A DNA stretch of 64,000 nucleotides, from NCBI GenBank assembly GCA_021413925.1, contig JAIOPL010000016.1, positions 1 through 64,000 on the forward strand. The letters run 5' to 3'. Shown here one piece after another: positions 1-64,000 of the stretch. A program made the translations under genes and the position numbers. A model generated the notes under the pieces. That model was not told the origin of the DNA. It made no database searches and saw only the letters and a list, made by a program, of their open reading frames with translations. Positions within the stretch are counted from its first letter, which is position 1. Every line of letters starts with the position of its first letter. This stretch comes from Verrucomicrobiota bacterium. GTDB taxonomy: Bacteria > Verrucomicrobiota > Verrucomicrobiia > Chthoniobacterales > UBA6821.

Positions 1-324
1 TGCCTGTGGGCTCACTCTTGCAAGCTAGCTTGCAGAGATGAGCACACTGTCAATCACACTCAAGTTCCGACATGTCGAAACTTCCTCCATGCCAGCCAAC
101 AGCAGATTTCTGCCATCTCATCTGTTGCGGTCCTCTTCGGTTTCTCGGCTGTCCACTCGGTGGTTTGAAAATCCCCCGGAAACAATTCCTTCTTCCATCC
201 CTTCGTGTGCTTCGTGTCCTTCGTGTCCTTCGTGGTTAAAAATGCAGCCTTCCGCCTTGATAGTCCTTCTCTCGTCCTCACCCACCGGAAAAAGCAGGGA
301 GTCTGTTTTTTGGAGGTCTCTTGG
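1..324. repeat. Gene-free stretch with decayed intergenic repeats
   Basis: I see no credible gene here. Positions 127-175 carry a 'cctcttcggtttctcggctg' element that recurs near 21098-21131. Positions 196-246 carry one arm of the 'cttcgtgtccttcgtg' repeat family found in at least seven other intergenic gaps of the window. The short open frames across it merely translate these repeats (TKDTKDTK-like peptides). Confidence 0.6.
19..34. promoter_or_regulatory. 16-bp perfect palindrome, operator candidate
   Basis: TGCAAGCTAGCTTGCA is a perfect 16-bp dyad. Its TGCAA...TTGCA arms look like a LacI/GntR-type operator. The gene it would control is off the window edge or unknown, so the role is inference only. 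Confidence 0.3.
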
Positions 325-900
325 TTATGCCCGGTTGCTTTGTTGCAGATCTGCCAACCGCACCCTGCGCCACTCATGCTTGCGGTGGAAGCTGCAGACG
401 GCATGAGGAGAGGTCGTTGAAATCACGGGCTGGGCCGCTCCCGGCGTGTAGTCGTAGCGGCCGAAGGAGAGCAACCACTCGGGATGTTCCCCCGGGAAGA
501 GCCCCTGGAGCGGAACTCTCGCCTCGACCCTCCACCCCCCGGGCGTGAGCGCGGTGTCACTGGTGAAAATCGGCGCGGCGACCGAGCGTTCCTCAAGGGA
601 TTTTTCGGTCCCGGTGCCGTCGAAGTAAAGCTGGAGGACGCTGTTGGAGGGGGTCACATGGAGTTCGTAGTAGGCCTTCTCTTCGGCAGGCCCGAGGAAA
701 ATCTCGAACGCATCGCACTGCATAAAGGCCGGATAGTTCAAGGGGAAGACATCCTGGATCGGGTGCGCGTCGATCAACTCCGCGCGGATGAGGAGTTCAT
801 TCCCCGCGAGGCCGACGGCCACCTGCCCCGGCGCGAAGGCGGGTTCGGCTTGAGGCAGCCAGGGTTGACCGAATGACCAGACGACCGGTGGATTTTTCAT
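325..900 (-). CDS. CBM9-like carbohydrate-binding domain protein
   Basis: A 191-residue protein with the look of a stand-alone family 9-like carbohydrate-binding (DOMON-type beta-sandwich) domain: an early VVWSFGQPW strand, a DAFEIFLG strand at residues 63-70, a YYELHVTPSN strand, and a GGWRVEARVPL strand typical of these modules. There is no signal peptide and no catalytic domain. The ATG at 900 opens the frame. It lies 10 nt downstream of the SGNH esterase gene on the same strand, so the two are probably co-transcribed. CBM9-like domains usually sit on secreted glycosidases; a cytoplasmic stand-alone form is common in Verrucomicrobia-type gene sets, but its ligand is unknown. Family assignment is by pattern and moderately sure. 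Confidence 0.6.
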   Translation of the reverse strand: MKNPPVVWSFGQPWLPQAEPAFAPGQVAVGLAGNELLIRAELIDAHPIQDVFPLNYPAFMQCDAFEIFLGPAEEKAYYELHVTPSNSVLQLYFDGTGTEKSLEERSVAAPIFTSDTALTPGGWRVEARVPLQGLFPGEHPEWLLSFGRYDYTPGAAQPVISTTSPHAVCSFHRKHEWRRVRLADLQQSNRA

Positions 901-910
901 GATGTTCGGG

Positions 911-1555
911 TTAAACCCCCGCGGTTTTTTCGAGCCAGCACTTGGCCATCAACCGGTGCCCTTCGTAGGAGGGATGCACGCCGTCGGCGGCCCAGTGCTC
1001 CGGTGGTGCCTGCTTCACAGCCTCGTCGAACATCGACTGGAAAGGCACCAGCACCGCGCCGAATTCCTTGGCAAGTTTTGCAACCACCGCTCGGCGCTGA
1101 TCGATCTCCCCGACCCAATCGTCGCGGACCACGCCGCAGCGCAAGACGAACGGTTCGCAGAGCACGAACTTCACTGATGGCAGTGCCTCTCGCACCTCGT
1201 CGAGCAAGGCACGATAGACACGCTCATACTTCGGAACCGACACGCCGTTGTCGCTGCCCTTGCCGTGCCAGGTGTCATTGACGCCGATGAGGATGCTGAG
1301 CACATCGGGCTTGAGATGAATGATGTCGTTCTTGATCCGGACATCGAGGTCCACGATGCGATTGCCGCTGATACCTCGATTGAAAATGCGAAGGCCATCG
1401 GCAGGCCTTGTCTCCAGGAGTTCGAAGGCCGCAATCCCGGCGTATCCCTGCGCGAGTCCGGCGCGATCATTGGCAATGCCGGCGGCATCGCGACTGCGGT
1501 CGCAATCCGTGATGGAATCGCCTTGGAAGAGGATGGTGCTGTTGTTCGGAATCAT
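911..1555 (-). CDS. SGNH/GDSL-family esterase
   Basis: A 214-residue SGNH hydrolase. Block I is FQGDSITD with the nucleophilic Ser14, the GxND block is LIGVNDTWHG, and the catalytic Asp/His pair is in DGVHPSYEG near the C-terminus. The likely role is removal of acetyl groups from sugars. I chose the ATG at 1555 over the TTG at 1603 because the family starts just before the GDS block. No signal peptide is visible, so it probably acts in the cytoplasm. It is followed by the CBM9-like gene, and its N-terminal block resembles the SGNH gene at 19217-19891. The substrate cannot be read from sequence; with sialidase and sialate lyase genes in the same module, sialate O-acetylesterase is one option. 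Confidence 0.8.
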   Translation of the reverse strand: MIPNNSTILFQGDSITDCDRSRDAAGIANDRAGLAQGYAGIAAFELLETRPADGLRIFNRGISGNRIVDLDVRIKNDIIHLKPDVLSILIGVNDTWHGKGSDNGVSVPKYERVYRALLDEVREALPSVKFVLCEPFVLRCGVVRDDWVGEIDQRRAVVAKLAKEFGAVLVPFQSMFDEAVKQAPPEHWAADGVHPSYEGHRLMAKCWLEKTAGV

Positions 1556-2100
1556 GGTGCTGGTAGCCGGAAGAGTCTGCTCGGGTTCTGCCGAAATGAT
1601 CAAGCCATACCGGGAAGTGAAGGTTGTTGGGCGGAAGGTTGCATTTTTTTAAACCACGAAGGACACAAAGGACACGAAGGACACAAAGGGATGAATCAAG
1701 TAAGATAGGTGGAAAACTCCAGATTCCAGGTCTTTTTGGTCGGCTCCTTCCAAGCCCTCGACTCTCGACTCTCGACTCTCGACTCTCGACTCTCGACTTC
1801 AGATTGTTGATTGCTGGCATCAGGCTTCTCGATTGACGGCACTTGCCTCCCGGCAAGCGGTGCCGCCCCGTTGGGGCTACGACTGTGTCGTCGTCTTCCG
1901 CGCCCCTTCCCAGCGGCTTGGTTCTCGACTCTCGACTCTCGACTTCAGATTATTGATTGCCCAAGGAAGCTCTGATTCATTCCCATGAAGGCTGCGATGA
2001 AATCACGGCTTCCCTAACTCTCCCCCTTCATCTTTCATGATCTTTCATTTTGCCTTTCCCTCCCTCCCCTCACGGATCCTCCTCCGCGCCTGAAAGCGCG
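1556..2100. repeat. Intergenic region: repeat arm and CTCGACT heptamers
   Basis: This is the divergent gap between the SGNH esterase and the MFS transporter. It holds a 'ccacgaaggacacaaagg' arm (about 1643-1693). Six perfect tandem copies of CTCGACT at 1757-1798 and three more at 1924-1944 follow, each set followed by tcagatt(g/a)ttgattg. No open frame of interest is present. Confidence 0.75.
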
Positions 2101-3510
2101 ATGAAGCACCCCAAACAGTTCAGCGTCGGCACCCTGGTCTATTCACCGGCGGGCCTGGCCTGGCTCTTCACGTGGCTGCTGTGGGGCGATTTCTGCTTCA
2201 CGATGATGGAGACGGTGGTGCCGAGTATCCTCCCCCTGCGGATGCGCGAGCTCAACGCCCCCAACTGGATCCTGGGTCTGGTGATGACGACCATCCCGAG
2301 CATCCTCAACGTGCTGCTGAACCCGATCATCAGCACGGCGAGCGACCGGCACCGGGGACGCTTCGGGCGGCGGATCCCGTTCATGCTCTTCACGGTGCCC
2401 TTCGTCTCGATCGCGCTCTGCGTGATGGCTTTTTCCACGGAACTGGGCGGATGGATGCACGGGCTGATCGGCCAGACGACCGGTTGGAGCGCGGCGGCGG
2501 TCACCGTGGGGGTCATCGCCGTGGCGATGGGACTCTTCAGGTTCAGCGACATGTTCGTCAACACGACCTTCTGGTACTTCTTCAACGACGTGGTGCCCCA
2601 GCAGGTCATGGCCCGGTTCCTCGGCCTCTTCCGGGTGGTCGGCGCGGGTGCCGGCGCGCTCTACAGCTACTTTGTCTACCAGTATGCCCTGACCCATCTG
2701 CGCCTGATCTTCCTCTGCGTGGCCGGTCTTTACCTTGTCGGCTTCACCCTGATGTGTCTCATGGTGAAGGAAGGGGAGTACCCGCCCCCCGACAAGCTGG
2801 TGGAAGGGCGGAGCAATGTTTTCCTGATGATGCGGAACTATGCACGGGAATGCCTGCAGCACCGGATCTACGGCTACTTTTTCCTGCACAACATGTTCTG
2901 GAACCTCGCGGCGGCCTGCGCCATTTTCAATGTCTTCCTCAACCTCTCGCTCGGACTGACGCTCAAGCAGCTGGGAACAATCACCGCCGGGGTGGCCGTG
3001 ACCAACATGCTCCTCGCTTATCCGGCCGGGGCGTTCGCGGACAGGCACCACCCGCTCAGGGTGATGCTCTGGATCAAAACCGGCCTGCTGCTCATCGCGC
3101 CGTTGAATTTCATCTGGCTCTTCACCCACTTCACCCCGCAGGTCAATTTCAAGGTCCTGATTGCCCTCCAAGCGGTGAATCTGCCGCTGACCATGATCTA
3201 TCAGGCCGTCTTGCTGCCCATGACCATGCGAGTCCTGCCGCGGGAACGCTTCGGGCAGTTCTGCTCGTTCAACGCGATCTGCGGGGCGGCCGCCGCCGCG
3301 CTGGGCGGCGTCGTGGCCGGCGGCTACATCGACATGATGCGCAAGGTCTTCCCGGACGCGACCTGTGGCAAGGATTTCTGCTACCGCATGATCCCGGCGT
3401 GGAACCTTCCGTTCCTGGGGCTGGGATTGATTTTCCTCGTGCTGCTCTACCGCACCTGGAAACAACTCGGCGGCGACACCCATTATGTCCCGCCCGGCTC
3501 GGACGCTTGA
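2101..3510 (+). CDS. MFS sugar transporter (SLC45/GPH-like)
   Basis: A 469-residue integral membrane protein with about 12 hydrophobic helices. The cytoplasmic loop after TM2/TM3 carries SDRHRGRFGRRIPF, the D-R-x-G-R-R-R/I-P signature seen in GPH- and SLC45-type major facilitator carriers. It probably imports a sugar or glycoside at the inner membrane by cation symport. The ATG at 2101 is preferred over the TTG at 2050, whose extension is Pro/Ser-rich and not family-like. It is transcribed divergently from the esterase/CBM9 pair and is the only transporter recognised in the window, which makes it a candidate importer for the neighbouring glycoside module. Substrate unknown. Confidence 0.85.
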   Translation: MKHPKQFSVGTLVYSPAGLAWLFTWLLWGDFCFTMMETVVPSILPLRMRELNAPNWILGLVMTTIPSILNVLLNPIISTASDRHRGRFGRRIPFMLFTVPFVSIALCVMAFSTELGGWMHGLIGQTTGWSAAAVTVGVIAVAMGLFRFSDMFVNTTFWYFFNDVVPQQVMARFLGLFRVVGAGAGALYSYFVYQYALTHLRLIFLCVAGLYLVGFTLMCLMVKEGEYPPPDKLVEGRSNVFLMMRNYARECLQHRIYGYFFLHNMFWNLAAACAIFNVFLNLSLGLTLKQLGTITAGVAVTNMLLAYPAGAFADRHHPLRVMLWIKTGLLLIAPLNFIWLFTHFTPQVNFKVLIALQAVNLPLTMIYQAVLLPMTMRVLPRERFGQFCSFNAICGAAAAALGGVVAGGYIDMMRKVFPDATCGKDFCYRMIPAWNLPFLGLGLIFLVLLYRTWKQLGGDTHYVPPGSDA

Positions 3511-3777
3511 GCATCACCGCAGAGGGCTGGAGCTGGGAGCTGGACCACCATCTCGTTAATCTCTCGTTTCTTGGGCGATCAGCTTGACCTTCGACAAATC
3601 AAAGGACTCGCGCAAAGGCGCAAAGGCGCGAAGGAATCAAAGAGGGAATCTGCACACCAATCCCCAAGTTTAATCCTTCGTGCTCTTCGTGCCCTTCGTG
3701 GTGAAATGATCCTCTTTGACTTGGAAAGTGATTCCTTTAACCACCATTCCAAACAGCGATGAGCCATCGTGTTTTCT
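3511..3777. repeat. Intergenic repeat, family A, both arms
   Basis: Left arm about 3596-3650 (gcgcaaaggcgcaaaggcgc style) and right arm about 3676-3710 (cttcgtgctcttcgtgccc). The arms are inverted relative to each other and separate two convergent genes. No gene is present. Confidence 0.65.
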
Positions 3778-6700
3778 TCATGGTGCCGCCGCTTCGTTTT
3801 GGGACTCCTTCGATTGCATGTTCCCCGCATTCCCCCGTTGATCGGCCAACCATGCGCCAAGAGAAGGGCCGTCGGATTTCTCCTTGCACTGGGTCATGCC
3901 TTCGCGCTTGGCGACGCGCTCATACCAATCGAGAAGCTCGGCCTTGGTGGCCATCTCTTTTTCGAGCGGGATCCGGGCTGCCAGCACCGGCAGGCGGGCC
4001 TTCTCCACGCGGCGGAGGATGGTGGCATCGCCCTTGGCGGCGGCCGTGGCCTCCGCGAACAAGGCTTCGTATTTCATGATCTCATCCAGCGGGAAGGCGT
4101 TTTTCTGGCGGTTGAACCCGCTGCCGAGGGTGATGTTCTTTTGCTGAACATAGTCGTGTGACTGCTGGTAGTAGCGGGCGAGCGGCCCTGCAGCCGGTCC
4201 GTAATACGCCTTGAGGAACTCATCGAGCAACGCCTTGTCGTCCGCGGCGGGATTCCAGATCAACTTGGCGAGCAGCCAAGTCCGTTCCTCCTGCAGCTCA
4301 TGGGTTGTCATGTATTGCTGCTGCACGCGCACCCCGCGCACGTTGTGTGCCGCGAACAGCTCGAGATTCGGCTTGCTGCTCCACAGGTTCGGCTGGAGCC
4401 ACTGGTGCATGAAATCCGCGGCATAGTCCCAGATATACAGATGCTTCGAGACCTTCGCCCATTCCTCCAGATCCTTGGCGAAGGGCGCGTTCAACTTGTC
4501 GGCGGGATCGCCAAGCGGCCGCCCTTGGTTGCACTCGATCGAGCACAACTGGATCGCCACATTGCTTCGCGGCCTGGCGAGGCGCGGCACATTGCGGGAG
4601 TATTGATAGGCGAATGTATGGACCAGCACATCGGGGTGCGTCTTTTCGATGCGCTCGGCCACCCGGTTGACAAAACGGATGATCGAGCCGGACGGACCGC
4701 CCTCTTCGGCATCCACCGCCGCGCACTGCGGGCACTCGCAATAACCTCCCCAGTCCTCCTGCGCCACCGAGACGATCTTATACCATGGATACAACCGGAG
4801 ATTTTCCTCCAAGTAATTCACCATGATGTTCTCGACCTCCGGGTTGGAGAGGCAGAGCTGGGCGTTTCTGCCGGCCTGTCGCTTGCCTTTGATCATCGAG
4901 AAATACTCCGGATGTTCCTTGAAATACTTTTCCGGCGGCACCGCCTTGTAGAAGGTGTGGCCCATGCTGGGGAAGAACCTGAAGGTGCCGCCGCGCGCAT
5001 CGTTATACATGGGCGAATCGCCGAGATATTTGTTTCGGACAGACCAATCGGGACTCATCATGGCCAGGAAAGAAGATTGGTCGCGGAGTTCGAAGGTGGG
5101 CACATAAGTCAGCGCGAGTTTATCCACCCGCCGCTCACCGCTGGCCGGAACGACCGTGCAGTCCGGTGTATACCAATGGCAGCCAAGTTGGTCCTCCAGG
5201 AAGGTGTAAACGGCATACAGCGCCCCCCGTTGGCCGCCGGCCAGCACGAGATGCGTGCCGGCACTGTTCAGGGCGATCCCGTCCGGGCCCAGTTTTTCCC
5301 AATCCACCGTCACACCGAGCTTGGGCAGCAGGTTGCTTCGCCCGACCACCAGCAGCGAGCGGCTTGCCGGATCGGCCTCGGCGTCGCGGAGGATTGGAAG
5401 ATCCTGGCCGGTCATTTGCTCGAGATAATTGCGAAGTTCCCGGGCGGCGCGCTCCTCGGAGGGCGTGGGTTGGTCGGGTATGACAATCGCATGGGTCGCA
5501 GCTCCCAGTTGTTTCCCAGCGATCCACACCGCGCAATTCCCCAGCGAAGCCCGACGGCCGGCGAGATAACGCACGGCCTGCTCCAATTCGCCTTGCTGGA
5601 GGCGGCGCAATTCCGCCGCCATCGGCGATTCCGGGGGCAGGGCGCCCCGCACGCGTTGCAGCGACTGCCCCACCGCGTCGAGCATGCGCGCGATATCGGC
5701 ACAGGTGTCCGGCGACCCCTTCACATTCAGGCAGTGCCGGATCAACCGGACATAGTCGGCTCCGGACTCTGCCGTTGCCGCCGGGGAGTCCACGAGGCCC
5801 CGTTCCAGCTTGGCCAGCAACTCGAGGTCGGAGGCGAAGCGGTCGCGGTAGAGTTGATTGGGCGGGGTTTGGTTGAAATAAGACTTCGGACGCTCTCCGG
5901 CAATCACCGGCTCGGAGGTGGCGGCCGGGATCCGGTTGCGATACGGCCTGTGGTCCGCGCCGTTGTTGGGGTAGTCGGCATAGCGGCCGATCTGCTTGAG
6001 GAAGAGGCCCTCCGGCGAAAAGACTTGGACGCGATGATTGCCGGGGTCGGTCGCATACACGCTCCCGTCCGGCGCCACCGCGATGTCGCCGATGGAATCA
6101 CCAAACTCTCCCGCCCCTCGGCCTTTGCCCCCCCATTTCTTCACCAAACTGCCATCGGCGGCGACTTTCTGGATTTCGCAGCGGCTCGGATCCACGGTGT
6201 AGAAAAACTCGCCGGCAGGTTGGAAGCGTTTCCAGACGGTGTTTTTATCCACCCGCTGCAACTCGGAAACATACTTGCCCTCAGCGTCGAATTTCAAAAC
6301 CCGATTGCCGCCGCCGCCTGTTTGAAGCACATAGATATTGTCCTGCCCATCGCCGGTGATCTGGCCAATCTGGTTCATCTCCTTGATTTCGGCTCCGGTC
6401 AGAGGCAGATCACCGATCAGCGTGCCATCCGGCGCATACTTCACGAGACCACTCTTCTCCAGAACAATCATCGCACCTTTGCTGTCGATGATGATTCCCC
6501 TGGCCGTGCCCTTGTTTTTCAGTGTGATTTCCTTCACGTAGCGGCCCTTGTTGTCATAAACCGTGAGCGACTTTTCGGCCACATGGATGTTTCCCGCCGG
6601 GTCCAGCGCCACAGCGTAAGGGGCCTCGTATTTGAAACGGAAATTGCCCGGGACGCGCGCGACGGCCGCCTCGCCGAATGCCACCAACTGATGTCCCCGT

Positions 6701-7797
6701 GGATCCAGGATCGAGATCTCGCTCCGCTCCCTGTCGGTCACATGAATGTTGCCGTTCCGATCAATCACGATCTGCTCCGGAGTGTTGAACCGGCCCTCGG
6801 TCGTCACTTTCCAAGCTCCCTTGTCCGCACCCTGTGCGTCGAGAACCTGAAGACGGTTGCCGGTCGAGTCGGTGCCATAGAGCGTATCGCCGGCAGGGGA
6901 CACGGCCAGGCTGTGCAGAAACTCGAACCGCCCTCCCTCCATGCCGTCGCTCCCCAGGGCACGCTGCAGTTTACCCTCCGGGGAGAAGATCTTGATCCGC
7001 CGATGCTGGCTGTCGGCCACATAGACCAGCCCGTTCTTGTCGACCGCCACACCCGTCGGCCAATCCAAGTCAGCCCCTTCGGCCCGGCCGATGGACGTCA
7101 TCGGTTTGCCGGCGGAGTCGAAACTCATGAGCCGGTTGTTCCGGCTGTCGGTCACCCAGACGGTGCCGCGGCCGTCGACCGCAATGCCGTTGGGCCACCC
7201 GAACTGTCCGGGGCCATCGCCTTGAGTGCCCCACTTCGCGCGGAACCGGCCGTCCGGCCCCAAGACCTGCACCCGGTAGTTGAGCGTGTCGGTGACATAG
7301 ATGTTGCCCTCGGCATCCACGGCGATCGCCTGCGGACGGCAAAACTGCCCGTCGCCGCTGCCGGGACCGCCCCACTTGGCGATGAATCCTCCCTTGGAGT
7401 CAAACTTCTGGATCCGGTCACTTCCGGAGTCCACGACATAAATGTCTCCCTTGGCATCCACGGCGATGCCCGCAGGCCGGTCAAGCCGGCCATCCCCTTT
7501 GCCCGGACCGCCGAAAGCCATGAGCGGTTTGCCATCGGGAGCGAACACCTGGATCTGGTCGTTGAATTCATCCGCCACCAGAATCCGGCCACCGGCATCC
7601 CGGGCCACGCCGGCCGGGCCGCGGTAGTCCCACTCTTCGGTGATCCGCTTGGGCACCTGCCAGGGAAATGCCGATGCGACGTCCGCCGCCGGTTTGTCGG
7701 CCGGTTCCGCCGCGCTTAGCATTGGGGCTGAAGCCCCCATCAGTGTCAGGCCCAGCCCAAGCAGGCGGGATTTCAGTTTCAGGGAGGTTGTGTTCAT
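3778..7797 (-). CDS. Secreted NHL-repeat / DUF4838 fusion protein
   Basis: A 1339-residue protein. The ATG at 7797 begins a signal peptide (positively charged start, LLGLGLTLMGASAPML core, cut near SAAEP); the open frame continues upstream into the FAD oxidoreductase but lacks sense there. Residues about 50-650 hold a dozen or more NHL repeats of roughly 47 residues (GIAVDAKGDIYVVDSGSDR pattern), forming beta-propeller-like structure. Residues about 760-900 resemble the GH67 N-terminal alpha/beta domain (AARELRNYLEQMTGQ). The rest is a DUF4838 domain (HPEYFSMIKGKRQ; VAQEDWGGYCECPQC), a family related to hexosaminidase/glucuronidase-type barrels. It is likely an exported glycan-binding or glycan-hydrolysing protein. 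It lies 58 nt after the FAD oxidoreductase. The activity is inferred and the catalytic residues are not certain. Confidence 0.75.
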   Translation of the reverse strand: MNTTSLKLKSRLLGLGLTLMGASAPMLSAAEPADKPAADVASAFPWQVPKRITEEWDYRGPAGVARDAGGRILVADEFNDQIQVFAPDGKPLMAFGGPGKGDGRLDRPAGIAVDAKGDIYVVDSGSDRIQKFDSKGGFIAKWGGPGSGDGQFCRPQAIAVDAEGNIYVTDTLNYRVQVLGPDGRFRAKWGTQGDGPGQFGWPNGIAVDGRGTVWVTDSRNNRLMSFDSAGKPMTSIGRAEGADLDWPTGVAVDKNGLVYVADSQHRRIKIFSPEGKLQRALGSDGMEGGRFEFLHSLAVSPAGDTLYGTDSTGNRLQVLDAQGADKGAWKVTTEGRFNTPEQIVIDRNGNIHVTDRERSEISILDPRGHQLVAFGEAAVARVPGNFRFKYEAPYAVALDPAGNIHVAEKSLTVYDNKGRYVKEITLKNKGTARGIIIDSKGAMIVLEKSGLVKYAPDGTLIGDLPLTGAEIKEMNQIGQITGDGQDNIYVLQTGGGGNRVLKFDAEGKYVSELQRVDKNTVWKRFQPAGEFFYTVDPSRCEIQKVAADGSLVKKWGGKGRGAGEFGDSIGDIAVAPDGSVYATDPGNHRVQVFSPEGLFLKQIGRYADYPNNGADHRPYRNRIPAATSEPVIAGERPKSYFNQTPPNQLYRDRFASDLELLAKLERGLVDSPAATAESGADYVRLIRHCLNVKGSPDTCADIARMLDAVGQSLQRVRGALPPESPMAAELRRLQQGELEQAVRYLAGRRASLGNCAVWIAGKQLGAATHAIVIPDQPTPSEERAARELRNYLEQMTGQDLPILRDAEADPASRSLLVVGRSNLLPKLGVTVDWEKLGPDGIALNSAGTHLVLAGGQRGALYAVYTFLEDQLGCHWYTPDCTVVPASGERRVDKLALTYVPTFELRDQSSFLAMMSPDWSVRNKYLGDSPMYNDARGGTFRFFPSMGHTFYKAVPPEKYFKEHPEYFSMIKGKRQAGRNAQLCLSNPEVENIMVNYLEENLRLYPWYKIVSVAQEDWGGYCECPQCAAVDAEEGGPSGSIIRFVNRVAERIEKTHPDVLVHTFAYQYSRNVPRLARPRSNVAIQLCSIECNQGRPLGDPADKLNAPFAKDLEEWAKVSKHLYIWDYAADFMHQWLQPNLWSSKPNLELFAAHNVRGVRVQQQYMTTHELQEERTWLLAKLIWNPAADDKALLDEFLKAYYGPAAGPLARYYQQSHDYVQQKNITLGSGFNRQKNAFPLDEIMKYEALFAEATAAAKGDATILRRVEKARLPVLAARIPLEKEMATKAELLDWYERVAKREGMTQCKEKSDGPSLGAWLADQRGNAGNMQSKESQNEAAAP

Positions 7798-7855
7798 GGC
7801 GTGAATTCTCGTTTTGGTTAATTGGTAAGATTTCATTGCGATTGGCGGTCTCCTG

Positions 7856-9244
7856 CTATTCATCCCAATCCACAAGAGCCTCCTGAGCCTGGAGTGTAAT
7901 CCTGAGACGCGCAGTGTCCACATCGCGAAAAGCGCATTCCTCTTGAGCAACCCTCGCCGCGGCAAGTCCCGCCGCGTGGCCCATGGCGTAGCAGGGCGCC
8001 TGCTCGCGGAGCGGCCCCAACACATCCCTCTCGACGCTGATGGCACGGCCGGGACAAATGACATTGCGAATCGGGCGCGGCACCATCACCCGGTAGGGAA
8101 TCGGCGTGTAGAGGCGCTTCATGCCCACCTTTTTATCGTGCATCGGCTGATGGCTCGGCTTTTTCGGGTCCGGCAAGTCCCACCAATAGCCGCTGAATCC
8201 GATGGTGTCCTCGAAATCCCTGGCGTCCACGAGATCCTCGACCGAGTAAACATAATCGCCCACGATTCGCCGTGTCTCCCGGATGCCCAACACCGGCGCC
8301 ACGCTTTTGATGCGGGCGTCGGCGAAGCCGGGGAAATACTTCCGCATCAGCGCAAACAGTCCCGTCACTTCGCGGCGACCCTGCATCATGCCTCGCGAAA
8401 CCGAGCGCCCGTCGGTGCCATCCACATCACAAATGCGGGTGGTGTTGATCATGAGCGTTCCCTTTTCGTGCATCTGGATGCTGATGAAAATATCGTAGGA
8501 ATACGGCCATTCACCCCGTTCACGCAGCGACTGGATGAGTTCCTTCAGGCGGGGGGAATCCTTGGCGTAGATCTCGGCGTTGAGCTTGTCCTGATCCACC
8601 CGGTCCACATGAAACATCAGCGTCGCCGGCGTCATGAGCCCGTCCTCCGGGCGCCCCTTTACCATCTCGCAACCGCTGCGCGCGGCCACATCACCGTCAC
8701 CAGTCGCATCGACCACCGCCTTCGCGGCAAAGGCATGCAGGCCGGACTTGTTGAAGACGATCACATGGCTCACCGCCTGTTCACTGACGATGACATCCAC
8801 GAGGCCCGTGAAATAGAGCACATCCACACCGGCTTCGGCCATCTTCTCGTCGAGCAGGGCCACCATGGCGATGGGGTCGAACGGCACGCCGGCAGCAAGT
8901 CCCGTAGACTGGCCGTAAGGCGTGTATTTTTCTTCCGGGATGGTTTTCGGATCCACCGCGGAGCCGCGGCGGATGAGTTCCTCCGTGATCTCCTTGAAGA
9001 TTCCCCGCACGCAGTCCCTGCGGTTGTCGGCCGTGCGACCACCGAGCAGATGCGAGACCCCGGCGGAGGTTCCGACACCGCCGAGTTGTCCGGTCTGCTC
9101 GATCAGCAACACGCTGGCGCCGGCCCGTCGGGCCGCAAGCGCGGCCGGGATGCCACTCGGTCCTCCGCCGCAGACAATCACATCGTAATGACCCAAGACC
9201 GGAAGATTTTTGGAATAATGTTCGGTTGTATGTTCGGTTTTCAT
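7856..9244 (-). CDS. FAD-dependent oxidoreductase (FAD_oxidored family)
   Basis: A 462-residue flavoprotein. The Rossmann dinucleotide-binding motif is VIVCGGGPSGIPAALAARR (residues about 22-40), followed by an LGGVGTSAGVSHLLGG loop typical of the FAD_oxidored family. A second glycine-rich stretch is seen around VDATGDGDVAARSG, and the C-terminal FAD contact is PGRAISVERDVLGPLR. The substrate is unknown; members of this family are abundant in Verrucomicrobia/Planctomycetes glycan loci. The ATG at 9244 is 17 nt from the end of a gene remnant that begins with the same N-terminal motif, suggesting tandem paralogues once stood here. It belongs to the run sialidase - remnant - this gene - NHL/DUF4838. 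Confidence 0.8.
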   Translation of the reverse strand: MKTEHTTEHYSKNLPVLGHYDVIVCGGGPSGIPAALAARRAGASVLLIEQTGQLGGVGTSAGVSHLLGGRTADNRRDCVRGIFKEITEELIRRGSAVDPKTIPEEKYTPYGQSTGLAAGVPFDPIAMVALLDEKMAEAGVDVLYFTGLVDVIVSEQAVSHVIVFNKSGLHAFAAKAVVDATGDGDVAARSGCEMVKGRPEDGLMTPATLMFHVDRVDQDKLNAEIYAKDSPRLKELIQSLRERGEWPYSYDIFISIQMHEKGTLMINTTRICDVDGTDGRSVSRGMMQGRREVTGLFALMRKYFPGFADARIKSVAPVLGIRETRRIVGDYVYSVEDLVDARDFEDTIGFSGYWWDLPDPKKPSHQPMHDKKVGMKRLYTPIPYRVMVPRPIRNVICPGRAISVERDVLGPLREQAPCYAMGHAAGLAAARVAQEECAFRDVDTARLRITLQAQEALVDWDE

Positions 9245-9261
9245 GGAAATAAAAATGACGT

Positions 9262-9396
9262 CTATTCGGGGAGTGGCAGGCCTTGCAGGATTTCAAACGA
9301 GGGTTCTACCCCGCCGCCCATGACGAGCACATCCCATTCGCCGAGCACAGGGATATCGCGTCCAGGCTGATCACAGATTCTGGTGTTTTGATTCAT
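9262..9396 (-). pseudogene. Remnant of a second FAD oxidoreductase gene
   Basis: A 44-codon frame: residues 15-29 (IPVLGEWDVLVMGGG) match the start of an FAD_oxidored protein and align with LPVLGHYDVIVCGGG of the intact neighbour. The frame then jumps to an unrelated tail (EPSFEILQGLPLPE) and stops. The Rossmann helix after GGG is missing, so it cannot bind FAD. It is best read as a paralogue from which nearly the whole coding region was deleted, leaving the 5' end joined to the last codons. The ATG overlaps the sialidase stop codon in an ATGA, so the remnant keeps its translational coupling to the upstream gene. Confidence 0.6.
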
Positions 9397-10595
9397 GGTT
9401 TCAAATCCTCCGGATACTCCAGGAGGCAACGTTTGGCGCCGCAATCTACCAATTCGTGGGAGCTGCCGGCGAAACTTCCGTTCGGGTCCGCATAATGGAC
9501 GGAATAGACGACCAGCATTCCCTCGGCGGTGAAGCAGATGGAGGGGTAAATCGCCTGGCGGTCCTGGAGTTGAACTCCCGACTCGTCCACCAGCACGGGT
9601 TCGCCCCACGATCTGCCGCTGTCGGAAGAGACGGCATAGCAGAGCGGCGTGCGCGGGAAGAAAGCACCGACCAGATGTCTTGTCGCCTGATCCGGGGTAT
9701 CCCCGGGTTCGGTGGTATGTGAACCGGCACCGGCTTCGAGAGGCTTTGCGTGGTTGTAGAACACGATGAGACGGCCGTCCGGCAGGGTCTTGAGGGTCAG
9801 CGGAGCGCAGGCGGCGACAAGCGTTGTCGGCTCGGGAGCCGACCAGGTGTCCCCGCCATCCTCCGACCACGAGGCGTATTTGCAGCCGCTGCCGGTCCGC
9901 GCCACCATGATCAGGCGCCCGCCTTCCACCTCCGCCACGCATGGCTCGGCCATGCCGCGTCCATCGGACAATTCGGCCGGCTTGCTGGAACGCTTCCAGG
10001 TTTCCCCGGCATCATCGCTGAAAAAGCAGAGGCCCAGGTTGCAGTCGCCCTCATAGGTGCCCATTCCCTGGGGCATGTGCGAAACCGGAACGACGAGCCG
10101 GCCATTCTTCATCTGGATCATCCGGTCGTTCATCACATACCAGACGCCTTCGGGCTCGCCGATCGTGCGCGCGGGCGTCCATGTCCGGCCATCGTCATTG
10201 GAAAAAGAAATCACTGGCAGACCGCCACCGTGGAGCCCCTCCACATGGCGGTGCCCGAGAAAAGCCAACCGGCCGTCCTGCAGGCGCAGGAATGTGATCC
10301 CGCCATCGGAGAGCATGCCGGTCACATTCCACTCCATCCTCAGGCGTCCATCCTCCCGCCAGGTGCGACCCCCATCGCGGCTGCGGTAGGTCATGGGAAC
10401 GGGAAAAGTGGCGGCGAGCTGTTCGAAATTCGCCGGCGGGCGACCCCAGGGTGCCACCATGAGGATCTCCCCGTCGGGCAGAAGAAAGGTGCCCGGCCCG
10501 ATGAAGGAGCGCTGGGGAGTGTGGCGGACGAATGTTTCGGGTTGAGCGATGTATTTTGCGCGCTTCATATTGAAAGGTTCATTTATTGTTAACAT
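9393..10595 (-). CDS. BNR-repeat sialidase-like protein
   Basis: A 400-residue six-bladed propeller protein of the sialidase superfamily. At least five Asp-boxes are visible: SRDGGRTW, SNDDGRTW, SDDAGETW, SEDGGDTW and SSDSGRSW. An RSFIGPGTF-like stretch lies near the N-terminus. There is no signal peptide. ATGs at 10595 and 10568 are both possible; the longer frame upstream reads into an intergenic repeat and is not coding. It sits next to an N-acetylneuraminate lyase, which supports sialic-acid or sialic-acid-like release, but BNR proteins also act on other glycans. Its stop overlaps the next ATG by 4 nt. Confidence 0.7.
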   Translation of the reverse strand: MLTINEPFNMKRAKYIAQPETFVRHTPQRSFIGPGTFLLPDGEILMVAPWGRPPANFEQLAATFPVPMTYRSRDGGRTWREDGRLRMEWNVTGMLSDGGITFLRLQDGRLAFLGHRHVEGLHGGGLPVISFSNDDGRTWTPARTIGEPEGVWYVMNDRMIQMKNGRLVVPVSHMPQGMGTYEGDCNLGLCFFSDDAGETWKRSSKPAELSDGRGMAEPCVAEVEGGRLIMVARTGSGCKYASWSEDGGDTWSAPEPTTLVAACAPLTLKTLPDGRLIVFYNHAKPLEAGAGSHTTEPGDTPDQATRHLVGAFFPRTPLCYAVSSDSGRSWGEPVLVDESGVQLQDRQAIYPSICFTAEGMLVVYSVHYADPNGSFAGSSHELVDCGAKRCLLEYPEDLKP

Positions 10596-10768
10596 GGTTG
10601 GTGAAGGCTGTGGTTTTTTCACCACGAAGGAATGCAAGAAGGAATGTGTGCATCAAACTCCATCTTCATTCCTTCGTGTGCTTCGCGCTCTTCATGGTGA
10701 GATGCTGCCCGGATAAAACCTGCTCGCAATCGAGTCGCTCACGCGGAGGATACGAACAGGGATCAGTT
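10596..10768. repeat. Intergenic repeat, family A, inverted arms
   Basis: Left arm near 10617-10645 (caccacgaaggaatgcaaga), right arm near 10668-10702 (cattccttcgtgtgcttcgc). The arms are inverted copies and could form a long imperfect hairpin between the lyase and sialidase genes. Confidence 0.65.
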
Positions 10769-11686
10769 TCATTGAAGTTCGGGCGGCAGGGATTTGAACA
10801 GGTCTTGGATGGACGCGACCTGCCCGGCATCCAGGCGCGGGAGCGGCAGACGGCAGGGACCGCAATCGAAGCCGGCCGCGGCCATGGCGACTTTCTGCCC
10901 GGCCAGTCCGCCGTGGCAGACGATCTTGAAGATGAGCCGGCGGGATTCCATCTGGAGCCGGCGCGCCTCGACGGCATCCCCCCGCCCGTGCGCGGCGATC
11001 AGGCTCCGGTAAAGGGGCGCCATGAAATTGTAAGTGCTTCCGACCGCACCGGTCGCGCCCGCCGCTAGTCCGAAGAGCAGCAACTCGTCGCGGCCGAAAA
11101 GGATCTCGAGCTTCTCTCCGGCGAGGGAGAGGCAGTCGAGGTATTCCCCGAGATCAGCGTGGGTGAACTTGACGCCCGCGAAGTTGGGAATCCGCTGGAT
11201 GGCCGACTCGATCAGGCGCGGGATCGACAGCGCGAGGCCGGTCATCGAGGGGATGTGGTAGTAGTAAAAGGGCAGGTTCGGCGCGGCGGCGGCGACTTCC
11301 TCCGCCTGGGCAACCGCGGCCTCCTCGCTGCCGGGCTTGAAGAATGTGGGCGAGAGCATCGCCACGGCATCCGCGCCGGATTCCGCCGCGTGCCGCGCCA
11401 ACTCGACGGAAACCGCCGGACAATCGTTACCCGCGTGGGCGAAGATACGGAACGATTGATCGCTCCCACGGGCGGCCGTCCAGGCCGCGACCACCTGCTT
11501 GCGCTCCTCGGCGGTCATCAGGGCGCCCTCACCCGTGGTTCCGCAGACGAACGCGCCGTCCACCCCGCGTTCGCGCAGGAATTCGTAATAGGGCTTCACC
11601 CGGTCTGGATCGACAGCCCCGCCCGGTTTCATGGGAGTGAACGGGGCGGCGATGAGTTGGAATGGTGTTTGTGTTGCTTGGTTCAT
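10769..11686 (-). CDS. nanA: N-acetylneuraminate lyase-like aldolase (DapA family)
   Basis: A 305-residue class I aldolase of the dihydrodipicolinate synthase / N-acetylneuraminate lyase family, which would cleave sialic acid to N-acetylmannosamine and pyruvate. The phosphate/carboxylate loop is GTTGEG (49-54), YYYHIPSMTG (141-150) contains the catalytic Tyr143, and GVKFT contains the Schiff-base Lys173. The YHIP and G-x-KFT wording favours sialate lyase over dihydrodipicolinate synthase. The ATG at 11686 is chosen because the upstream extension to 11728 is not family-like. It lies between the sialidase gene and a GntR regulator on the same strand. Related sugar-acid aldolases share the fold, so the substrate is likely but not proven. 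Confidence 0.75.
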   Translation of the reverse strand: MNQATQTPFQLIAAPFTPMKPGGAVDPDRVKPYYEFLRERGVDGAFVCGTTGEGALMTAEERKQVVAAWTAARGSDQSFRIFAHAGNDCPAVSVELARHAAESGADAVAMLSPTFFKPGSEEAAVAQAEEVAAAAPNLPFYYYHIPSMTGLALSIPRLIESAIQRIPNFAGVKFTHADLGEYLDCLSLAGEKLEILFGRDELLLFGLAAGATGAVGSTYNFMAPLYRSLIAAHGRGDAVEARRLQMESRRLIFKIVCHGGLAGQKVAMAAAGFDCGPCRLPLPRLDAGQVASIQDLFKSLPPELQ

Positions 11687-11748
11687 TGTGTTTTGGAGTC
11701 GATGAGTGTTTTCAAGGGTTGCGCTCATGATGCCTCATGCCTCATGCC

Positions 11749-12405
11749 TCATGCCTTGAGGGCATCGGATTTTCCCGACCAGACATGGCGCCTCACCGCG
11801 TCGGCGGCGGCATTCGGCTTGCTGGCGGCAAGCTCCTCAAGCAGCGAGGCATGGGTATTGACCGGTTCCCCGGCCTGCATCGGCATCAGGAGATTGATGC
11901 GGTAAAACAACCCGATCTGCATCACCCGGCGATACTCGCGCAGCAATGCGGGGCAGTCGGCCAGTTCCACCAAGGCGATATGAAACTCCACTTCGTGACG
12001 GGCGCGCTCGGAGTAGGGCAGTTCTCTGCAATCGGCCGCATGGGCCAGCGGCCGCAGTGTCTCCAAGCGGTTCCTCACCGGATCACCGCAGATCATGCGG
12101 GCGGCTTGGCATTCCAGAGCCTCGCGGACGATCAAATGCCCGCGCAGATCCTCCACCCGCGCATGGCGCACGCGTGTACCGAGGCGCGGCAGCGCCTCGA
12201 CAAGCCCGGCGCATTCCAGCTCGATCATGGCCTCATGAACCGGTGCCGGGCTCATCCTGAGCTCCTGCGCGACTCCGCGCCGGTTCAGCAAATGACCGGG
12301 GGAGTAACGCCCATCGAGAATACGATTCAAAATATCCGTGTAAGCCCGCTGCTTCATCGTGGAGGGAGTCCCCACATTGCGTGTTATGGCCCGCAGAGAA
12401 TTCAT
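11749..12405 (-). CDS. GntR/FadR-family transcriptional regulator (FCD domain)
   Basis: A 218-residue regulator. The N-terminal winged helix contains ILNRILDGRYSPGHLLNRRGVAQELRMSPAPVHEAM, split here as a helix plus wing ending in GTRV. The C-terminal helical FCD domain has HEVEFHIALVELA and a late NTHASLLEEL motif supplying the usual metal-binding histidines. It is likely the repressor of the adjacent sialate lyase/sialidase genes, responding to a sugar acid. The ATG at 12405 follows a TGATATATCA palindrome by about 20 nt, a plausible autoregulatory operator. Confidence 0.82.
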   Translation of the reverse strand: MNSLRAITRNVGTPSTMKQRAYTDILNRILDGRYSPGHLLNRRGVAQELRMSPAPVHEAMIELECAGLVEALPRLGTRVRHARVEDLRGHLIVREALECQAARMICGDPVRNRLETLRPLAHAADCRELPYSERARHEVEFHIALVELADCPALLREYRRVMQIGLFYRINLLMPMQAGEPVNTHASLLEELAASKPNAAADAVRRHVWSGKSDALKA

Positions 12406-12425
12406 GGAGCCATTGGAATACCATT

Positions 12426-12435
12426 TGATATATCA
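12426..12435. promoter_or_regulatory. Palindromic operator candidate upstream of GntR gene
   Basis: TGATATATCA is a perfect 10-bp dyad about 21 nt upstream of the GntR start codon. Its size and position suit a FadR-subfamily site. Single copy; inference from position. Confidence 0.35.
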
Positions 12436-12862
12436 GCGGCAATAAAAAAGTGAAACACAGAGAACAATCGGATTTTTTAGGGCAGAAAAGAAGACCGGAC
12501 TCAGAAAGGCGGAGGAAATGAAGCCTTTTAAGCTGATGTCTGTCTGGCCTCTGCAGACTGCATTTTTTAAACCACGAAGCACACGAAGGGGAGGAAAGAG
12601 ACCAAGGGATCAAAGAACGAACATGTTCGATGTACCTCGATGGCCCTTCCTCTCACCAGATTGGATAAATCATCAAACTCCGTGTTCACTCCTTCGTGTT
12701 CTTCGTGCCCTTCGTGGTGAATAATCTACCCCCCTTGCTTCGATCGATCCTGTGATCCGAACCCTTCATTTCACCTCAGGCCACGGGATAAACACACTTT
12801 CTGCGGATGATCCCAAATCACCCGGATGATTCCTTTACCTTACTCCGTCGCACGATTCAGGC
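12436..12862. repeat. Intergenic region with family A repeat
   Basis: Left arm about 12563-12595 (taaaccacgaagcacacgaa) and right arm about 12690-12722 (cttcgtgttcttcgtgccct) in inverted orientation. No gene is recognised between the GntR and AraC genes. Confidence 0.65.
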
Positions 12863-13729
12863 TTATTTGGAATCCTGTTTACCCAATGAATCCCGACCGA
12901 CAATGAGGCGGGCCTGCATGCGGTATCGGCGTGGCGTGGTTCCAAAACGGGCGGCGAAGAGTTTGTAGAAGTGAGCCAGATTAGGGAGTCCGCAGTCGTC
13001 TGCGATGTGAAGGATCGTGTCATCCGTGCCGGAAAGTCTTGCGGCGGCGTGTTCGAGTCTGGCCGCATTCACGATCTCCGTGGGGCTGATGCCGAGATGG
13101 GTGCGGCATGCCCGCGCGACATGATCGGGACTGCGTCCGGCAAGGCGGTAGAAAGACTCAATGCCCTGGGGGAGATGCTCGGTTTTCCTGATTCCATGGC
13201 ATGCGGCATCCAGCCAATCGGGAACCGCAGGGCGTGGTGTCTCCGAATCTGCGGAGTGGCATCTCAGAAATAAAATTTCGAGCAGAAAAAGATCCAACTG
13301 CGCCCGTGAACGGACGGCTGAGTTCAGGCGCTGGGACTGTCGCCTGATGGCAAGAAAGTCCTCATGCCGAAGAGGAATTTCTCTCGATGGCGATGAGAGT
13401 TGCATCGGATCTTTTTCTTCAGGGAAGTATCTTTTCAACAACTCCTCCCAGCAGCGCTTGGAGAAGGCCAGATTTACAATACGCATCGTCTTTTCCGCTC
13501 CAGCACTAAGCGCGTGGATGTCGGTATCCTTCACCAGCACGACCATTCCTTCCCGGAGAGAGCGTTTGCGGTGGTTGATGTGATGCACTCCCTCGCCCTC
13601 CTCGACCCAGAAGATTTCATAAAAATCGTGATCGTGAAAATTGCTTGGAACCGAAGAGTCAAAAAAGCCGCTGGCATAGTGATAATGCTGACCGGCGGGC
13701 ACAAAGCGTTTCAGAGGGAGCCGATTCAT
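12863..13729 (-). CDS. AraC-family transcriptional regulator
   Basis: A 288-residue regulator with an N-terminal cupin sensor (HDHDFYEIFWVEEGEG) and a C-terminal double helix-turn-helix; the second motif contains DDCGLPNLAHFYKLFAARFG followed by TPRRYR. The ATG at 13729 is preferred over the TTG at 13741. It is transcribed divergently from a PhyH-family dioxygenase with 87 nt between start codons, so it probably controls that gene. An inverted repeat lies between them. The effector is unknown. Confidence 0.85.
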   Translation of the reverse strand: MNRLPLKRFVPAGQHYHYASGFFDSSVPSNFHDHDFYEIFWVEEGEGVHHINHRKRSLREGMVVLVKDTDIHALSAGAEKTMRIVNLAFSKRCWEELLKRYFPEEKDPMQLSSPSREIPLRHEDFLAIRRQSQRLNSAVRSRAQLDLFLLEILFLRCHSADSETPRPAVPDWLDAACHGIRKTEHLPQGIESFYRLAGRSPDHVARACRTHLGISPTEIVNAARLEHAAARLSGTDDTILHIADDCGLPNLAHFYKLFAARFGTTPRRYRMQARLIVGRDSLGKQDSK

Positions 13730-13759
13730 GGTTAATGGCAAATGCCGCTATAGCATAAT

Positions 13760-13790
13760 AAAAAACATCCCCAGCGGAAGAATGTTTTTT
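13760..13790. promoter_or_regulatory. Inverted repeat in AraC/PhyH divergent promoter
   Basis: AAAAAACAT (13760-13768) and ATGTTTTTT (13782-13790) form a 9-bp inverted repeat with a 13-nt spacer between two divergent start codons. It could be a regulator site. As both genes point away from it, a terminator role is unlikely. Confidence 0.35.
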
Positions 13791-13816
13791 CCACCCATGC
13801 TTTGATCGGAATCCTT

Positions 13817-14653
13817 ATGAGCACCACATCCACCATAGTCCCGCCACGCCTCAATGCCGACGAAGTTGCGCAATACAGCAATGACGGATACTTCGTATTC
13901 AACAAACCGGTTCTGCCAGCAGACCGCTTTCAATCCCTGAAGAACTGCTTCGAGGGTATCCTTGCCAACCTTCCGGCCGACGAGCGTCCCGAGGCCATGG
14001 ATGTTCCCCACTTCATGCATCCCGAGTTGCTGAAGTATGCCTTCGATGAAAACATCCTCGCCCTTGTCGAGCCGATCGTCGGTCCCGACATCGCGCTCTT
14101 CTCCACCCACTTCATCTGCAAGCCGAAGGGCAATGGCAAGCGCGTCCCTTGGCATGAGGACTCCGCCTACTGGAAAGGCCAGATCGACCCGATGGAAGTT
14201 GTCACCGTCTGGTTGGCGATCGATCCCTCCACCAAAGTCAACGGCTGCATGAAGGTCATTCCCCGCACGCATGTCGAGGGACAGAAGGGATTTTCCGACT
14301 ACGATGCCGTTGATATGGCAACGAGCGTCTTCGGCACCGAAATCAAAAAGGAACAGCGCGAAGACGAGCGTCAGGTTTGCATCGAGCTTCAGGCCAACGA
14401 ATGCTCACTGCATGATTCCCGTATCATGCACGGCAGCGAACCGAATACCTCGCAGATCCGCCGCTGCGGATGGACGATGCGTTTTGCCAGCACCGCCTGC
14501 AAATTCAATGAAGAGAAATTCGCCGGCGCGCATCAGGTCTACCTGGCAAAGGGGCGCGACCTTGGCGGCAACCGCTATGCCGACCCTACCCGGTCCTATC
14601 CGGAAGTGATGGCCGCCCGTGGCGCCTCCACTCGTTACAAGAACGCTCACTAA
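13817..14653 (+). CDS. Phytanoyl-CoA dioxygenase (PhyH) family protein
   Basis: A 278-residue Fe(II)/2-oxoglutarate-dependent oxygenase. The metal-binding HxD is in WHEDSAYW and the distal His in ECSLHDSRIMHGSEPN; a later Arg in the same strand would hold 2-oxoglutarate. The ATG at 13817 is chosen over the TTG at 13802. It is paired head-to-head with an AraC regulator. PhyH proteins hydroxylate diverse small molecules; no substrate can be assigned. A second PhyH gene with the same arrangement lies at 35896-36750. Confidence 0.85.
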   Translation: MSTTSTIVPPRLNADEVAQYSNDGYFVFNKPVLPADRFQSLKNCFEGILANLPADERPEAMDVPHFMHPELLKYAFDENILALVEPIVGPDIALFSTHFICKPKGNGKRVPWHEDSAYWKGQIDPMEVVTVWLAIDPSTKVNGCMKVIPRTHVEGQKGFSDYDAVDMATSVFGTEIKKEQREDERQVCIELQANECSLHDSRIMHGSEPNTSQIRRCGWTMRFASTACKFNEEKFAGAHQVYLAKGRDLGGNRYADPTRSYPEVMAARGASTRYKNAH

Positions 14654-15002
14654 AATGAAACCGGCGTCGCGCACGCGGTCCGATCCCGTTTGCGCCGCGC
14701 CTCATCGCCTCTTCATTTGCGGCGGCAGCTTTTTGGCAAGAACGGGTTGTCGCGCTATAGCCAAATTAATTTGAGTCATTGCCACAAAATGCAGAAGAGG
14801 CACAAGAGGGAGGAAGGAATGTTCACATCAACCCCCCTGTTCACTCCTTCATGCTCTTCGTGGTGATCTGTCAAAAAGCTCTTTTTTCCGGCAGGAATCT
14901 GCTGAGTCTTTCGGCGATGGGCGCCAATCCTCCCCGGCATCCATGCCTCAGGGCATCAGGGCCTCGGTGGATCGGGGCTTTCCGAAAGGGGGTGAGGTTC
15001 GG
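14654..15002. repeat. Intergenic region with diverged family A repeat
   Basis: Left arm about 14775-14815 (gaggcacaagaggga style), right arm about 14840-14868 (ctccttcatgctcttcgtgg). Convergent gene ends flank it; no gene is seen. Confidence 0.6.
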
Positions 15003-16124
15003 TTATCGCCGGGGTGTCGGCTTTTCGAAGAGTTCGCCGGGGTTGTCCTTGATCAGCACGCCCGGCCCGTGGCCTCCGCGGTCGAGGATGAGTTCCTTGA
15101 GCGCTCCGGAGTCCATGACATTGTCCTTGATCACCACATTCCGCAGGGCCTGCGCCACGACCCCGAAATCGGGCGACCAGTTCTCCTCCCGGCTGAAGCC
15201 GGTGCTGCCCTCGTTGTTCTCGTCATCGAGTCCGGCAACCATGGTGTTGGCGGCGACGGTGACGCCGCGCGCGCCGATGAGAACGATGTGGGCGCTGCAA
15301 TCCTCGCCCGGGCGGTTCCAGACGGGACGGCCGCTGCGGTAGATCATGTTGCCGGTGATGGTCGTGTAACCGACTCGGCCGACTATGCGGTCGGTCACGA
15401 CCGGATTGTCCGGTGTGGCCGCGAAGAGGATTCCCGGGCCGCTGCGGTCGATGTAGTTTCCGGTGATGTTGTAATGGGAACCGTTGAGGATGCGCAGGCC
15501 GCCGAGTTGGTTCCACTCGATCCTGTTGCCGGTGATGGTGACGGCGTTATTCTCGCCGATACTCGCGTAGCCGGCACCGCCATTGAGGGAAAACCAGTTA
15601 TCGAGGACGAATCCGTCCCAACCGCGCACGGAGAGGCCGTGCCCCTTGTTTTCGGAAAACATGTTGCCTCGGACCCGGAAGCACCAGATCCGGCTCAGGC
15701 GCACTCCGTCGCCGCTGAAGCGCGAGACCTTGCAGCCCTCGATGAGCGGGCTGTCCTCGGTGGTGCCGTAGTCCGGCTTGTCCACCAGGATGCCGTGCAC
15801 TCCCTCGCCGAGATGCTGTCCATCGAGGCAGAGTCCGTTGACGCGCGCGCCGATGGCGAGCGTGAGATCGAGCAGGCAGGGGGCGGCGGGATCGATGAGC
15901 TTGAGCGTGGATCCTCCGTTTCCCTTCCAGGCATAGGCGGGCGAGCCGGTGATACCGGTGTTGGGATGAACCTTCAGCCGGCCTACGCAATAGGTTCCCG
16001 GCGAAACCTCGACCGTCGCCTGGCTCTCCGCCGCGAGATCAAGGAGCTTCTGGAAGACTGCCGTGTCATCGGTGATGCCGTCGCCTTTGGCGCCGGCGGA
16101 TTTGACATTGAAAGGAGTGGTCAT
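15003..16124 (-). CDS. Right-handed beta-helix protein, pectate-lyase-like
   Basis: A 373-residue protein. The N-terminus FNVKSAGAKGDGITDDTAVF is the classic start of Pectate_lyase_3/polygalacturonase-like beta-helices. The body is a series of short parallel-strand coils (ITGNRIEWN, ITGNYIDRSG, ITGNMIYRSG). No catalytic residue set can be named, so lyase, hydrolase or epimerase activity is open. It lacks a signal peptide. It starts 4 nt after the GH29 fucosidase stop, so the two are co-transcribed. Confidence 0.75.
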   Translation of the reverse strand: MTTPFNVKSAGAKGDGITDDTAVFQKLLDLAAESQATVEVSPGTYCVGRLKVHPNTGITGSPAYAWKGNGGSTLKLIDPAAPCLLDLTLAIGARVNGLCLDGQHLGEGVHGILVDKPDYGTTEDSPLIEGCKVSRFSGDGVRLSRIWCFRVRGNMFSENKGHGLSVRGWDGFVLDNWFSLNGGAGYASIGENNAVTITGNRIEWNQLGGLRILNGSHYNITGNYIDRSGPGILFAATPDNPVVTDRIVGRVGYTTITGNMIYRSGRPVWNRPGEDCSAHIVLIGARGVTVAANTMVAGLDDENNEGSTGFSREENWSPDFGVVAQALRNVVIKDNVMDSGALKELILDRGGHGPGVLIKDNPGELFEKPTPRR

Positions 16125-16128
16125 GGTT

Positions 16129-17403
16129 TTAGTGAGCGATGTCCGAGGGGCACGGGTCGTAGTGGGGATGAGGGGCTTTCGGGATGCGGAGCCCGCCGGT
16201 TTGGTAAACCACGGGGGCGCTATCGCATTCGATCCTCAGCACGGGCCAGAGGCCGGTCTCGTCGGTTGCGGGCACATTGGCGATCTGAACGCGTGTGCCG
16301 GTCTGGGTGAAGGGCAGAGCCTCGCCGTTGTCGAGGCGGCTCACGGAGAGGACCTTGTTCTGCAGTCCGCCGAGGGTCGCCTTGTCGCCGGGAGAGCGGC
16401 GCAGCAGCCAGAAAAGGGAATTTCCCTTCACTGTCATCGGGCCGTGGAAATTCCAGTCGCCGCGATGGTTGCCGCGTTCCTGCAGGCTGAAGGTGAAGAG
16501 TTCGGTGCCGTAGATCGCCTCGCCGTTTTTGCGGAGCCACTCGCCGACGCGGTGCAGCACACGGGTGCAGGGCTCCGGCACGACGCCCTCCGGCGTGGGC
16601 CCGACATTGAAAAGCAGGTTACCGTTCCCCTGCGCGCAGCGGGTGAGCATGTCGAGGACCTGCGACTCGGTTTTCCATTCATGGTCGCCGGCATGGAAGC
16701 TCCAGCTCTCGTTCATCGTCACGCAGGCTTCCCACGGGCGCCACGGATTCGGCGCGCTGAGGTGCTGCTCAGGCGTGGCGAAGTCGCCCGGCAGGCCGTT
16801 GCGGCCGTTGAAGAGGATGTGCGGCTGGATCCCGCGGACCATGGCGTTCATCTTCTCCGCCTGCCAGCCATCGGCGTTGAACGGCCACCAGCCGTCATAC
16901 CAGAGGATGTCGATCGGGTTGTAGCGGGTCACCAGCTCGCGGATGCGCGCGTGCGTGGCGGCGATGAACTTCTCGTAGGCGGCGGGATCCTCCAGCGCGG
17001 CGACCGAGTCGGGCTGGTCATACCAGTTGTTGAGGCTGTGGTAGAGCCCGACCTTGAGGCCGTGCTTGCGGGCGGCGGCGATGATCTCGGCGACGAGATC
17101 GCGTCCGGCCGCACCGCTGTTGCCGATGTGGAAATCCGAGAGTTCGGTCGGATAAAGCCTGAACCCCTCGTGATGCATCGTCGTGAGCACGACATAGCGC
17201 ATGCCGGCATCCACCGCCATGCGGCAGAGCCTGTCGGCATCGAAATCCTTCGCGGTGAAGCGGGCGGCGAGCTGCTTGTATTCCTCCAGCGGAATCTCCT
17301 CGCGGTTCCAGACCCACTCCGCGCGTCCGAGCAGGGAGTAGAGGCCGTAGTGGATGAAGAGCCCGTAGCGGGCTTCGGTGAACCAGTCGGTTGAAGCGGT
17401 CAT
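16129..17403 (-). CDS. Alpha-L-fucosidase (GH29)
   Basis: A 424-residue retaining fucosidase. The N-terminal barrel begins WFTEARYGLFIHYGLYS; TTMHHEGF is the conserved substrate-binding His region of GH29. The probable nucleophile Asp is in DILWYDGWWPF. The C-terminal part is a beta-sandwich with LLFNVGPTPEG, a strong GH29 signature. The ATG at 17403 is preferred over the GTG at 17415. No signal peptide, so it would act on imported oligosaccharides. Released fucose could feed the isomerase/aldolase genes at 50.7-53.1 kb. It is followed directly by the beta-helix gene. Confidence 0.88.
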   Translation of the reverse strand: MTASTDWFTEARYGLFIHYGLYSLLGRAEWVWNREEIPLEEYKQLAARFTAKDFDADRLCRMAVDAGMRYVVLTTMHHEGFRLYPTELSDFHIGNSGAAGRDLVAEIIAAARKHGLKVGLYHSLNNWYDQPDSVAALEDPAAYEKFIAATHARIRELVTRYNPIDILWYDGWWPFNADGWQAEKMNAMVRGIQPHILFNGRNGLPGDFATPEQHLSAPNPWRPWEACVTMNESWSFHAGDHEWKTESQVLDMLTRCAQGNGNLLFNVGPTPEGVVPEPCTRVLHRVGEWLRKNGEAIYGTELFTFSLQERGNHRGDWNFHGPMTVKGNSLFWLLRRSPGDKATLGGLQNKVLSVSRLDNGEALPFTQTGTRVQIANVPATDETGLWPVLRIECDSAPVVYQTGGLRIPKAPHPHYDPCPSDIAH

Positions 17404-17868
17404 TTGGGTAAACACAAAAAATGCATCAGAGGGGAGGATGTACCAAGGATTTTATCAGGATCCAACGGTTGCGAAGCAACGACCGGGCAAGCAAAACAGG
17501 GATAGAGATGCATGGAGGTTTTCACAGGGATAAAGGGGATGAAGGGGATAAAAATGAGTTGAGTCATGGCCACAAGATGCACAAGAGGCACAGGAAAATA
17601 GCACCTATCCGACTGGGCTTCATCTTCTGAACGTGTGATCAATCAAACCTTCTGCCAAAACACTTCACCACGAAATTACCAGGTGATCCCTTCCTTCATC
17701 CCTCTTGTGTTTTTTGTGCACCTTGTGGCTACACCTTTTCTAAAACCGCTCTAGACTGAAGGCTGGAGGCTGCTAGCGAAATACAGGCATGGTACCCAGC
17801 GCATCGCGCTGTGGTGGATGCTGAGTGGGGGATCACGAAAATCCGGGATGAAATCAATGGGCGCCAAC
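17404..17868. repeat. Intergenic region: family A and B repeats
   Basis: Diverged family A arms lie near 17563-17600 (ggccacaagatgcacaagag) and 17695-17735 (ttttttgtgcaccttgtggc). A 'ctctagactgaaggctggag' family B element is at about 17749-17776. Nothing coding is seen. Confidence 0.6.
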
Positions 17869-19197
17869 TCAGGGATTTTTCTCCCGCACGGAGTCGATTT
17901 CCAGATTCCGAACGCGCTGCCAGCGGAGTGCCGGGCGCGCGTCGGGGGCGATCGTGCGGAAGACGAGATTCGAGAGTTTCACATCCTCGACGTCCCTCAA
18001 AAAGAGGGCGTAGGAAGGGAGCATGCCGAAGGCGTCGCAGGAGGGATAGGAATCGCGCTTGGACTCCACGCTCGATTCGGCGAGGGCGTCGTCCCCTCCC
18101 CCTTCGAATTCCAGGTCGCAATTCGCGATGCGGACGCCCCGTACCGGCTCATCGGGCAGGCCCATGATGTATCCGCCGCGCGGTCCGGCCCGGCGCGCGG
18201 AGACATGGGATATTGAAATGTTGCGGGCGAACTGGACCGGGATTTCCTCCTTTTCACCGGAGGCGACCCGGCCGCGATCCCCGAGCTTGATGAAGAACGG
18301 GACGCGGACCTGATCCATCTGGACATGGCTGACGGAGATGTTTTCCAGCATGCCGCCGTCGACGCAGCCGATGGCGATCCCGCAGGCGCCGCGCCAGTCG
18401 CCACCCTGAGTGCCCGTGCCGGTCTCCTCGACGAGGCTTGGCACCATCTGCAGATTCGACACGGTGATGTTGCGGAAGCCGCCGTTGGACTCGGTGCCGG
18501 TCTTGAAGTGGTTGCAATGCGTGCGTGTCAGGCAGTTGGTGACGACGACATTCTCCGTGGGCCGGTCGGCGCCGGATTTCAGGCAGATGGCGTCGTCGTG
18601 GGAATCGATCACGCAGTCGCTCACCACCACATCGGTGCAGGAATCGATATCGCATCCGTCGTTGTTGCAAAAACCATGATGATTGAAAACATCAAGTCCC
18701 CGCAGGCGCACCTTCACGCATTTCAGGTAGTGCTGCATCCAAAAGCCCGAGTTGAGCAAGCGAAGTCCCTCGACCACCACATCCTCGCATTCAATGAAGA
18801 GGATGTTCCTGGGCACTGCGGTCCAGAGATCCCCCGGCCTCATCACCAGCAAGCCCCCCTGCCCGTCAACGGTGCCGGCTCCGCTCAAGCGGATGCGTTT
18901 GGCCTTATGCGCGAAGAGAAGGGCACGCACGCCGTTGCGGCCTTCGTAGAAGGGCACGGGCGACGGGTTGTAATGCGTGTAATCGGCGAGGTCGGGATTC
19001 CCGAGAAGGACGGCACCGGCCTCGAAATGGAGATGGATGTCGTCGCGCAGTTCCAATCCGCCGCAGAGGTAGCGTCCGGCGGGAAAAACAACGGAGCCGC
19101 CGCCCGCGCGGGCGCATTCGTCGATGAGAGTCTGGATGGCCCGGGTGTTCAGGGTGGCGCCGTCGGGCACGACGCCGTGTTCGAGGACATTGATCAT
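17869..19197 (-). CDS. Polygalacturonase (GH28)
   Basis: A 442-residue beta-helix glycosidase. Catalytic motifs of GH28 are present: NND-GCD (178-183, NxD), DSHDD (198-202, paired Asp), THCNHFKTG (the His block) and FFIK near the C-terminal third (the RIK-like lysine). It would hydrolyse galacturonan, giving galacturonate for the uxaC/uxaE genes. The start at 19197 is chosen because the protein then begins NVLEHGVVPDG, the normal first coil; the frame upstream overlaps the SGNH gene. There is no signal peptide. Spacing to the SGNH gene is 19 nt, suggesting one operon. Confidence 0.85.
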   Translation of the reverse strand: MINVLEHGVVPDGATLNTRAIQTLIDECARAGGGSVVFPAGRYLCGGLELRDDIHLHFEAGAVLLGNPDLADYTHYNPSPVPFYEGRNGVRALLFAHKAKRIRLSGAGTVDGQGGLLVMRPGDLWTAVPRNILFIECEDVVVEGLRLLNSGFWMQHYLKCVKVRLRGLDVFNHHGFCNNDGCDIDSCTDVVVSDCVIDSHDDAICLKSGADRPTENVVVTNCLTRTHCNHFKTGTESNGGFRNITVSNLQMVPSLVEETGTGTQGGDWRGACGIAIGCVDGGMLENISVSHVQMDQVRVPFFIKLGDRGRVASGEKEEIPVQFARNISISHVSARRAGPRGGYIMGLPDEPVRGVRIANCDLEFEGGGDDALAESSVESKRDSYPSCDAFGMLPSYALFLRDVEDVKLSNLVFRTIAPDARPALRWQRVRNLEIDSVREKNP

Positions 19198-19216
19198 GGG
19201 ATTCGGCGGATTGGCC

Positions 19217-19891
19217 TCAGCGAAGGAGACCGTGGTTTTCGGCGGCCTGGAGCCATGCATCGGCAATGAGACGGGCGCCGGCGTGTGTGGGATGAATCCC
19301 GTCGTAGGCCCAGTGGGCGGCGGGGGCGCGCAGGCAGGCGTCATCGAAGATTTCCTGAAGCGGAACAAGCGGCAAGCCGCGTTCCCCCGCGATGCGGGCG
19401 ATTTCTTGGCGGCGGCGGGAGAGATGCTCCCGCCAGTAGGGAGTGACCACATCCACCTCGAGCAGGAACGGCTCGAGAAGCAGGATTTTCGTCTCCGGCT
19501 TGCGCTCCAGGACGGAATCCAGGAGCCAGGCGTAGTTCTCCTGAAACTTCGCGAAGGCCTCGGCGTCCCTGCGGGCCTTCTCCTCTTCAGGCAGACTCGC
19601 GTCGGAGTGGGTGTATTTGCAGAAATTCTGGGTGTCATTCACACCGGCCAGCAGCGAGAGGAGATCGGGTGCGATTTGCAGGGCATCGGCCTCCCATCGC
19701 GCGGCGATCTCGGCGACCTTGTGTCCGCTGATGCCCCTGTTGACGAACTCCCAACCGCGGTCGGGGCGTGTGGCCGCGAGGTGCGAGGCCACGAGGAAGG
19801 CGTAGCCGTTGCCGAGTTGATAGGCGGGGTTGATTTCCTCCGGCTTGCGGAAGGCGTCGGTGATCGAGTCACCTTGGAACAGGATTTTCAT
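19217..19891 (-). CDS. SGNH/GDSL esterase (rhamnogalacturonan acetylesterase-like)
   Basis: A 224-residue SGNH hydrolase. Ser9 lies in FQGDSITD, the oxyanion Asn in LAGVNDTQNF, and the Asp/His pair in DGIHPTHAG. Position next to a polygalacturonase fits deacetylation of pectin fragments, though this is inference. The first 18 codons and the nucleotides around the start are duplicated exactly at the start of the next gene upstream (20951-21010). No signal peptide. Confidence 0.85.
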   Translation of the reverse strand: MKILFQGDSITDAFRKPEEINPAYQLGNGYAFLVASHLAATRPDRGWEFVNRGISGHKVAEIAARWEADALQIAPDLLSLLAGVNDTQNFCKYTHSDASLPEEEKARRDAEAFAKFQENYAWLLDSVLERKPETKILLLEPFLLEVDVVTPYWREHLSRRRQEIARIAGERGLPLVPLQEIFDDACLRAPAAHWAYDGIHPTHAGARLIADAWLQAAENHGLLR

Positions 19892-19896
19892 GATTG
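19837..19896. repeat. 60-bp exact direct repeat, copy 1
   Basis: Covers the SGNH start codon, its first 18 codons and 5 nt upstream. It matches 20951-21010 base for base in the same orientation. Confidence 0.9.
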
Positions 19897-19910
19897 TTTT
19901 GCAGGAAGCG

Positions 19911-21005
19911 TCAGGATTTTGGACTCGTTGGTATTTTCAACATGTCCAGCATTACCGGCCAGGCATCGTCGGCGTAAAAGCGGTGTCCTCCGTCGCAGAT
20001 CACATGCCGGCAATTCTCCGGAGATCCAACCGCCTGGTAAATCTCCTGCACCCTTGCAAATTCGGCTTGGGCGGGTCCGATAGGGAATATCCCGTCGCAC
20101 TTGCCATTTACAATGACAAGTGGCTTGGGCGCGATCAGTCCCGCTATGTCGCCCATTTCCGCATGCAGGAGCAGATTTGGCACATAGTTGCAAACACAGT
20201 GGAATGTCGCCTGAATGGACGCGGCAAAAGTGGAGAAGCAGCAGGCGGGCATTGCGGCTTGCACCCGTGGAAGGAGCGCTGCCGCGAACAGTGTTGTCGT
20301 GCCTCCACCGGACTCTCCCATCAGACCGACTTTGTTCATAGCCACATCACCGCGCTGCTCAAGATAATCGATGGCACGATCGATATCATAAACGCGCTCG
20401 GCCAGCAGCGTCGACCCGACCAACATAGCGTTCATTGCCGCCTGGTGGCACAGATAATCGAGATGCTGCCACTGCAGGCGTTCCTGCCTTTCCCCGAACG
20501 AGCGTTGTTCAACGCACAACGCCGCGATGCCACGCGCCATGCAGCCGATCCCGAAATCCTGGTCACCGTCCACCGCCATCGCGACAGATTCGTCCTCGAA
20601 GTTGACTGCGATCGAATTGTGCATGCCGGTGGTATGCCCTTGCAGGCAGATGAAGAAATTGTATGGGGGCTGGGCAGATTTGGGCAGGCAGACATAAGCC
20701 GGCACATCGGCACCGGGTTCAGAGGTGAACACAATTTTCTCAATCGTCCCCAGCGGATGCTCCCTCTTCCAAATCGTCCGCACATTCAGCGGAACGGGCT
20801 CGGGGACGAATTTCATGTAGCCGATCAAGTCAGCCAACTTCCCCCGTAACTCGCTTTGCCAGGCTGAAACATCACCGCCCTGGTATGCCGAGGCAGGCTT
20901 CGTGCGCGCGGTCCAAGCTCGGTGGACAAGGGATGGAGAGAGGTTCAGATCCTCCGGCTTGCGGAAGGCGTCGGTGATCGAGTCACCTTGGAACAGGATT
21001 TTCAT
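19911..21005 (-). CDS. Alpha/beta hydrolase (acetyl-xylan-esterase/DLH type) with grafted SGNH start
   Basis: A 364-residue alpha/beta hydrolase. The nucleophile elbow is GLMGESGGGTT, the acid Asp probably in NGKCDGIFPI and the His in CDGGHRFYADDAW. The protein fits the acetyl-xylan-esterase/dienelactone-hydrolase-like group. Residues 1-18 (MKILFQGDSITDAFRKPE) do not belong to this fold: they are identical to the start of the SGNH esterase downstream and include its GDSIT block. Real hydrolase similarity begins around residue 25 (SLVHRAWTAR). Translation initiation has therefore been taken from another gene by recombination. Probable cytoplasmic deacetylase of plant oligosaccharides. Confidence 0.78.
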   Translation of the reverse strand: MKILFQGDSITDAFRKPEDLNLSPSLVHRAWTARTKPASAYQGGDVSAWQSELRGKLADLIGYMKFVPEPVPLNVRTIWKREHPLGTIEKIVFTSEPGADVPAYVCLPKSAQPPYNFFICLQGHTTGMHNSIAVNFEDESVAMAVDGDQDFGIGCMARGIAALCVEQRSFGERQERLQWQHLDYLCHQAAMNAMLVGSTLLAERVYDIDRAIDYLEQRGDVAMNKVGLMGESGGGTTTLFAAALLPRVQAAMPACCFSTFAASIQATFHCVCNYVPNLLLHAEMGDIAGLIAPKPLVIVNGKCDGIFPIGPAQAEFARVQEIYQAVGSPENCRHVICDGGHRFYADDAWPVMLDMLKIPTSPKS

Positions 21006-21010
21006 GATTG
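20951..21010. repeat. 60-bp exact direct repeat, copy 2
   Basis: Identical to 19837-19896. Here it supplies the start codon and the first 18 codons of an unrelated alpha/beta hydrolase, in frame. Confidence 0.9.
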
Positions 21011-21416
21011 CTGGAATGAATATTGACCACAGAGAACAGTGAAAACACAGAGGAAAAAAAGACGGCGCCCCTAGGGAATTCCCTAGCTTCAGCCCTCTTC
21101 GGTCTCTCGGCTATGCCCTCGGTGGTTTAAAAATCCCTCGGGACCGATTCCTTCTTTCATACTTCCAATCTTCACCCACTGGAAACAGCGAGGAGCCCAA
21201 CCTTTTTTGGGACTCACCATCCGGATGAACGATCCAGGCCTGTTGGCGCGCTTCCTTATACCATCTCCACTCTTATTCCGGTTGAATTCGCTGGTTCTTT
21301 CGGCGATGGGCGTTGTTGTCATCCCTCGGGTTATCTTCAGATAGCCCTCGGTCTTCCGCCTAGCCCATCACCAAAATCCCTTCGCTAATTCCACCAGACT
21401 AATCATGGAAATGGTA
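21011..21416. repeat. Intergenic region with decayed repeats
   Basis: Elements at about 21022-21060 (ttgaccacagagaacagtga) and 21098-21131 (tcttcggtctctcggctatg) are inverted, decayed arms; the latter matches positions 127-175. No gene is seen. Confidence 0.55.
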
Positions 21417-23543
21417 TTAAACCACGCGGAAGACGGAGCCGGATTTGCGGTCGAGATCGATGAGGGCGCATCCATCCGTGACCGGAATGGTTTCGCCGGA
21501 TTCGAGATCCACGAGACCGGTGGCCGATTTGTCGGCGAAAGTGACCTTCGCCCGGGCGGCTTCGGGATAATGGTTCAGGGCAAAGAGAATCCGATCCTCC
21601 GGTCCCTCGTGCAGGACGGCGCTGAAGAGGTTGCGCGGTTGTTTGTAAACGCAGTGGCCGCCCTCGGACTTCATGTCCTTGCCGCTGTTCCAATCGACCC
21701 AGGTGACCGTGCCTTCGGGTTCCACGCGGACTTTGGGCGCCGGCGTTTCCTTGTCGAGCAGGGCGGAGAGCCAGGCGATCGACTCCAGCGAATCCTCCTC
21801 CGGTTGACCGGATCCGAGGCCTACCGGCATCCACCAGATGCTTCCCTTGCCTTTTGCAAGCGGTTCGCCGGACTTCGCGGGAGCGCCGCCGAGAAAGGTG
21901 ATGACGGCGCCGGAATCGTTGCGACCGGGCCATGTTCCCGAGACGACGAGTTTACCGCCGTCGTGAACATATTGTTCCAAGGCCTGTGCCGTGACGCTGT
22001 GGATGACGGGTGAGCCGGGCAGGATGACCAGAGGTGCCGCTCCGAGCTTCGCCACGGAGTGCACGGGATCGATCACCGAGGCCTGACGGCCGGTATGCTC
22101 GACGACTCGGAAAAGACCCTCGTATTCACGCGAAGCCTGGCCGCACTTGGCACCGTCCACCCTGGGTTCGCCGACATAGAGGGCGTTGTCGTTGCAGGGC
22201 GATGGATCGCCGATGTAGGAATGCTGGTGGCTGGTGAGGTCATAGATGACCGCGAGATCGGTGGCGGGAACGAGGTCGTCCCAGCCTTTGATCGTCTCGC
22301 AGGCGAGCTTTTTGACCGACCGGAGCACGGCCAGACTCGGACGTGCGTGGCCATGGGAACTGACCGGGGAGTCGCCCCAGCAGTCGCGGTCATGAAACAT
22401 GAACCAGGAAAGCGCCTTGCAGCCTTGCGCCAGCGCGCAGAGGGCCATGAAGCGCATGTGGTCGTACGAGACGCGGGATTTCAGCGCGCGCTCCCAAGTG
22501 CCGCTCATGAACTCGGCCGACCAGGTGTAACGCAGCGTCGCGTTCATGAGCTTGAGCACGCGGGCCATCGACTGATAGCCCGAGTAGCTCATGAAGGTGC
22601 CGCGGTAGAAATCGTAGCCCGCGATACCGAGCGGGCCGGTGGCTTTCTCGAACTCGGTCATGCGAGTCGGCACGCCCTCGGGACGGTGCGGGTTGAAGTT
22701 CGTCATGAAGGTCACCTCCTTCACGCCGTTCGCCTCGTGCATCTCGCGCAGGGCGGCGATGTATTTCGACATGGCCCAGGTCTTGAACTCGCACCAGTCG
22801 GCATACCATGCAAAGTCGTCGCCCACCTCGTCAGGGACCTGCCGCGGAGGCTGCACATCCTCGATGGAGGGGTATTTTTGCGGATAAGGGAGAGCGGCGG
22901 CGTTGCCGTATTTATCAGTGAGGAACCGGTGGTAGAACCCGCCGCGACCGACGTTCACGGGGTTGTAGTCGCTGGTGAGCATGCCGTCCTGGACGATGTA
23001 GCTCACCTCGTTGTCGAGGTTCACCATCGTGATGAAGCCGCCGTTGGATTTGAGGCGGGGCTTGATGATCTTGTCCACCTCGTTGATCCACTTCCGGCAC
23101 CAGGCGAGATACTCGGGATGCAGATAGGAGGGCTGGGAACCCTCCCGTTTGCCGATCCAGTAGCCCTGCGTCGTGCGATTCTGGTAATCCCAGACCATGA
23201 TCGAGGGATCGCCCATGATGAGCCATTCGGGATAGGCGCCATGGATCATTTCATTGCAACAAAACGGGCCGCAACGGAAGTTGAGTTCCAGTCCCATCTC
23301 GTGCACCAGATCGAGGAAATGGTAGAGGTTGAGATTCGGATTCGTCCGGCCCTCGAAATCGAGCTCGCCCGCCGGATGCTCGGCGCTTGGTGGCCCTACC
23401 AGATGCGTGGCCCACTGAACATAGGTGGTGACATTTTTGAGACCGGCGTCCTTGAATTTCTGAAGGATCGGCTTCCAGTAGCGTTTCTCTAGGCGGAAGT
23501 ATTGGATCTCGCCGCCGAAGATGTTTTTTGATTGGTGTTTCAT
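21417..23543 (-). CDS. GH35-like beta-galactosidase
   Basis: A 708-residue clan GH-A glycosidase. The opening GGEIQYFRLEKRYWKPIL and VTTYVQW reproduce the GH35 start (GExHYFR...W). The acid/base Glu is probably in MVNLDNEVSY (replacing the usual xIENEYG), and the nucleophile is a Glu in TWSAEFMSGTW. The C-terminal half contains a class-I glutamine-amidotransferase-like beta-galactosidase trimerisation region (LVILPGSPVIHS). No signal peptide. It starts 28 nt after the GH52 stop, so they form one operon. The variant acid/base context means activity could be on a galactoside other than lactose-type substrates. Confidence 0.75.
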   Translation of the reverse strand: MKHQSKNIFGGEIQYFRLEKRYWKPILQKFKDAGLKNVTTYVQWATHLVGPPSAEHPAGELDFEGRTNPNLNLYHFLDLVHEMGLELNFRCGPFCCNEMIHGAYPEWLIMGDPSIMVWDYQNRTTQGYWIGKREGSQPSYLHPEYLAWCRKWINEVDKIIKPRLKSNGGFITMVNLDNEVSYIVQDGMLTSDYNPVNVGRGGFYHRFLTDKYGNAAALPYPQKYPSIEDVQPPRQVPDEVGDDFAWYADWCEFKTWAMSKYIAALREMHEANGVKEVTFMTNFNPHRPEGVPTRMTEFEKATGPLGIAGYDFYRGTFMSYSGYQSMARVLKLMNATLRYTWSAEFMSGTWERALKSRVSYDHMRFMALCALAQGCKALSWFMFHDRDCWGDSPVSSHGHARPSLAVLRSVKKLACETIKGWDDLVPATDLAVIYDLTSHQHSYIGDPSPCNDNALYVGEPRVDGAKCGQASREYEGLFRVVEHTGRQASVIDPVHSVAKLGAAPLVILPGSPVIHSVTAQALEQYVHDGGKLVVSGTWPGRNDSGAVITFLGGAPAKSGEPLAKGKGSIWWMPVGLGSGQPEEDSLESIAWLSALLDKETPAPKVRVEPEGTVTWVDWNSGKDMKSEGGHCVYKQPRNLFSAVLHEGPEDRILFALNHYPEAARAKVTFADKSATGLVDLESGETIPVTDGCALIDLDRKSGSVFRVV

Positions 23544-23571
23544 TGTTGAAATGGGTTTCTTAAAAGAGGCT

Positions 23572-25674
23572 TCAGGCGCGCTGTTTTTCCTTGAGCCAGA
23601 GGATAGAGGTGACGCCGCGCGGGTAGTATTTGCTCCCTTTGGCCTCGCCGCTCACGATCTGGTCGCTCCATGCCCAATAGTTATTTTTCTCGTCGAGCAG
23701 CCAAGCGGCGTGGGCTTGGTCCGCAACGACGCCGGCCTTGCCGGGCTTTTCCCCGAGGATTTCGGAGGCGATGAACTGGCAGAGGTAGACTTTGCTGAGC
23801 CAGGAATTGTTGCTGGTCGAGCTGATCTTCCAACCTCCGTCCGGAAAGAGACAAATCCCCTGCTTGAGCACGCCACGCAGGTGGCGGCGGAGTGAGGCGA
23901 TGAGGGGGCCGAATTCGCCATCGGGCGAGAGCGCTTTTTTCAGGCCGAGGGCGTGCGGGATCACAAGACCCTCGATGGCCGGAATGATGCGGCTCTCCAC
24001 ATTCTCGTGAAGGATAGCGGGCAGGAGTCCGTTTTTGTCGGCGGTGGCGCTGATGGTCGCCGCCGCGCGGCGGGCCTGATCAAGGGCTGTGGCCGCGCGT
24101 TTCTTGTCGCCGATGGCTGAAAATAGATCGGCCAGGCCGACATAGCTGCCCCAGCATTTCACGGCAAGGTAGAGGTTGTTGCGGGCCTGACCGAGCGAGA
24201 CATCGAGGCTGTCGTAAGTCGTGATCTCGCTGCCGCCGGCGCAGCGCGAGCTGTCGAGCGACATCACGCCGTCGCGCTGCGCGGGATCGGGATGGTCGCG
24301 GTTGAGCAGGCTGGTGAGGATTTTTTGGAATGTGGGGAGGTTCTTTTTGCGCCAGGCCGTGTCGCCGGATTGCTTCACATAGACGAGGGCGCAGACGAGC
24401 CAGTTCACCAACTCCTCGTGCGACATGTGGGAGAAGCAGCCGTGGAGCCCGCTCTTTTCATAGACCGAGCGCTGCGGTGGCGAGAAATGGTTGGTGATGC
24501 CCATGTCGTGCGTGAAGGTGATACCGCCCGGATACTCGGTCGCATCGCCGGGAAAACGCACGGTGTCGGTGTAGGAATAACGCCGGAGGAACCAGTCGAG
24601 TTCGTTGCGCACGGTCCAGGGATTCATCTCCATCTCGAAGAAGAGCTGGTCGATCGTGAGGTCGAGCGTGTTGAGCATCCGGTATTCCCCCTCGTTCACC
24701 GCCCAGAGCGGCTTGCCTTCGAATTCCAGAAACTGCGTGCTGCCGTAGTAGCTGTGCACGGCCTGCGCGAGCATGAAGGAACGGGCTTCGCCGAGTTTGG
24801 CCTTGGCGAGTTTTTTGTCGAACGCATCGCCCCGTTTTTTCAACGCACCGAAGTTCTCCAACGCATAGGCGGCGACGGCCTCGATATCGGAAAAATAGCG
24901 CGTGTAGTGGTAGCGTGTGTTCAGACCCGTGGTGGCCTGCCCCGCACGGTGGAAGCAAACCGCAAAGCGGAAGGTCTGCTTCTTTCCTGCCTTGGCCCTG
25001 CACACCAAAAGGCCCACGCCGCCGATGCCGAAGGAATGATTGAAGGGATCGCTCTCCCCGAGAATGTCCTCGACGCTGAATCCCAGCGCGGAGTGGACAC
25101 CCGGCGAGTCGCTGGCGATGGCCAGGGTATCCCCGCAGGCGATGCCGGTGATTTTTTCCAACCCCTCGACGAGCCGCATTCCGCGCACCGGGTCGTTGCC
25201 CTGAAAGCCGAAGATCGCCAAGCGGTCTTTCTTCGAGCGCGTGTTGTCCACCGTCAGCTCCACGGTCAAGGCGGGCACATAGGCAAGTCGAAGATCCTTG
25301 TCGGAAACCTTTCCGGGCTCGGGTGCAGCCATCGCCGGGGTATGGATGGCGAAGGTCAGATCCCCCGCCGTCCAGGTGTCGGAACCGGCGGAGAATTCGC
25401 GCCGGATCGCCTTGTCGGGCCATGAGCGCGGAACCACGCGCTTTTGGACCGCCCCGGCCTCCACATCGAAGCGGGCGCTGTCATCCGCCGTCTCCTGAAA
25501 GAACGGCAGGCAGGTGATGCTCTCCCCGTCCGCGAGGCCGATGAAGACATTCTGGTCGGCCGGCTTGCCGAGTTCCAGACCGAGGCCGCCCTTTGCTCCT
25601 TTGGCGCCGAGGGTAAAACTGGCGAACGCTCCGATGGGTGAATGCTGGGTGTTGAAGTGGATGTTTTGTTTCAT
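23572..25674 (-). CDS. Beta-xylosidase (GH52)
   Basis: A 700-residue protein that can be matched over its full length, from memory, to the Geobacillus GH52 xylosidase: start FNTQHSPIGAFASFTLG, middle NEGEYRMLNTLDLTVD-like block (NEGEYR at 327-332, nucleophile Glu), LDSSRCAGGSEITTYDSLD (473-491, acid/base Asp488), and end GSKYYPRGVTSILWLKE. It removes xylose from xylo-oligosaccharides in the cytoplasm (no signal peptide). It is the first gene of a two-gene unit with the GH35-like gene. GH52 is a small family best known from Bacillota, so its presence here is notable. Confidence 0.92.
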   Translation of the reverse strand: MKQNIHFNTQHSPIGAFASFTLGAKGAKGGLGLELGKPADQNVFIGLADGESITCLPFFQETADDSARFDVEAGAVQKRVVPRSWPDKAIRREFSAGSDTWTAGDLTFAIHTPAMAAPEPGKVSDKDLRLAYVPALTVELTVDNTRSKKDRLAIFGFQGNDPVRGMRLVEGLEKITGIACGDTLAIASDSPGVHSALGFSVEDILGESDPFNHSFGIGGVGLLVCRAKAGKKQTFRFAVCFHRAGQATTGLNTRYHYTRYFSDIEAVAAYALENFGALKKRGDAFDKKLAKAKLGEARSFMLAQAVHSYYGSTQFLEFEGKPLWAVNEGEYRMLNTLDLTIDQLFFEMEMNPWTVRNELDWFLRRYSYTDTVRFPGDATEYPGGITFTHDMGITNHFSPPQRSVYEKSGLHGCFSHMSHEELVNWLVCALVYVKQSGDTAWRKKNLPTFQKILTSLLNRDHPDPAQRDGVMSLDSSRCAGGSEITTYDSLDVSLGQARNNLYLAVKCWGSYVGLADLFSAIGDKKRAATALDQARRAAATISATADKNGLLPAILHENVESRIIPAIEGLVIPHALGLKKALSPDGEFGPLIASLRRHLRGVLKQGICLFPDGGWKISSTSNNSWLSKVYLCQFIASEILGEKPGKAGVVADQAHAAWLLDEKNNYWAWSDQIVSGEAKGSKYYPRGVTSILWLKEKQRA

Positions 25675-26096
25675 TTGATGATGCTGGATTTTTGAAAAAT
25701 AGGAGTGCTGCTTTCAGTTTATGGGCGCGGCTGACAAAATGGTTCAGTCGGCTCAACCGGCCAGCCGGGGACTTGGAATGTCGATCCCGAGCGGGTTGGG
25801 GAAAAATTCACAACGCAGGTGCGTCGGTGATGTCATGGATTCTAAGCAAAATTGATTCTAGGGAAGGCCTGCCCCTTCGACCTCGAAGGAAGAATGCAAA
25901 AAAGTATGAATTATGAAATATGAGTCACAGGTCAAGACATAGGGAACACATGGCGTGAGTGTTTGGTGATGGTGGTGATGTTTTAGTTGTTGGTCAATGG
26001 CAGGAAGGTTTGGAGCGCAGGCAACGGAGAGGAATGGGCGAATGCCCTTGCCTCCATCCAGCCGTAGCCAGCCTCGCCATGTTGGATTGGGAGCGC
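25675..26096. other. Gene-free region with a short hairpin
   Basis: No gene was recognised. CCTTCGA-CC-TCGAAGG (25874-25889) is a perfect 7-bp inverted repeat. It lies beyond the uxaC stop in that gene's direction and upstream of the GH52 start, so it may be a terminator or an operator. There is no clear T-tract. Confidence 0.4.
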
Positions 26097-27524
26097 TTAT
26101 GGGTTCTCGTAGAACCCGAAGTAGCGCCGGGCGTTGCGGTAGCTGATGTCCTCCACCATACTTCCGACCAACGCAATGTCGTCGGGCAGAAGACCGCGCT
26201 CGATGTCATCGCCGAGGATGTTGCAGAGCAGGCGGCGGAAGTATTCGTGCCGGGTGTAGGAGAGGAAGGAACGGCTGTCGGTGAGCATGCCGACAAACTG
26301 GCTGAGAAGGCCGAGCTGCGAGAGGCTCTCGATCTGCCGCCTCATGCCGTCGATTTGATCGAGGAACCACCAACCGCTGCCGAACTGGATCTTGCCGGCC
26401 GTGATGCCGTCCTGGAAATTCCCGAGCATCGTCGCGATGAGTTCGTTGTCGCGCGGATTGAGGTTGTAGATGATCGTCTTCGGCAGGCTCCCGGCGAGGT
26501 CGAGCCGATCGAGGTGTTTGGCCAATGTCGCCGCAACGGGCATATCGCCGATGGAGTCGAATCCGCAATCGGGACCGAGCAGTTTCTTCATCCGGCTGTT
26601 GTTGTTCCGGATTGCCCCGTAGTGGATCTGCATGGTCCACCCCTTCGCCGCATCCATCACGGCCAGTTCGTGGAGCATGTATGATTTGTAGCGGAGTGCC
26701 TCATCGGGTGTGACGGCGCCTCCCGCCCGCGCCTTGGCAAAGATCGAGGCCGCCTCGCTCTCCGTGCAATCCTCGGCCCAGATGGTGTCCACTCCCCGGT
26801 CGGAGAGACGGCAACCGCGCGAGGCGAAGAAGTCGTGACGGTTCTGTAGGGCCTGCATGAAATCGGATAGCGTGCTGATGGCGACCCCCGAGGCCTTCTC
26901 GAGAAGCTCAAGCCATGTGGTGAAAGCGGCGGGTTGGTCGACGAGGAGGGCCTTGTCGGGACGCCATGTAGGACGCACTTGGGTGTCGAAGGAGGCATCG
27001 GCGGCGATCGCGGCATGGTGTTCCAATGAATCCACCGGATCGTCCGTCGTGCAGACGACCTCGACCTTGGATTTCCTCATCAACCCACGGCAGGAAAAAC
27101 CGGGCTGGGCCAGAAGCTCGTTGCACTGGTCGTAGATGCCGCGCGCGGTTTCGGGATTGAGCAGGCGGTCGCTGATTCCGAAATAACGCGCAAGTTCGAT
27201 GTGGGACCAGTGGTAGAGGGGATTGCGCAGCAGCTTGGGCATCGTTGCGGCGTATTGCCCGAACTTTTCCCAAGGAGGTGCATCGCCCGTGCAGTAGCGT
27301 TCGTTGACACCGGCGGTTCGCATCGCCCGCCATTTGTAATGGTCACCCCCGAGCCAAAGAGTGGCGATGTTCTCCCAGCGGATGTCATCAGCGATTTCCT
27401 TCGGCGGCAGATGGCAGTGGTAGTCGATGATCGGGAGGTCGGCCGCGTGTCGATGGTAGAGTTCGCGGGCAGTCGGTGTGTCCAGAAGGAAGTCCTCGTG
27501 GATGAAGGGGCGGTTGTTACTCAT
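26097..27524 (-). CDS. uxaC: Glucuronate/galacturonate isomerase
   Basis: A 475-residue UxaC. It converts glucuronate to fructuronate and galacturonate to tagaturonate. The amidohydrolase-type metal-binding HxH is in IDYHCHLPPKEIADD (residues about 32-46). Other family blocks are LLRNPLYHWSH and CTTDDPVDSLEHH. The C-terminus holds SFLSYTRHEYFRRLLC, a highly typical UxaC ending. The ATG at 27524 is the only sensible start. It follows the gluconokinase gene by 48 nt and is the last gene of the hexuronate unit. Confidence 0.95.
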   Translation of the reverse strand: MSNNRPFIHEDFLLDTPTARELYHRHAADLPIIDYHCHLPPKEIADDIRWENIATLWLGGDHYKWRAMRTAGVNERYCTGDAPPWEKFGQYAATMPKLLRNPLYHWSHIELARYFGISDRLLNPETARGIYDQCNELLAQPGFSCRGLMRKSKVEVVCTTDDPVDSLEHHAAIAADASFDTQVRPTWRPDKALLVDQPAAFTTWLELLEKASGVAISTLSDFMQALQNRHDFFASRGCRLSDRGVDTIWAEDCTESEAASIFAKARAGGAVTPDEALRYKSYMLHELAVMDAAKGWTMQIHYGAIRNNNSRMKKLLGPDCGFDSIGDMPVAATLAKHLDRLDLAGSLPKTIIYNLNPRDNELIATMLGNFQDGITAGKIQFGSGWWFLDQIDGMRRQIESLSQLGLLSQFVGMLTDSRSFLSYTRHEYFRRLLCNILGDDIERGLLPDDIALVGSMVEDISYRNARRYFGFYENP

Positions 27525-27572
27525 GGATGGTTCCGGTAGAGGGCGGGATGATGCGTCATCAGAAATCAGAAA

Positions 27573-28076
27573 TCAGGAAGACAGGCTCCCGAGACTCTCC
27601 AGCGCCGAGCGGACAACCTCGTCGAGGGGTTGATCGATGGGGACGATCAGGGCCTCCCCTTCATGAGGCTCCTCGAGGGTGGCGAACTGGCTCTCAAGCA
27701 GCGCCGCGGGCATGAAATGACCGGTGCGCGCTTCCAGGCGCGTCCGGATGCACTCCCTGGATCCCTTTAAGTAGATGAAGCGCAGGCCGGGCAGGCCGGA
27801 GGAGAGGCGCTCACGGTAGACACGGCGCAGTGCGGAGCAGGCGAGGAAGGTCGGGCGTGAGGAGTCTGACCGGGAGGCCAGTTCGGCATTGAGCAGGTCG
27901 AGCCAACCCCATCGGTCCTCGTCCTGAAGCGGGATCCCGGCGGCCATTTTCGCGCGGTTGGCCGGAGGGTGGAAGTCATCGGCATCGAGAAAGTCGCCAC
28001 CGCCCGCCTCGGCAAGCATCCGGGCGACGCTGCTCTTCCCGCAGCCGGAGACTCCCATGACGACATGAAGGCTCAT
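27573..28076 (-). CDS. gntK: Gluconokinase
   Basis: A 167-residue P-loop kinase of the GntK type: GVSGCGKSSVARML (Walker A, residues about 8-21), DADDFHPPANRAKM (gluconate-binding block), LACSALRRVYRERL, and the GHFMPAALLESQFATLE lid segment. It phosphorylates D-gluconate to 6-phosphogluconate. The ATG at 28076 overlaps the stop of the LarA-like gene as ATGA, implying translational coupling. Its presence inside a hexuronate operon, rather than next to a gluconate transporter, suggests gluconate is made internally. Confidence 0.92.
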   Translation of the reverse strand: MSLHVVMGVSGCGKSSVARMLAEAGGGDFLDADDFHPPANRAKMAAGIPLQDEDRWGWLDLLNAELASRSDSSRPTFLACSALRRVYRERLSSGLPGLRFIYLKGSRECIRTRLEARTGHFMPAALLESQFATLEEPHEGEALIVPIDQPLDEVVRSALESLGSLSS

Positions 28077-29377
28077 GAGGTGCGGCGTTCGGAGTTCCCC
28101 GGTGAGCCGGAGTCCCCGGAAGCCCATGGTGCGGGATCCTCGAGCTGGAAAAGCATCTCGCCCGCCTTGGGAACAAGCAGGATCCGCTCCTCCTCGCGGC
28201 CGGCGTAATCGTCGGGGTTAATGCCGGCGGGATCGCGGTAGCCCATGTTGATGCGCTCGCAGACCTCGCGGGGGATTCCGGTGGCGAGGGTGACGCGGGC
28301 GCGGCATTTCTCGACGCCGTTCTCGTAGGTGCCGACGCCGCGCACATGGGTGCTGTGGGCGATGGTTCCCCACGGGTAGTCCTTGAAGCGTTCCCACTGG
28401 CCAAGGAAGTAGTCGCGGCAGTGGTAGCCGATCTCCTCGATGAGCTTGCCGTGAACCACGGAGATCTCATGGATGTGCGGCGCGTAGATGATGAGTTCCC
28501 CGCCGTCGGCCAGCACCGGCTCGAGCTTGTACATGCACTTTCCCCCCACCCAGAGCTCGTCATACATCGCCGGGGCGCAGGAGAGGATCGTGTGGAAGGG
28601 GTGCTTCTTGTAGGTGATGTGAAGCCTGCGGGAGAGTTCGGAGGCCTCGTCCCAGGCCTGCTCGGGGGTCCCGGCGAAGAGGCCGGCAAGCCCGCCCTTG
28701 TCGACCACCATGCAGAGGCAACGCTTCGGGACGGGGACCAGGGCGGCCGCACGGTCGACGACCTTGCGCACCGGGGTCCACTTGTGCCCGATGATCATGG
28801 GGTTGGTGACCACGGCTCCGAGCCAGTGGAAGAAGTTCAGGATCTCCGGCCCGGCCACTCCGGGAAAAAGGTACTTGTTGCCCCCGGAAAAGCCGACGAC
28901 CTCGTGGGGGAAGACGGGGCCAATGATGAGGAGTTCATCGTAGTCGAAGAGGCGCGCGTTGACATCCACGGGAACCTCCATCGAGAAGCGCCCGCCGGAG
29001 AGTTCGCTGATCTCGTCGGGCGTGAGCGTGCCGATGCGGCGGAGGGCGGCGGGGTTGTCCCACTCGTGGTTGAGGAGTCGGACACCGGCATAGCGGGTGG
29101 CCCGTTCCTCCGCAGTGATCCCGAGGCGCTTGCAGATGGCCTCCTCATCCATCGGCGGATGAGTTCCGAGCGCAATCATCACGTCGAGGGCGGCCACCTC
29201 GCCGGCCAACTGACGGTGGAGTTCCCTGAAGACCACCCCGAGCGGGCAGCTGCGGGTGGCGTCGGGCACGATGAGGAGGAGTCGCTTGCCGCGCAGTTCC
29301 TCCGCGGGACAGCCGCGGGCGATGATCTCCGCAACCCGGTCGTCCGTGATGCCGTGATCCGTGATTCCGGTTTCCAT
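28073..29377 (-). CDS. LarA-family nickel-dependent racemase/epimerase
   Basis: A 434-residue member of the LarA (DUF2088) superfamily. Cofactor and catalytic residues of lactate racemase are matched: D39 and R42 in VPDATRSCP, H73 in GTH, H158, K168 in SGGNKYLFPG (the residue that binds the nickel-pincer nucleotide) and H184. The spacings H158-K168 and K168-H184 equal those I recall for H174-K184-H200 of LarA. Context (mannonate oxidoreductase upstream, gluconokinase coupled downstream) points to C2-epimerisation of mannonate to gluconate, as known for some superfamily members, rather than lactate racemisation. Nickel-pincer biosynthesis genes (larB, larC, larE) are not in the window. Confidence 0.8.
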   Translation of the reverse strand: METGITDHGITDDRVAEIIARGCPAEELRGKRLLLIVPDATRSCPLGVVFRELHRQLAGEVAALDVMIALGTHPPMDEEAICKRLGITAEERATRYAGVRLLNHEWDNPAALRRIGTLTPDEISELSGGRFSMEVPVDVNARLFDYDELLIIGPVFPHEVVGFSGGNKYLFPGVAGPEILNFFHWLGAVVTNPMIIGHKWTPVRKVVDRAAALVPVPKRCLCMVVDKGGLAGLFAGTPEQAWDEASELSRRLHITYKKHPFHTILSCAPAMYDELWVGGKCMYKLEPVLADGGELIIYAPHIHEISVVHGKLIEEIGYHCRDYFLGQWERFKDYPWGTIAHSTHVRGVGTYENGVEKCRARVTLATGIPREVCERINMGYRDPAGINPDDYAGREEERILLVPKAGEMLFQLEDPAPWASGDSGSPGNSERRTS

Positions 29378-29385
29378 GGGCGTCT

Positions 29386-30231
29386 TCAGATGGTCTGGGA
29401 GAGGAAGCCCCCGTCGACGCGGAGGTCGGTCCCGGTCACGAAGCCGCTTGCCCCGGTGCTGGCCAGAAACACGGCGGCACCGACCAGTTCGGAGGCGTGA
29501 CCGAAGCGGGCCATCGGGGTGTGGGAGAGGATGGAGGCAGCCCGGGCGGTGGGGGTGCCATCCTCGTTGAAGAGGAGCTTGCGGTTCTGCTCGGCGGGGA
29601 AAAATCCCGGGGTGATGGAATTCACGCGGACACCGAGGGGGGCCCATTCCCGCGCCAGGAACCGGGTGAGATTGATGACGGCCGCCTTGGCCGCCGAGTA
29701 GGCGACGACGCGGGAGAGCGGAAGATGGGCGGAGACGCTGGCGATGTTGATGATGCTCCCCCTGCCTCTCTCTCCCATGCCGGGGCCGAAGACCTGGCAC
29801 GGCAGGAGGGCGCCGCCCACCAGATTGAGGTCGAAGCTGGCACGCCAGTCATCGGCGGCGATCTTCTCGAAGGGGTGGTCGGGCGTGACGGTCACGGAGG
29901 GATCGTTCCCTCCGGCTGCATTCACCAGAATGGAGGGAGCACCGAGGGCGGAGGTGATCTGCTCCCGCGCTTTGACGAGACTCTCTTCGGAGGAGGCGTC
30001 GGTCGCAACGAAGAGGGCCTTGCCCCCCGCCGCGGTGATCCGATCCACGCACTCACCACCCCGTCCGGCATGGCGTCCCGCCACAGCGACGGTCGCTCCG
30101 GCCGCGGCAAGTCCCTCGGCAAGGGCCCCGCCCAGGACGCCTGTCGCCCCGATGACGACGGCGACCTCCCCCGAAAGATCGAAGAGGCCTTGATCTGATT
30201 TTCCTGATTGAGGGGATTCCGGCGTTGCCAT
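29386..30231 (-). CDS. SDR D-mannonate oxidoreductase (fructuronate reductase)
   Basis: A 281-residue short-chain dehydrogenase. The NAD(P) motif is VIGATGVLGGALAEGLAAAG, with NAAG (ILVNAAGGNDP), the Ser in INIASVSAH and YSAAK as the Tyr-x-x-x-Lys pair. After the catalytic core, PGFFPAEQNRKLL and GHASELVGAAVFL are wording typical of the Bacillus-type fructuronate reductase SDRs. It would reduce D-fructuronate to D-mannonate. It is 6 nt downstream of uxaE and 8 nt upstream of the LarA-like gene, so clearly in one operon. Confidence 0.85.
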   Translation of the reverse strand: MATPESPQSGKSDQGLFDLSGEVAVVIGATGVLGGALAEGLAAAGATVAVAGRHAGRGGECVDRITAAGGKALFVATDASSEESLVKAREQITSALGAPSILVNAAGGNDPSVTVTPDHPFEKIAADDWRASFDLNLVGGALLPCQVFGPGMGERGRGSIINIASVSAHLPLSRVVAYSAAKAAVINLTRFLAREWAPLGVRVNSITPGFFPAEQNRKLLFNEDGTPTARAASILSHTPMARFGHASELVGAAVFLASTGASGFVTGTDLRVDGGFLSQTI

Positions 30232-30237
30232 GGTTTT

Positions 30238-31485
30238 TTAGCAGAAGAGGGGCTCGATGTGTTTCCTGAGGAGATTGTCACGGACCCTGCGTCCGACGAT
30301 CCCGCGGTGTTCCTTGAGGGCATCAGTGTAGCGGGTCCCCATGGCGGCGGCGACCTTGAAGGAAACGTGGATGAACTGCCGGAACTGAAGGTTGTATTGC
30401 GGGCAGGCGGCATCGTGGTTGAGAGCAGCGACGAAATCCTCCGATGACCAGGAATTGACCGTCTCGACGGAGGGCAACTCCGCGATGGTGATGTCGACCA
30501 CGGGGGCGTAGGGTTTGATGAGTTCCTCCGCGTGAGGCAGTGCCGCGGCGTAGATCTCCCTGGCGATGGCCAGGCCCTCGCCTCCCGCCTCGGCCAGACC
30601 CGCGACCTCCTCCAGCCAGGTCGTGCCGGCGGTTTTCAGGTGAAGCCCCGCGTTGTGACGGGCCACGAGACGTCGGATGATGGGGTAGAGGGAAAACTTG
30701 TCACTGCCGGAGTGGACGCTGATCTTGAGGGTCGGGGGGAGGCCGAATTCGCGCACCGCATAAGCCAGCACGGCCAGATCCGCGTCGAACTCGCGCTCGA
30801 AGGCCGCGATGTCGCCGACATAATCCACGCCCTTGTTGAATCGTCCGGTGAACTTGGGCGCGATGGTCTGGGCGGGAATCCCCTCGTCGGCGATCATGGC
30901 GAGGATGATCAGTAGTTCCGCCGGAGTCTGCGGGGTGTCGGTTTCATCCACCGAGACCTCCACGGCAAAGGAATCGGCCGGTTTGGCGGCCGCGATGTGA
31001 CGGTAAATTCGCCCCGCCTCCTGCATCGCCCAGAGGAACTTTCCGGCCGTGCGTTCGAGGTCGGCGCGTGTGATTTCCAGCGGCGCATCGAGCAGGGGAA
31101 GGCGATGGGTGCCGACGAGGCCGGAATGCTTTTCGAGAAAAGCCGCCATGCTCTCAGGGCTTGCCGGCTTGCCGGAATAATCGGCCACATCCAGCGTGAA
31201 GAAATCGCTCGCAGCGAGGAAGCCGTCCACCGTGTGCAGGTTGATATGATCGGCATCCACGAAGTAGGGGGCGGTCCAGTTCAAGGCCTTCACAGCGGCA
31301 TCGGCCTCGGCGCGCAGATCCTCAGGCTTCGTGCCGATCAGGGTGTGCTCGCGGTTCGACTTGTTCCAGACAGGGTGGAGAGGCACTCCGCGCCCGGCGG
31401 CGGACTGGACGGCGGAGAGCTGGGCCTCGCCCTGATGGGCGAAACGGTCGCCCATTCCGATGGTGAATCGTGGTAGTTCTTTCAT
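30238..31485 (-). CDS. uxaE: Tagaturonate epimerase
   Basis: A 415-residue UxaE-type protein that interconverts D-tagaturonate and D-fructuronate, merging the galacturonate and glucuronate branches. Recognised by the family blocks GMGDRFAHQGEAQL near the start, VDADHINLHTVDGF, APKFTGRFNKGVDYVGD, and ISVHSGSDKFSLYPIIRR. The ATG at 31485 begins the hexuronate operon. It is divergent from an AraC regulator (31628). UxaE replaces the altronate branch (UxaA/UxaB), neither of which is in the window. Confidence 0.9.
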   Translation of the reverse strand: MKELPRFTIGMGDRFAHQGEAQLSAVQSAAGRGVPLHPVWNKSNREHTLIGTKPEDLRAEADAAVKALNWTAPYFVDADHINLHTVDGFLAASDFFTLDVADYSGKPASPESMAAFLEKHSGLVGTHRLPLLDAPLEITRADLERTAGKFLWAMQEAGRIYRHIAAAKPADSFAVEVSVDETDTPQTPAELLIILAMIADEGIPAQTIAPKFTGRFNKGVDYVGDIAAFEREFDADLAVLAYAVREFGLPPTLKISVHSGSDKFSLYPIIRRLVARHNAGLHLKTAGTTWLEEVAGLAEAGGEGLAIAREIYAAALPHAEELIKPYAPVVDITIAELPSVETVNSWSSEDFVAALNHDAACPQYNLQFRQFIHVSFKVAAAMGTRYTDALKEHRGIVGRRVRDNLLRKHIEPLFC

Positions 31486-31627
31486 GGTGGTGGTTGTGAT
31501 GTTGATGGGGGGGCTTTGCCATGAGACCCCTGAAAGTCGGATCCATCACACTCCCGCGGGACGGATAAGAAAACAGGAAAGCGGTAGCCATTCCGCTAGG
31601 CCTGACATAAACTGCTAGCTAGCTCGC

Positions 31628-32431
31628 ATGAAGGAATCAGTTGCCAAAGTGACGGTCCATCCCCCGCCGGGTCGTCCAAGTTGGGGCGGGCAAGGAAATC
31701 TCCCCCTGATTTACCTTGGCTGGGGACGCCGCGACTTCGGGCAGAACCCCCTCCCTGTCCACTACGACAGGGGCACCAACTACTTCATTCTCCTCCGCGG
31801 AGAGATTATGCTGACGGTCGGAGAGGACCGGAAGGTCGTTCGTGGAGCGACAGCCATCCTGATCGATTCGGACTGCCGGTTCGGGATCACGCAGGCCCGG
31901 CGGGAAAACGTCAACATCCTGGTCTGGGTCTGGAAGGACCGGCCGGAGTTGCCCGAACTCAGGATTTCAGCGGGGGGCTACCGCACCCTTGACCTGCGGG
32001 AGACATCACTGGATGCGCTTCAGGAACTGCACGCCCGGTCCCGGAGGGAGATCGCCGTATCGGACAACTCCCTGCCCTCCACTCTCAACGCGCTGAGGCA
32101 GTTGCTGGAAGTCGAAATCCTGCGGGCCTCGCGAACAGCGGAAGCCACCGGCGATCTGAGATGGGAACTGGCCCATTCCTGGATGATGAACAGCCTTTCC
32201 ATCCACACCCCTGTTCCCGCGCTCTGCGACTATCTCGGAATGTCCCCGAGCACGCTGCATCGCTTCTTCCGCGAGCGGACCGGGGTCTCGCCGGGCGCCT
32301 ACTTCCGGAAGCTCAAGGCAGGGGAGGCGGCGCGATTGATCGGGAAAGAGGGGTGGCAGGTCAAGGCCGCCGCCCACCACCTCGGCTACAGGCATGCCAA
32401 CGATCTCAGCCGCGCCTTGCGAAAACGGTGA
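31628..32431 (+). CDS. AraC-family regulator, likely of hexuronate genes
   Basis: A 267-residue regulator. The N-terminal cupin includes PVHYDRGTNYFILLRGEI; the C-terminal HTH is seen in CDYLGMSPSTLHRFFRERTG and HHLGYRHANDLSRALRKR. It is divergent from uxaE with 142 nt between starts. That gap holds GCTAGCTAGC (31614-31623) and other short dyads, making local regulation of the uronate operon likely. The protein ends soon after the second helix-turn-helix, a little shorter than usual. Confidence 0.85.
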   Translation: MKESVAKVTVHPPPGRPSWGGQGNLPLIYLGWGRRDFGQNPLPVHYDRGTNYFILLRGEIMLTVGEDRKVVRGATAILIDSDCRFGITQARRENVNILVWVWKDRPELPELRISAGGYRTLDLRETSLDALQELHARSRREIAVSDNSLPSTLNALRQLLEVEILRASRTAEATGDLRWELAHSWMMNSLSIHTPVPALCDYLGMSPSTLHRFFRERTGVSPGAYFRKLKAGEAARLIGKEGWQVKAAAHHLGYRHANDLSRALRKR

Positions 32432-32476
32432 AGTGGAAGGCAAGACAGGTAATGGGCTGCAGGCAAGGGACTGGAA

Positions 32477-33922
32477 TCACGCCGAGGCGGGAAGCGTTTT
32501 GAGGTCGGGGCGTTTCCCCTCGTAAGTCTCGGCAAAGGCGAGGGCTTTGGGATCGGGCGTGATGCCGCGCTGGGCGCACCAGGTGCGGTAGAGTTCAGGC
32601 CACCAGTTCCGGTGCTCGGTGAGCCCTTGTTTTTGCGAATCGCTCCAGCCGACGAGCACCTTGGCCCAGCAGGTGTCACCATAATCAATCGCCTCCTTGG
32701 CGTCCGGCATGTCGGCCACATACCAATCACGGCCGATACGGGCATGCAGGACCTCGTCGGCCCAGTCGAAGTCTTGGAAGGTAGTGGCCAAGGGGTTACC
32801 GGCCTCCTGGCTCACCACCCACTCATGGCGCTTGCCGGTTTTCGGCATCAACCCCTGCTCGATGAAATAAAGCACGGCATGGCGTTCCTTGGGAGTGAGC
32901 TGGGTGTTGAGGGCGCGCGACCAAGTGGAATTCACCATGACCAGATGAGGCCAGTCGATCCCTTCGGAAACAAATCCCACCTCGCCCATCATGGCATGAC
33001 GCGCCTCGTCCCAGAGCTGACGCGTCATGTCGCGGTAATAGGCCCACGGCTTACCTTTGGTTTCATGCAGGATGCTCGACATCATTTCCGGCACATCGAT
33101 TTCGCGAAGCCGCTTGTAGAACATCATCAGCACCTTCGCATTCGGCGGCATTTCCTCATCGTAAAGGAACACCTCAGCGTTGACACCCATGTTGTAGGGA
33201 TCAGGGAAACGCTCGTCGCGCCGAGGCGTGCCCTCGAAGACAAAAGCCTTCGAGCTGTAATGGCGGATCGGGGCTTCCGTATTTTGCGAAGTTTTCCCCG
33301 AGCCGTCCAATCCCCCCGCGCTGGCGAGGCAGACATCGAGAAGCGAGAGACAATTGGCTGATTCTTCCAAGCCAGCGTCGCCTCCGAATGCCGCTACGGC
33401 TTGCTCACCCCATGCACACATTTCTTCGACATCCATCAGAGTATGGCGGCACAGGCGGAGCGAAGGATGATCAGCCAGAGGATGCGTCTCCGCGATATAG
33501 CGCTGAAGCCCCTCGCGAAGCGCCGGCAACGCCTTGCGATAGAGACCAGCCAGTCGTTCCTTGACCGATGGCGTCGTCAGAATCTCGTCAAAAAAAACAT
33601 CCAGCGCGGGATGCTGGCTTTTTTCAAAGCCCAGCGGGGGCTCGCGCATCTCACCGACTCTTGCGCGGAAGAGCGAGTCCATTTGAGCCGCCAGATGCGC
33701 ATGATAGCTGAAAGCCATCTTGAGTTCATACACCGGCTCCTCCGCAATGTGAGCGATGCAAATCTGGTGGATGCGCCAGAACGCGTAATGGAAGCGCTTG
33801 AGCCTCTTGACACAGGTCTCGACGGAGAGGCCGGGCTTCTTCGCCTCGTCAAATGTGGCAATGCCGATCAAGGGCGGAAGTTTTAGATAAGGGGAATCTG
33901 TGGGAAGGGGAGTCGGTTTCAT
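32477..33922 (-). CDS. Ferritin-like (diiron-type) protein of unknown function
   Basis: A 481-residue protein I cannot name. Helical regions carry carboxylate/His pairs typical of ferritin-like diiron proteins: HIAEEPVYELKMAFSYHAHL (residues about 57-76), DEARHAMMGE in a later helix and DFDWADEVLHARIG near the C-terminus. This suggests a non-haem diiron centre and an oxygen-dependent or redox role. The ATG at 33922 is taken over the TTG at 33931. It is divergent from an AraC gene with 101 nt between starts. Function and substrate are unknown. Confidence 0.6.
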   Translation of the reverse strand: MKPTPLPTDSPYLKLPPLIGIATFDEAKKPGLSVETCVKRLKRFHYAFWRIHQICIAHIAEEPVYELKMAFSYHAHLAAQMDSLFRARVGEMREPPLGFEKSQHPALDVFFDEILTTPSVKERLAGLYRKALPALREGLQRYIAETHPLADHPSLRLCRHTLMDVEEMCAWGEQAVAAFGGDAGLEESANCLSLLDVCLASAGGLDGSGKTSQNTEAPIRHYSSKAFVFEGTPRRDERFPDPYNMGVNAEVFLYDEEMPPNAKVLMMFYKRLREIDVPEMMSSILHETKGKPWAYYRDMTRQLWDEARHAMMGEVGFVSEGIDWPHLVMVNSTWSRALNTQLTPKERHAVLYFIEQGLMPKTGKRHEWVVSQEAGNPLATTFQDFDWADEVLHARIGRDWYVADMPDAKEAIDYGDTCWAKVLVGWSDSQKQGLTEHRNWWPELYRTWCAQRGITPDPKALAFAETYEGKRPDLKTLPASA

Positions 33923-34023
33923 CAGTCGCAATCACAACGGAATTTCTGCAATCGATCTTCTAGTGTCTTATCCAAGACCAGTATTAATTTGTCTTTTTAT
34001 GACTTTCTAAATAGGGATTTCTC

Positions 34024-34884
34024 ATGAAAGCTGCAATCGAAGCCATTCCGTGGTGGAATGGCACTCGCGTGCTGCGGGCATACCGCCGCGCGGAATGCAC
34101 CTTCCCTTGGAACTGGCATTACCATCCGGAAATCGAACTGACATTGATTACACAAGGCTCCGGCACGCGGCTTGTGGGCGATCACAGCGGGGAGTACAAA
34201 TCCGGCGACCTCGTCCTGCTGGGCCCGAACTTGCCGCATACTTGGTTCTCACGAAAAACCGAGCGCTCCGCCGCTGTCAACGAGGCGATCGTTGTGCAGT
34301 TTTTGGAATCGGCGTTTCCAAGGACACTGCTTGAGCTTCCGGAATTCGATTCCGTTCGCTCTCTCCTGCTCCGCTCTGCGATGGGGGTGAGGTTTTCTCC
34401 CAAAACGGCTGCCCGACTGGAAAAGCGGCTGCGGGCGTTGACCAAAGCGGATGGATTTGAAGGCTGGTTGAAACTGGCCCGACTCCTCCATGAACTATCG
34501 CAGACTGAAGGCGAAACGCTCGTCGAGCCATCCTACCGCAACGAGCGGGCCTTCAAGATGGGTTCGCGTTTGGGAAAAATCATCGAGCACATTGAAAGCC
34601 ATTCCGACGGGGAATTCTCCCTTGGCGATGCAGCCCGCTTCGCCAACCTCACCCCCTCCTCATTCGCCCGCTTTTTCAGGAAGACAACGGGCAAAACCTT
34701 CGTGGATTTCCGAAACGGGTGCCGCATTGGCAAGGCCTGCCAGAGACTTGTCGAGAGCGATCAAAGCATCCTTGAAATCGCCCTCGCCAGCGGATTCGGG
34801 AACCTTCCCAACTTCAACCGCCAGTTCCGAAAGTCCACAGGCATGACCCCGCGCGACTACCGAAAACTCCGCAATCCGAATTGA
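34024..34884 (+). CDS. AraC-family transcriptional regulator
   Basis: A 286-residue regulator with a cupin N-terminus (WHYHPEIELTLITQGSGTRLVGDH) and a canonical AraC DNA-binding domain (FANLTPSSFARFFRKTTGKTF; ALASGFGNLPNFNRQFRKSTG; MTPRDYRK). It is divergent from the ferritin-like gene. GTCTT-atcc-AAGAC (33965-33978) in between is a possible binding dyad. It probably controls its divergent partner. Converges on the next AraC gene. Confidence 0.87.
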   Translation: MKAAIEAIPWWNGTRVLRAYRRAECTFPWNWHYHPEIELTLITQGSGTRLVGDHSGEYKSGDLVLLGPNLPHTWFSRKTERSAAVNEAIVVQFLESAFPRTLLELPEFDSVRSLLLRSAMGVRFSPKTAARLEKRLRALTKADGFEGWLKLARLLHELSQTEGETLVEPSYRNERAFKMGSRLGKIIEHIESHSDGEFSLGDAARFANLTPSSFARFFRKTTGKTFVDFRNGCRIGKACQRLVESDQSILEIALASGFGNLPNFNRQFRKSTGMTPRDYRKLRNPN

Positions 34885-34933
34885 ATACTTCCCGTCCGTT
34901 ACCAACCGCTGCCTGCGCAACCGGCGGCCGTCA

Positions 34934-35818
34934 TCAGCCCTTTACCGATCGCCGATAAGCCAGCGGGGAGCGGCCGAGGATTTTCTGGAAGATGCGCGAG
35001 AAGTAATACGGGTCGTCGTAGCCGAGTTTGGCCGCCACTTCTTTCACGCTCAGTGCCGTGGTGTCCAGATCATGGCATGCGGCCTGCATCCGGAGTCGGA
35101 TGTGGTGTTCGACAGGGGATGATCCAGTCTGCTCGCGAAAGAGCGCGGAGTAGCGGGTCGGCGAGAGTCCGGCGTGCCGCGAGAGTTCCCGGAGGGTCAG
35201 TGAGCGGGCGACATTGGCGCGCATGAATTCGATACTCTTCGTCAGATCGTGCGCGATGGTGAGAGAACCACCTCCCAAACTTCGTCCCGTTTGAAAAAAC
35301 AAAAGCCCCAGCACATACCTCAGGCTGTGGGAAACAAGCAGCACAGTGCGCTCGGTGAGGCCGGTGGATGCCAATCGGTATGATTCCCGAAACATGCGCG
35401 CGATTTCAATGGCATCAGCGGACGGGATCGAGAGCACATAGTCGTGGGCTGGCAGCAGACTGGCGTAGGAGGCCGCAGCCGTTCCCGCGAAGTGGGCCCA
35501 ATGGATCGACCAGGGATTGTCATGATCCACTCCGTAGGCGTGCGGCTTGTTCGCCGGAATGAAAAGGACTTCACCGGCCGCGATGATGAATCGGCGTCCA
35601 TCAATTTCGGCCCACCCTTTTCCTCTGGTGCAAAAGATCAAAATGCACTCATCGAGCCCGTGAGGCCTCGCGATCTGATGCAAACGCGCTTTGGGATACC
35701 ATCCAAGGCATTTGACATGCAGACCGACACCGAGCGGATGGCGGCCCACCTGGCTGAGCAGATTGGCGGGCAAGAAATGAATGATCTGGCCTGGGAACCC
35801 CTGTGTCTTGGCTTTCAT
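34934..35818 (-). CDS. AraC-family transcriptional regulator
   Basis: A 294-residue AraC/XylS regulator. The sensor half has LDECILIFCTRGKGWAEIDG and FIPANKPHAYG; the HTH half has SRHAGLSPTRYSALFREQTG and AAKLGYDDPYYFSRIFQKILG followed by SPLAYR. It is divergent from a PhyH gene with 77 nt between starts and two GTCCAT direct repeats 21 bp apart, the usual spacing of AraC half-sites. Confidence 0.88.
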   Translation of the reverse strand: MKAKTQGFPGQIIHFLPANLLSQVGRHPLGVGLHVKCLGWYPKARLHQIARPHGLDECILIFCTRGKGWAEIDGRRFIIAAGEVLFIPANKPHAYGVDHDNPWSIHWAHFAGTAAASYASLLPAHDYVLSIPSADAIEIARMFRESYRLASTGLTERTVLLVSHSLRYVLGLLFFQTGRSLGGGSLTIAHDLTKSIEFMRANVARSLTLRELSRHAGLSPTRYSALFREQTGSSPVEHHIRLRMQAACHDLDTTALSVKEVAAKLGYDDPYYFSRIFQKILGRSPLAYRRSVKG

Positions 35819-35831
35819 AGACGGTAAGATA

Positions 35832-35858
35832 GTCCATCTTTTTGGGAAGTTCGTCCAT
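35832..35858. promoter_or_regulatory. Direct-repeat AraC operator candidate
   Basis: GTCCAT occurs at 35832-35837 and 35853-35858, 21 bp apart (two helical turns), inside the 77-nt gap between divergent AraC and PhyH start codons. The spacing matches AraC I1/I2-type half-sites. No other copies were looked for systematically. Confidence 0.45.
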
Positions 35859-35895
35859 TTTCATTTTCCTGAAAAAAAGCGACTTTGATAAACCT

Positions 35896-36750
35896 ATGAG
35901 CAGCACCAAATCCCCCGTACCCGAACTTCCCAAATCCGTGGACCTGGGTGAAATGAAAGCCTCCTTCCAGCAGCACGGCTACGCTGTCGCCCGAGGCCTC
36001 TTTTCGGATGCCGAGGTCGAGGAAATCAAATACACCTTCGCCCGCATCGCGGAGAACGGACCTATTCCGGGACATTTTGAACAAGTCTCCAAGGAGGAGG
36101 CCGGCGGCGATCCCCTGAAGGAATTTCCGCGCGTGTTGCATCCCCACAGATTTGACGCCGTATCGCGCAGGAATCTGGTCCATCCGGGTGTTCTCACCTG
36201 CCTGAGGGAACTCATGCAGGACGACGTTCTGGCGGCACAGAGCATGTTCTACTACAAGCCGCCGGGCTCACGCGGCCAAGCGATGCACCAGGACAATTTC
36301 TATCTCCTAGTGGAGCCGCAGACCTGTGTGGCCGCATGGACCGCCATCGACGACGCCGACCCTGAAAATGGCGGCATGTATCTCGTCGCCGATACGGCCG
36401 ATGAGGAGATTTCCTGCCCCGAGATGGCCAATGTCGCTGAATCCTTCACCACACACTTCGTGCCGACGCCGAAAGGCAAAAAGGCGCTTCCCTGCGTCAT
36501 GAAGGCGGGCGACACCCTCTTCTTCAACGGCAGCTCCATCCACGGATCCGGCCCCAACCGTTCCAAGGAGCGTTTCCGCCGTTCCTTTATCTGCCACTAT
36601 GTCCCCAAATCTACACAACGCATCAGCAAGACTTATCTCCCTCTGCTAACGCCAGAGGGCAAGGACATCATGATCGAAGCCAACAAGGGCGGCGGAGCTT
36701 GCGGCAATTCCTGGCAAGATGGCGTGGTATGGGAGGGTGGAACGCATTGA
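35896..36750 (+). CDS. Phytanoyl-CoA dioxygenase (PhyH) family protein
   Basis: A 284-residue Fe(II)/2-oxoglutarate oxygenase. The metal ligands are the HxD of MHQDNFYLLVEP and the His in FNGSSIHGSGPNRS; the Arg of RFRRSFICHYVP would bind 2-oxoglutarate. The ATG at 35896 is chosen over an upstream frame that runs through the promoter. Divergent AraC partner. The protein is only distantly like the PhyH at 13.8 kb, so it is not a recent duplicate. Substrate unknown. Confidence 0.87.
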   Translation: MSSTKSPVPELPKSVDLGEMKASFQQHGYAVARGLFSDAEVEEIKYTFARIAENGPIPGHFEQVSKEEAGGDPLKEFPRVLHPHRFDAVSRRNLVHPGVLTCLRELMQDDVLAAQSMFYYKPPGSRGQAMHQDNFYLLVEPQTCVAAWTAIDDADPENGGMYLVADTADEEISCPEMANVAESFTTHFVPTPKGKKALPCVMKAGDTLFFNGSSIHGSGPNRSKERFRRSFICHYVPKSTQRISKTYLPLLTPEGKDIMIEANKGGGACGNSWQDGVVWEGGTH

Positions 36751-36942
36751 TGTTTTTGGTTCTTCGCTATTTTTAGTAGGCGACTGAGAGAGGAATCCTG
36801 AACAGTCACCACAGAGGCCATGCTCCCCAATGAGGCGTTTAGGCTGAAGGCTGAAGACTGTTAGGTGGGGGGGCGTGAAGAGGCATGTTCTCGTGCATGG
36901 GCTCTGTCTCCCCGGAGCTGGAATGTCATAGGGCTCACACTC
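36751..36942. repeat. Start of a 0.95-kb gene-free region, with family B repeat
   Basis: Carries 'ttaggctgaaggctgaagac'-type element at about 36838-36865, also seen near 17749, 46744, 50524 and (inverted) 50634. No gene is seen. Confidence 0.6.
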
Positions 36943-37219
36943 TCAAGCAGGCTTGAAGAACATCGAGCGGTGGGAAGCGCGATGATACCCAATCAGAGAT
37001 TGGCCCAAAGCAAGGGGGCGAACGCGGGAGCGAGGATAGCAAATGATCCCTCCGGCAGTATTTTCCCGATGCAACGGATGCGAACATCGAGTGCCGGGAG
37101 GCACGATGTAGCCTGCGAAGTAGTCCGAAGGACGAACCAAACACCCGGGAGGGTGTGCGGTAGAGAGCGATGGAATCGCTCCCCGAAGAGTGCCACGGCT
37201 TCCCGGGAGGGAAGTGGCA
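36943..37219. other. Array of about nine short hairpins with purine loops
   Basis: Perfect stems in close succession: TCAAGC/GCTTGA (36943-36956), CATC-ga-GCG/CGC-GATG (36961-36984), CCAATC/GATTGG with AGA loop (36989-37003), CGC/GCG with GGGA loop (37023-37032), CATC-ga-GTGCC/GGCAC-GATG with GGGA loop (37085-37108), GTCC/GGAC with GAA loop (37123-37133), ACACCC/GGGTGT with GGGA loop (37141-37156), GAGCGAT/ATCGCTC with GGA loop (37165-37181) and TGCCA-cgg-CTTCCC/GGGAAG-TGGCA with GGGA loop (37191-37219). Stem sequences differ but the loops are alike and read purine-rich on the plus strand. It may be a structured RNA or a DNA hairpin element; I do not recognise the class. Confidence 0.6.
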
Positions 37220-37449
37220 TCAACCCGTCAGGAGGCGGCGAGGCAATCAACGGCCAGGCAAGCAATTCCTGAGTTCCTGATATTTCTTCCGTGTCTCGCC
37301 TTCAGGGAACCGTTCATTTCGATGACGGAGCCAGATTGATTGTGGAATCCGGCTAGCACACGCCTTCTCTTTGCACGATTCTAAGGGCGGACGGCGATCA
37401 GGGATTCGTCGAACTCGTCCTTTCTCCCTAAGAAGGCGACATCGGCACA

Positions 37450-37683
37450 TTGCGCGGTTTCTCAGCAAAATCAGGCGCGATCAAATGTCCTGTTGCCGAT
37501 GAAAACTTCCATCACGGAACAATCGAAACAAACCTCTACTTCGACAGATTGTTCCTGGATATCCTTGCACACCACAAGGCAGGCAATCCCTCGCGCGCGG
37601 ATGCAAAAATCGCCCTGCAAGGTATCGAGATACTGGAAAAATGGACCATCTCAGCGAAGGAGAGTCGCATTGTAGGCTGGTAG
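37450..37683 (+). pseudogene. Possible C-terminal remnant of a Gfo/Idh/MocA oxidoreductase
   Basis: A 77-codon frame whose last part (NPSRADAKIALQGIEILEKW then SAKESRIV) has the DA-x-x-AL-x-x-IEI-x-E and S-x-x-x-x-R-V rhythm of the C-terminus of Gfo/Idh/MocA dehydrogenases. No N-terminal Rossmann domain precedes it; upstream is the hairpin array. If real, it is the tail of a deleted gene. The evidence is weak. Confidence 0.3.
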
Positions 37684-37701
37684 TCTTCTTGGCGGTTCAA
37701 C

Positions 37702-38763
37702 TCAAGCCACATTCGGCAACTCGGGAACGAAGACATAGTCCGGGTTATCGCGTTGTTTTTTGAGAACGGGAATGATCTCACGCCAGGTGGCCCAGAGCCC
37801 GTGCGGAGCGGGTGGCAAGTCGTGCGCGATCGCTTTGCGAAGCGCCGGCAGGTTGTAGAATGGCACCGCCGGGAACATGTGGTGCTCCACATGATACTGC
37901 ATGTTCCAATAGAGGAACCCAATGAAAGGACTGCAGGTGAAGGTGCGGCAGCAGAGTCTGAAATCCGGGGAGTCGGGCACGAGACCGATGTGCTGGGGCG
38001 TTCCGCAGAGCGTCACCAACCAGCCACAATAGAAAACAGGCAGGTTGACCAAGAGAATTAGGATCCACTGCCCGGTGGCGATGAACGCCGCAGCCAAAGC
38101 CAGATGGCCGAACAAAACAACAGAGGCCCATTTGCGGTGGCGGCGGCGAAGTTCCTCGTTCTCCTCAGGAAGGACTTTCTGCATCCACTCCTCACCGCCG
38201 TCGAAGAGGCCCTCACCATTGAGGTTGCCGGTTGCGTATTTGAACCATTTTTTTAACGCCCCCCAAACTCCGACCGGATTTGGGAAGGGCACCAGTTGCC
38301 AGAACCAGAACTTCACGGCATCCCAGTCCATTTTTTGCGGAAGGATCACCTCACCATCATGGTCGTGATGCACGGTGACCTGATGGTGCTTCACATGGCT
38401 CACGCGGAAGGTGACCGGGTCGCTCCATGTCAGGAACGAGAACACATCCATGAAAAGATCATTCAGCCACTGCCTACGGAATGGCGTCTTGTGAACCAAC
38501 TCGTGCACGGCCACGAGACCCATGAACCCGGCAAAGGTGCCGTGGAGGAAGACAAACAATACAAGGAGCGGAACCATCCATGCCCAATTTGCCTGCGTGA
38601 TGCTTCCACAAGCGACATAGGCCGCCGTGCCTGTGCAGGCGTAGAGACCCAGATGGAGGAGCGCTTGACGGAGTGCTTTTCCGTCATGGCGTTTCATCAG
38701 CTCGCTCATCACGCCTTTGTCCACTTTCGTGCGATACCAGTTGATTTTGATTTGTTCGTTCAT
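37702..38763 (-). CDS. Fatty-acid desaturase-like membrane diiron enzyme
   Basis: A 353-residue membrane protein with the three histidine boxes of the desaturase/hydroxylase superfamily: HELVH (box 1), HVKHH (box 2) and YHVEHH (box 3). Hydrophobic segments flank them (LVLFVFLHGTFAGFMGLVAV; ILILLVNLPVFYCGWLVTL). It is likely an inner-membrane oxygenase acting on fatty acyl chains or another lipid; some alkane and carotenoid oxygenases share these boxes. The ATG at 38763 is chosen over an upstream codon at 38778. Divergent AraC gene 104 nt away. Confidence 0.82.
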   Translation of the reverse strand: MNEQIKINWYRTKVDKGVMSELMKRHDGKALRQALLHLGLYACTGTAAYVACGSITQANWAWMVPLLVLFVFLHGTFAGFMGLVAVHELVHKTPFRRQWLNDLFMDVFSFLTWSDPVTFRVSHVKHHQVTVHHDHDGEVILPQKMDWDAVKFWFWQLVPFPNPVGVWGALKKWFKYATGNLNGEGLFDGGEEWMQKVLPEENEELRRRHRKWASVVLFGHLALAAAFIATGQWILILLVNLPVFYCGWLVTLCGTPQHIGLVPDSPDFRLCCRTFTCSPFIGFLYWNMQYHVEHHMFPAVPFYNLPALRKAIAHDLPPAPHGLWATWREIIPVLKKQRDNPDYVFVPELPNVA

Positions 38764-38867
38764 GGCAGATCGAAACAAAACATTTGGGCGGCAAAGAGTC
38801 TATATCCCCACTGACTTATTTCATATCTCTATTGCCTATTTTTAAAAATGGAGGCACCTTGAGTCGC

Positions 38868-39722
38868 ATGGCACCTCGTTCTTCGAAGCCAGTTAGCGCG
38901 GTTGCAAAAACCGAAGACCTCTACCGAGCGGAGTCGCGCGGGAGCGATCTCCACATGTTTGGACGGGCTCTCTACCTGCCTGGTGGATGGCACGGCCCGC
39001 GAAGTCAGAATGTGTTTTTTCTCATCACGATTTTGGAAGGCAGTGTCGAGATCAACTACAATAGCCGCCGGATTCAGCTTGGATCTGGCGAAGGAGTCAT
39101 CCTGCCTCCCCGTGGAATGGAGTTCTTCCGTTTTGATCCGGATGTTAAAAGCGTCCACCACTGGTGCCAGATTGCGCCGAGCCTCACAAACAGGCACGAA
39201 CGCGAACTCATCGGGTTGGCTAGTCACCCCTCGCCCGTTCCGGCCTCCGTCAACATCCTTATCGAGGAAGGGCTCTCCATCCCAGTTAATCCAGGCCCGC
39301 ACTTGAACCTCGCGATGCAGATCCTTGCAAAAGCCTGTCTGCTTCGCTTTGCGGCCCAGGCCTCCGAAAACATTTCAACAAAGCAACCCCGCCACCAGGC
39401 CGTGGAGCGGGCGCTCGAAGCGGTCTCCATGAACCCCGCGAGATTCCGCAGCGCCGAGGACCTCGCCCACCACTGCGGGATTTCCTACTCTCGCCTTCGA
39501 AAACTTTTTCAGGACGATCAAGGCGAGACCCCCACGGCCATGATCTGGCGCTTAAAGGCCGATCAAGCGATTCAACTGATCCGCGCCACCGGCCTAACCT
39601 TGGCCGAAGTCGCGGAACAGTGCGGCTTCTCCAACGCTTTCCACCTCTCCAGATGCGTCAAAGATCGCACAGGAATCCCCCCCCGCGAACTCCGGAAAAC
39701 CGAACAGGCAACTGGACGATGA
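38868..39722 (+). CDS. AraC-family transcriptional regulator
   Basis: A 284-residue regulator (from the ATG at 38868; an in-frame TTG at 38859 is also possible, since the GGAGG at 38850-38854 lies 4 nt before it and 13 nt before the ATG). The sensor half includes VFFLITILEGSVEINYNSRR; the HTH half includes AHHCGISYSRLRKLFQDDQG and AEQCGFSNAFHLSRCVKDRTG followed by PPREL. It is divergent from the desaturase gene, which it probably controls. Confidence 0.85.
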   Translation: MAPRSSKPVSAVAKTEDLYRAESRGSDLHMFGRALYLPGGWHGPRSQNVFFLITILEGSVEINYNSRRIQLGSGEGVILPPRGMEFFRFDPDVKSVHHWCQIAPSLTNRHERELIGLASHPSPVPASVNILIEEGLSIPVNPGPHLNLAMQILAKACLLRFAAQASENISTKQPRHQAVERALEAVSMNPARFRSAEDLAHHCGISYSRLRKLFQDDQGETPTAMIWRLKADQAIQLIRATGLTLAEVAEQCGFSNAFHLSRCVKDRTGIPPRELRKTEQATGR

Positions 39723-39745
39723 TTGCCGAACGCGGTGTTCCTCTG

Positions 39746-39763
39746 CAGCCGCACTTGCGGCTG
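39746..39763. terminator. Hairpin between convergent genes
   Basis: CAGCCGC-ACTT-GCGGCTG forms a 7-bp GC-rich stem with a 4-nt loop, 24 nt beyond the AraC stop and between it and the convergent nagB. There is no strong T-tract on either side, so termination would be weak or Rho-assisted. Confidence 0.4.
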
Positions 39764-39824
39764 GAGGCGTGTATCGTCATCACTCACATGAGACAGCGAG
39801 GAGCCATTTTTGCTTATGCTCCAG

Positions 39825-40610
39825 CTATTGATCCGCCTGCCATGAGGGCTTGTTCTGGAAGACCCATTTGTAGTACTCGGCTCGTTCAAGTTTCACGGCG
39901 GAGGATTCATCCAGATAGAACTTCGCATCCGGATGCATCTGGAGGATCGAAGCGGGATTGCTTCCTGTGATCGGGCCCTCCGTGGCACCGGCAACCGCAT
40001 CGGCTTTTCCCTCACCGAAGGCGAGCAGCACCACCGAGCGGCTCTCCATGATGGTGCCGATCCCCATGGTGATGACATGGTGGGGGACATCCTCCGGCTT
40101 GTCGAAGAAGCGGGCGTTGTCCTCGCGGGTACGCTGGGTAAGGGTCTTGATGCGGGTGCGGGAAGCGAGCGAGGAGCCATGCTCGTTGAAGCCGATGTGG
40201 CCGTCCGAGCCGATTCCGAGAACCTGCAGGTCGATTCCTCCCGCATCGCGGATCGCCTGCTCATAGGCGGCGCAATGGGCCGGCACATCCTTGGTCAGAC
40301 CGTCGGGAAGATGGATGTTGTCCCGCGGAATATTCACCCCGTGGAAGAAATTCTCCTCCATGAAGAGGTGGTAGGATGCGGCATGGTCGGGGGCTAGGCC
40401 GAGGTACTCATCAAGGTTGAAGGTCCGGACCCGGGAGAGGTTGAGCCCCTCCTCTCGGTGCATGCGGATGAGTTCCTTGTAGAGGGTCACGGGTGTGCTT
40501 CCGGTGGCAAGTCCCAGGACGGCATCGGGCTTTTCACGCACGAGACGGGCGATGCGGCGCGCGGCGAGGTGAGAGGCGGCGGCTGGATCTGGCGTGATGA
40601 TGAGTTCCAT
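39825..40610 (-). CDS. nagB: Glucosamine-6-phosphate deaminase
   Basis: A 261-residue NagB converting glucosamine-6-phosphate to fructose-6-phosphate and ammonia. Signatures are GLATGSTPVTLY (substrate phosphate loop, 33-44), FNLDEYLGL (catalytic Asp), GIGSDGHIGFNEHGSSL (the family PROSITE-like block with catalytic His and Glu) and TMGIGTIM. Length is that of the catalytic domain with no regulatory extension. It is downstream of a PIG-L deacetylase by 37 nt, consistent with GlcNAc-type amino-sugar use. Confidence 0.95.
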   Translation of the reverse strand: MELIITPDPAAASHLAARRIARLVREKPDAVLGLATGSTPVTLYKELIRMHREEGLNLSRVRTFNLDEYLGLAPDHAASYHLFMEENFFHGVNIPRDNIHLPDGLTKDVPAHCAAYEQAIRDAGGIDLQVLGIGSDGHIGFNEHGSSLASRTRIKTLTQRTREDNARFFDKPEDVPHHVITMGIGTIMESRSVVLLAFGEGKADAVAGATEGPITGSNPASILQMHPDAKFYLDESSAVKLERAEYYKWVFQNKPSWQADQ

Positions 40611-40647
40611 GGTGAAGGGGTTTCGGAATGCCTGAATCGGGGTGTGA

Positions 40648-41523
40648 TTATTGGGTCAGGGCACGTGCAAGCTTGATCCGGATGTCATCTCGGAAGCGGT
40701 CGACGTGACTCAGCGTGTAATCGAGAAGATCGGAGGTCTCGGCCCCGATCATCGGTGAGAGATCCATGGCGAAGGCGGCCTCGGTGAGGTCGTCTCCGGT
40801 GTGGGAATCCAGGAGAGTGGCGTTGGCCCGGCGTCTGCCCGCCACGGCAAGATCATAACGCTTCCCGCCGGCGATCTGGGAATCGAAGAGTCCGTTCAGG
40901 GAGGCCGCCAGATGGCCGTGCCCTCCGAGATCCTGAACGACCTTGTCCCCGTCCTCCATCCAGTCGAGGCCGCGCCACATCTCGCAGCCGAGTAGCTTGG
41001 CCGGACGGTGCGCCGGGGAAACTTCCCTGAGTGCCTCGAGCACGGCGACGAGGACACGGAGATGGGTCTCGTGCTTGTCGGCAGGATTGTGCGTGTAGAT
41101 AACGGAGGGCTTCATCCTGAGAAGGAGCGCCACCAGATCGGAGACCATGGGGCCTCCGATGGGTTGCGAGATTTCCCTGCTGGGATAGCCGAGTTGGGCC
41201 ACAAAGGAATATCGTCCAGCAAGGGCCGCCGTTCGCTGCTCCTGCATCCGAATTGCCGATAGATCGGAGGGCAATACCGCTGCATAGGGGCCGTCATGGG
41301 CACTTCCCGCCCCGTCGGTGCAGGTGATCCCGCCGAACCATTTCTCCGTGGAATAAAAGCACTCGGCGATCCCATGGAAGGCCATGAACTCAAGGTCATC
41401 CTGATGAGCTCCAATCCCAAGGTGCGTCGTGCGGGAGATGGCGGAATCCTCGGCCCGGCCGTCCGGGATAAAGAGGTCGCGCACTCGGGGGAAGGGAGTC
41501 TGGGAGGAGCCGCTACCGTTCAT
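40648..41523 (-). CDS. PIG-L/LmbE-family deacetylase
   Basis: A 291-residue zinc deacetylase-type protein. The AHPDDE-like motif is GIGAHQDDLEFMAFHG (residues about 36-51), and the second zinc-binding block is THNPADKHETHL. The family removes acetyl groups from N-acetylglucosamine derivatives. Being directly upstream of nagB suggests it supplies deacetylated amino sugar, perhaps replacing NagA, which is not in the window. The Gln in AHQDD is a variant of the usual Pro. Substrate is inferred. Confidence 0.82.
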   Translation of the reverse strand: MNGSGSSQTPFPRVRDLFIPDGRAEDSAISRTTHLGIGAHQDDLEFMAFHGIAECFYSTEKWFGGITCTDGAGSAHDGPYAAVLPSDLSAIRMQEQRTAALAGRYSFVAQLGYPSREISQPIGGPMVSDLVALLLRMKPSVIYTHNPADKHETHLRVLVAVLEALREVSPAHRPAKLLGCEMWRGLDWMEDGDKVVQDLGGHGHLAASLNGLFDSQIAGGKRYDLAVAGRRRANATLLDSHTGDDLTEAAFAMDLSPMIGAETSDLLDYTLSHVDRFRDDIRIKLARALTQ

Positions 41524-41744
41524 GAATATAACTATTCTTCAGGATGGTGGCTAAAAAAGCCAGCCAACAGACGCATTCCCTCATGGGAAGGGAGTCGGGA
41601 AGCGCGCAGGTGAGGAATAAACATGGAAAAGTGAAAGGGTGAAAGGCGGGGAGTATGATGAGGAATGAAGGGACTAATTTCGGCAGCCTACCGCGCCGGC
41701 TCCAACCGGCCAGCTTGAGATTTTCCTCCGCCTCCGCCTTTTCC

Positions 41745-42863
41745 TTACTGGGAGTCGACAAAGCGGCGCATCACCTCTTCCTGATCCTCGATGCTGGCGA
41801 CCAGTGCCAACTGTGTGCGGCATCGTTCGAGATTATGGGAGGCGTGCTTGGTCTTGAAGTAGACATCCCCCTCCAGATAGTCCGTCAGGAAACGGATGCC
41901 TACCTCGAGAGAGATCAGCTTACCGGAGAAGGGGAGATGGGCTTTTTCGGCCTCGTTGAGGAAGCCGCCAGCCGAGGACAGATAGCCCCGGACCAGCGCC
42001 TCGAACATCGGCATCTGCATACGCACCTTGGAGAGGTCGGTCTCATCCTCGGCCGCCGGACTGGTGGCCGTCCGCACCATGTCACCGAAGTCGTAGAGGG
42101 CAAGTCCCGGCATCACCGTGTCGAGATCGATGACGCAGATGCCAGTCTCCGTGGCGTCGTCGACCATCACATTGTTGAGCTTGGTGTCGTTGTGGGTGAT
42201 CCGCTCGGGGATCTCACCTTTCCCATGGAGGTCGAGCAGGACATCCACGAGAGCCTCGCGTTCCCGGAGGAAATCCCATTCCCGCTGCACCGAGGAGAGG
42301 CGCCCCTTGGGATCCGCTTCGACCGTCGCGCGGAGCTTCTCGAAGCGGGAGCGGGTGTTGTGAAAATCAGGGATCGTCTCGTGCAGACGAGGGCCCTTCA
42401 GACCCGCTACAAGGCGCTGGAATTCCCCGAACGCCTTCGCCACCTCCGTGGCTTGGCGGGCGTTGCGGATGATGTCGTAGGTGCGGGACCCCTCGATGAA
42501 GGGATAGCAGCGCCAGATGCCGCCCTGCTCATCCCGGACATGGGAGTAACCCTGCTTCGTGCGGATCACCGTGAGCACACAGCGCGACGGATCGGCGACA
42601 TCCGCCTCGATCAGGCGCCTGTATCCTTCGTCTGTCACCCGCAGGATATTCTCCATCACGGCTTCCGGGTCCTTGAAGATCTGCGTATTGATGCGCTGGA
42701 TGATGTAGCGGACCCGTGTCCCGGCCTGGCTGTAGGTGGTGACGAAGGTATCGTTGATATGGCCGCTTCCGTAGGGCTGGCTCTCGAGGAGCGTTCCGTA
42801 GATTTGGAAGTGCTCCGCCACCTTCGCGATGGCTTCCTTGGTCATGGCGACGCCGGTGCTCAT
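41745..42863 (-). CDS. N-acetylhexosamine kinase-like phosphotransferase
   Basis: A 372-residue aminoglycoside-phosphotransferase-fold kinase. The catalytic loop is ERITHNDTKLNNVMV and the metal-binding segment is CVIDLDTVMPGLALYDFGD; both match the NahK (N-acetylhexosamine 1-kinase) style. The early SGHINDTFVT loop is the nucleotide-binding turn. The start at 42863 overlaps the stop of the nucleotidyltransferase gene as ATGA, favouring it over the ATG at 42845. It would form hexosamine-1-phosphate for the coupled nucleotidyltransferase. Confidence 0.82.
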   Translation of the reverse strand: MSTGVAMTKEAIAKVAEHFQIYGTLLESQPYGSGHINDTFVTTYSQAGTRVRYIIQRINTQIFKDPEAVMENILRVTDEGYRRLIEADVADPSRCVLTVIRTKQGYSHVRDEQGGIWRCYPFIEGSRTYDIIRNARQATEVAKAFGEFQRLVAGLKGPRLHETIPDFHNTRSRFEKLRATVEADPKGRLSSVQREWDFLREREALVDVLLDLHGKGEIPERITHNDTKLNNVMVDDATETGICVIDLDTVMPGLALYDFGDMVRTATSPAAEDETDLSKVRMQMPMFEALVRGYLSSAGGFLNEAEKAHLPFSGKLISLEVGIRFLTDYLEGDVYFKTKHASHNLERCRTQLALVASIEDQEEVMRRFVDSQ

Positions 42864-43783
42864 GAATGGAGCGTCATGAGGGGTGTCGGGTAGAGGCCTT
42901 CCCTCACCATCCTACCGATAGCCGCGGCCACCGCATCACGATCCTCCCGGTAGGTCACGCCGTACCATTGCCCGGCGGAGCGGAGCACCGAGGTCTCGGC
43001 GGCACCCGTTGCCATCATCGAGGTGACCGCGCTCGGGATGTAGAACTCCGACTTCGCGGAGGCCAGCCCCCCCTCCATCAGGAAAGTTGTGAAGAGATGG
43101 CCGAGCATCGGGAAGATCGCCGGGGTGAATCCCCAGAAGTTCATCGAGACCATCTCATTCCCGGTGAAAGTCCGCCAGACTCCATGTGTGTCCGTTCCGG
43201 TGATCACTCCATCCTCTCCGCGCCGAATGCCGGAGCACTCCTCCACGCCCAGCAGTTTCCCCTCGGGAGAGAGTTCACAGATGCCGCGCGACACCTCGCC
43301 GTGCTCCGAGAGGGTGTTGACGAGGGGATAGGCCACCATCGAGAAGTGGGCCGGCGTTCCCGCGATCACTCCCCGGAGATAATCGGCCATGACGGCGAAG
43401 GCCTCCCTCCCGTAGAAATCATCCGCATTGACCATCAGGAACGGCTCATGGATCTGATTGCGGGCGCACCAGACGGCGTGTCCGGTGCCCCAGGGCTTTT
43501 CGCGTTCGGGAGGCAGGGAAAAACCCTCCGGAAGTTCGTTCAGCTCCTGGTAGGCGATGCCGATCTCAACCTTGCCTTCGTAGCGGGAGACGACGATCCG
43601 GCGGAACTCCTCCTCGAAATCACGCCTGATCACAAAAACCACCTTGCCGAAGCCGGAGGCAAGCGCATCGTGCACCGAATAATCGAGAACAACCTCCCCA
43701 GAGGGGCCGACCGGATCGATCTGTTTCAGACCTCTATAACGGCTCCCCATCCCGGCGGCCAAAACAAGTAACGTAGGTTTCAT
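42860..43783 (-). CDS. NDP-sugar nucleotidyltransferase
   Basis: A 307-residue sugar-1-phosphate nucleotidyltransferase. The nucleotide-binding motif LVLAAGMGSRYRGLKQIDPV opens the protein, and VNADDFYG is the metal-binding Asp region. ATGs at 43804 and 43795 are also in frame; 43783 is chosen because it starts the domain directly. It is translationally coupled to the NahK-like kinase, an arrangement that makes a salvage route from a free N-acetylhexosamine to its NDP form likely. The nucleotide used is not evident. Confidence 0.8.
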   Translation of the reverse strand: MKPTLLVLAAGMGSRYRGLKQIDPVGPSGEVVLDYSVHDALASGFGKVVFVIRRDFEEEFRRIVVSRYEGKVEIGIAYQELNELPEGFSLPPEREKPWGTGHAVWCARNQIHEPFLMVNADDFYGREAFAVMADYLRGVIAGTPAHFSMVAYPLVNTLSEHGEVSRGICELSPEGKLLGVEECSGIRRGEDGVITGTDTHGVWRTFTGNEMVSMNFWGFTPAIFPMLGHLFTTFLMEGGLASAKSEFYIPSAVTSMMATGAAETSVLRSAGQWYGVTYREDRDAVAAAIGRMVREGLYPTPLMTLHS

Positions 43784-43916
43784 GTAATATTCCATTGAAC
43801 CCATGACCGGGCCCGGGATGCAATTCCCAACTCAGGGAAACTTTTTACAATCCCGGGAAAACCCAACCCCGGATGAAAAAGATTCTACTCTCTCGAAAGC
43901 CTTGGTCAGCGACTGA

Positions 43917-44609
43917 CTAATCGATCAATAAAACCGTCAGACGCTTCGGTCCGTGAGCTCCCAGAACAAGGATGCGCTCGATATCGCCGGTGCGCGATGG
44001 ACCGGTGATGAAGGAGATGAATGAGGGAAACTGCTTCCCATATTTCTGCTTCACGTACTCAAAGGCAGCAGTGAGGTCGGGAACTATCTGGGAGGTTCTG
44101 GCTATCACGATGTGATGGGGCGGAAGGACAGAGAGAGCCCGGCCTCCGGCACTCTCAACAGAGACCATGATGCCACCGGTCTGGGCAACAAGAACCTCAC
44201 AGCCGGTCAAACCAGCATCGCATGACTCGAGGTCGTCGATCGAATAACCCTTCTCTGTCCTGACAACGGGAAGACCAATCCCTTCCAGCAGGGCATCCGT
44301 ATCGTGATGGGAGTGGCTGCCTATCTTCTTCCATCCGCTCTCACCCGCGATCTTCGTGAACAGCTCGCGTGCTGCGGTAACCGTCGGAACCCGGTGGAAC
44401 TCGGTTGTCAGCCCCTCAGAAATCTTGGCGAAGAGATCGATACGCTCTGGAAGTGTCTCCCCAACCTTAGGGAGCCACTCACGCTGTGCATGGCCGTTGT
44501 GATCAGCAGCAGCTTCGCTCTGAGAGTGCGAGGTATGCGGACGAGGTGCCGGATTATTGCGCAGGGCCTCGCGGATCCGACCCAAGATGATGGCGCGTCC
44601 TCCGGTCAT
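43917..44609 (-). CDS. lutC: Lactate utilisation protein C (LUD domain)
   Basis: A 230-residue LutC-type LUD-domain protein (SHHDTDALLEGIGL; VLVAQTGGIMVSVESAGGRAL; ITGPSRTGDIERILVLGAHGP). With LutA and LutB it forms the L-lactate oxidation complex to pyruvate. The ATG at 44609 overlaps the lutB stop as ATGA. Last gene of the run from the rhamnose/fucose genes. Confidence 0.9.
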   Translation of the reverse strand: MTGGRAIILGRIREALRNNPAPRPHTSHSQSEAAADHNGHAQREWLPKVGETLPERIDLFAKISEGLTTEFHRVPTVTAARELFTKIAGESGWKKIGSHSHHDTDALLEGIGLPVVRTEKGYSIDDLESCDAGLTGCEVLVAQTGGIMVSVESAGGRALSVLPPHHIVIARTSQIVPDLTAAFEYVKQKYGKQFPSFISFITGPSRTGDIERILVLGAHGPKRLTVLLID

Positions 44610-46012
44610 GGCTTGCCCTTTCGTTGTTTCTTCCACTGCTCGTGGAAGGACTGGGGTGCCAGCGTGGGAAATTTCCGTGAGCCGGTCCAGGCGCGAAGCG
44701 GATCGAGGATCGTCCCGTTCACCAAACCCTGAAGCGGTTGGAAGACACGCCCGAAGACAACGGCCAGGCGATAGAGGGCGGGATGCCCCATCATAAGTGA
44801 GAAGCCTCCGAAAGCGACTTTCTCACCGACCGCCGGGGAGGCTTTGGCACCATTGCGGCGGTTCTGCAGCAGGTGATGGTGCAGGTCGATCTTCACCGGG
44901 CAGGCCTCGGTGCACGCGCCGCAGAGCGAGGAGGCGGCGGAGAGGTGCTTCCAGTCCTTAAGACCTCGCAGGTGAGGCGTGATGACCGAGCCGATCGGAC
45001 CGCCGTAGGTGGTTCCGTAGCTGTAGCCGCCCACGTTCTTGAAGATGGGACAGACATTCAAACAAGCTCCGCAGCGGATACACCCCAGCGAATCACGCTG
45101 CTCGGCATCGGCGAGGAGCTCGGTGCGGCGGTTGTCCAGAAGGACGATATGCATCTGCTCGGGGCCATCAGGCTCGCCCGGTTGGCGGGGGCCCGAGTAC
45201 ATGGTGTTGTAGCAGGTCATGGTCTGCCCGGCTCCGGCGGTGGCGAGCATCGGCAGGAAGAGGGAGAGATCCTCGAGCTTCGGGAGCACCTTTTCGATGC
45301 CGAGCAGGGCGACATGGATCCTGGGAAGCGAGGTGGTGAGGCGGGCATTCCCCTCGTTCTCGGTGATGGAGATCATGCCGGTCTCCGCCACGGCGAAGTT
45401 CGTGCCGCTGATGCCCATGTCGGCCTCGCAGTATTTCCGGCGCATCACGTCGCGCGCGATCATGGTCAGCTTCTCGGGCTCATCTGTTGGCTCGGAACCC
45501 AGCTCTTTCTGGAAGAGATCGCTAATCTGCCTCCGCGTGAGGTGCATCGCGGGGAAGACAAGGTGGAAGGGAGCCTCCTTGCGGAGCTGCACGATGTACT
45601 CGCCGAGATCCGACTCGAAGACGCCAAAGCCCTCCTTCTCGAGGGCATCGTTCAGGTGAATCTCCTCGCTGGTCATCGTCTTGGACTTGATGATGGAGCG
45701 GACGCCGTTCTCCTTGGCTACCTTGAGGATGTATTCCCGGGCTGCCTCGGCGTTCGGGGCCCAGAAGACCTTGGCACCGCGAGCGGTGATCTTCTGCTCG
45801 AACTCGAGGAGGTATTTGTCCAGATGGTTGACCGCCTCGTACTTTATCTCAGCGGCAAGGTCTCGGGCCCCCTGCCAGTCCTGAAAGTTGGCCTTGTTTT
45901 GGTCACGTTTTAGGTAGTAGCCGCTCATGCCTTTCTGAATAAAGGCACGGAAGCCCTTGTCCGCCGTGTAGCGGCGGGAAAGCGTCTGGAAATCGGCGGA
46001 CTGCGTGGCCAT
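44606..46012 (-). CDS. lutB: Lactate utilisation iron-sulphur protein B
   Basis: A 468-residue LutB. The N-terminal LUD domain is followed by two [4Fe-4S] motifs, CIRCGACLNVCP (near residue 300) and CGACTEACPVK (near 360), and a basic C-terminal tail ending WKKQRKGKP. It is the electron-carrying subunit of the lactate-oxidising complex. It starts 3 nt after the lutA stop and overlaps lutC, giving a tight lutABC unit. Confidence 0.93.
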   Translation of the reverse strand: MATQSADFQTLSRRYTADKGFRAFIQKGMSGYYLKRDQNKANFQDWQGARDLAAEIKYEAVNHLDKYLLEFEQKITARGAKVFWAPNAEAAREYILKVAKENGVRSIIKSKTMTSEEIHLNDALEKEGFGVFESDLGEYIVQLRKEAPFHLVFPAMHLTRRQISDLFQKELGSEPTDEPEKLTMIARDVMRRKYCEADMGISGTNFAVAETGMISITENEGNARLTTSLPRIHVALLGIEKVLPKLEDLSLFLPMLATAGAGQTMTCYNTMYSGPRQPGEPDGPEQMHIVLLDNRRTELLADAEQRDSLGCIRCGACLNVCPIFKNVGGYSYGTTYGGPIGSVITPHLRGLKDWKHLSAASSLCGACTEACPVKIDLHHHLLQNRRNGAKASPAVGEKVAFGGFSLMMGHPALYRLAVVFGRVFQPLQGLVNGTILDPLRAWTGSRKFPTLAPQSFHEQWKKQRKGKP

Positions 46013-46015
46013 GGG

Positions 46016-46732
46016 TTACTTCGATGCCAATATTTCCGCGAGGTGAAGGCTGCGGATGCCGCTCTTCTCCTTCTCGAGCATCCCGCGGATCTGCATCAGG
46101 CAGCTGGAGTCGTTGGAGACCACGGTGTCGGCGCCGGTCTCAAGGATCGAAGCGCACTTCACCTCGTCCATAGCGGTCGAGATCGGGGCATATTTGACGG
46201 CAAAGGTGCCTCCGAAGCCACAGCAAGTCTCGGCTTCGCACATTTCCACCAACTCCAGTCCCTTCACATTAGAAAGCAGGGCACGCGGTTCACTCTTGAT
46301 CCCGAGCTCACGCAGTCCGTGGCAGCCGTCGTGGAAGGTCACTTTCCCCTCGAATTTGGCCCCGACATCGGTGACGCCGAGCACATTCACAAGGAAGCTC
46401 GAGAACTCGTGGGTCTTTGCAGCCAATTCCCGTGCCTCGAGCTCATCGGGCTCCCCCTTGAAGAGATCGGGGTAGAAGACCTTGATCATCGTAACGCAGG
46501 AGCCGGAAGGCCCGACCACGACTTCGGCATCGCGGAAGGCCTTCATCGTGACGCGGGCCGCCGACCGGGCCTCGTCCCAGTAGCCTGAGTTGAATGGGGG
46601 CTGCCCGCAGCAGCTCTGGCCCTCGGGAAAGAGGACCTCGTGGCCCAGTCCCTCGAGCACGCGCACCACCGACCAGGCCACTTTCGGGTAGAGCTGGTCG
46701 ACGAAGCAGGGAACGAAGAGGGAAATGCGCAC
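46016..46732 (-). CDS. lutA: Lactate utilisation protein A (CCG domains)
   Basis: A 238-residue LutA with two cysteine-rich CCG domains: SCCGQPPFNSGYWDEA (residues about 40-55) and CCGFGGTFAVKYAPIS near residue 170. The start is a GTG at 46732 (MRISLFVPCF); no ATG upstream fits. It precedes lutB directly and is separated from the RhaE-RhaW gene by a 93-nt gap with a family B repeat. Confidence 0.92.
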   Translation of the reverse strand: MRISLFVPCFVDQLYPKVAWSVVRVLEGLGHEVLFPEGQSCCGQPPFNSGYWDEARSAARVTMKAFRDAEVVVGPSGSCVTMIKVFYPDLFKGEPDELEARELAAKTHEFSSFLVNVLGVTDVGAKFEGKVTFHDGCHGLRELGIKSEPRALLSNVKGLELVEMCEAETCCGFGGTFAVKYAPISTAMDEVKCASILETGADTVVSNDSSCLMQIRGMLEKEKSGIRSLHLAEILASK

Positions 46733-46825
46733 GAAGAATCAGGGGTTTAGGCTGAAGGCCATTAGACTATTAGCACAGAAAGGGGTCATCCGGATGACAA
46801 TTCATCCGAGCAACCCGCAAATCTG
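46733..46825. repeat. Family B intergenic repeat
   Basis: A 'tttaggctgaaggccattag' element at about 46744-46775, related to copies near 17749, 36838, 50524 and 50634. Confidence 0.55.
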
Positions 46826-49015
46826 CTACCGCAGGAAGGCCTCGTGGAGGCCGCCGTCGACCGTGATGATCTGGCCGGTGGTCTTGCTGAGGCGCTGGCT
46901 AACGAGGAGGAAGTAGGCCTCCGCCTGATCGGCCGGGGTGATCGGGGCCTTCGTGAGGGTGCGGTCGGCGTAGAACTGCGCCAGCTTGCTCACGAGCGAC
47001 TCGGTCTCCTCGTCGTCGGTGTAGGGAATGTTGTACTTGGCCAGCGAGCCGATGACCCGGTCGCGAGGGAACATCGCGCTCCCCTGGACGACGGTCGCCG
47101 GGGCGACGCCGTTCACGCGGACAAGCGGAGCAAGCTCCATGGCAAGCTCGCGCACGAGGTGGTTGGCGGCGGCCTTGGAGGTATCGTAGGCAAGGCTGCC
47201 CTTCTTGGCGACGGCTGCGTTGGCGCTGGTGGTGAGCACCATGGCGCCGCGCAGTCCCTGTTCCCTGAATGTCCTGGAGGCCTCGTCGGCGACGAGGTAG
47301 CTGCCGGTGACGTTGATGTTGAAGGTGAGGGCCCACTTGTCATCGGGGATGTGGCCGGTCGTGTCGCTCGGGACGAAGATGCCCGCGGTGACCTCGATGG
47401 CGTCGAATCCGCCGTAGGCGAGGGCGACCTGGTCAAGCATCGCGCGGATGCTGGCACGATCGGTGATGTTGCCTCCGAATCCGATGGCCGGGCCGCAGCC
47501 GCTGACTCCGGTGCCCGCGACACCGATGCCGATGCCATACTTGTCGGTGATCTCCTTGGCGGTCGCCTCGGCGGCGGCCTGGTTGAGGTCGACGCAGACG
47601 ATGTGCGCCCCTTCCTTCACGAGGCGGCGGGCGGTCTCCTTGCCGATGCCGGATCCGGCGCCGATCACGATGTGGATCTGGCGGGCGAGTTCCTTCTCGG
47701 CGGGCATGCGCTGGAGCTTGGCCTCCTCAAGGAGCCAGTACTCGATGTCAAAGGCCTCCTGCTGGGGCAGTGAGACATATTCGTCGATCGCCTCGGCGCC
47801 GCGCATGACCTCGACGGCGCAGTTGTAGAACTCCGCGGTGACGCGGCTCTCGCTCTTGTCCTTGCCCCACGCGACCATTCCCAGTCCGGGGATGAGGATG
47901 ACGGTCGGGTTCGGATCGCGCATCGCGGGGGAGTTCGCGTGCTTGCAGCGGTCGTAGTAGGCGGCGTAGTCCGCGCGGTAGGCGTCGAGGCCGGCGGAGA
48001 GCTTGGCCTTGAGTGCCGCGACATCCTCGGTCTGCGGATTCCAGTCGACGTAGAGGGGCTTGATCTTCGTGCGGAGGAAGTGATCCGGGCAGGAGGTGCC
48101 GAGCTCGGCGAGGCGGGCGGCATCCTTGGAGTTCACGAAGCGGAGGATCTTCTCGTCGGACTGGACGGTGCCGACAAAGCGCTTCTGCTGGCTGACCTGA
48201 CCGCGGAGCCAGGGAAGGATGGCGGCGAAAGCCTTGTCACGGGCCTCCCCGTCGAGCGACTGGTACTTGGCACCGCCGAACGCGGCGGCGTCTCCACCCT
48301 TGGCGGCATGCTTCTCCTCGATGTAGGCAGCGGCCTTGTCGATGAAGGCAAGGGTCTTCGCGCAGCAGGTCTTGGCATCGTCATCCCAGGAGATGAAGCC
48401 GTGCTGACCCATCATGATGGCCTTGATTGTGGGATTCTTCTTCTCGATCTCCTGCATGGCGAGGCCGAGCTCGAAGCCGGGGCGCATCCAGCCGACATAC
48501 TCCATCTCGCCACCGAAGATCTCCTTCGTCAGCTCCTGGCAACGACGGCTTGCGGCGACGGCGATGATCGCGTTCGGGTGCATGTGGTCGACATGCTTAC
48601 CGGTGAGGAAGCTGTGGAGCGGCGTGTCGATCGAAGAGGGGCGGGGATTGAGGTTGAAGGTGGTGTGGGCGTAGGCGCCGACCATGTCGTCCTCGGCCTG
48701 GGACTTCAGCCCCTTGTCGGCACGGGCGCCATAGCTCTTCTGCAGACCGATCAGCTTCTCCTGATAGAGGGAGGAGAAGTTCTCGCGCTTGGAGGTGCGG
48801 AGATCGCCGCCGGAGCCCTTCACCCAGAGCACCTCGACCATCTCGCCGGTGAGGGGATCCTTCTCCATGATCTTGGAGGACGTGTTGCCGCCTCCGGTGT
48901 TGGTGATGCGCTGGTCGGAGCCGAGCAGGTTGGAGCGGTAGACGAGTTGGTCGACGGGATCGAGCTTGGAGGCCTTGGCGTCATCCCAGAGGTTGGGGAG
49001 TGGTTGGTAGGGCAT
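46826..49015 (-). CDS. Bifunctional rhamnulose-1-P aldolase / lactaldehyde dehydrogenase (RhaE-RhaW type)
   Basis: A 729-residue fusion. Residues about 1-430 form a class II aldolase (NTGGGNTSSK; zinc histidines in HVDHMHPNAI; MGQHGFISWD). Residues about 450-729 form a short-chain dehydrogenase (IVIGAGSGIGKETARRL; Ser in LTTSANAAV; YDTSKAAANH). In the characterised RhaEW proteins the first half splits rhamnulose-1-phosphate to dihydroxyacetone phosphate and lactaldehyde, and the second oxidises lactaldehyde to lactate. The lutABC genes that follow would carry lactate to pyruvate. The start at 49015 is the family-typical MPYQPLPN-like beginning. Confidence 0.9.
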   Translation of the reverse strand: MPYQPLPNLWDDAKASKLDPVDQLVYRSNLLGSDQRITNTGGGNTSSKIMEKDPLTGEMVEVLWVKGSGGDLRTSKRENFSSLYQEKLIGLQKSYGARADKGLKSQAEDDMVGAYAHTTFNLNPRPSSIDTPLHSFLTGKHVDHMHPNAIIAVAASRRCQELTKEIFGGEMEYVGWMRPGFELGLAMQEIEKKNPTIKAIMMGQHGFISWDDDAKTCCAKTLAFIDKAAAYIEEKHAAKGGDAAAFGGAKYQSLDGEARDKAFAAILPWLRGQVSQQKRFVGTVQSDEKILRFVNSKDAARLAELGTSCPDHFLRTKIKPLYVDWNPQTEDVAALKAKLSAGLDAYRADYAAYYDRCKHANSPAMRDPNPTVILIPGLGMVAWGKDKSESRVTAEFYNCAVEVMRGAEAIDEYVSLPQQEAFDIEYWLLEEAKLQRMPAEKELARQIHIVIGAGSGIGKETARRLVKEGAHIVCVDLNQAAAEATAKEITDKYGIGIGVAGTGVSGCGPAIGFGGNITDRASIRAMLDQVALAYGGFDAIEVTAGIFVPSDTTGHIPDDKWALTFNINVTGSYLVADEASRTFREQGLRGAMVLTTSANAAVAKKGSLAYDTSKAAANHLVRELAMELAPLVRVNGVAPATVVQGSAMFPRDRVIGSLAKYNIPYTDDEETESLVSKLAQFYADRTLTKAPITPADQAEAYFLLVSQRLSKTTGQIITVDGGLHEAFLR

Positions 49016-49152
49016 GGTGTTTGAGGTTAAAAGGTGAAAGGTTGAAGCGTTAGAACGTGACGATGGGCTGCAATTTTTGGATTTCAGGGTTTGTAGGTTT
49101 AGGTTTTTGAACTTTCTAACAACTAGACATTTTTAACGATTTTAACGTCACT
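49016..49152. repeat. Family C intergenic repeat
   Basis: Contains aaaaggtgaaaggttgaag (about 49028-49046) and ttttaacgattttaacgtc (about 49132-49150), inverted motifs related to those at 51428-51521. Confidence 0.5.
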
Positions 49153-50506
49153 TCATGGCAGGGCCGTGAAGCGTCCATAGGCCGCTTCCCAGACCGCGGG
49201 TTCCTGCGGTTCGTAGGTATTCTGAGGGAAGGATCGGGCCACGATGGCCCGGGCCTCCGCCAGCGAGGAGACGGCTCCTCCGGCGATGGCCTGGATAAGG
49301 ATGTTCCCCGCGGCCGTCGCCTCGACGGGGCCCGTGATGACCTTCCGCCCGGTGGCGCTGGCGGCGCACTGGTTGAGAAGTTCGTTGCGGGTGCCGCCTC
49401 CGACAATGTGGAGTCGTTTGATCGGCTTGCCGGTGAGTTGTTCCAGCTCGGAGAGGCTCTTGCGGTAGAGCAGGGAGAGGCTCTCGAGAATGCAGCGGGC
49501 GATCGCACCCACCAAGGGCCATGCTCACGAGATCGGTGTAAGTGTGCTCATGGCCGCTCTCGCGCCAGAAGCGCATGCATTCCTGAAGGATCCAGAGTCC
49601 CGTGATGTTCTTGAGAAGACGGATGGTTCCCCCGTAGCCAACCTCGTTGGTGAACTGGAGCTTCCTTGCTTCCTCCGTCAGCACCGGAGTCGGCGACTCG
49701 ACGCCGAGGAGCGACCAGGTGCCGGAGCTGAGGTAGGCCCATCCCTCGTCTTCGCTTGCCGGAACAGCCGCCACTGCGGCCCCGGTGTCGTGCGAACAGC
49801 TGGCGACCACCTTCACCTGACCGAGACGAGTCTCGGACTGGAGTTCCTCCGTGAGGGTTCCGATGACGGTGCCGGAAGGGACGACCTTCGGGAAAATCGA
49901 TTCGGGGAGTCCGAGGCGCCTGATGAGAGGGCGGGCCCAGTCATGCTTCGCCGGATCGAAGAGCTGGGTCGTGCTGGCGAGAGATTCCTCGGCCACGGGA
50001 TCGCCTCCGAGGAGATGGTTCATCGTGTCGCCGATCAGCAGGAATCGGTCCGCGAAATTCAGGATCTCGGGGCGCTGCAGCAGATCCGTATGGAGCTGGC
50101 AGAGCGTGTTGAGGGTCATGAACTGGATGCCCGTCGTCGCGTAGATCTCCTCCCTCGTCACATCGCCGAGGCGCTCGTAGGAACCGTCCGTCCGCTCGTC
50201 ACGGTACTGGTAGGGAACTCCCAGAAACGGCTCGGAGCCCTTCAAGAGCGCATAGTCGACACCCCAGGAATCGGAACTCAGCGACCGGATCGGCAATTCG
50301 CGGGCTCCCGCTTTTTTCAGGCCCTCCACGATCTCCGCGTAGAGATGGAGCAGATCCCAGCGGCGCGATCCCTTGATCGTCACGGCCGAGTTGGAGAAGC
50401 GGTGAATCTCCTCCAGCGTCAGACGCCCCTCCCAGAGCGTGCCAAGCATGACACGGCCGCTCTCGGCACCGAGATCGATGGCCAGATAGTGGGAGTGGGT
50501 GGACAT
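49153..50506 (-). pseudogene. rhaB: Rhamnulokinase gene with internal deletion and frameshift
   Basis: The first 332 or so codons encode a normal FGGY rhamnulokinase: LAIDLGAESGRVM, YQYRDERTDG, SCSHDTGAAVAAVP and YLSSGTWSLLG. At about 49510-49530 the frame shifts. The true C-terminus continues in another frame to the TGA at 49153: GAIARCILESLSLLYRK, LHIVGGGTRNELLNQ and GPVEATAAGNILIQ. Comparison with E. coli RhaB indicates that about 45 residues between TDLVSMA and GAIARCI, including the FINPDD-type stretch, are missing as well. A read-through frame to 49148 is Arg/His-rich shadow. The kinase is therefore probably inactive, unless the lesion is an assembly fault. It lies between the class II aldolase and RhaE-RhaW genes. 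Confidence 0.8.
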
Positions 50507-50674
50507 GTGATGGGGGCGAGTAAGGCTGAAGGGGTTTAGACTGAAGGCTGTTAGGTCAGAGGCTGTGCGTATGAAGGAAGACCCGTCTCGCGAATATGGT
50601 TTCTTTTTGGGTTTTGGATTCTTGGTTCTTCCTAACAGTCTAAAAGTCTTCAGCCTAATAGCCTCTTCCGCTCG
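50507..50674. repeat. Family B repeat pair, inverted
   Basis: Arm tttagactgaaggctgttag (about 50533-50552) and an inverted arm ctaaaagtcttcagcctaat (about 50640-50659) form an imperfect inverted repeat between rhaB and the aldolase gene. Confidence 0.65.
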
Positions 50675-51427
50675 TCAGAGCTTCAACACCTTGCGGCGGT
50701 AGTGTTCGTCGGAGCGGCCCGAGATGCGGGCGACGTTCTCGGGCGTGAGGAAGACGGGGCCTCCCAGCGCCGCGGCGCCGACGAAGATCTTCGCCGCCTT
50801 CTCGGCCATCATGAGCGAGGCCATCACGCCGGCGGGGCTGCCGCCGAGACCGATGATCCCGTGGTTCCGGAGCAGGATGATGCGCGGCGGCTCCCCGTGG
50901 CGCTCCATATACTGCTTCACCCCCGAAGCGATCGCGCGGGCGAGATGGACGCCGGGATCGGTGTAGGGAACGAGCACCGACTCGGTGCCGCAGCAGACGA
51001 TCTCGTCGGGGAAGGTCCGCTTGGTGGCGTACTCCTCCGCACGGGGGGAGCAGAGGATCTGGTTCACCGCGATGGCGTGGACATGCCCGACGTAGGAAAT
51101 ACCCGGAAGCGACAGGAGATACGCGTGGAAGAGCCCCTCGACCGAGGGCTTCGCGGCGTTCTTGTCGACACGGCTCTCAAGCAGCAGGCGCTCCACGTCC
51201 TCGTCGGCCCAGGTTCCCTCAAGCAGGGGAAGCAGGGTCGAGAAGCGGCAGAGGGTCAATCCCGGCTCGCCAAGCGTGCCGAGGCAGTGTCCGCTCGCCT
51301 TCACAAGGAAGGTCTCGTCATCGACACGGGTCGAGGCGTTCCCCTCGCCGAGGATCGCCATCCCGCGCTCCTCGCGGCCAAGGTCGTGACAGAGTCCGAT
51401 GAGTTTCTGGGTGAGTTCGGAAGACAT
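50675..51427 (-). CDS. Class II aldolase (fuculose/rhamnulose-phosphate type)
   Basis: A 250-residue zinc aldolase of the FucA/RhaD/AraD superfamily: GEGNASTRV phosphate loop (residues about 27-35), Glu in PSVEGLFHAYLL, zinc histidines in YVGHVHAIAVN and in LLRNHGIIGLGG. It would cleave a ketose-1-phosphate to dihydroxyacetone phosphate and lactaldehyde. A second aldolase domain exists in the RhaE-RhaW fusion, so the two may split fuculose- and rhamnulose-phosphates between them. Flanked by short repeats on both sides. Confidence 0.85.
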   Translation of the reverse strand: MSSELTQKLIGLCHDLGREERGMAILGEGNASTRVDDETFLVKASGHCLGTLGEPGLTLCRFSTLLPLLEGTWADEDVERLLLESRVDKNAAKPSVEGLFHAYLLSLPGISYVGHVHAIAVNQILCSPRAEEYATKRTFPDEIVCCGTESVLVPYTDPGVHLARAIASGVKQYMERHGEPPRIILLRNHGIIGLGGSPAGVMASLMMAEKAAKIFVGAAALGGPVFLTPENVARISGRSDEHYRRKVLKL

Positions 51428-51521
51428 GATTGAGAAAGTGAAAAAGTCGTGAGGAAGCAGGCGGACGGTGGATCCGTTTTAACCTTTCGACTTTTTAACG
51501 TTTTAACTGGTCCAGTGGTGA
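51428..51521. repeat. Family C repeat, imperfect inverted arms
   Basis: gagaaagtgaaaaagtcg (about 51433-51450) and cgactttttaacgttttaac (about 51487-51506) form an imperfect inverted repeat between the isomerase and aldolase genes. Confidence 0.55.
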
Positions 51522-53147
51522 TCAGATCTCCCCGCAGATGGCGACCTTCATGCCAAGTTCGCGCATTGCGGCAGCCTTGGCGAAGAGGCCCTTCTTCGCG
51601 CCCTCCTTGTCGGGTGCGTAGACGACCTGGATGTGGTTGGCCTTGTGGCGGGCCATCATCTCGTCGCGGCTGATGCCGGGGAGGATGGTGTGCATGATCG
51701 GCCACTGCGGCGTGGAGAGCTTCCAGCGATCCTCGGTCTCGGCCTGCGGCAGCTCCACGATCTCGCCGAGGCCTGTGTCGTAGCAGAGCTCGCCGCCGTC
51801 GATGAAGATACGGCTCCAGACGATCCAGCCCGGCTTACTGACGCCCTTGACGGTACCGCCGCCGAGGCGGAAGTACATGGAGGGCTGGCGCTCGCTCGAT
51901 GTCCCCTTGAAGCCGCCGATGAAGTGGGCGGGAGGTGCGGCGCCGGAGATGAGGAACACCCAGACATAGGCGTCGAGGGTCTCGGAGAGATTCTTGCCGC
52001 CGGGACCCTTGTAATGCCGGCCCCACCGGAGATCGTGGAGTGTGTTCTCAGGCGCGAAGCCGAGCTGGCGCCAGAGCTTGTAGGTGATGAGCCCGTCGAG
52101 ACCGGAGCACTCGTCCACCTCGTTGAAGTGGGGAAGCGCTTCGCCGGCGAAGAGTTCCTTGCGGGTCACCTCGTCATAAACGGGGGGACGCTCGACGTTG
52201 TTGAGGAGTCCCTCGACGAGGTCGGAGGCTGGGGCGAGGTCCTTGAGGCCCTGCTGGTACTGGATGCCGATCGTGGCGCATCCGAACTCCTCGGCGATGC
52301 GGACGGCGGCGATGTACATCTTGCACTGCTGGAGGATCTGGTTCTCGGTGAGGTCGTTCTCCTCGCTGGTGCCGAGCTTGAAGGTCATGCCGCGGTCGAG
52401 GAGCCACTGGTAGACGGCGCGCGCCTCCTCATCCTTGACGGTGAGCATCTTGGCGTAGAGCGCGGACTGGCTGAGGCGCTCCTTGAAGACGCCGGTCTTG
52501 TGGATGAGCTCGTCCGGAATGATCGCGTTGTACATGCCCATGCAACCCTCGTCGAAGACACCCATGATCTCCTTGTGGTCGCGGAACTTCCTCGCGAACT
52601 CGGTGCCGAGCTTCTCGGCATCGGCGGGAACGCCGGCCTTCTCGTAGGCCTTCACATGAGGGGTGGCATGGGTGACGCTGCCGGTGGTCAGCCAGGAGCG
52701 GAGTCCCTTGAGGAACGCCTCGTCGCCGAAGTCATCGCTCCAGAGCGTACTGTACTTCACGCCCGCCTTGGTGAGGGAGCCGTTGAGGTTGAGCATGCCG
52801 ACGAGGCCGGGCCATGTGCCGCTCCAGTTGGCGACGGTCAGGATCGGACCCTGATGGGTGAGGAGTCCCTGCAGGAGATGGTGGCTGTACTGCCAGACAG
52901 CCTCGGCGACGATGATCGGGGCGTCCTTGGGGATGTTTCGGAAGACCTCCATGCCGTACTTCTGGCTGTCGATGAAGCTGTGGCCTTTCTTCGCATCGAA
53001 GCCGTGACCGCGGCGGATCGTGCGGCCTTCCTTTTGGACGGCCTTGATCAGCAGCGCCTCCATGGCCTGCTGTGCCTCCTCGCATTTCTGGTTGGCGGAG
53101 GCGCGGAGATCGCCGTTGGCGATGAGGATGATGTCTTGGGTGCTCAT
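51522..53147 (-). CDS. L-fucose isomerase-like sugar isomerase
   Basis: A 541-residue protein of the L-fucose/L-arabinose isomerase superfamily. Recognised by overall size, a middle [14 protein letters not shown] and [15 protein letters not shown] (probable metal-binding acidic residues), and a C-terminal [14 protein letters not shown] segment that parallels MANWGANHGVL of E. coli FucI. In an operon with rhamnulokinase and aldolases it would act as the aldose-ketose isomerase for rhamnose or fucose; no classic RhaA is present in the window. Specificity is not readable from sequence. Confidence 0.72.
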
Positions 53148-53253
53148 GTGGTTTGGGTTATTGGTGATGGGTTATTGGTGATGGGGTAATACTCGACTTT
53201 CTACGGATGTTTTTTGGGTCTGGGGATGAAATCAGCGCTTCCAAGGGTTGAGG

Positions 53254-54036
53254 TTAGGAGTTGGAGTGGAGAAGGACGCCGGGCTTGAGGGTGATGCCGG
53301 CCTGGCGGAGTTCGGGAAGCGAAAGATCGCTGACCAAGGTGTGGATCTTCGGCCATGATGCGAGATGCTCGGGGGCGGTGTGGCCCAGCTTGGTACGGTC
53401 GAGGCAGAAGCAGGAGCGGCCCGCCCGCTTCATCACGGCCTGCTGGAGCCGGATGATATCACGCTGAGAATTCCAGAGCCCCTGCGCGTTCATTCCCTGC
53501 GCGCTCAGAAAGGCAATGTCGACCTGCTGCAGGGTCGCGGCCTTCACCGCCTCGTTGCCAAGCAGGACCGACTGGCGCTCAAGAAGCTGGCCGCCCAGCA
53601 GGATCGTCTTCGCTCCGGGCAGGGAGCCGAGTGTTTCCAGAAGGGCGAGGTTGTTGGTGATGACCGTGAGCTGCTCGGGCAGATGGCGCCGCAGTTCCTG
53701 GGCGATCGCAAAAGCGGTCGTGCCGGCATCAAGATAGACGCGCATTCCGGGCCTGATCAGCGAGGCCGCCGCGCGGGCGATGGATCCCTTGGCATCGGTT
53801 CCCTCGTGGAGACGCTCGCGGAAGGAGGTGAAGGTCGCGTTGAATTCACCGAGCGCCCCGCCGTAGGTACGGGTGATCCTCTCCTCACTCTCCAGTGCGG
53901 TGAGGTCACGGCGGGCTGTCGCCTCGGAGACGCCCAACTCCTCGCAGAGGTCGCTGATCGGCAGGTAACCGCGCTCAAGAAGGAGCTCTGTCAGCCGCGA
54001 ACGACGGGCCTCAACGATGTGTTTGGCAACACGCAT
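53254..54036 (-). CDS. DeoR-family transcriptional regulator
   Basis: A 260-residue DeoR repressor. The N-terminal HTH is ISDLCEELGVSEATARRDL with the ITRTYGGAL wing; the C-terminal sugar-phosphate sensor includes VYLDAGTTAFAIAQEL and ITNNLALLETLG. The ATG at 54036 is chosen over the TTG at 54042. It is first in the direction of transcription of the deoxysugar genes and is likely their repressor, responding to a sugar phosphate. Confidence 0.88.
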   Translation of the reverse strand: MRVAKHIVEARRSRLTELLLERGYLPISDLCEELGVSEATARRDLTALESEERITRTYGGALGEFNATFTSFRERLHEGTDAKGSIARAAASLIRPGMRVYLDAGTTAFAIAQELRRHLPEQLTVITNNLALLETLGSLPGAKTILLGGQLLERQSVLLGNEAVKAATLQQVDIAFLSAQGMNAQGLWNSQRDIIRLQQAVMKRAGRSCFCLDRTKLGHTAPEHLASWPKIHTLVSDLSLPELRQAGITLKPGVLLHSNS

Positions 54037-54490
54037 GGCCAACCAGTCTCTTGGCGGATATGATCGAAGTCAATCATTTGTTGTTTTCACGTGGAACCAT
54101 GAGATGCCTCGGACCTTACCGGGACGGTGACCCGCAGACCCTCAAGCCGGTGTCATTTTGGGTGTCTTCAACTGTTGATCTGAATGGCCTTTGCGCAGTT
54201 GACCTGGAGGGGCTGCGCGATATCGCCACCTGTCTCAACGCACGAAGCAAAGCCCTCGACTGTCTTGGTTTTCGAGAACGAGTTGCCAAGTCCACTGTGG
54301 CCGACGCCAACGAGCAGAGAGACTATCGACTCTAAAAGGATCTTGCTCGTGGACTCATGCGCAAGGCGCGTGTCCTCTACGCCGGAGAGGATCTCGGATT
54401 GGAACTGGAGAACACGGTTTTACGCTCTGGATTACCTCTGCTTCGACTCGCCCTGCGGGCTGCCTCCCAGAGAGTCTTTTATCTTTCCAA
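54037..54490. other. Gene-free stretch between DeoR and nrdR
   Basis: Open frames here are short and unlike any family I know. I looked for tmRNA, SRP RNA and RNase P RNA signatures and found none that hold. The strand holds promoters for the divergent DeoR and nrdR genes by position only. Confidence 0.4.
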
Positions 54491-54506
54491 CCACAATATC
54501 TTGTGG
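54491..54506. promoter_or_regulatory. NrdR-box candidate
   Basis: CCACAATATCTTGTGG matches the NrdR-box consensus acaCwAtATaTwGwgt at about 13 of 16 positions and has perfect CCACAA/TTGTGG arms. It lies 31 nt upstream of the nrdR start codon, suggesting autoregulation. A weaker half-match begins at 54533. Confidence 0.6.
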
Positions 54507-54537
54507 TGAATTTAAAGAAGACTTCTGGTTTTACACA

Positions 54538-55038
54538 ATGCTTTGCCCCAAGTGCTCCTCCCAAGACGATAAAGTCATCGACTCCCGTCTCTCAAAGGAT
54601 GGCACGAGTATCCGCCGGCGTAGGGAGTGTATCGCCTGTGAAAGCCGTTTCACAACCTACGAGCAGATCGAGCGGGTGGAGCTCCTAGCCGTGAAGCGGG
54701 ACGGGAGGAGGGAGCCATTCGACCGCCAGAAGCTCCTCGGGAGCCTCATCAAGGCCTGCGAGAAGCGCCCTATCTCTCTCGATATCATGGAGGAATCCGT
54801 TCATGCGATCATCAGTGATCTTGAGTCCGGCCAAGATCGAGAAATCTCCACCAAGACCATTGGTGCCAAGGTCATGGAACGTCTTCACGCGGTGGATCCC
54901 GTGGCCTATGTGCGCTTCGCCTCGGTCTACCGGCGCTTCGAAGATATAGGAGAATTCATTGAGGAGATCCAGTCTCTGGAACGTCGCGCCCCGGTCTCCG
55001 AAGACCAGAAGGAGCTCTTCAACAAGATTTCCAACTAA
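54538..55038 (+). CDS. nrdR: Transcriptional repressor NrdR
   Basis: A 166-residue NrdR, repressor of ribonucleotide reductase genes. The N-terminal zinc ribbon has MLCPKCSSQDDKVIDSR and RRRECIACESRFTTYE (two Cys pairs); the ATP-cone domain runs from about 47 to 137 (VKRDGRREPFDRQKLLGSL; VAYVRFASVYRRF). The ATG at 54538 is the family start. A likely NrdR box sits just upstream. It is followed after 11 nt by an ATP-cone-like gene. Confidence 0.96.
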   Translation: MLCPKCSSQDDKVIDSRLSKDGTSIRRRRECIACESRFTTYEQIERVELLAVKRDGRREPFDRQKLLGSLIKACEKRPISLDIMEESVHAIISDLESGQDREISTKTIGAKVMERLHAVDPVAYVRFASVYRRFEDIGEFIEEIQSLERRAPVSEDQKELFNKISN

Positions 55039-55049
55039 GCCATCCGCCC

Positions 55050-55616
55050 ATGATAGCACTCCTCGATGGCATGCCGCTGGTGACCCTTCCCGATGGAAGG
55101 AGCGCGACTTTCGACAAGCGCTGGATCACCGCGTCGATCATGAGTGCGGCGGAACAGGCTGGCCATCATCGCTGGTGGCTCGCCGAGCACATCGCCGAGA
55201 GCGTCTCGGTCTATCTGCACCGTGACTTCGAGGCCACCACCGTGGAGATCCCAAGCCTCATGGAGGCCGTCCTCCATGTCCTGGAGTCGCTCGGGTTCCA
55301 TGATGTGGCAATGCACTTCCGCCTACCCGATCCACCGGTCAGCCTCTCTCTCACCGAACTGGCTCGTGAGGCGGGGGATTGCTACGAACTGGCCTTCTTC
55401 GGCCTCTTGGGAGAACAACTCCAACGCGCCGCAAGTTCCAGGGCCGCACGGCTAGAGATCCATGATCTCTCGGGATGTGTGCGTCTCATGGGTATGGGCA
55501 GGCGCCGCAGGAGCGTGCAGAGTCTCCGCGCGGAGATCGTGGAATTCATCCGTCAGCATGGGCAGGCCGCCGGTGAGTCGCGCCTCGGAGAGGCCCTCGA
55601 GATCCAACTAAGTTAG
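55050..55616 (+). CDS. ATP-cone-like protein of unknown function
   Basis: A 188-residue protein. Residues about 9-95 have the layout of an ATP cone: LPDGRSATFDKRWITASIM (as in VKRDGxxxPFDxxKI), an ESVSVYLHRDFEATTVEI segment and VLESLGFHDVAMHFRL at the end. The usual Lys-Arg before the DG is lost, so nucleotide binding is not assured. The C-terminal half is not recognised. It is 11 nt after nrdR, in the same direction, suggesting a linked role in nucleotide-responsive control. Confidence 0.5.
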   Translation: MIALLDGMPLVTLPDGRSATFDKRWITASIMSAAEQAGHHRWWLAEHIAESVSVYLHRDFEATTVEIPSLMEAVLHVLESLGFHDVAMHFRLPDPPVSLSLTELAREAGDCYELAFFGLLGEQLQRAASSRAARLEIHDLSGCVRLMGMGRRRRSVQSLRAEIVEFIRQHGQAAGESRLGEALEIQLS

Positions 55617-55656
55617 GAAACAATTCCTCACTGAGGATCAAGGACAATTTGGCGCT

Positions 55657-55995
55657 ATGACACTCTTTGAGAGGATCGCCTCGCGCGAAATCCCGGCCAC
55701 GATCCTAGCCGAGGGAGAAGACTGGATCGCCTTCTGCGACATCGCACCGCAGGCACCCGTCCACTTCCTGGTGGTTCCGAAGCGCTGTATTCCCCGGATC
55801 AATGAGGCGGCCCCCTCCGACATCGCTCTCCTGGGCACTCTCCTTGCCGCTGCCGCATCAACGGCCAGGCAGGAAGGTTTAGCCGAAAACGGCTACCGCA
55901 TCGTGATCAACAATGGATCTGATGGAGGGGAAACCGTTCCCCATCTGCATCTGCATGTCCTTGGCGGCCGCCACATGCAGTGGCCGCCGGGGTAG
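55657..55995 (+). CDS. HIT-family nucleotide-binding protein (HinT-like)
   Basis: A 112-residue histidine-triad protein. FLVVPKRCIPRIN and the closing VPHLHLHVLGGR (the H-x-H-x-H triad) define the family. HinT-type proteins hydrolyse AMP-linked phosphoramidates. Length and start fit HinT. It follows the ATP-cone-like gene by 40 nt. Confidence 0.93.
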   Translation: MTLFERIASREIPATILAEGEDWIAFCDIAPQAPVHFLVVPKRCIPRINEAAPSDIALLGTLLAAAASTARQEGLAENGYRIVINNGSDGGETVPHLHLHVLGGRHMQWPPG

Positions 55996-56029
55996 TGTTT
56001 TTTGAGTTCTGGCTGAATTGTTTTCAGCT

Positions 56030-56740
56030 TCAACCGAAAGAGGAGTCGTCTCCTCCGGAGAAGTCCATGTCCTGATCCTGATCAAAGTCGGTTGAGGTGA
56101 CGTGATTGTCAGCAAGCCGTGTGTCGCCGGAGTTATCAAAATTGGAATCACCCTGAGAGGCATCGGAGGGGCTATCGTAATAGTTATTGGTGATCTCGGT
56201 GGGCTGGTTCTGACCAAGGAATCCTCCAGAGGAGCCCATGCCGCCCATACCACCGAAAGATCCGGCATTGTGGCCCATCAGGTTCTCGATACCCCGGAAA
56301 AGCAACGCTCCTCCGGCAACGCCAGCGGCCGTGACAAGCGCACTCTGGAGAAAACTTCCCCCCTGGGATGGGAAGATTCCTGGAGCAGCGACCACGGCTT
56401 GCTGGGGAACCGAAGGAGGAGCAACCTGTCGTGCGGGAGCAGGTGCGGGCTGTGATGTTCCGAAGAGATTGGCCACTCCGGAAAGGAAGCTTCCACCACT
56501 CTGCTGGGCCTGCGATTTTGCCTCTGCAAGCTGTTTTTCCAGATCAGCAATCCGGGTCTGAGCTCCTATCAGGGCCTGCTGGAGCACGAGAACGCTCTGG
56601 GTGAGAAGATAGGGAGCATGGGGATTGGCAATGACCCTGCTTGAGATGAGGCTCTCGGCCTCGGAATCGAGGGGCTGAGGGGCGGCTTGATCGAGGCGAT
56701 TGTGGAGTCCGTTAATGAGGTGGGCTTCTTCTGAAGTCAT
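56030..56740 (-). CDS. DUF2076 domain protein
   Basis: A 236-residue protein. The N-terminal helix pair (EEAHLINGLHNRLDQA; SRVIANPHAPYLLTQSVLVL) is the DUF2076 signature. A Gln/Ala-rich coiled section, a Pro-rich linker, a GSFLQSALVTAAGVAGGALL hydrophobic segment and a disordered acidic C-terminus (DFDQDQDMDFSGGDDSSFG) follow. Function unknown; family members are found in proteobacteria and others. The ATG at 56740 replaces a TTG at 56749. Confidence 0.8.
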   Translation of the reverse strand: MTSEEAHLINGLHNRLDQAAPQPLDSEAESLISSRVIANPHAPYLLTQSVLVLQQALIGAQTRIADLEKQLAEAKSQAQQSGGSFLSGVANLFGTSQPAPAPARQVAPPSVPQQAVVAAPGIFPSQGGSFLQSALVTAAGVAGGALLFRGIENLMGHNAGSFGGMGGMGSSGGFLGQNQPTEITNNYYDSPSDASQGDSNFDNSGDTRLADNHVTSTDFDQDQDMDFSGGDDSSFG

Positions 56741-56793
56741 AGGGCACAACTAAGCCCGATTTCGTGAGGTTTGCAAGTGCCCCACGGCAACAA

Positions 56794-56842
56794 TTCCGAC
56801 TTCCCTCCGAGAAAGAGTCGGAAGGGTCGGATCAGATCCGAC
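56794..56842 (-). terminator. Tandem inverted repeats at nadB 3' end
   Basis: TTCCGACT (56794-56801) pairs with AGTCGGAA (56816-56823), 8 bp, starting 9 nt beyond the nadB stop. GTCGGATC-A-GATCCGAC (56826-56842) overlaps the nadB stop codon. Either may end nadB transcription; the T-run after the hairpin is short. Confidence 0.45.
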
Positions 56843-58427
56843 GGATCAGCGTGTCGTTTAAAAACTTCACATCATCATGCATGGGATAATCGAGCGTGTA
56901 GTGCAGTCCTCGGCTCTCCTTTCTGCTAATGGCGCAGTCGACAATGAGGGATGCTGCGGTGGCGAGATTGCGGAGCTCGAGCAGGTCGGTGGTGATCTTG
57001 AAGTTCCAGTAGAATTCTTGGATCTCGGTCTGGAGATTGCGGAGGCGGGTGGCCGCGCGCTGGAGCCGCTTGTCGGTGCGGACAATGCCGACGTAATCCC
57101 ACATGAGACGGCGGATCTCGTCCCAGTTGTGATAAATCACTACGAGTTCGTCGACGTCCTGAACCTTCCCAGGACGCCACTCCGGGAGACTGATCTCGGT
57201 TCCCTGATGGTGGTGGTTCCGGCTGGCCTTCGCCTCGGCGCGATGGGCCATGACAAGCGCCTCTAGCAATGAATTGCTGGCTAGACGGTTCGCACCGTGC
57301 AGTCCGGTACTGGCAACTTCACCCACGGCATAGAGTCCCCGCAGCGTAGTCTCGCCGTTCATGTCGGTTTTCACCCCTCCGCACTGATAATGAGCGGCGG
57401 GTACTACCGGAATCGGCTGCTTCGTAATGTCGATCCCGAGGCCAAGACATGTCTCGTAAATGGTGGGAAACCGCTCTCGGATGAAGTCCGCGGGCTTGTG
57501 GGAGATGTCGAGGTAGACGCAAGGCTTGCCTGTACGCTTCATCTCGGCGTCGATAGCGCGGGCTACGATGTCGCGGGGAGCCAACTCGAGCCGCTCGTCA
57601 TATTTCTCCATGAAGCGGTGTCCCTTATTGTCCGTGAGAACTCCCCCCTCCCCCCGGACTGCCTCGGTTATCAGGAAAGACTTAGCCTTGGGATGATAGA
57701 GGCAGGTCGGGTGAAACTGCATGAACTCCATGTTCGTAATCGCCGCGCCCGCACGCCAAGCCATAGCGACGCCGTCACCGGTGGCGATATCGGGATTGGT
57801 CGTATAGAGGTAGACGCGGCCGCAGCCTCCGGTCGCCAGGATGGTGACATCGGAGCGCAGCGTCTCCACCTCGCCCGTGGCCTCGTTCAGCACATAGAGG
57901 CCGACGCAGCTATCCTGCATGGCGTAGCCGAGCTTGCCCGTGGTGATGAGATCTACGGCCATGTGGTTCTCGAGCACGGTGATATTCGGATGGGCCGCAA
58001 CGGCGGCAAGCAGGGTCCTCTCGATTTCGAATCCGGTCGCGTCCTTCGCATGGAGGATCCGGCGCTTGGAATGGCCTCCCTCTCGCCCAAGGTCGGGTTC
58101 CTTGATGCCCTCCTGGTTGGTGCGCTCGTCAAAGTGCATGCCGAGAGACACCAACTCGGCGATGCGCTCAGGCCCTTCGCTCACGATGCTGCGCACCACT
58201 TCCTCGTTGCAGAGACCATCTCCGGCGATGATGGTGTCGCGCACATGAAGGGCGACGGAGTCCTCGTTGCTGGTAACGCAGGCGATGCCTCCCTGAGCCC
58301 AGGCGGTATTGGAATCGGCGCGCGACTTCTTGGTGACGATGGCGACGGATCCCTTCTCCGAGGCCTTGATGGCAAAGGTAAGGCCGGCAATGCCACTGCC
58401 TATCACGATGTAATCGAAGGATTTCAT
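56832..58427 (-). CDS. nadB: L-aspartate oxidase
   Basis: A 531-residue flavoprotein converting L-aspartate to iminoaspartate, the first step of NAD synthesis. FAD motif: [17 protein letters not shown]. Family blocks: [11 protein letters not shown], the [20 protein letters not shown] substrate region, [31 protein letters not shown]. The ATG at 58427 overlaps the panC stop as ATGA, so panC and nadB are translationally coupled; nadA and nadC are not in the window. Confidence 0.95.
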
Positions 58428-59305
58428 GAACGGAAAAGGAGTGAGATGTTATCGATCAGTCTCACGGAGCCAGTTCCTAGAGAGCCAAACCGGACGGCTA
58501 CTAGTGCGCGAGCTTTCACCTGAGGGGTAAGCTTTTTCAGCGGTGCCAGAGTTGACTCATCCACGATCTCCACATAATCGATCTCGGCGCCGGGAATGGC
58601 AGCCAAATCTTTCTTCAATCCCTGCCGGAGTCGAGTCACGGAGGCTTCTCCCGCCTCAGCCTCCATGACCGAGGCAAGAAGCGCCTGATAGATGCGGGGT
58701 GCTACGAGGCGAGATTCGGGCAATAGCAGGCGGTTCCGCGAACTGAGGGCCAGACCATCCTCCTCGCGCACGGTGGGGTGCTCGACGAGTTTTACGGGGA
58801 TCTTCAGATCCCGGACCATCCGACGGATCACGGCAAGCTGTTGCCAATCCTTCTCTCCGAAGATGGTGATGTCGGGACGGATAATATTGAAGAGCATCGC
58901 CACGACGGTGCAGACCCCGTCGAAATGACCCGGTCGCGAGCCCCCGCAGAGACCTGAAGAGAGTGAGGACTCGGTGACCGCGACGGAGTTATCCTCCACA
59001 TACATCTCCCCGGGAGAGGGATGAAAGAGGAGGTCTGCCCCCTCCCTCTTGCAGAAAGCGCGATCCTCAGCAATGGGCCGGGGATACTTGGAAAAGTCCT
59101 CCTTGGGACCGAACTGCTTGGGATTTACAAAAATGGAGACGACGACACGCCCCTTCTTACCACTGCGGTCGGCAAGTCGTCTGGCACGACGAATCAGTGA
59201 GGCATGCCCCTCGTGAAGGGCCCCCATCGTGGGAACAAAGACGACGGGAGAGGTAGCCTTGCTCCGCCATGCAGTGACGGGGCCGATCAAGGCGACCGTT
59301 CTCAC
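58424..59305 (-). CDS. panC: Pantothenate synthetase
   Basis: A 293-residue PanC joining pantoate and beta-alanine. [19 protein letters not shown] carries the HxGH nucleotide-binding motif; [36 protein letters not shown] and the LSSRNRLL loop are diagnostic. The start codon is a GTG at 59305, as no ATG upstream fits. It starts 6 nt after the secG stop and overlaps nadB. Confidence 0.95.
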
Positions 59306-59311
59306 AGAAAA

Positions 59312-59620
59312 TTACTTAGCAGGCGAGGAGACCGGAGCAGGGGCCTTCATCAACTGCTTCTGAATAGCCGTGGGACCGGCGGAGGATTTCACATGTAGGA
59401 CGGAAATCAGCAACGTCAGGAAGAAGAAGAGTCCGCCGAGCCAAACCGTGAACTTGGTCAGGACCGTGGTCGTCTGGGCGCCGAAGAGATTATCCGTGAG
59501 TCCTCCTCCGAAGGCGGCGCCGAGGCCTTCGCTCTTAGGACGCTGCATGAGGATCGTGAGGATCATCAGGAAACAGACGATCACGAGAACGGTTACAAGA
59601 AAAGGCATGAGAAGCCACAT
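59312..59620 (-). CDS. secG: Protein translocase subunit SecG
   Basis: A 102-residue inner-membrane protein with two transmembrane helices (LVTVLVIVCFLMILTILMQ; LGGLFFFLTLLISVL) separated by the Gly-rich SecG loop GLGAAFGGG. It is an accessory subunit of the SecYEG channel. The tail is Ala/Pro-rich. It is first of the minus-strand unit secG-panC-nadB and divergent from accB. Confidence 0.9.
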   Translation of the reverse strand: MWLLMPFLVTVLVIVCFLMILTILMQRPKSEGLGAAFGGGLTDNLFGAQTTTVLTKFTVWLGGLFFFLTLLISVLHVKSSAGPTAIQKQLMKAPAPVSSPAK

Positions 59621-59723
59621 AGTCGTTAAATAAAACCGGAAGAACTTCCGCTGTAAAGCTGGATCACTTGCTTGACCTGAGAGGAGTGATCAACCCACAC
59701 TTCACCTTTCAATTCATCATCGT

Positions 59724-60323
59724 ATGGCACGTAACACCAAGACCTCCAAGAAGCCTTCCGTCAAACCAACGACCAAGGCACCCGTTAACAAGTCCACCGC
59801 CTCGACCAAGGTAGCCAAGCCTGCCTCCCCCAAAGGGAATGGGAGTGGCGACTTCCAGGAAGTCCGGACACTGATCGACCTACTAAAGAAAAACGATCTG
59901 GCCGTCCTGGAATTCGAAAAGGGTGACTTCAAGATCACCCTGAAGACCCCAGCCGGCGCATCAAGTGGGGCGACTCTATTTCAGGGACACCAGGGGTATT
60001 CCCAGCCGATAGCCCCTGTGGCAGCTGTCGCAGGCGCAGCCGCCTCTTCCTCTGATAAATCGGCCGCTGCAGAACCCGCCAAGAGCAACTTTAAGGAGAT
60101 CACCTCGCCTATGGTCGGCACCTTTTACGCCTGTCCATCTACCGAGTCACCGGCATTTGTCGAGGTCGGCAAGACTATCAATGCCGAATCCGTCGTCTGC
60201 ATTATCGAGGCGATGAAGGTCATGAATGAGATCAAGGCTGAAATCGCAGGCAAGATTGTCGAGATCGTCGCTGAGAACGGCAAGCCGGTCCAGTTCGGCC
60301 AGGTCCTCTTCCGCGTCAGCTAA
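59724..60323 (+). CDS. accB: Biotin carboxyl carrier protein of acetyl-CoA carboxylase
   Basis: A 199-residue AccB. The N-terminal 45 residues are Lys/Pro/Ala-rich; [20 protein letters not shown] is the typical AccB helix-strand start; the biotinyl domain ends in [14 protein letters not shown], whose Lys is biotinylated. It carries CO2 for malonyl-CoA synthesis. It precedes accC by 29 nt. Confidence 0.95.
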
Positions 60324-60352
60324 GGCAACCGGATCACCGGATCACCGAACCT

Positions 60353-61717
<1,365 letters not shown>

Positions 61718-61768
61718 ACTCTTGGTACTGGGGAATGGGATCTCGGGGTTGGATAATATGATCCCTTT

Positions 61769-62392
61769 ATGAAACAGCTTTCCGAGTGTCGTCTCTACGC
61801 GATCCTGGACACGGGGTACGTGTCGTCGGATCGCATGGTTGCGATGGCCCATTCGCTGATCGCGGGAGGTGTCGACATCCTCCAACTTAGAGCAAAGAAG
61901 GAAAGTCGGGAAGAAATCCGCAGCATGGCTCTGGAACTCTCTCCAATCTGTCGGAAGGCTGGCATTGCCTTTATCCTGAACGATTATCCTGACCTTGTCC
62001 GAGAAACCGGGGCGGATGGCGCCCATGTGGGGCAGGATGACCTAAGCGTTGCCGAAGCACGGAGACTGGGAGGTCCCGAAGCCATTATCGGCAAGTCCAC
62101 TCATTCGCTAGATCAGGCCCTGTCGGCTAGAGGGGAATCTCCTGACTACATAGGCTTCGGCCCACTTTTTGCGACGGCGACCAAACCTGACTACACTCCT
62201 ATCGGAACACAACAGATCCAGGAAGTACACCGCTTGCTTCCCTTCCCCGTCTTCTGCATCGGGGGAATCAATCTCTCCAATCTCCCTGCGGTACTCCGGG
62301 CCGGGGCTAGGCGTGTGGTCATCGTCTCCGACCTCTTGACTGCCGCAGACCCCGTTGACAGGACAACAGCCTGCAGGGCCCTCTTGAGCTAA
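61769..62392 (+). CDS. thiE: Thiamine phosphate synthase
   Basis: A 207-residue ThiE barrel joining the thiazole and pyrimidine phosphates. LQLRAKKESREEI is the substrate loop, FILNDYPDLVRETGADGAHV and GQDDL supply metal/pyrophosphate ligands, and GPLFATATKPDY and CIGGINLSNLP are diagnostic. The pyrimidine-binding wording is normal for the family. It precedes the MidA-like gene by 22 nt. Confidence 0.93.
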   Translation: MKQLSECRLYAILDTGYVSSDRMVAMAHSLIAGGVDILQLRAKKESREEIRSMALELSPICRKAGIAFILNDYPDLVRETGADGAHVGQDDLSVAEARRLGGPEAIIGKSTHSLDQALSARGESPDYIGFGPLFATATKPDYTPIGTQQIQEVHRLLPFPVFCIGGINLSNLPAVLRAGARRVVIVSDLLTAADPVDRTTACRALLS

Positions 62393-62414
62393 TACCTCCA
62401 AAAGCTGATCAGCC

Positions 62415-63461
62415 GTGGGTTCCACCGATCTTCTTCGCTTCCTACAAGGTTTGCAGGATGAATGCGGCGGGATGATCCCCATAGAGCGCTTCATGCGGGA
62501 GGCTCTCCACCATCCGACTTTCGGCTACTACTCGTCACAGATTCACGACGTGGGGCGCGGGGGTGATTTCTCCACTGCCGCCTCGCTCGATCCGCAACTT
62601 GGAGAGGCCATCGCGCATTGGATCCCCCAGAGGGCCAAAGAACTCGGATGGAGAAACAATGGAGTTCCCGTGATTGAGGTCGGCGCGGGAAGCGGCCTGA
62701 TGGCACGCTCGGTTCTGCGTCATCTGGATTGGAAGACCCGTTGGCGTATCGATTACATGATTTGCGAGACCTCCCCCATCCTTCGCTCCAAACAGAAACA
62801 GAACCTTCGCTGGCGAGGTGTCCGCTGGGTCGATTCGCTAAAGGAGGGACTTGAGAGAAGTCATGGCCGAGCCCTGATCTTCAGTAACGAACTGGTCGAT
62901 GCCTTTCCATGCAGGGTATTTCAAAAGTCGGGAGATGAGTGGCTGGAACTTGGCATCATCATTCATCCGGACGGCTCTCTTTCCGAGACGACAAGCCTCC
63001 CAGTCGCTAACGATGAATGGTTCGCGGATTTAGCCGGGTTGATGGATGGACAGAGAGTAGAACGTCATGACTCCTACCGCGCTCATCTCGAGACCTGGAG
63101 TCCATACTGGAAAGAAGGGTTCCTACTCACGATCGACTATGGAGACATGTCAACGGCCCTCTATGCAGGAGGCCGAAGACGCCAGGCAGGCTCCCTGCGA
63201 GCATACTGGAAACATCAACTTTATATTGGCCGAGAAGTTTACGCCCGTTTTGGGAAACAGGATCTCACCGCAGATGTTAATTTCAGCGATCTCATCGGGT
63301 GGGGCCACTCCCTCGGATGGAAGGAAAAGTCTTTCTCCACACAGCGGGAATTCCTGCATCGATGGATCTCTCCAAAAAAGACCGCCGAATCATCCAACCG
63401 TTTCCTCATACCGGGAGACGCCGGCGACGCCTTCAAGGTCCTGGAGCAAAGTTCTCATTAG
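62415..63461 (+). CDS. SAM-dependent methyltransferase (MidA/NDUFAF7 family)
   Basis: A 348-residue protein of the DUF185/PF02636 group. IPIERFMREALHHPTFGYYS is the family start; VIEVGAGSGLMARSVLRHL is the SAM-binding glycine motif; SNELVDAFPCRVF and LLTIDYGDM are further conserved blocks. NDUFAF7 methylates an arginine in a complex I subunit in mitochondria; the bacterial substrate is unknown. The start is a GTG at 62415. Confidence 0.88.
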   Translation: MGSTDLLRFLQGLQDECGGMIPIERFMREALHHPTFGYYSSQIHDVGRGGDFSTAASLDPQLGEAIAHWIPQRAKELGWRNNGVPVIEVGAGSGLMARSVLRHLDWKTRWRIDYMICETSPILRSKQKQNLRWRGVRWVDSLKEGLERSHGRALIFSNELVDAFPCRVFQKSGDEWLELGIIIHPDGSLSETTSLPVANDEWFADLAGLMDGQRVERHDSYRAHLETWSPYWKEGFLLTIDYGDMSTALYAGGRRRQAGSLRAYWKHQLYIGREVYARFGKQDLTADVNFSDLIGWGHSLGWKEKSFSTQREFLHRWISPKKTAESSNRFLIPGDAGDAFKVLEQSSH

Positions 63462-63502
63462 CACTCCAAACTACCCTTTTGAAAAGCTGAATGGATATCC
63501 CA

Positions 63503-64000
63503 TCAGCGCGATGCCGAGATAGGACTCGATCCCGCCTGAGAGGCTGGACTGAAAGCAAAGGGAAGCGTGACCTGGGGAAGATCCTTAAGAGTCAGACTGA
63601 GAAGAGCTCCGTACTGGGTCTGCTGACTGGAAGTGCCCTGGGCTTGGTTATTGCGAACCTCGACGCCCAGTGAAACGATCCAGCTCGAGAGATCGCGATG
63701 GATCATGTACCGCTCGTAGATGAGCGCACTAGGTTGGCCCGGCTGCACGTTATAAAGTTCCTGGGCGCTCATTGACCAGTGGTCGTTCACGCGCCAGAAC
63801 ACACTGAAAGGATACTGGTTCCCGTTCTGATTGAAGTTCTGAGTGAGATCTCCCGAGGAGTTCAAACCCTGGTAGTTATTGATGTAGCGGGTGCCGAAAC
63901 CAAAGCTAAAATTCCGCGCCGGCATGAACATGAGATCCGTGTTGAGTTCGGTGAAACCGTCTGAGTCAAGCGGCACCTGAGACCCCACCTTGAAGTTGAA
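63503..64000 (-). CDS. Outer-membrane beta-barrel protein, C-terminal part (LptD-like), partial
   Basis: At least 165 residues, continuing off the right edge. Alternating polar/hydrophobic beta strands (FSFGFGTRYINNYQ; PFSVFWRVNDHWSMSAQ; SSWIVSLGVEVRNNQ; QYGALLSLTLKDLP) and a C-terminal barrel end suggest an outer-membrane porin-like barrel. LptD is a likely identity from style and from the fact that the frame stays open through the edge (FNFKVGSQ...). The GTG at 63988 is internal. Confidence 0.55.
   Translation of the reverse strand, partial: FNFKVGSQVPLDSDGFTELNTDLMFMPARNFSFGFGTRYINNYQGLNSSGDLTQNFNQNGNQYPFSVFWRVNDHWSMSAQELYNVQPGQPSALIYERYMIHRDLSSWIVSLGVEVRNNQAQGTSSQQTQYGALLSLTLKDLPQVTLPFAFSPASQAGSSPISASR

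Follow-up and report, generated by a model that had tools for sequence, protein, structure and literature searches.

The dense hairpin array at positions 36943-37219 of the window (the whole 64,000-nucleotide stretch of DNA analysed here) consists of miniature mobile elements nested within one another and is neither a single RNA nor a random relic. We give the complete explanation, non-autonomous miniature mobile elements stacked one inside the next, a probability of about 80%, and the identity of the units as miniature mobile elements, taken by itself, is very likely indeed. The initial annotation had left a choice between a structured RNA, a mobile-element or recombination relic and a protein-binding hairpin array. 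Dispersed copies, empty and filled insertion sites, nesting and a relocated block single out the mobile element; a standalone structured RNA may be a further role but does not explain the insertions. The array does lie where it was first placed, but the real unit is larger, at about 36759-37285. Six non-overlapping perfect stems of at least 5 bp, 35 bp in total, occupy 36943-37219, compared with 1.1 +/- 0.93 in dinucleotide shuffles, none of which reached six (0/500). The density of stems first reported is thus real; the nine perfect stems are six at this length, and a count close to nine is approached only with 3-4 bp and interrupted stems (GTCC-GAA-GGAC, CGC-GGGA-GCG, CATC-GA-GCG..CGATG). 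Likewise, the excess of purine loops is genuine, with GGGA or GGA loops in four of the six stems (shuffle mean 0.016, 0/500). The 35 stem bp are unmatched by any other 277-nt stretch (50-nt steps), by a narrow margin over the runner-up with 32. The two compound CATC-GA-stem-GATG forms seen 124 nt apart (36961-36984 and 37085-37108; direct repeat 36958/37082) are the first hairpins of two elements, B1 and B2, and the third hairpin with a 5'-side bulge is the last hairpin of another, A.

What kind of object do these hairpins make up? When the array region is folded as one RNA it does modestly better than shuffles (z = -1.8 on the plus strand and -2.3 on the minus strand), so several independent hairpin units fit better than one large fold. 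A single large structured RNA was rejected on this whole-region z of about -2 and because the element boundaries cut across the fold. No known element was matched: a search of Rfam 15 gave no hit in the window at the gathering threshold, or at E<=5 in 36750-37700. The statement that the array is not a simple tandem repeat was right, the units being both different and nested, and tandem duplication as its origin was rejected on those grounds; an integron attC array was rejected by eye, since the ends are not inverted repeats. The order of nesting is A within B2, B2 within a hairpin element, G (37071-37277), and B1 within a repeat, C (Table 1). Repeat C is a second structured dispersed repeat of about 120 nt, truncated in the array, with a closing stem GGCATGG/CCATGCC and several inner hairpins (window 8-36, L016, L017 and L018). 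The left ends of the large composites (window 36759-36780, L194, L195, L212 and L017) have the start GG(T/C)TCTTCGCTA(T/G)T in common, possibly one end of an enclosing element.

Table 1. Components of the composite block and related features of the window. A slash within a sequence marks a junction.
Feature	Position	Strand	Matches and recurrence
Whole composite block, 527 bp	36759..37285	+	Recurs intact at G006:C63:10375-10900, 94.3% identity
Left hairpin of block, GGCGACT..AGTCACC, belonging to another dispersed repeat	36779..36810	+	L017 and L194 have a similar left end, L195 and L212 a related TTCTTCGCTATT start
Truncated dispersed repeat C (GGGCTC..TCAAGC-GCTTGA), host of B1; stops at GAA just 5' of B1	36882..36960	+	Blastn copies in own genome at C2:215533 and C12:10282
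Element B1, four hairpins, left flank GAA, right end GCAA	36961..37042	+	R2 match 36956-37044, 58.1 bits
Left arm of hairpin element G, to its GAA loop, the B2 insertion point	37071..37084	+	B-in-G junction also in L212, L214 and L232; G without B at window 17463-17494 and L016
B2 left part, hairpins 1-3	37085..37136	+	R2 match 37080-37165, 74.1 bits
Element A, 87 nt, in B2 after GACGAA, end GCATCAA	37137..37223	+	R1 match 37133-37224, 99.9 bits, E 8.6e-25; missing from otherwise matching B2-in-G composites L212, L214 and L232
B2 right part, CCGTC-AGGA-GGCGG (last hairpin) with the end GAGGCAA	37224..37246	+	95-98% to right end of uninterrupted B in L212 and L214
Right arm of G, GGGCAAGCAA-type end	37247..37277	+	Common to L212, L214 and L232; dispersed copies in own genome
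3' remnant of Gfo/Idh/MocA-type oxidoreductase gene (named by eye), cut off on array side	37305..37683	+	Window 37305-39730 aligns to L029 at 90%; gene longer and complete in L029
Second A element of window, 89 nt, within GTCGAGA-type tandem array	1833..1921	-	R1 match 1832-1925 minus, 96 bits; (CTCGACT)6 array at 1757-1798
G-like hairpin without B (empty site for B insertion)	17463..17494	+	CAACGGTTGCGAA/GCAACGACCGGGCAAGCAA

A and B are built on one plan, four hairpins on one strand in a unit of 75-92 nt. The first hairpin has a 2-3 nt bulge on its 5' side and a GGGA loop and is followed by a G(T/A)AG linker, which is GTAG in 30 of 74 A and 25 of 61 B copies; the second and third are free in sequence, the fourth again has a GGGA loop, and the unit ends in TCAA or GCAA. 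GGGA is the commonest loop of hairpins 1 and 4 in both elements. The consensus of A reads GAACCAAG-stem-GGGA-stem-GCGGTAGA-stem-..-CCC..GGG-last hairpin-GTCAA, with stems that differ between copies and keep their complementarity, and B runs from the CATC-GA-stem-GATG hairpin to GGCAA. Many dispersed partial copies of the array were found by blastn in the window's own genome (2.4 Mb, 32 contigs), and searches with covariance models of A (R1, 92 positions) and B (R2) established that recurrence in relatives is genus-wide. In the own genome R1 gave 52 matches at E<=1, of which 41 scored above 50 bits, and it found 3-74 copies of A in each of 14 of the 15 other genus genomes; A was not found in six sister-genus genomes, and a search of 286 genomes of the class gave only weak matches outside the genus. 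B is present in all 16 genus genomes (1-92 copies, 26 in the own genome; R2). Elsewhere in the order it occurs in a single genome of the sister genus and in 11 from another family, at up to 59 bits; the matches in that family and elsewhere show the same four-hairpin plan. Viral contigs searched with a strict A pattern yielded no copy. Most copies are intergenic, in either orientation and without a fixed neighbour gene, and an ORF of at least 150 aa spans at most three of 30 own-genome copies. In L128, L131, L133, L151 and L023, A copies that end in TTCAA or AACAAA are embedded in longer GC-rich sequence, with AGCYGTAG.. hairpins behind it. Intergenic arrays with units of 7-9 nt (CTCGACT, CCTGAAA, GGGTTGAA and GGCTGTTAG) occur at the window array listed in Table 1 and at many own-genome loci, and often contain A.

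The elements are discrete insertions, mostly after NAA (for A mostly NGAA), with no long target duplication and, at most readable sites, no clear target loss, although the AA on both sides of the element makes a 2-nt duplication and a kept target look alike. Of 74 distinct A copies, 62 have NGAA as their left flank and 60 finish in TCAA on the right. In the window and L194 A is carried in B2, whereas three other loci hold the same B-in-G composite without it (Table 1); the junction is GGACGA/GGCCGTCAGGAGG when empty and GGACGA/ACC..ATCAA/CCCGTCAGGAGG when filled. A second pair, L206 with A and L203 without, lies within one genome. Roughly one target base is altered or missing, similarly in both pairs, so they may trace to one insertion that later spread as part of a composite. 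At the empty sites for B, G runs uninterrupted through its GAA loop. In L237, 80 nt of B interrupt a repeat of the 3' end of tRNA-Gly (GGGTAGAGGGAA/80 nt/TCGAACC), and the intact tRNA lies about 60 nt beyond. A lies inside perfect short tandem units in L121 (GGGTTGAA/A/GGGTTGAA), in L208 (ATTATGAA/A/TTATGAA) and also in L007, and the GGGA loops of other copies are occupied by B and by a further element, E (L203, L205, L198 and L202). An IS91 target was rejected, the sites before insertion reading TGAATT and not GAAC. In L119, L166 and L237 a stretch of 150-270 nt with B (and A) lies between direct repeats of the tRNA-Gly 3' end, and L166 is without an intact tRNA. A further element family, AAAAGGCGCGTGGGAACGCGGC.., also breaks up an A copy in L205.

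An insertion into coding sequence was found in another family. In two genomes of family f7 (G339 and G348; L243 and L244) an 81-nt B-like element keeps the frame of the 23S_rRNA_IVP (four-helix bundle) gene that it interrupts, separating Y from WIEL. The matches to Pfam and to PDB 2rld stop at the insert, and an uninterrupted homologue in L205 reads EYWLEL there; the 27 added residues would be translated unless removed. The element is identical at 81/81 positions in the two species, in a locus that is 81% identical.

The composite block as a whole occurs in more than one setting. In another species (G006) it sits between different genes, and the genes neighbouring it in the window have orthologues of about 81% identity elsewhere in the G006 genome. 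In a near relative (L029) the genes beside the desaturase are intact and there is no array, whereas in the window one such gene is the 3' remnant that starts at 37305, so the block came in or was rearranged after that split, with partial gene loss. The finished block would have moved as a unit between lineages. The desaturase near the array has its nearest relatives in Verrucomicrobia/Spartobacteria MAGs (94%, 87% and 70%). A truncated A-like copy lies in L195 (G006:C64), downstream of the orthologue of the phytanoyl dioxygenase gene; in the window, that gene lies ahead of the array.

Covariation in the stems is strong. In an alignment of 74 distinct A copies that was fitted to the structure, and so leans towards pairing, 95.4% of cells are standard pairs compared with 72.2% when shuffled, and 387 cells are double changes compared with 99.4 +/- 7.3; sliding the pair partners by 1-3 columns lowers pairing to 37-47%. 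A smaller MAFFT alignment that preceded the model agrees (34 double changes versus 12.2 +/- 2.8). Stems diverge faster than unpaired columns, and between copies with 5-10% divergence in unpaired columns, 29% of pairs are different, most of them on both sides. This stem divergence with compensation exceeds what a recently active master element should leave among its copies and counts against the mobile reading. In the very closest copy pairs the changes are mainly one-sided, so compensation comes after mutation and not in one step, and concerted stem conversion as the sole cause of covariation was rejected on this basis. The same one-sided changes bear on the idea of a recombination or replication relic, in which hairpins would be made in place by template switching and slippage and passed on by gene conversion. 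Such a process would fit stems that change yet stay complementary, and the many copies in short tandem arrays, but exact recurrent ends (NGAA/TCAA), precise empty sites and the insertions into tRNA-Gly and the IVP gene all disfavour it, and we regard it as extremely improbable.

The pairs of A comprise 1274 GC, 510 AU and 42 GU of 1826 paired cells, with 12 A-C/C-A mismatches. The excess of G-U over A-C suggests that the strand on which A is read is the folding strand. Forty-two G-U in 1826 paired cells are few for a helix selected as RNA, and the low share fits recognition at the DNA level at least as well as RNA. The same counts can be read in favour of a high-copy structured RNA family (sRNA or cis-acting) in which selection acts on RNA structure, duplication does most of the spreading and mobility is incidental: covariation is strong and G-U is tolerated over A-C. 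An element without a difference between two species at an 81% locus, and a 527-bp block at 94% beside neighbour genes at 81%, would also suit such a family. We nevertheless consider it unlikely, given the small G-U share, the lack of an Rfam match, the two orientations without a fixed neighbour, the copies placed in microsatellite-like arrays and in each other, and the one copy that breaks a protein gene in frame. The case is a warning that a dense array of hairpins between genes can show covariation without being a functional RNA.

How might the miniature mobile elements move? Their end hairpins, TCAA right end, short left target and absence of a long duplication resemble IS608, and HUH-type single-strand transposition in trans is the route we would tentatively take as most likely, at somewhat less than even odds. 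An enzyme supplied in trans would recognise the folded strand by its shape and by short single-stranded motifs, cut after NGAA in a single-stranded target and after TCAA or GCAA at the 3' end of the element, and join the two in an IS200/IS605-like manner. Resident copies would offer favourable single-stranded targets in their loops, and this would account for the Russian-doll nesting; within the array, A would have entered B2, B2 would have entered G and B1 would have entered repeat C. The HUH geometry that is observed consists of hairpins at both ends and clean insertion sites, but AA at both ends is compatible with a 2-nt duplication. In IS608 the right-end cleavage motif (CR) is TCAA, and TTAC is kept in the left flank (PMC5934647). 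A and B have in common with IS200/IS605 elements of this type the subterminal hairpins, a short left-flank target that is apparently kept, the TCAA right end and the lack of a long target duplication (PMC5934647). Unlike them, A and B are without tnpB and mostly without a Y1 gene (in draft genomes), hold four hairpins in less than 92 nt and have the target NGAA instead of TTAC, and guide pairing is only putative here.

Candidate enzymes are sparse in the 16 genus genomes. These are drafts, frequently broken at the repeats in question, and may therefore hide a mobiliser. Y1 transposase genes were found in two of the 16, G006 and the own genome, the latter with a partial IS200-like match (profile positions 5-70). 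G006 has two REP-type (RAYT-like) Y1 genes flanked by their own inverted repeats, and was rejected as the source of an obvious mobiliser for that reason; the 3-kb Y1 loci contain neither A nor B copies, for A at the level of the R1 model. TnpB was found in none of the 16 drafts, and neither was a Y2 (IS91-type) transposase, in a search for which the control set was equally silent. In L169 (G006:C33) a REP-type Y1 gene with GGGGTCAGTGT/ACACTGACCCC ends adjoins a middle-less A fragment, GCTGAACCAAGCCGCT/GTCAA.

Could A and B then be ordinary REP or BIME sequences of the GTAG class, moved by a RAYT? The verrucomicrobium Opitutus terrae is known to carry GTAG REPs (PMC3733652), and G006, with its two RAYT-like genes, is the genome richest in copies. 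Like REPs, BIMEs and REPINs (with RAYT; GTAG and CGTC classes), A and B are short, hairpin-forming, mostly intergenic, high in copy number and often grouped, with complementary stem changes (PMC3733652) and a GTAG-like tetranucleotide near a hairpin, G-T/A-A-G before hairpin 2. However, the unit is a defined four-hairpin element with two conserved GGGA loops and fixed ends, not a single palindrome of 20-40 bp; it inserts in the loops of other copies; the GTAG tetranucleotide is not conserved, at the frequencies given above; no RAYT was found in most carriers (drafts), nor any Y1 gene in 14 of the 16 genomes, and the RAYT genes have inverted repeats of their own. An origin as ordinary REPs is improbable on this evidence.

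RNA-mediated spread, in which a folded RNA is reverse-spliced or reverse-transcribed into DNA, would match the one-strand structure, the insertion into loops and the lack of a long target duplication. A reverse transcriptase (PF00078, RVT_1) was found in only one of the 16 genus genomes, and not in G006 or G009, which have the most A copies as first listed; no A-tail and no 5' truncation series were noticed, and this route is very unlikely. A group II intron or retroelement relic was rejected on the same single RVT_1 genome and the absence of an Rfam intron match. Two reverse-transcriptase ORFs (L209 and L210 in G001; 472 aa) are the sole ones seen in the 16 genomes. A separate possibility, rather doubtful but worth stating, is a new class of miniature element in which the four-hairpin fold is kept while the stems turn over; a shape-reading enzyme of host, phage or plasmid, or an RNA route, would act on it, resident loops would be the landing sites, and nested blocks would then move whole.

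Among other known systems, the Rickettsia palindromic elements (RPEs) are reminiscent of the B-like copy in the IVP gene, being small, palindromic and inserted in frame in protein genes (PMC10969869). RPEs are about 150 bp long and unrelated by description, whereas A and B are mostly intergenic and many are nested. The repetitive and double-hairpin elements of sponge and fungal mitochondria are also hairpins dispersed in spacers and possibly mobile (PMC2800124). The sponge elements have conserved stems and variable loops; A and B are the opposite, with conserved loops and stems that vary with compensation. A classical DDE-type MITE was rejected, as the ends ACC../..TCAA are not inverted repeats and a target duplication is no longer than the possible AA. 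REPs, BIMEs, RPEs and MITEs are kinds already known (PMC3733652, PMC10969869), and A and B fall outside REPs in what defines them (GTAG, single hairpin and RAYT) and outside MITEs in the same way (inverted repeats and duplication). The literature searched held nothing specific on hairpin repeats in Verrucomicrobia/Spartobacteria and no description of the A/B family.

Copies number in the tens in many genomes of this freshwater verrucomicrobial genus, and the elements thereby shape the spacers there and, in a single instance from another family, a protein gene. Hundreds of copies with one fold and free stem sequence amount to a natural experiment on what a mobile hairpin needs. The clean pairs of empty and filled sites make the insertion rule, after NGAA, directly testable. 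If the enzyme is found, it would represent a new or strongly divergent system of single-stranded DNA transposition or insertion.
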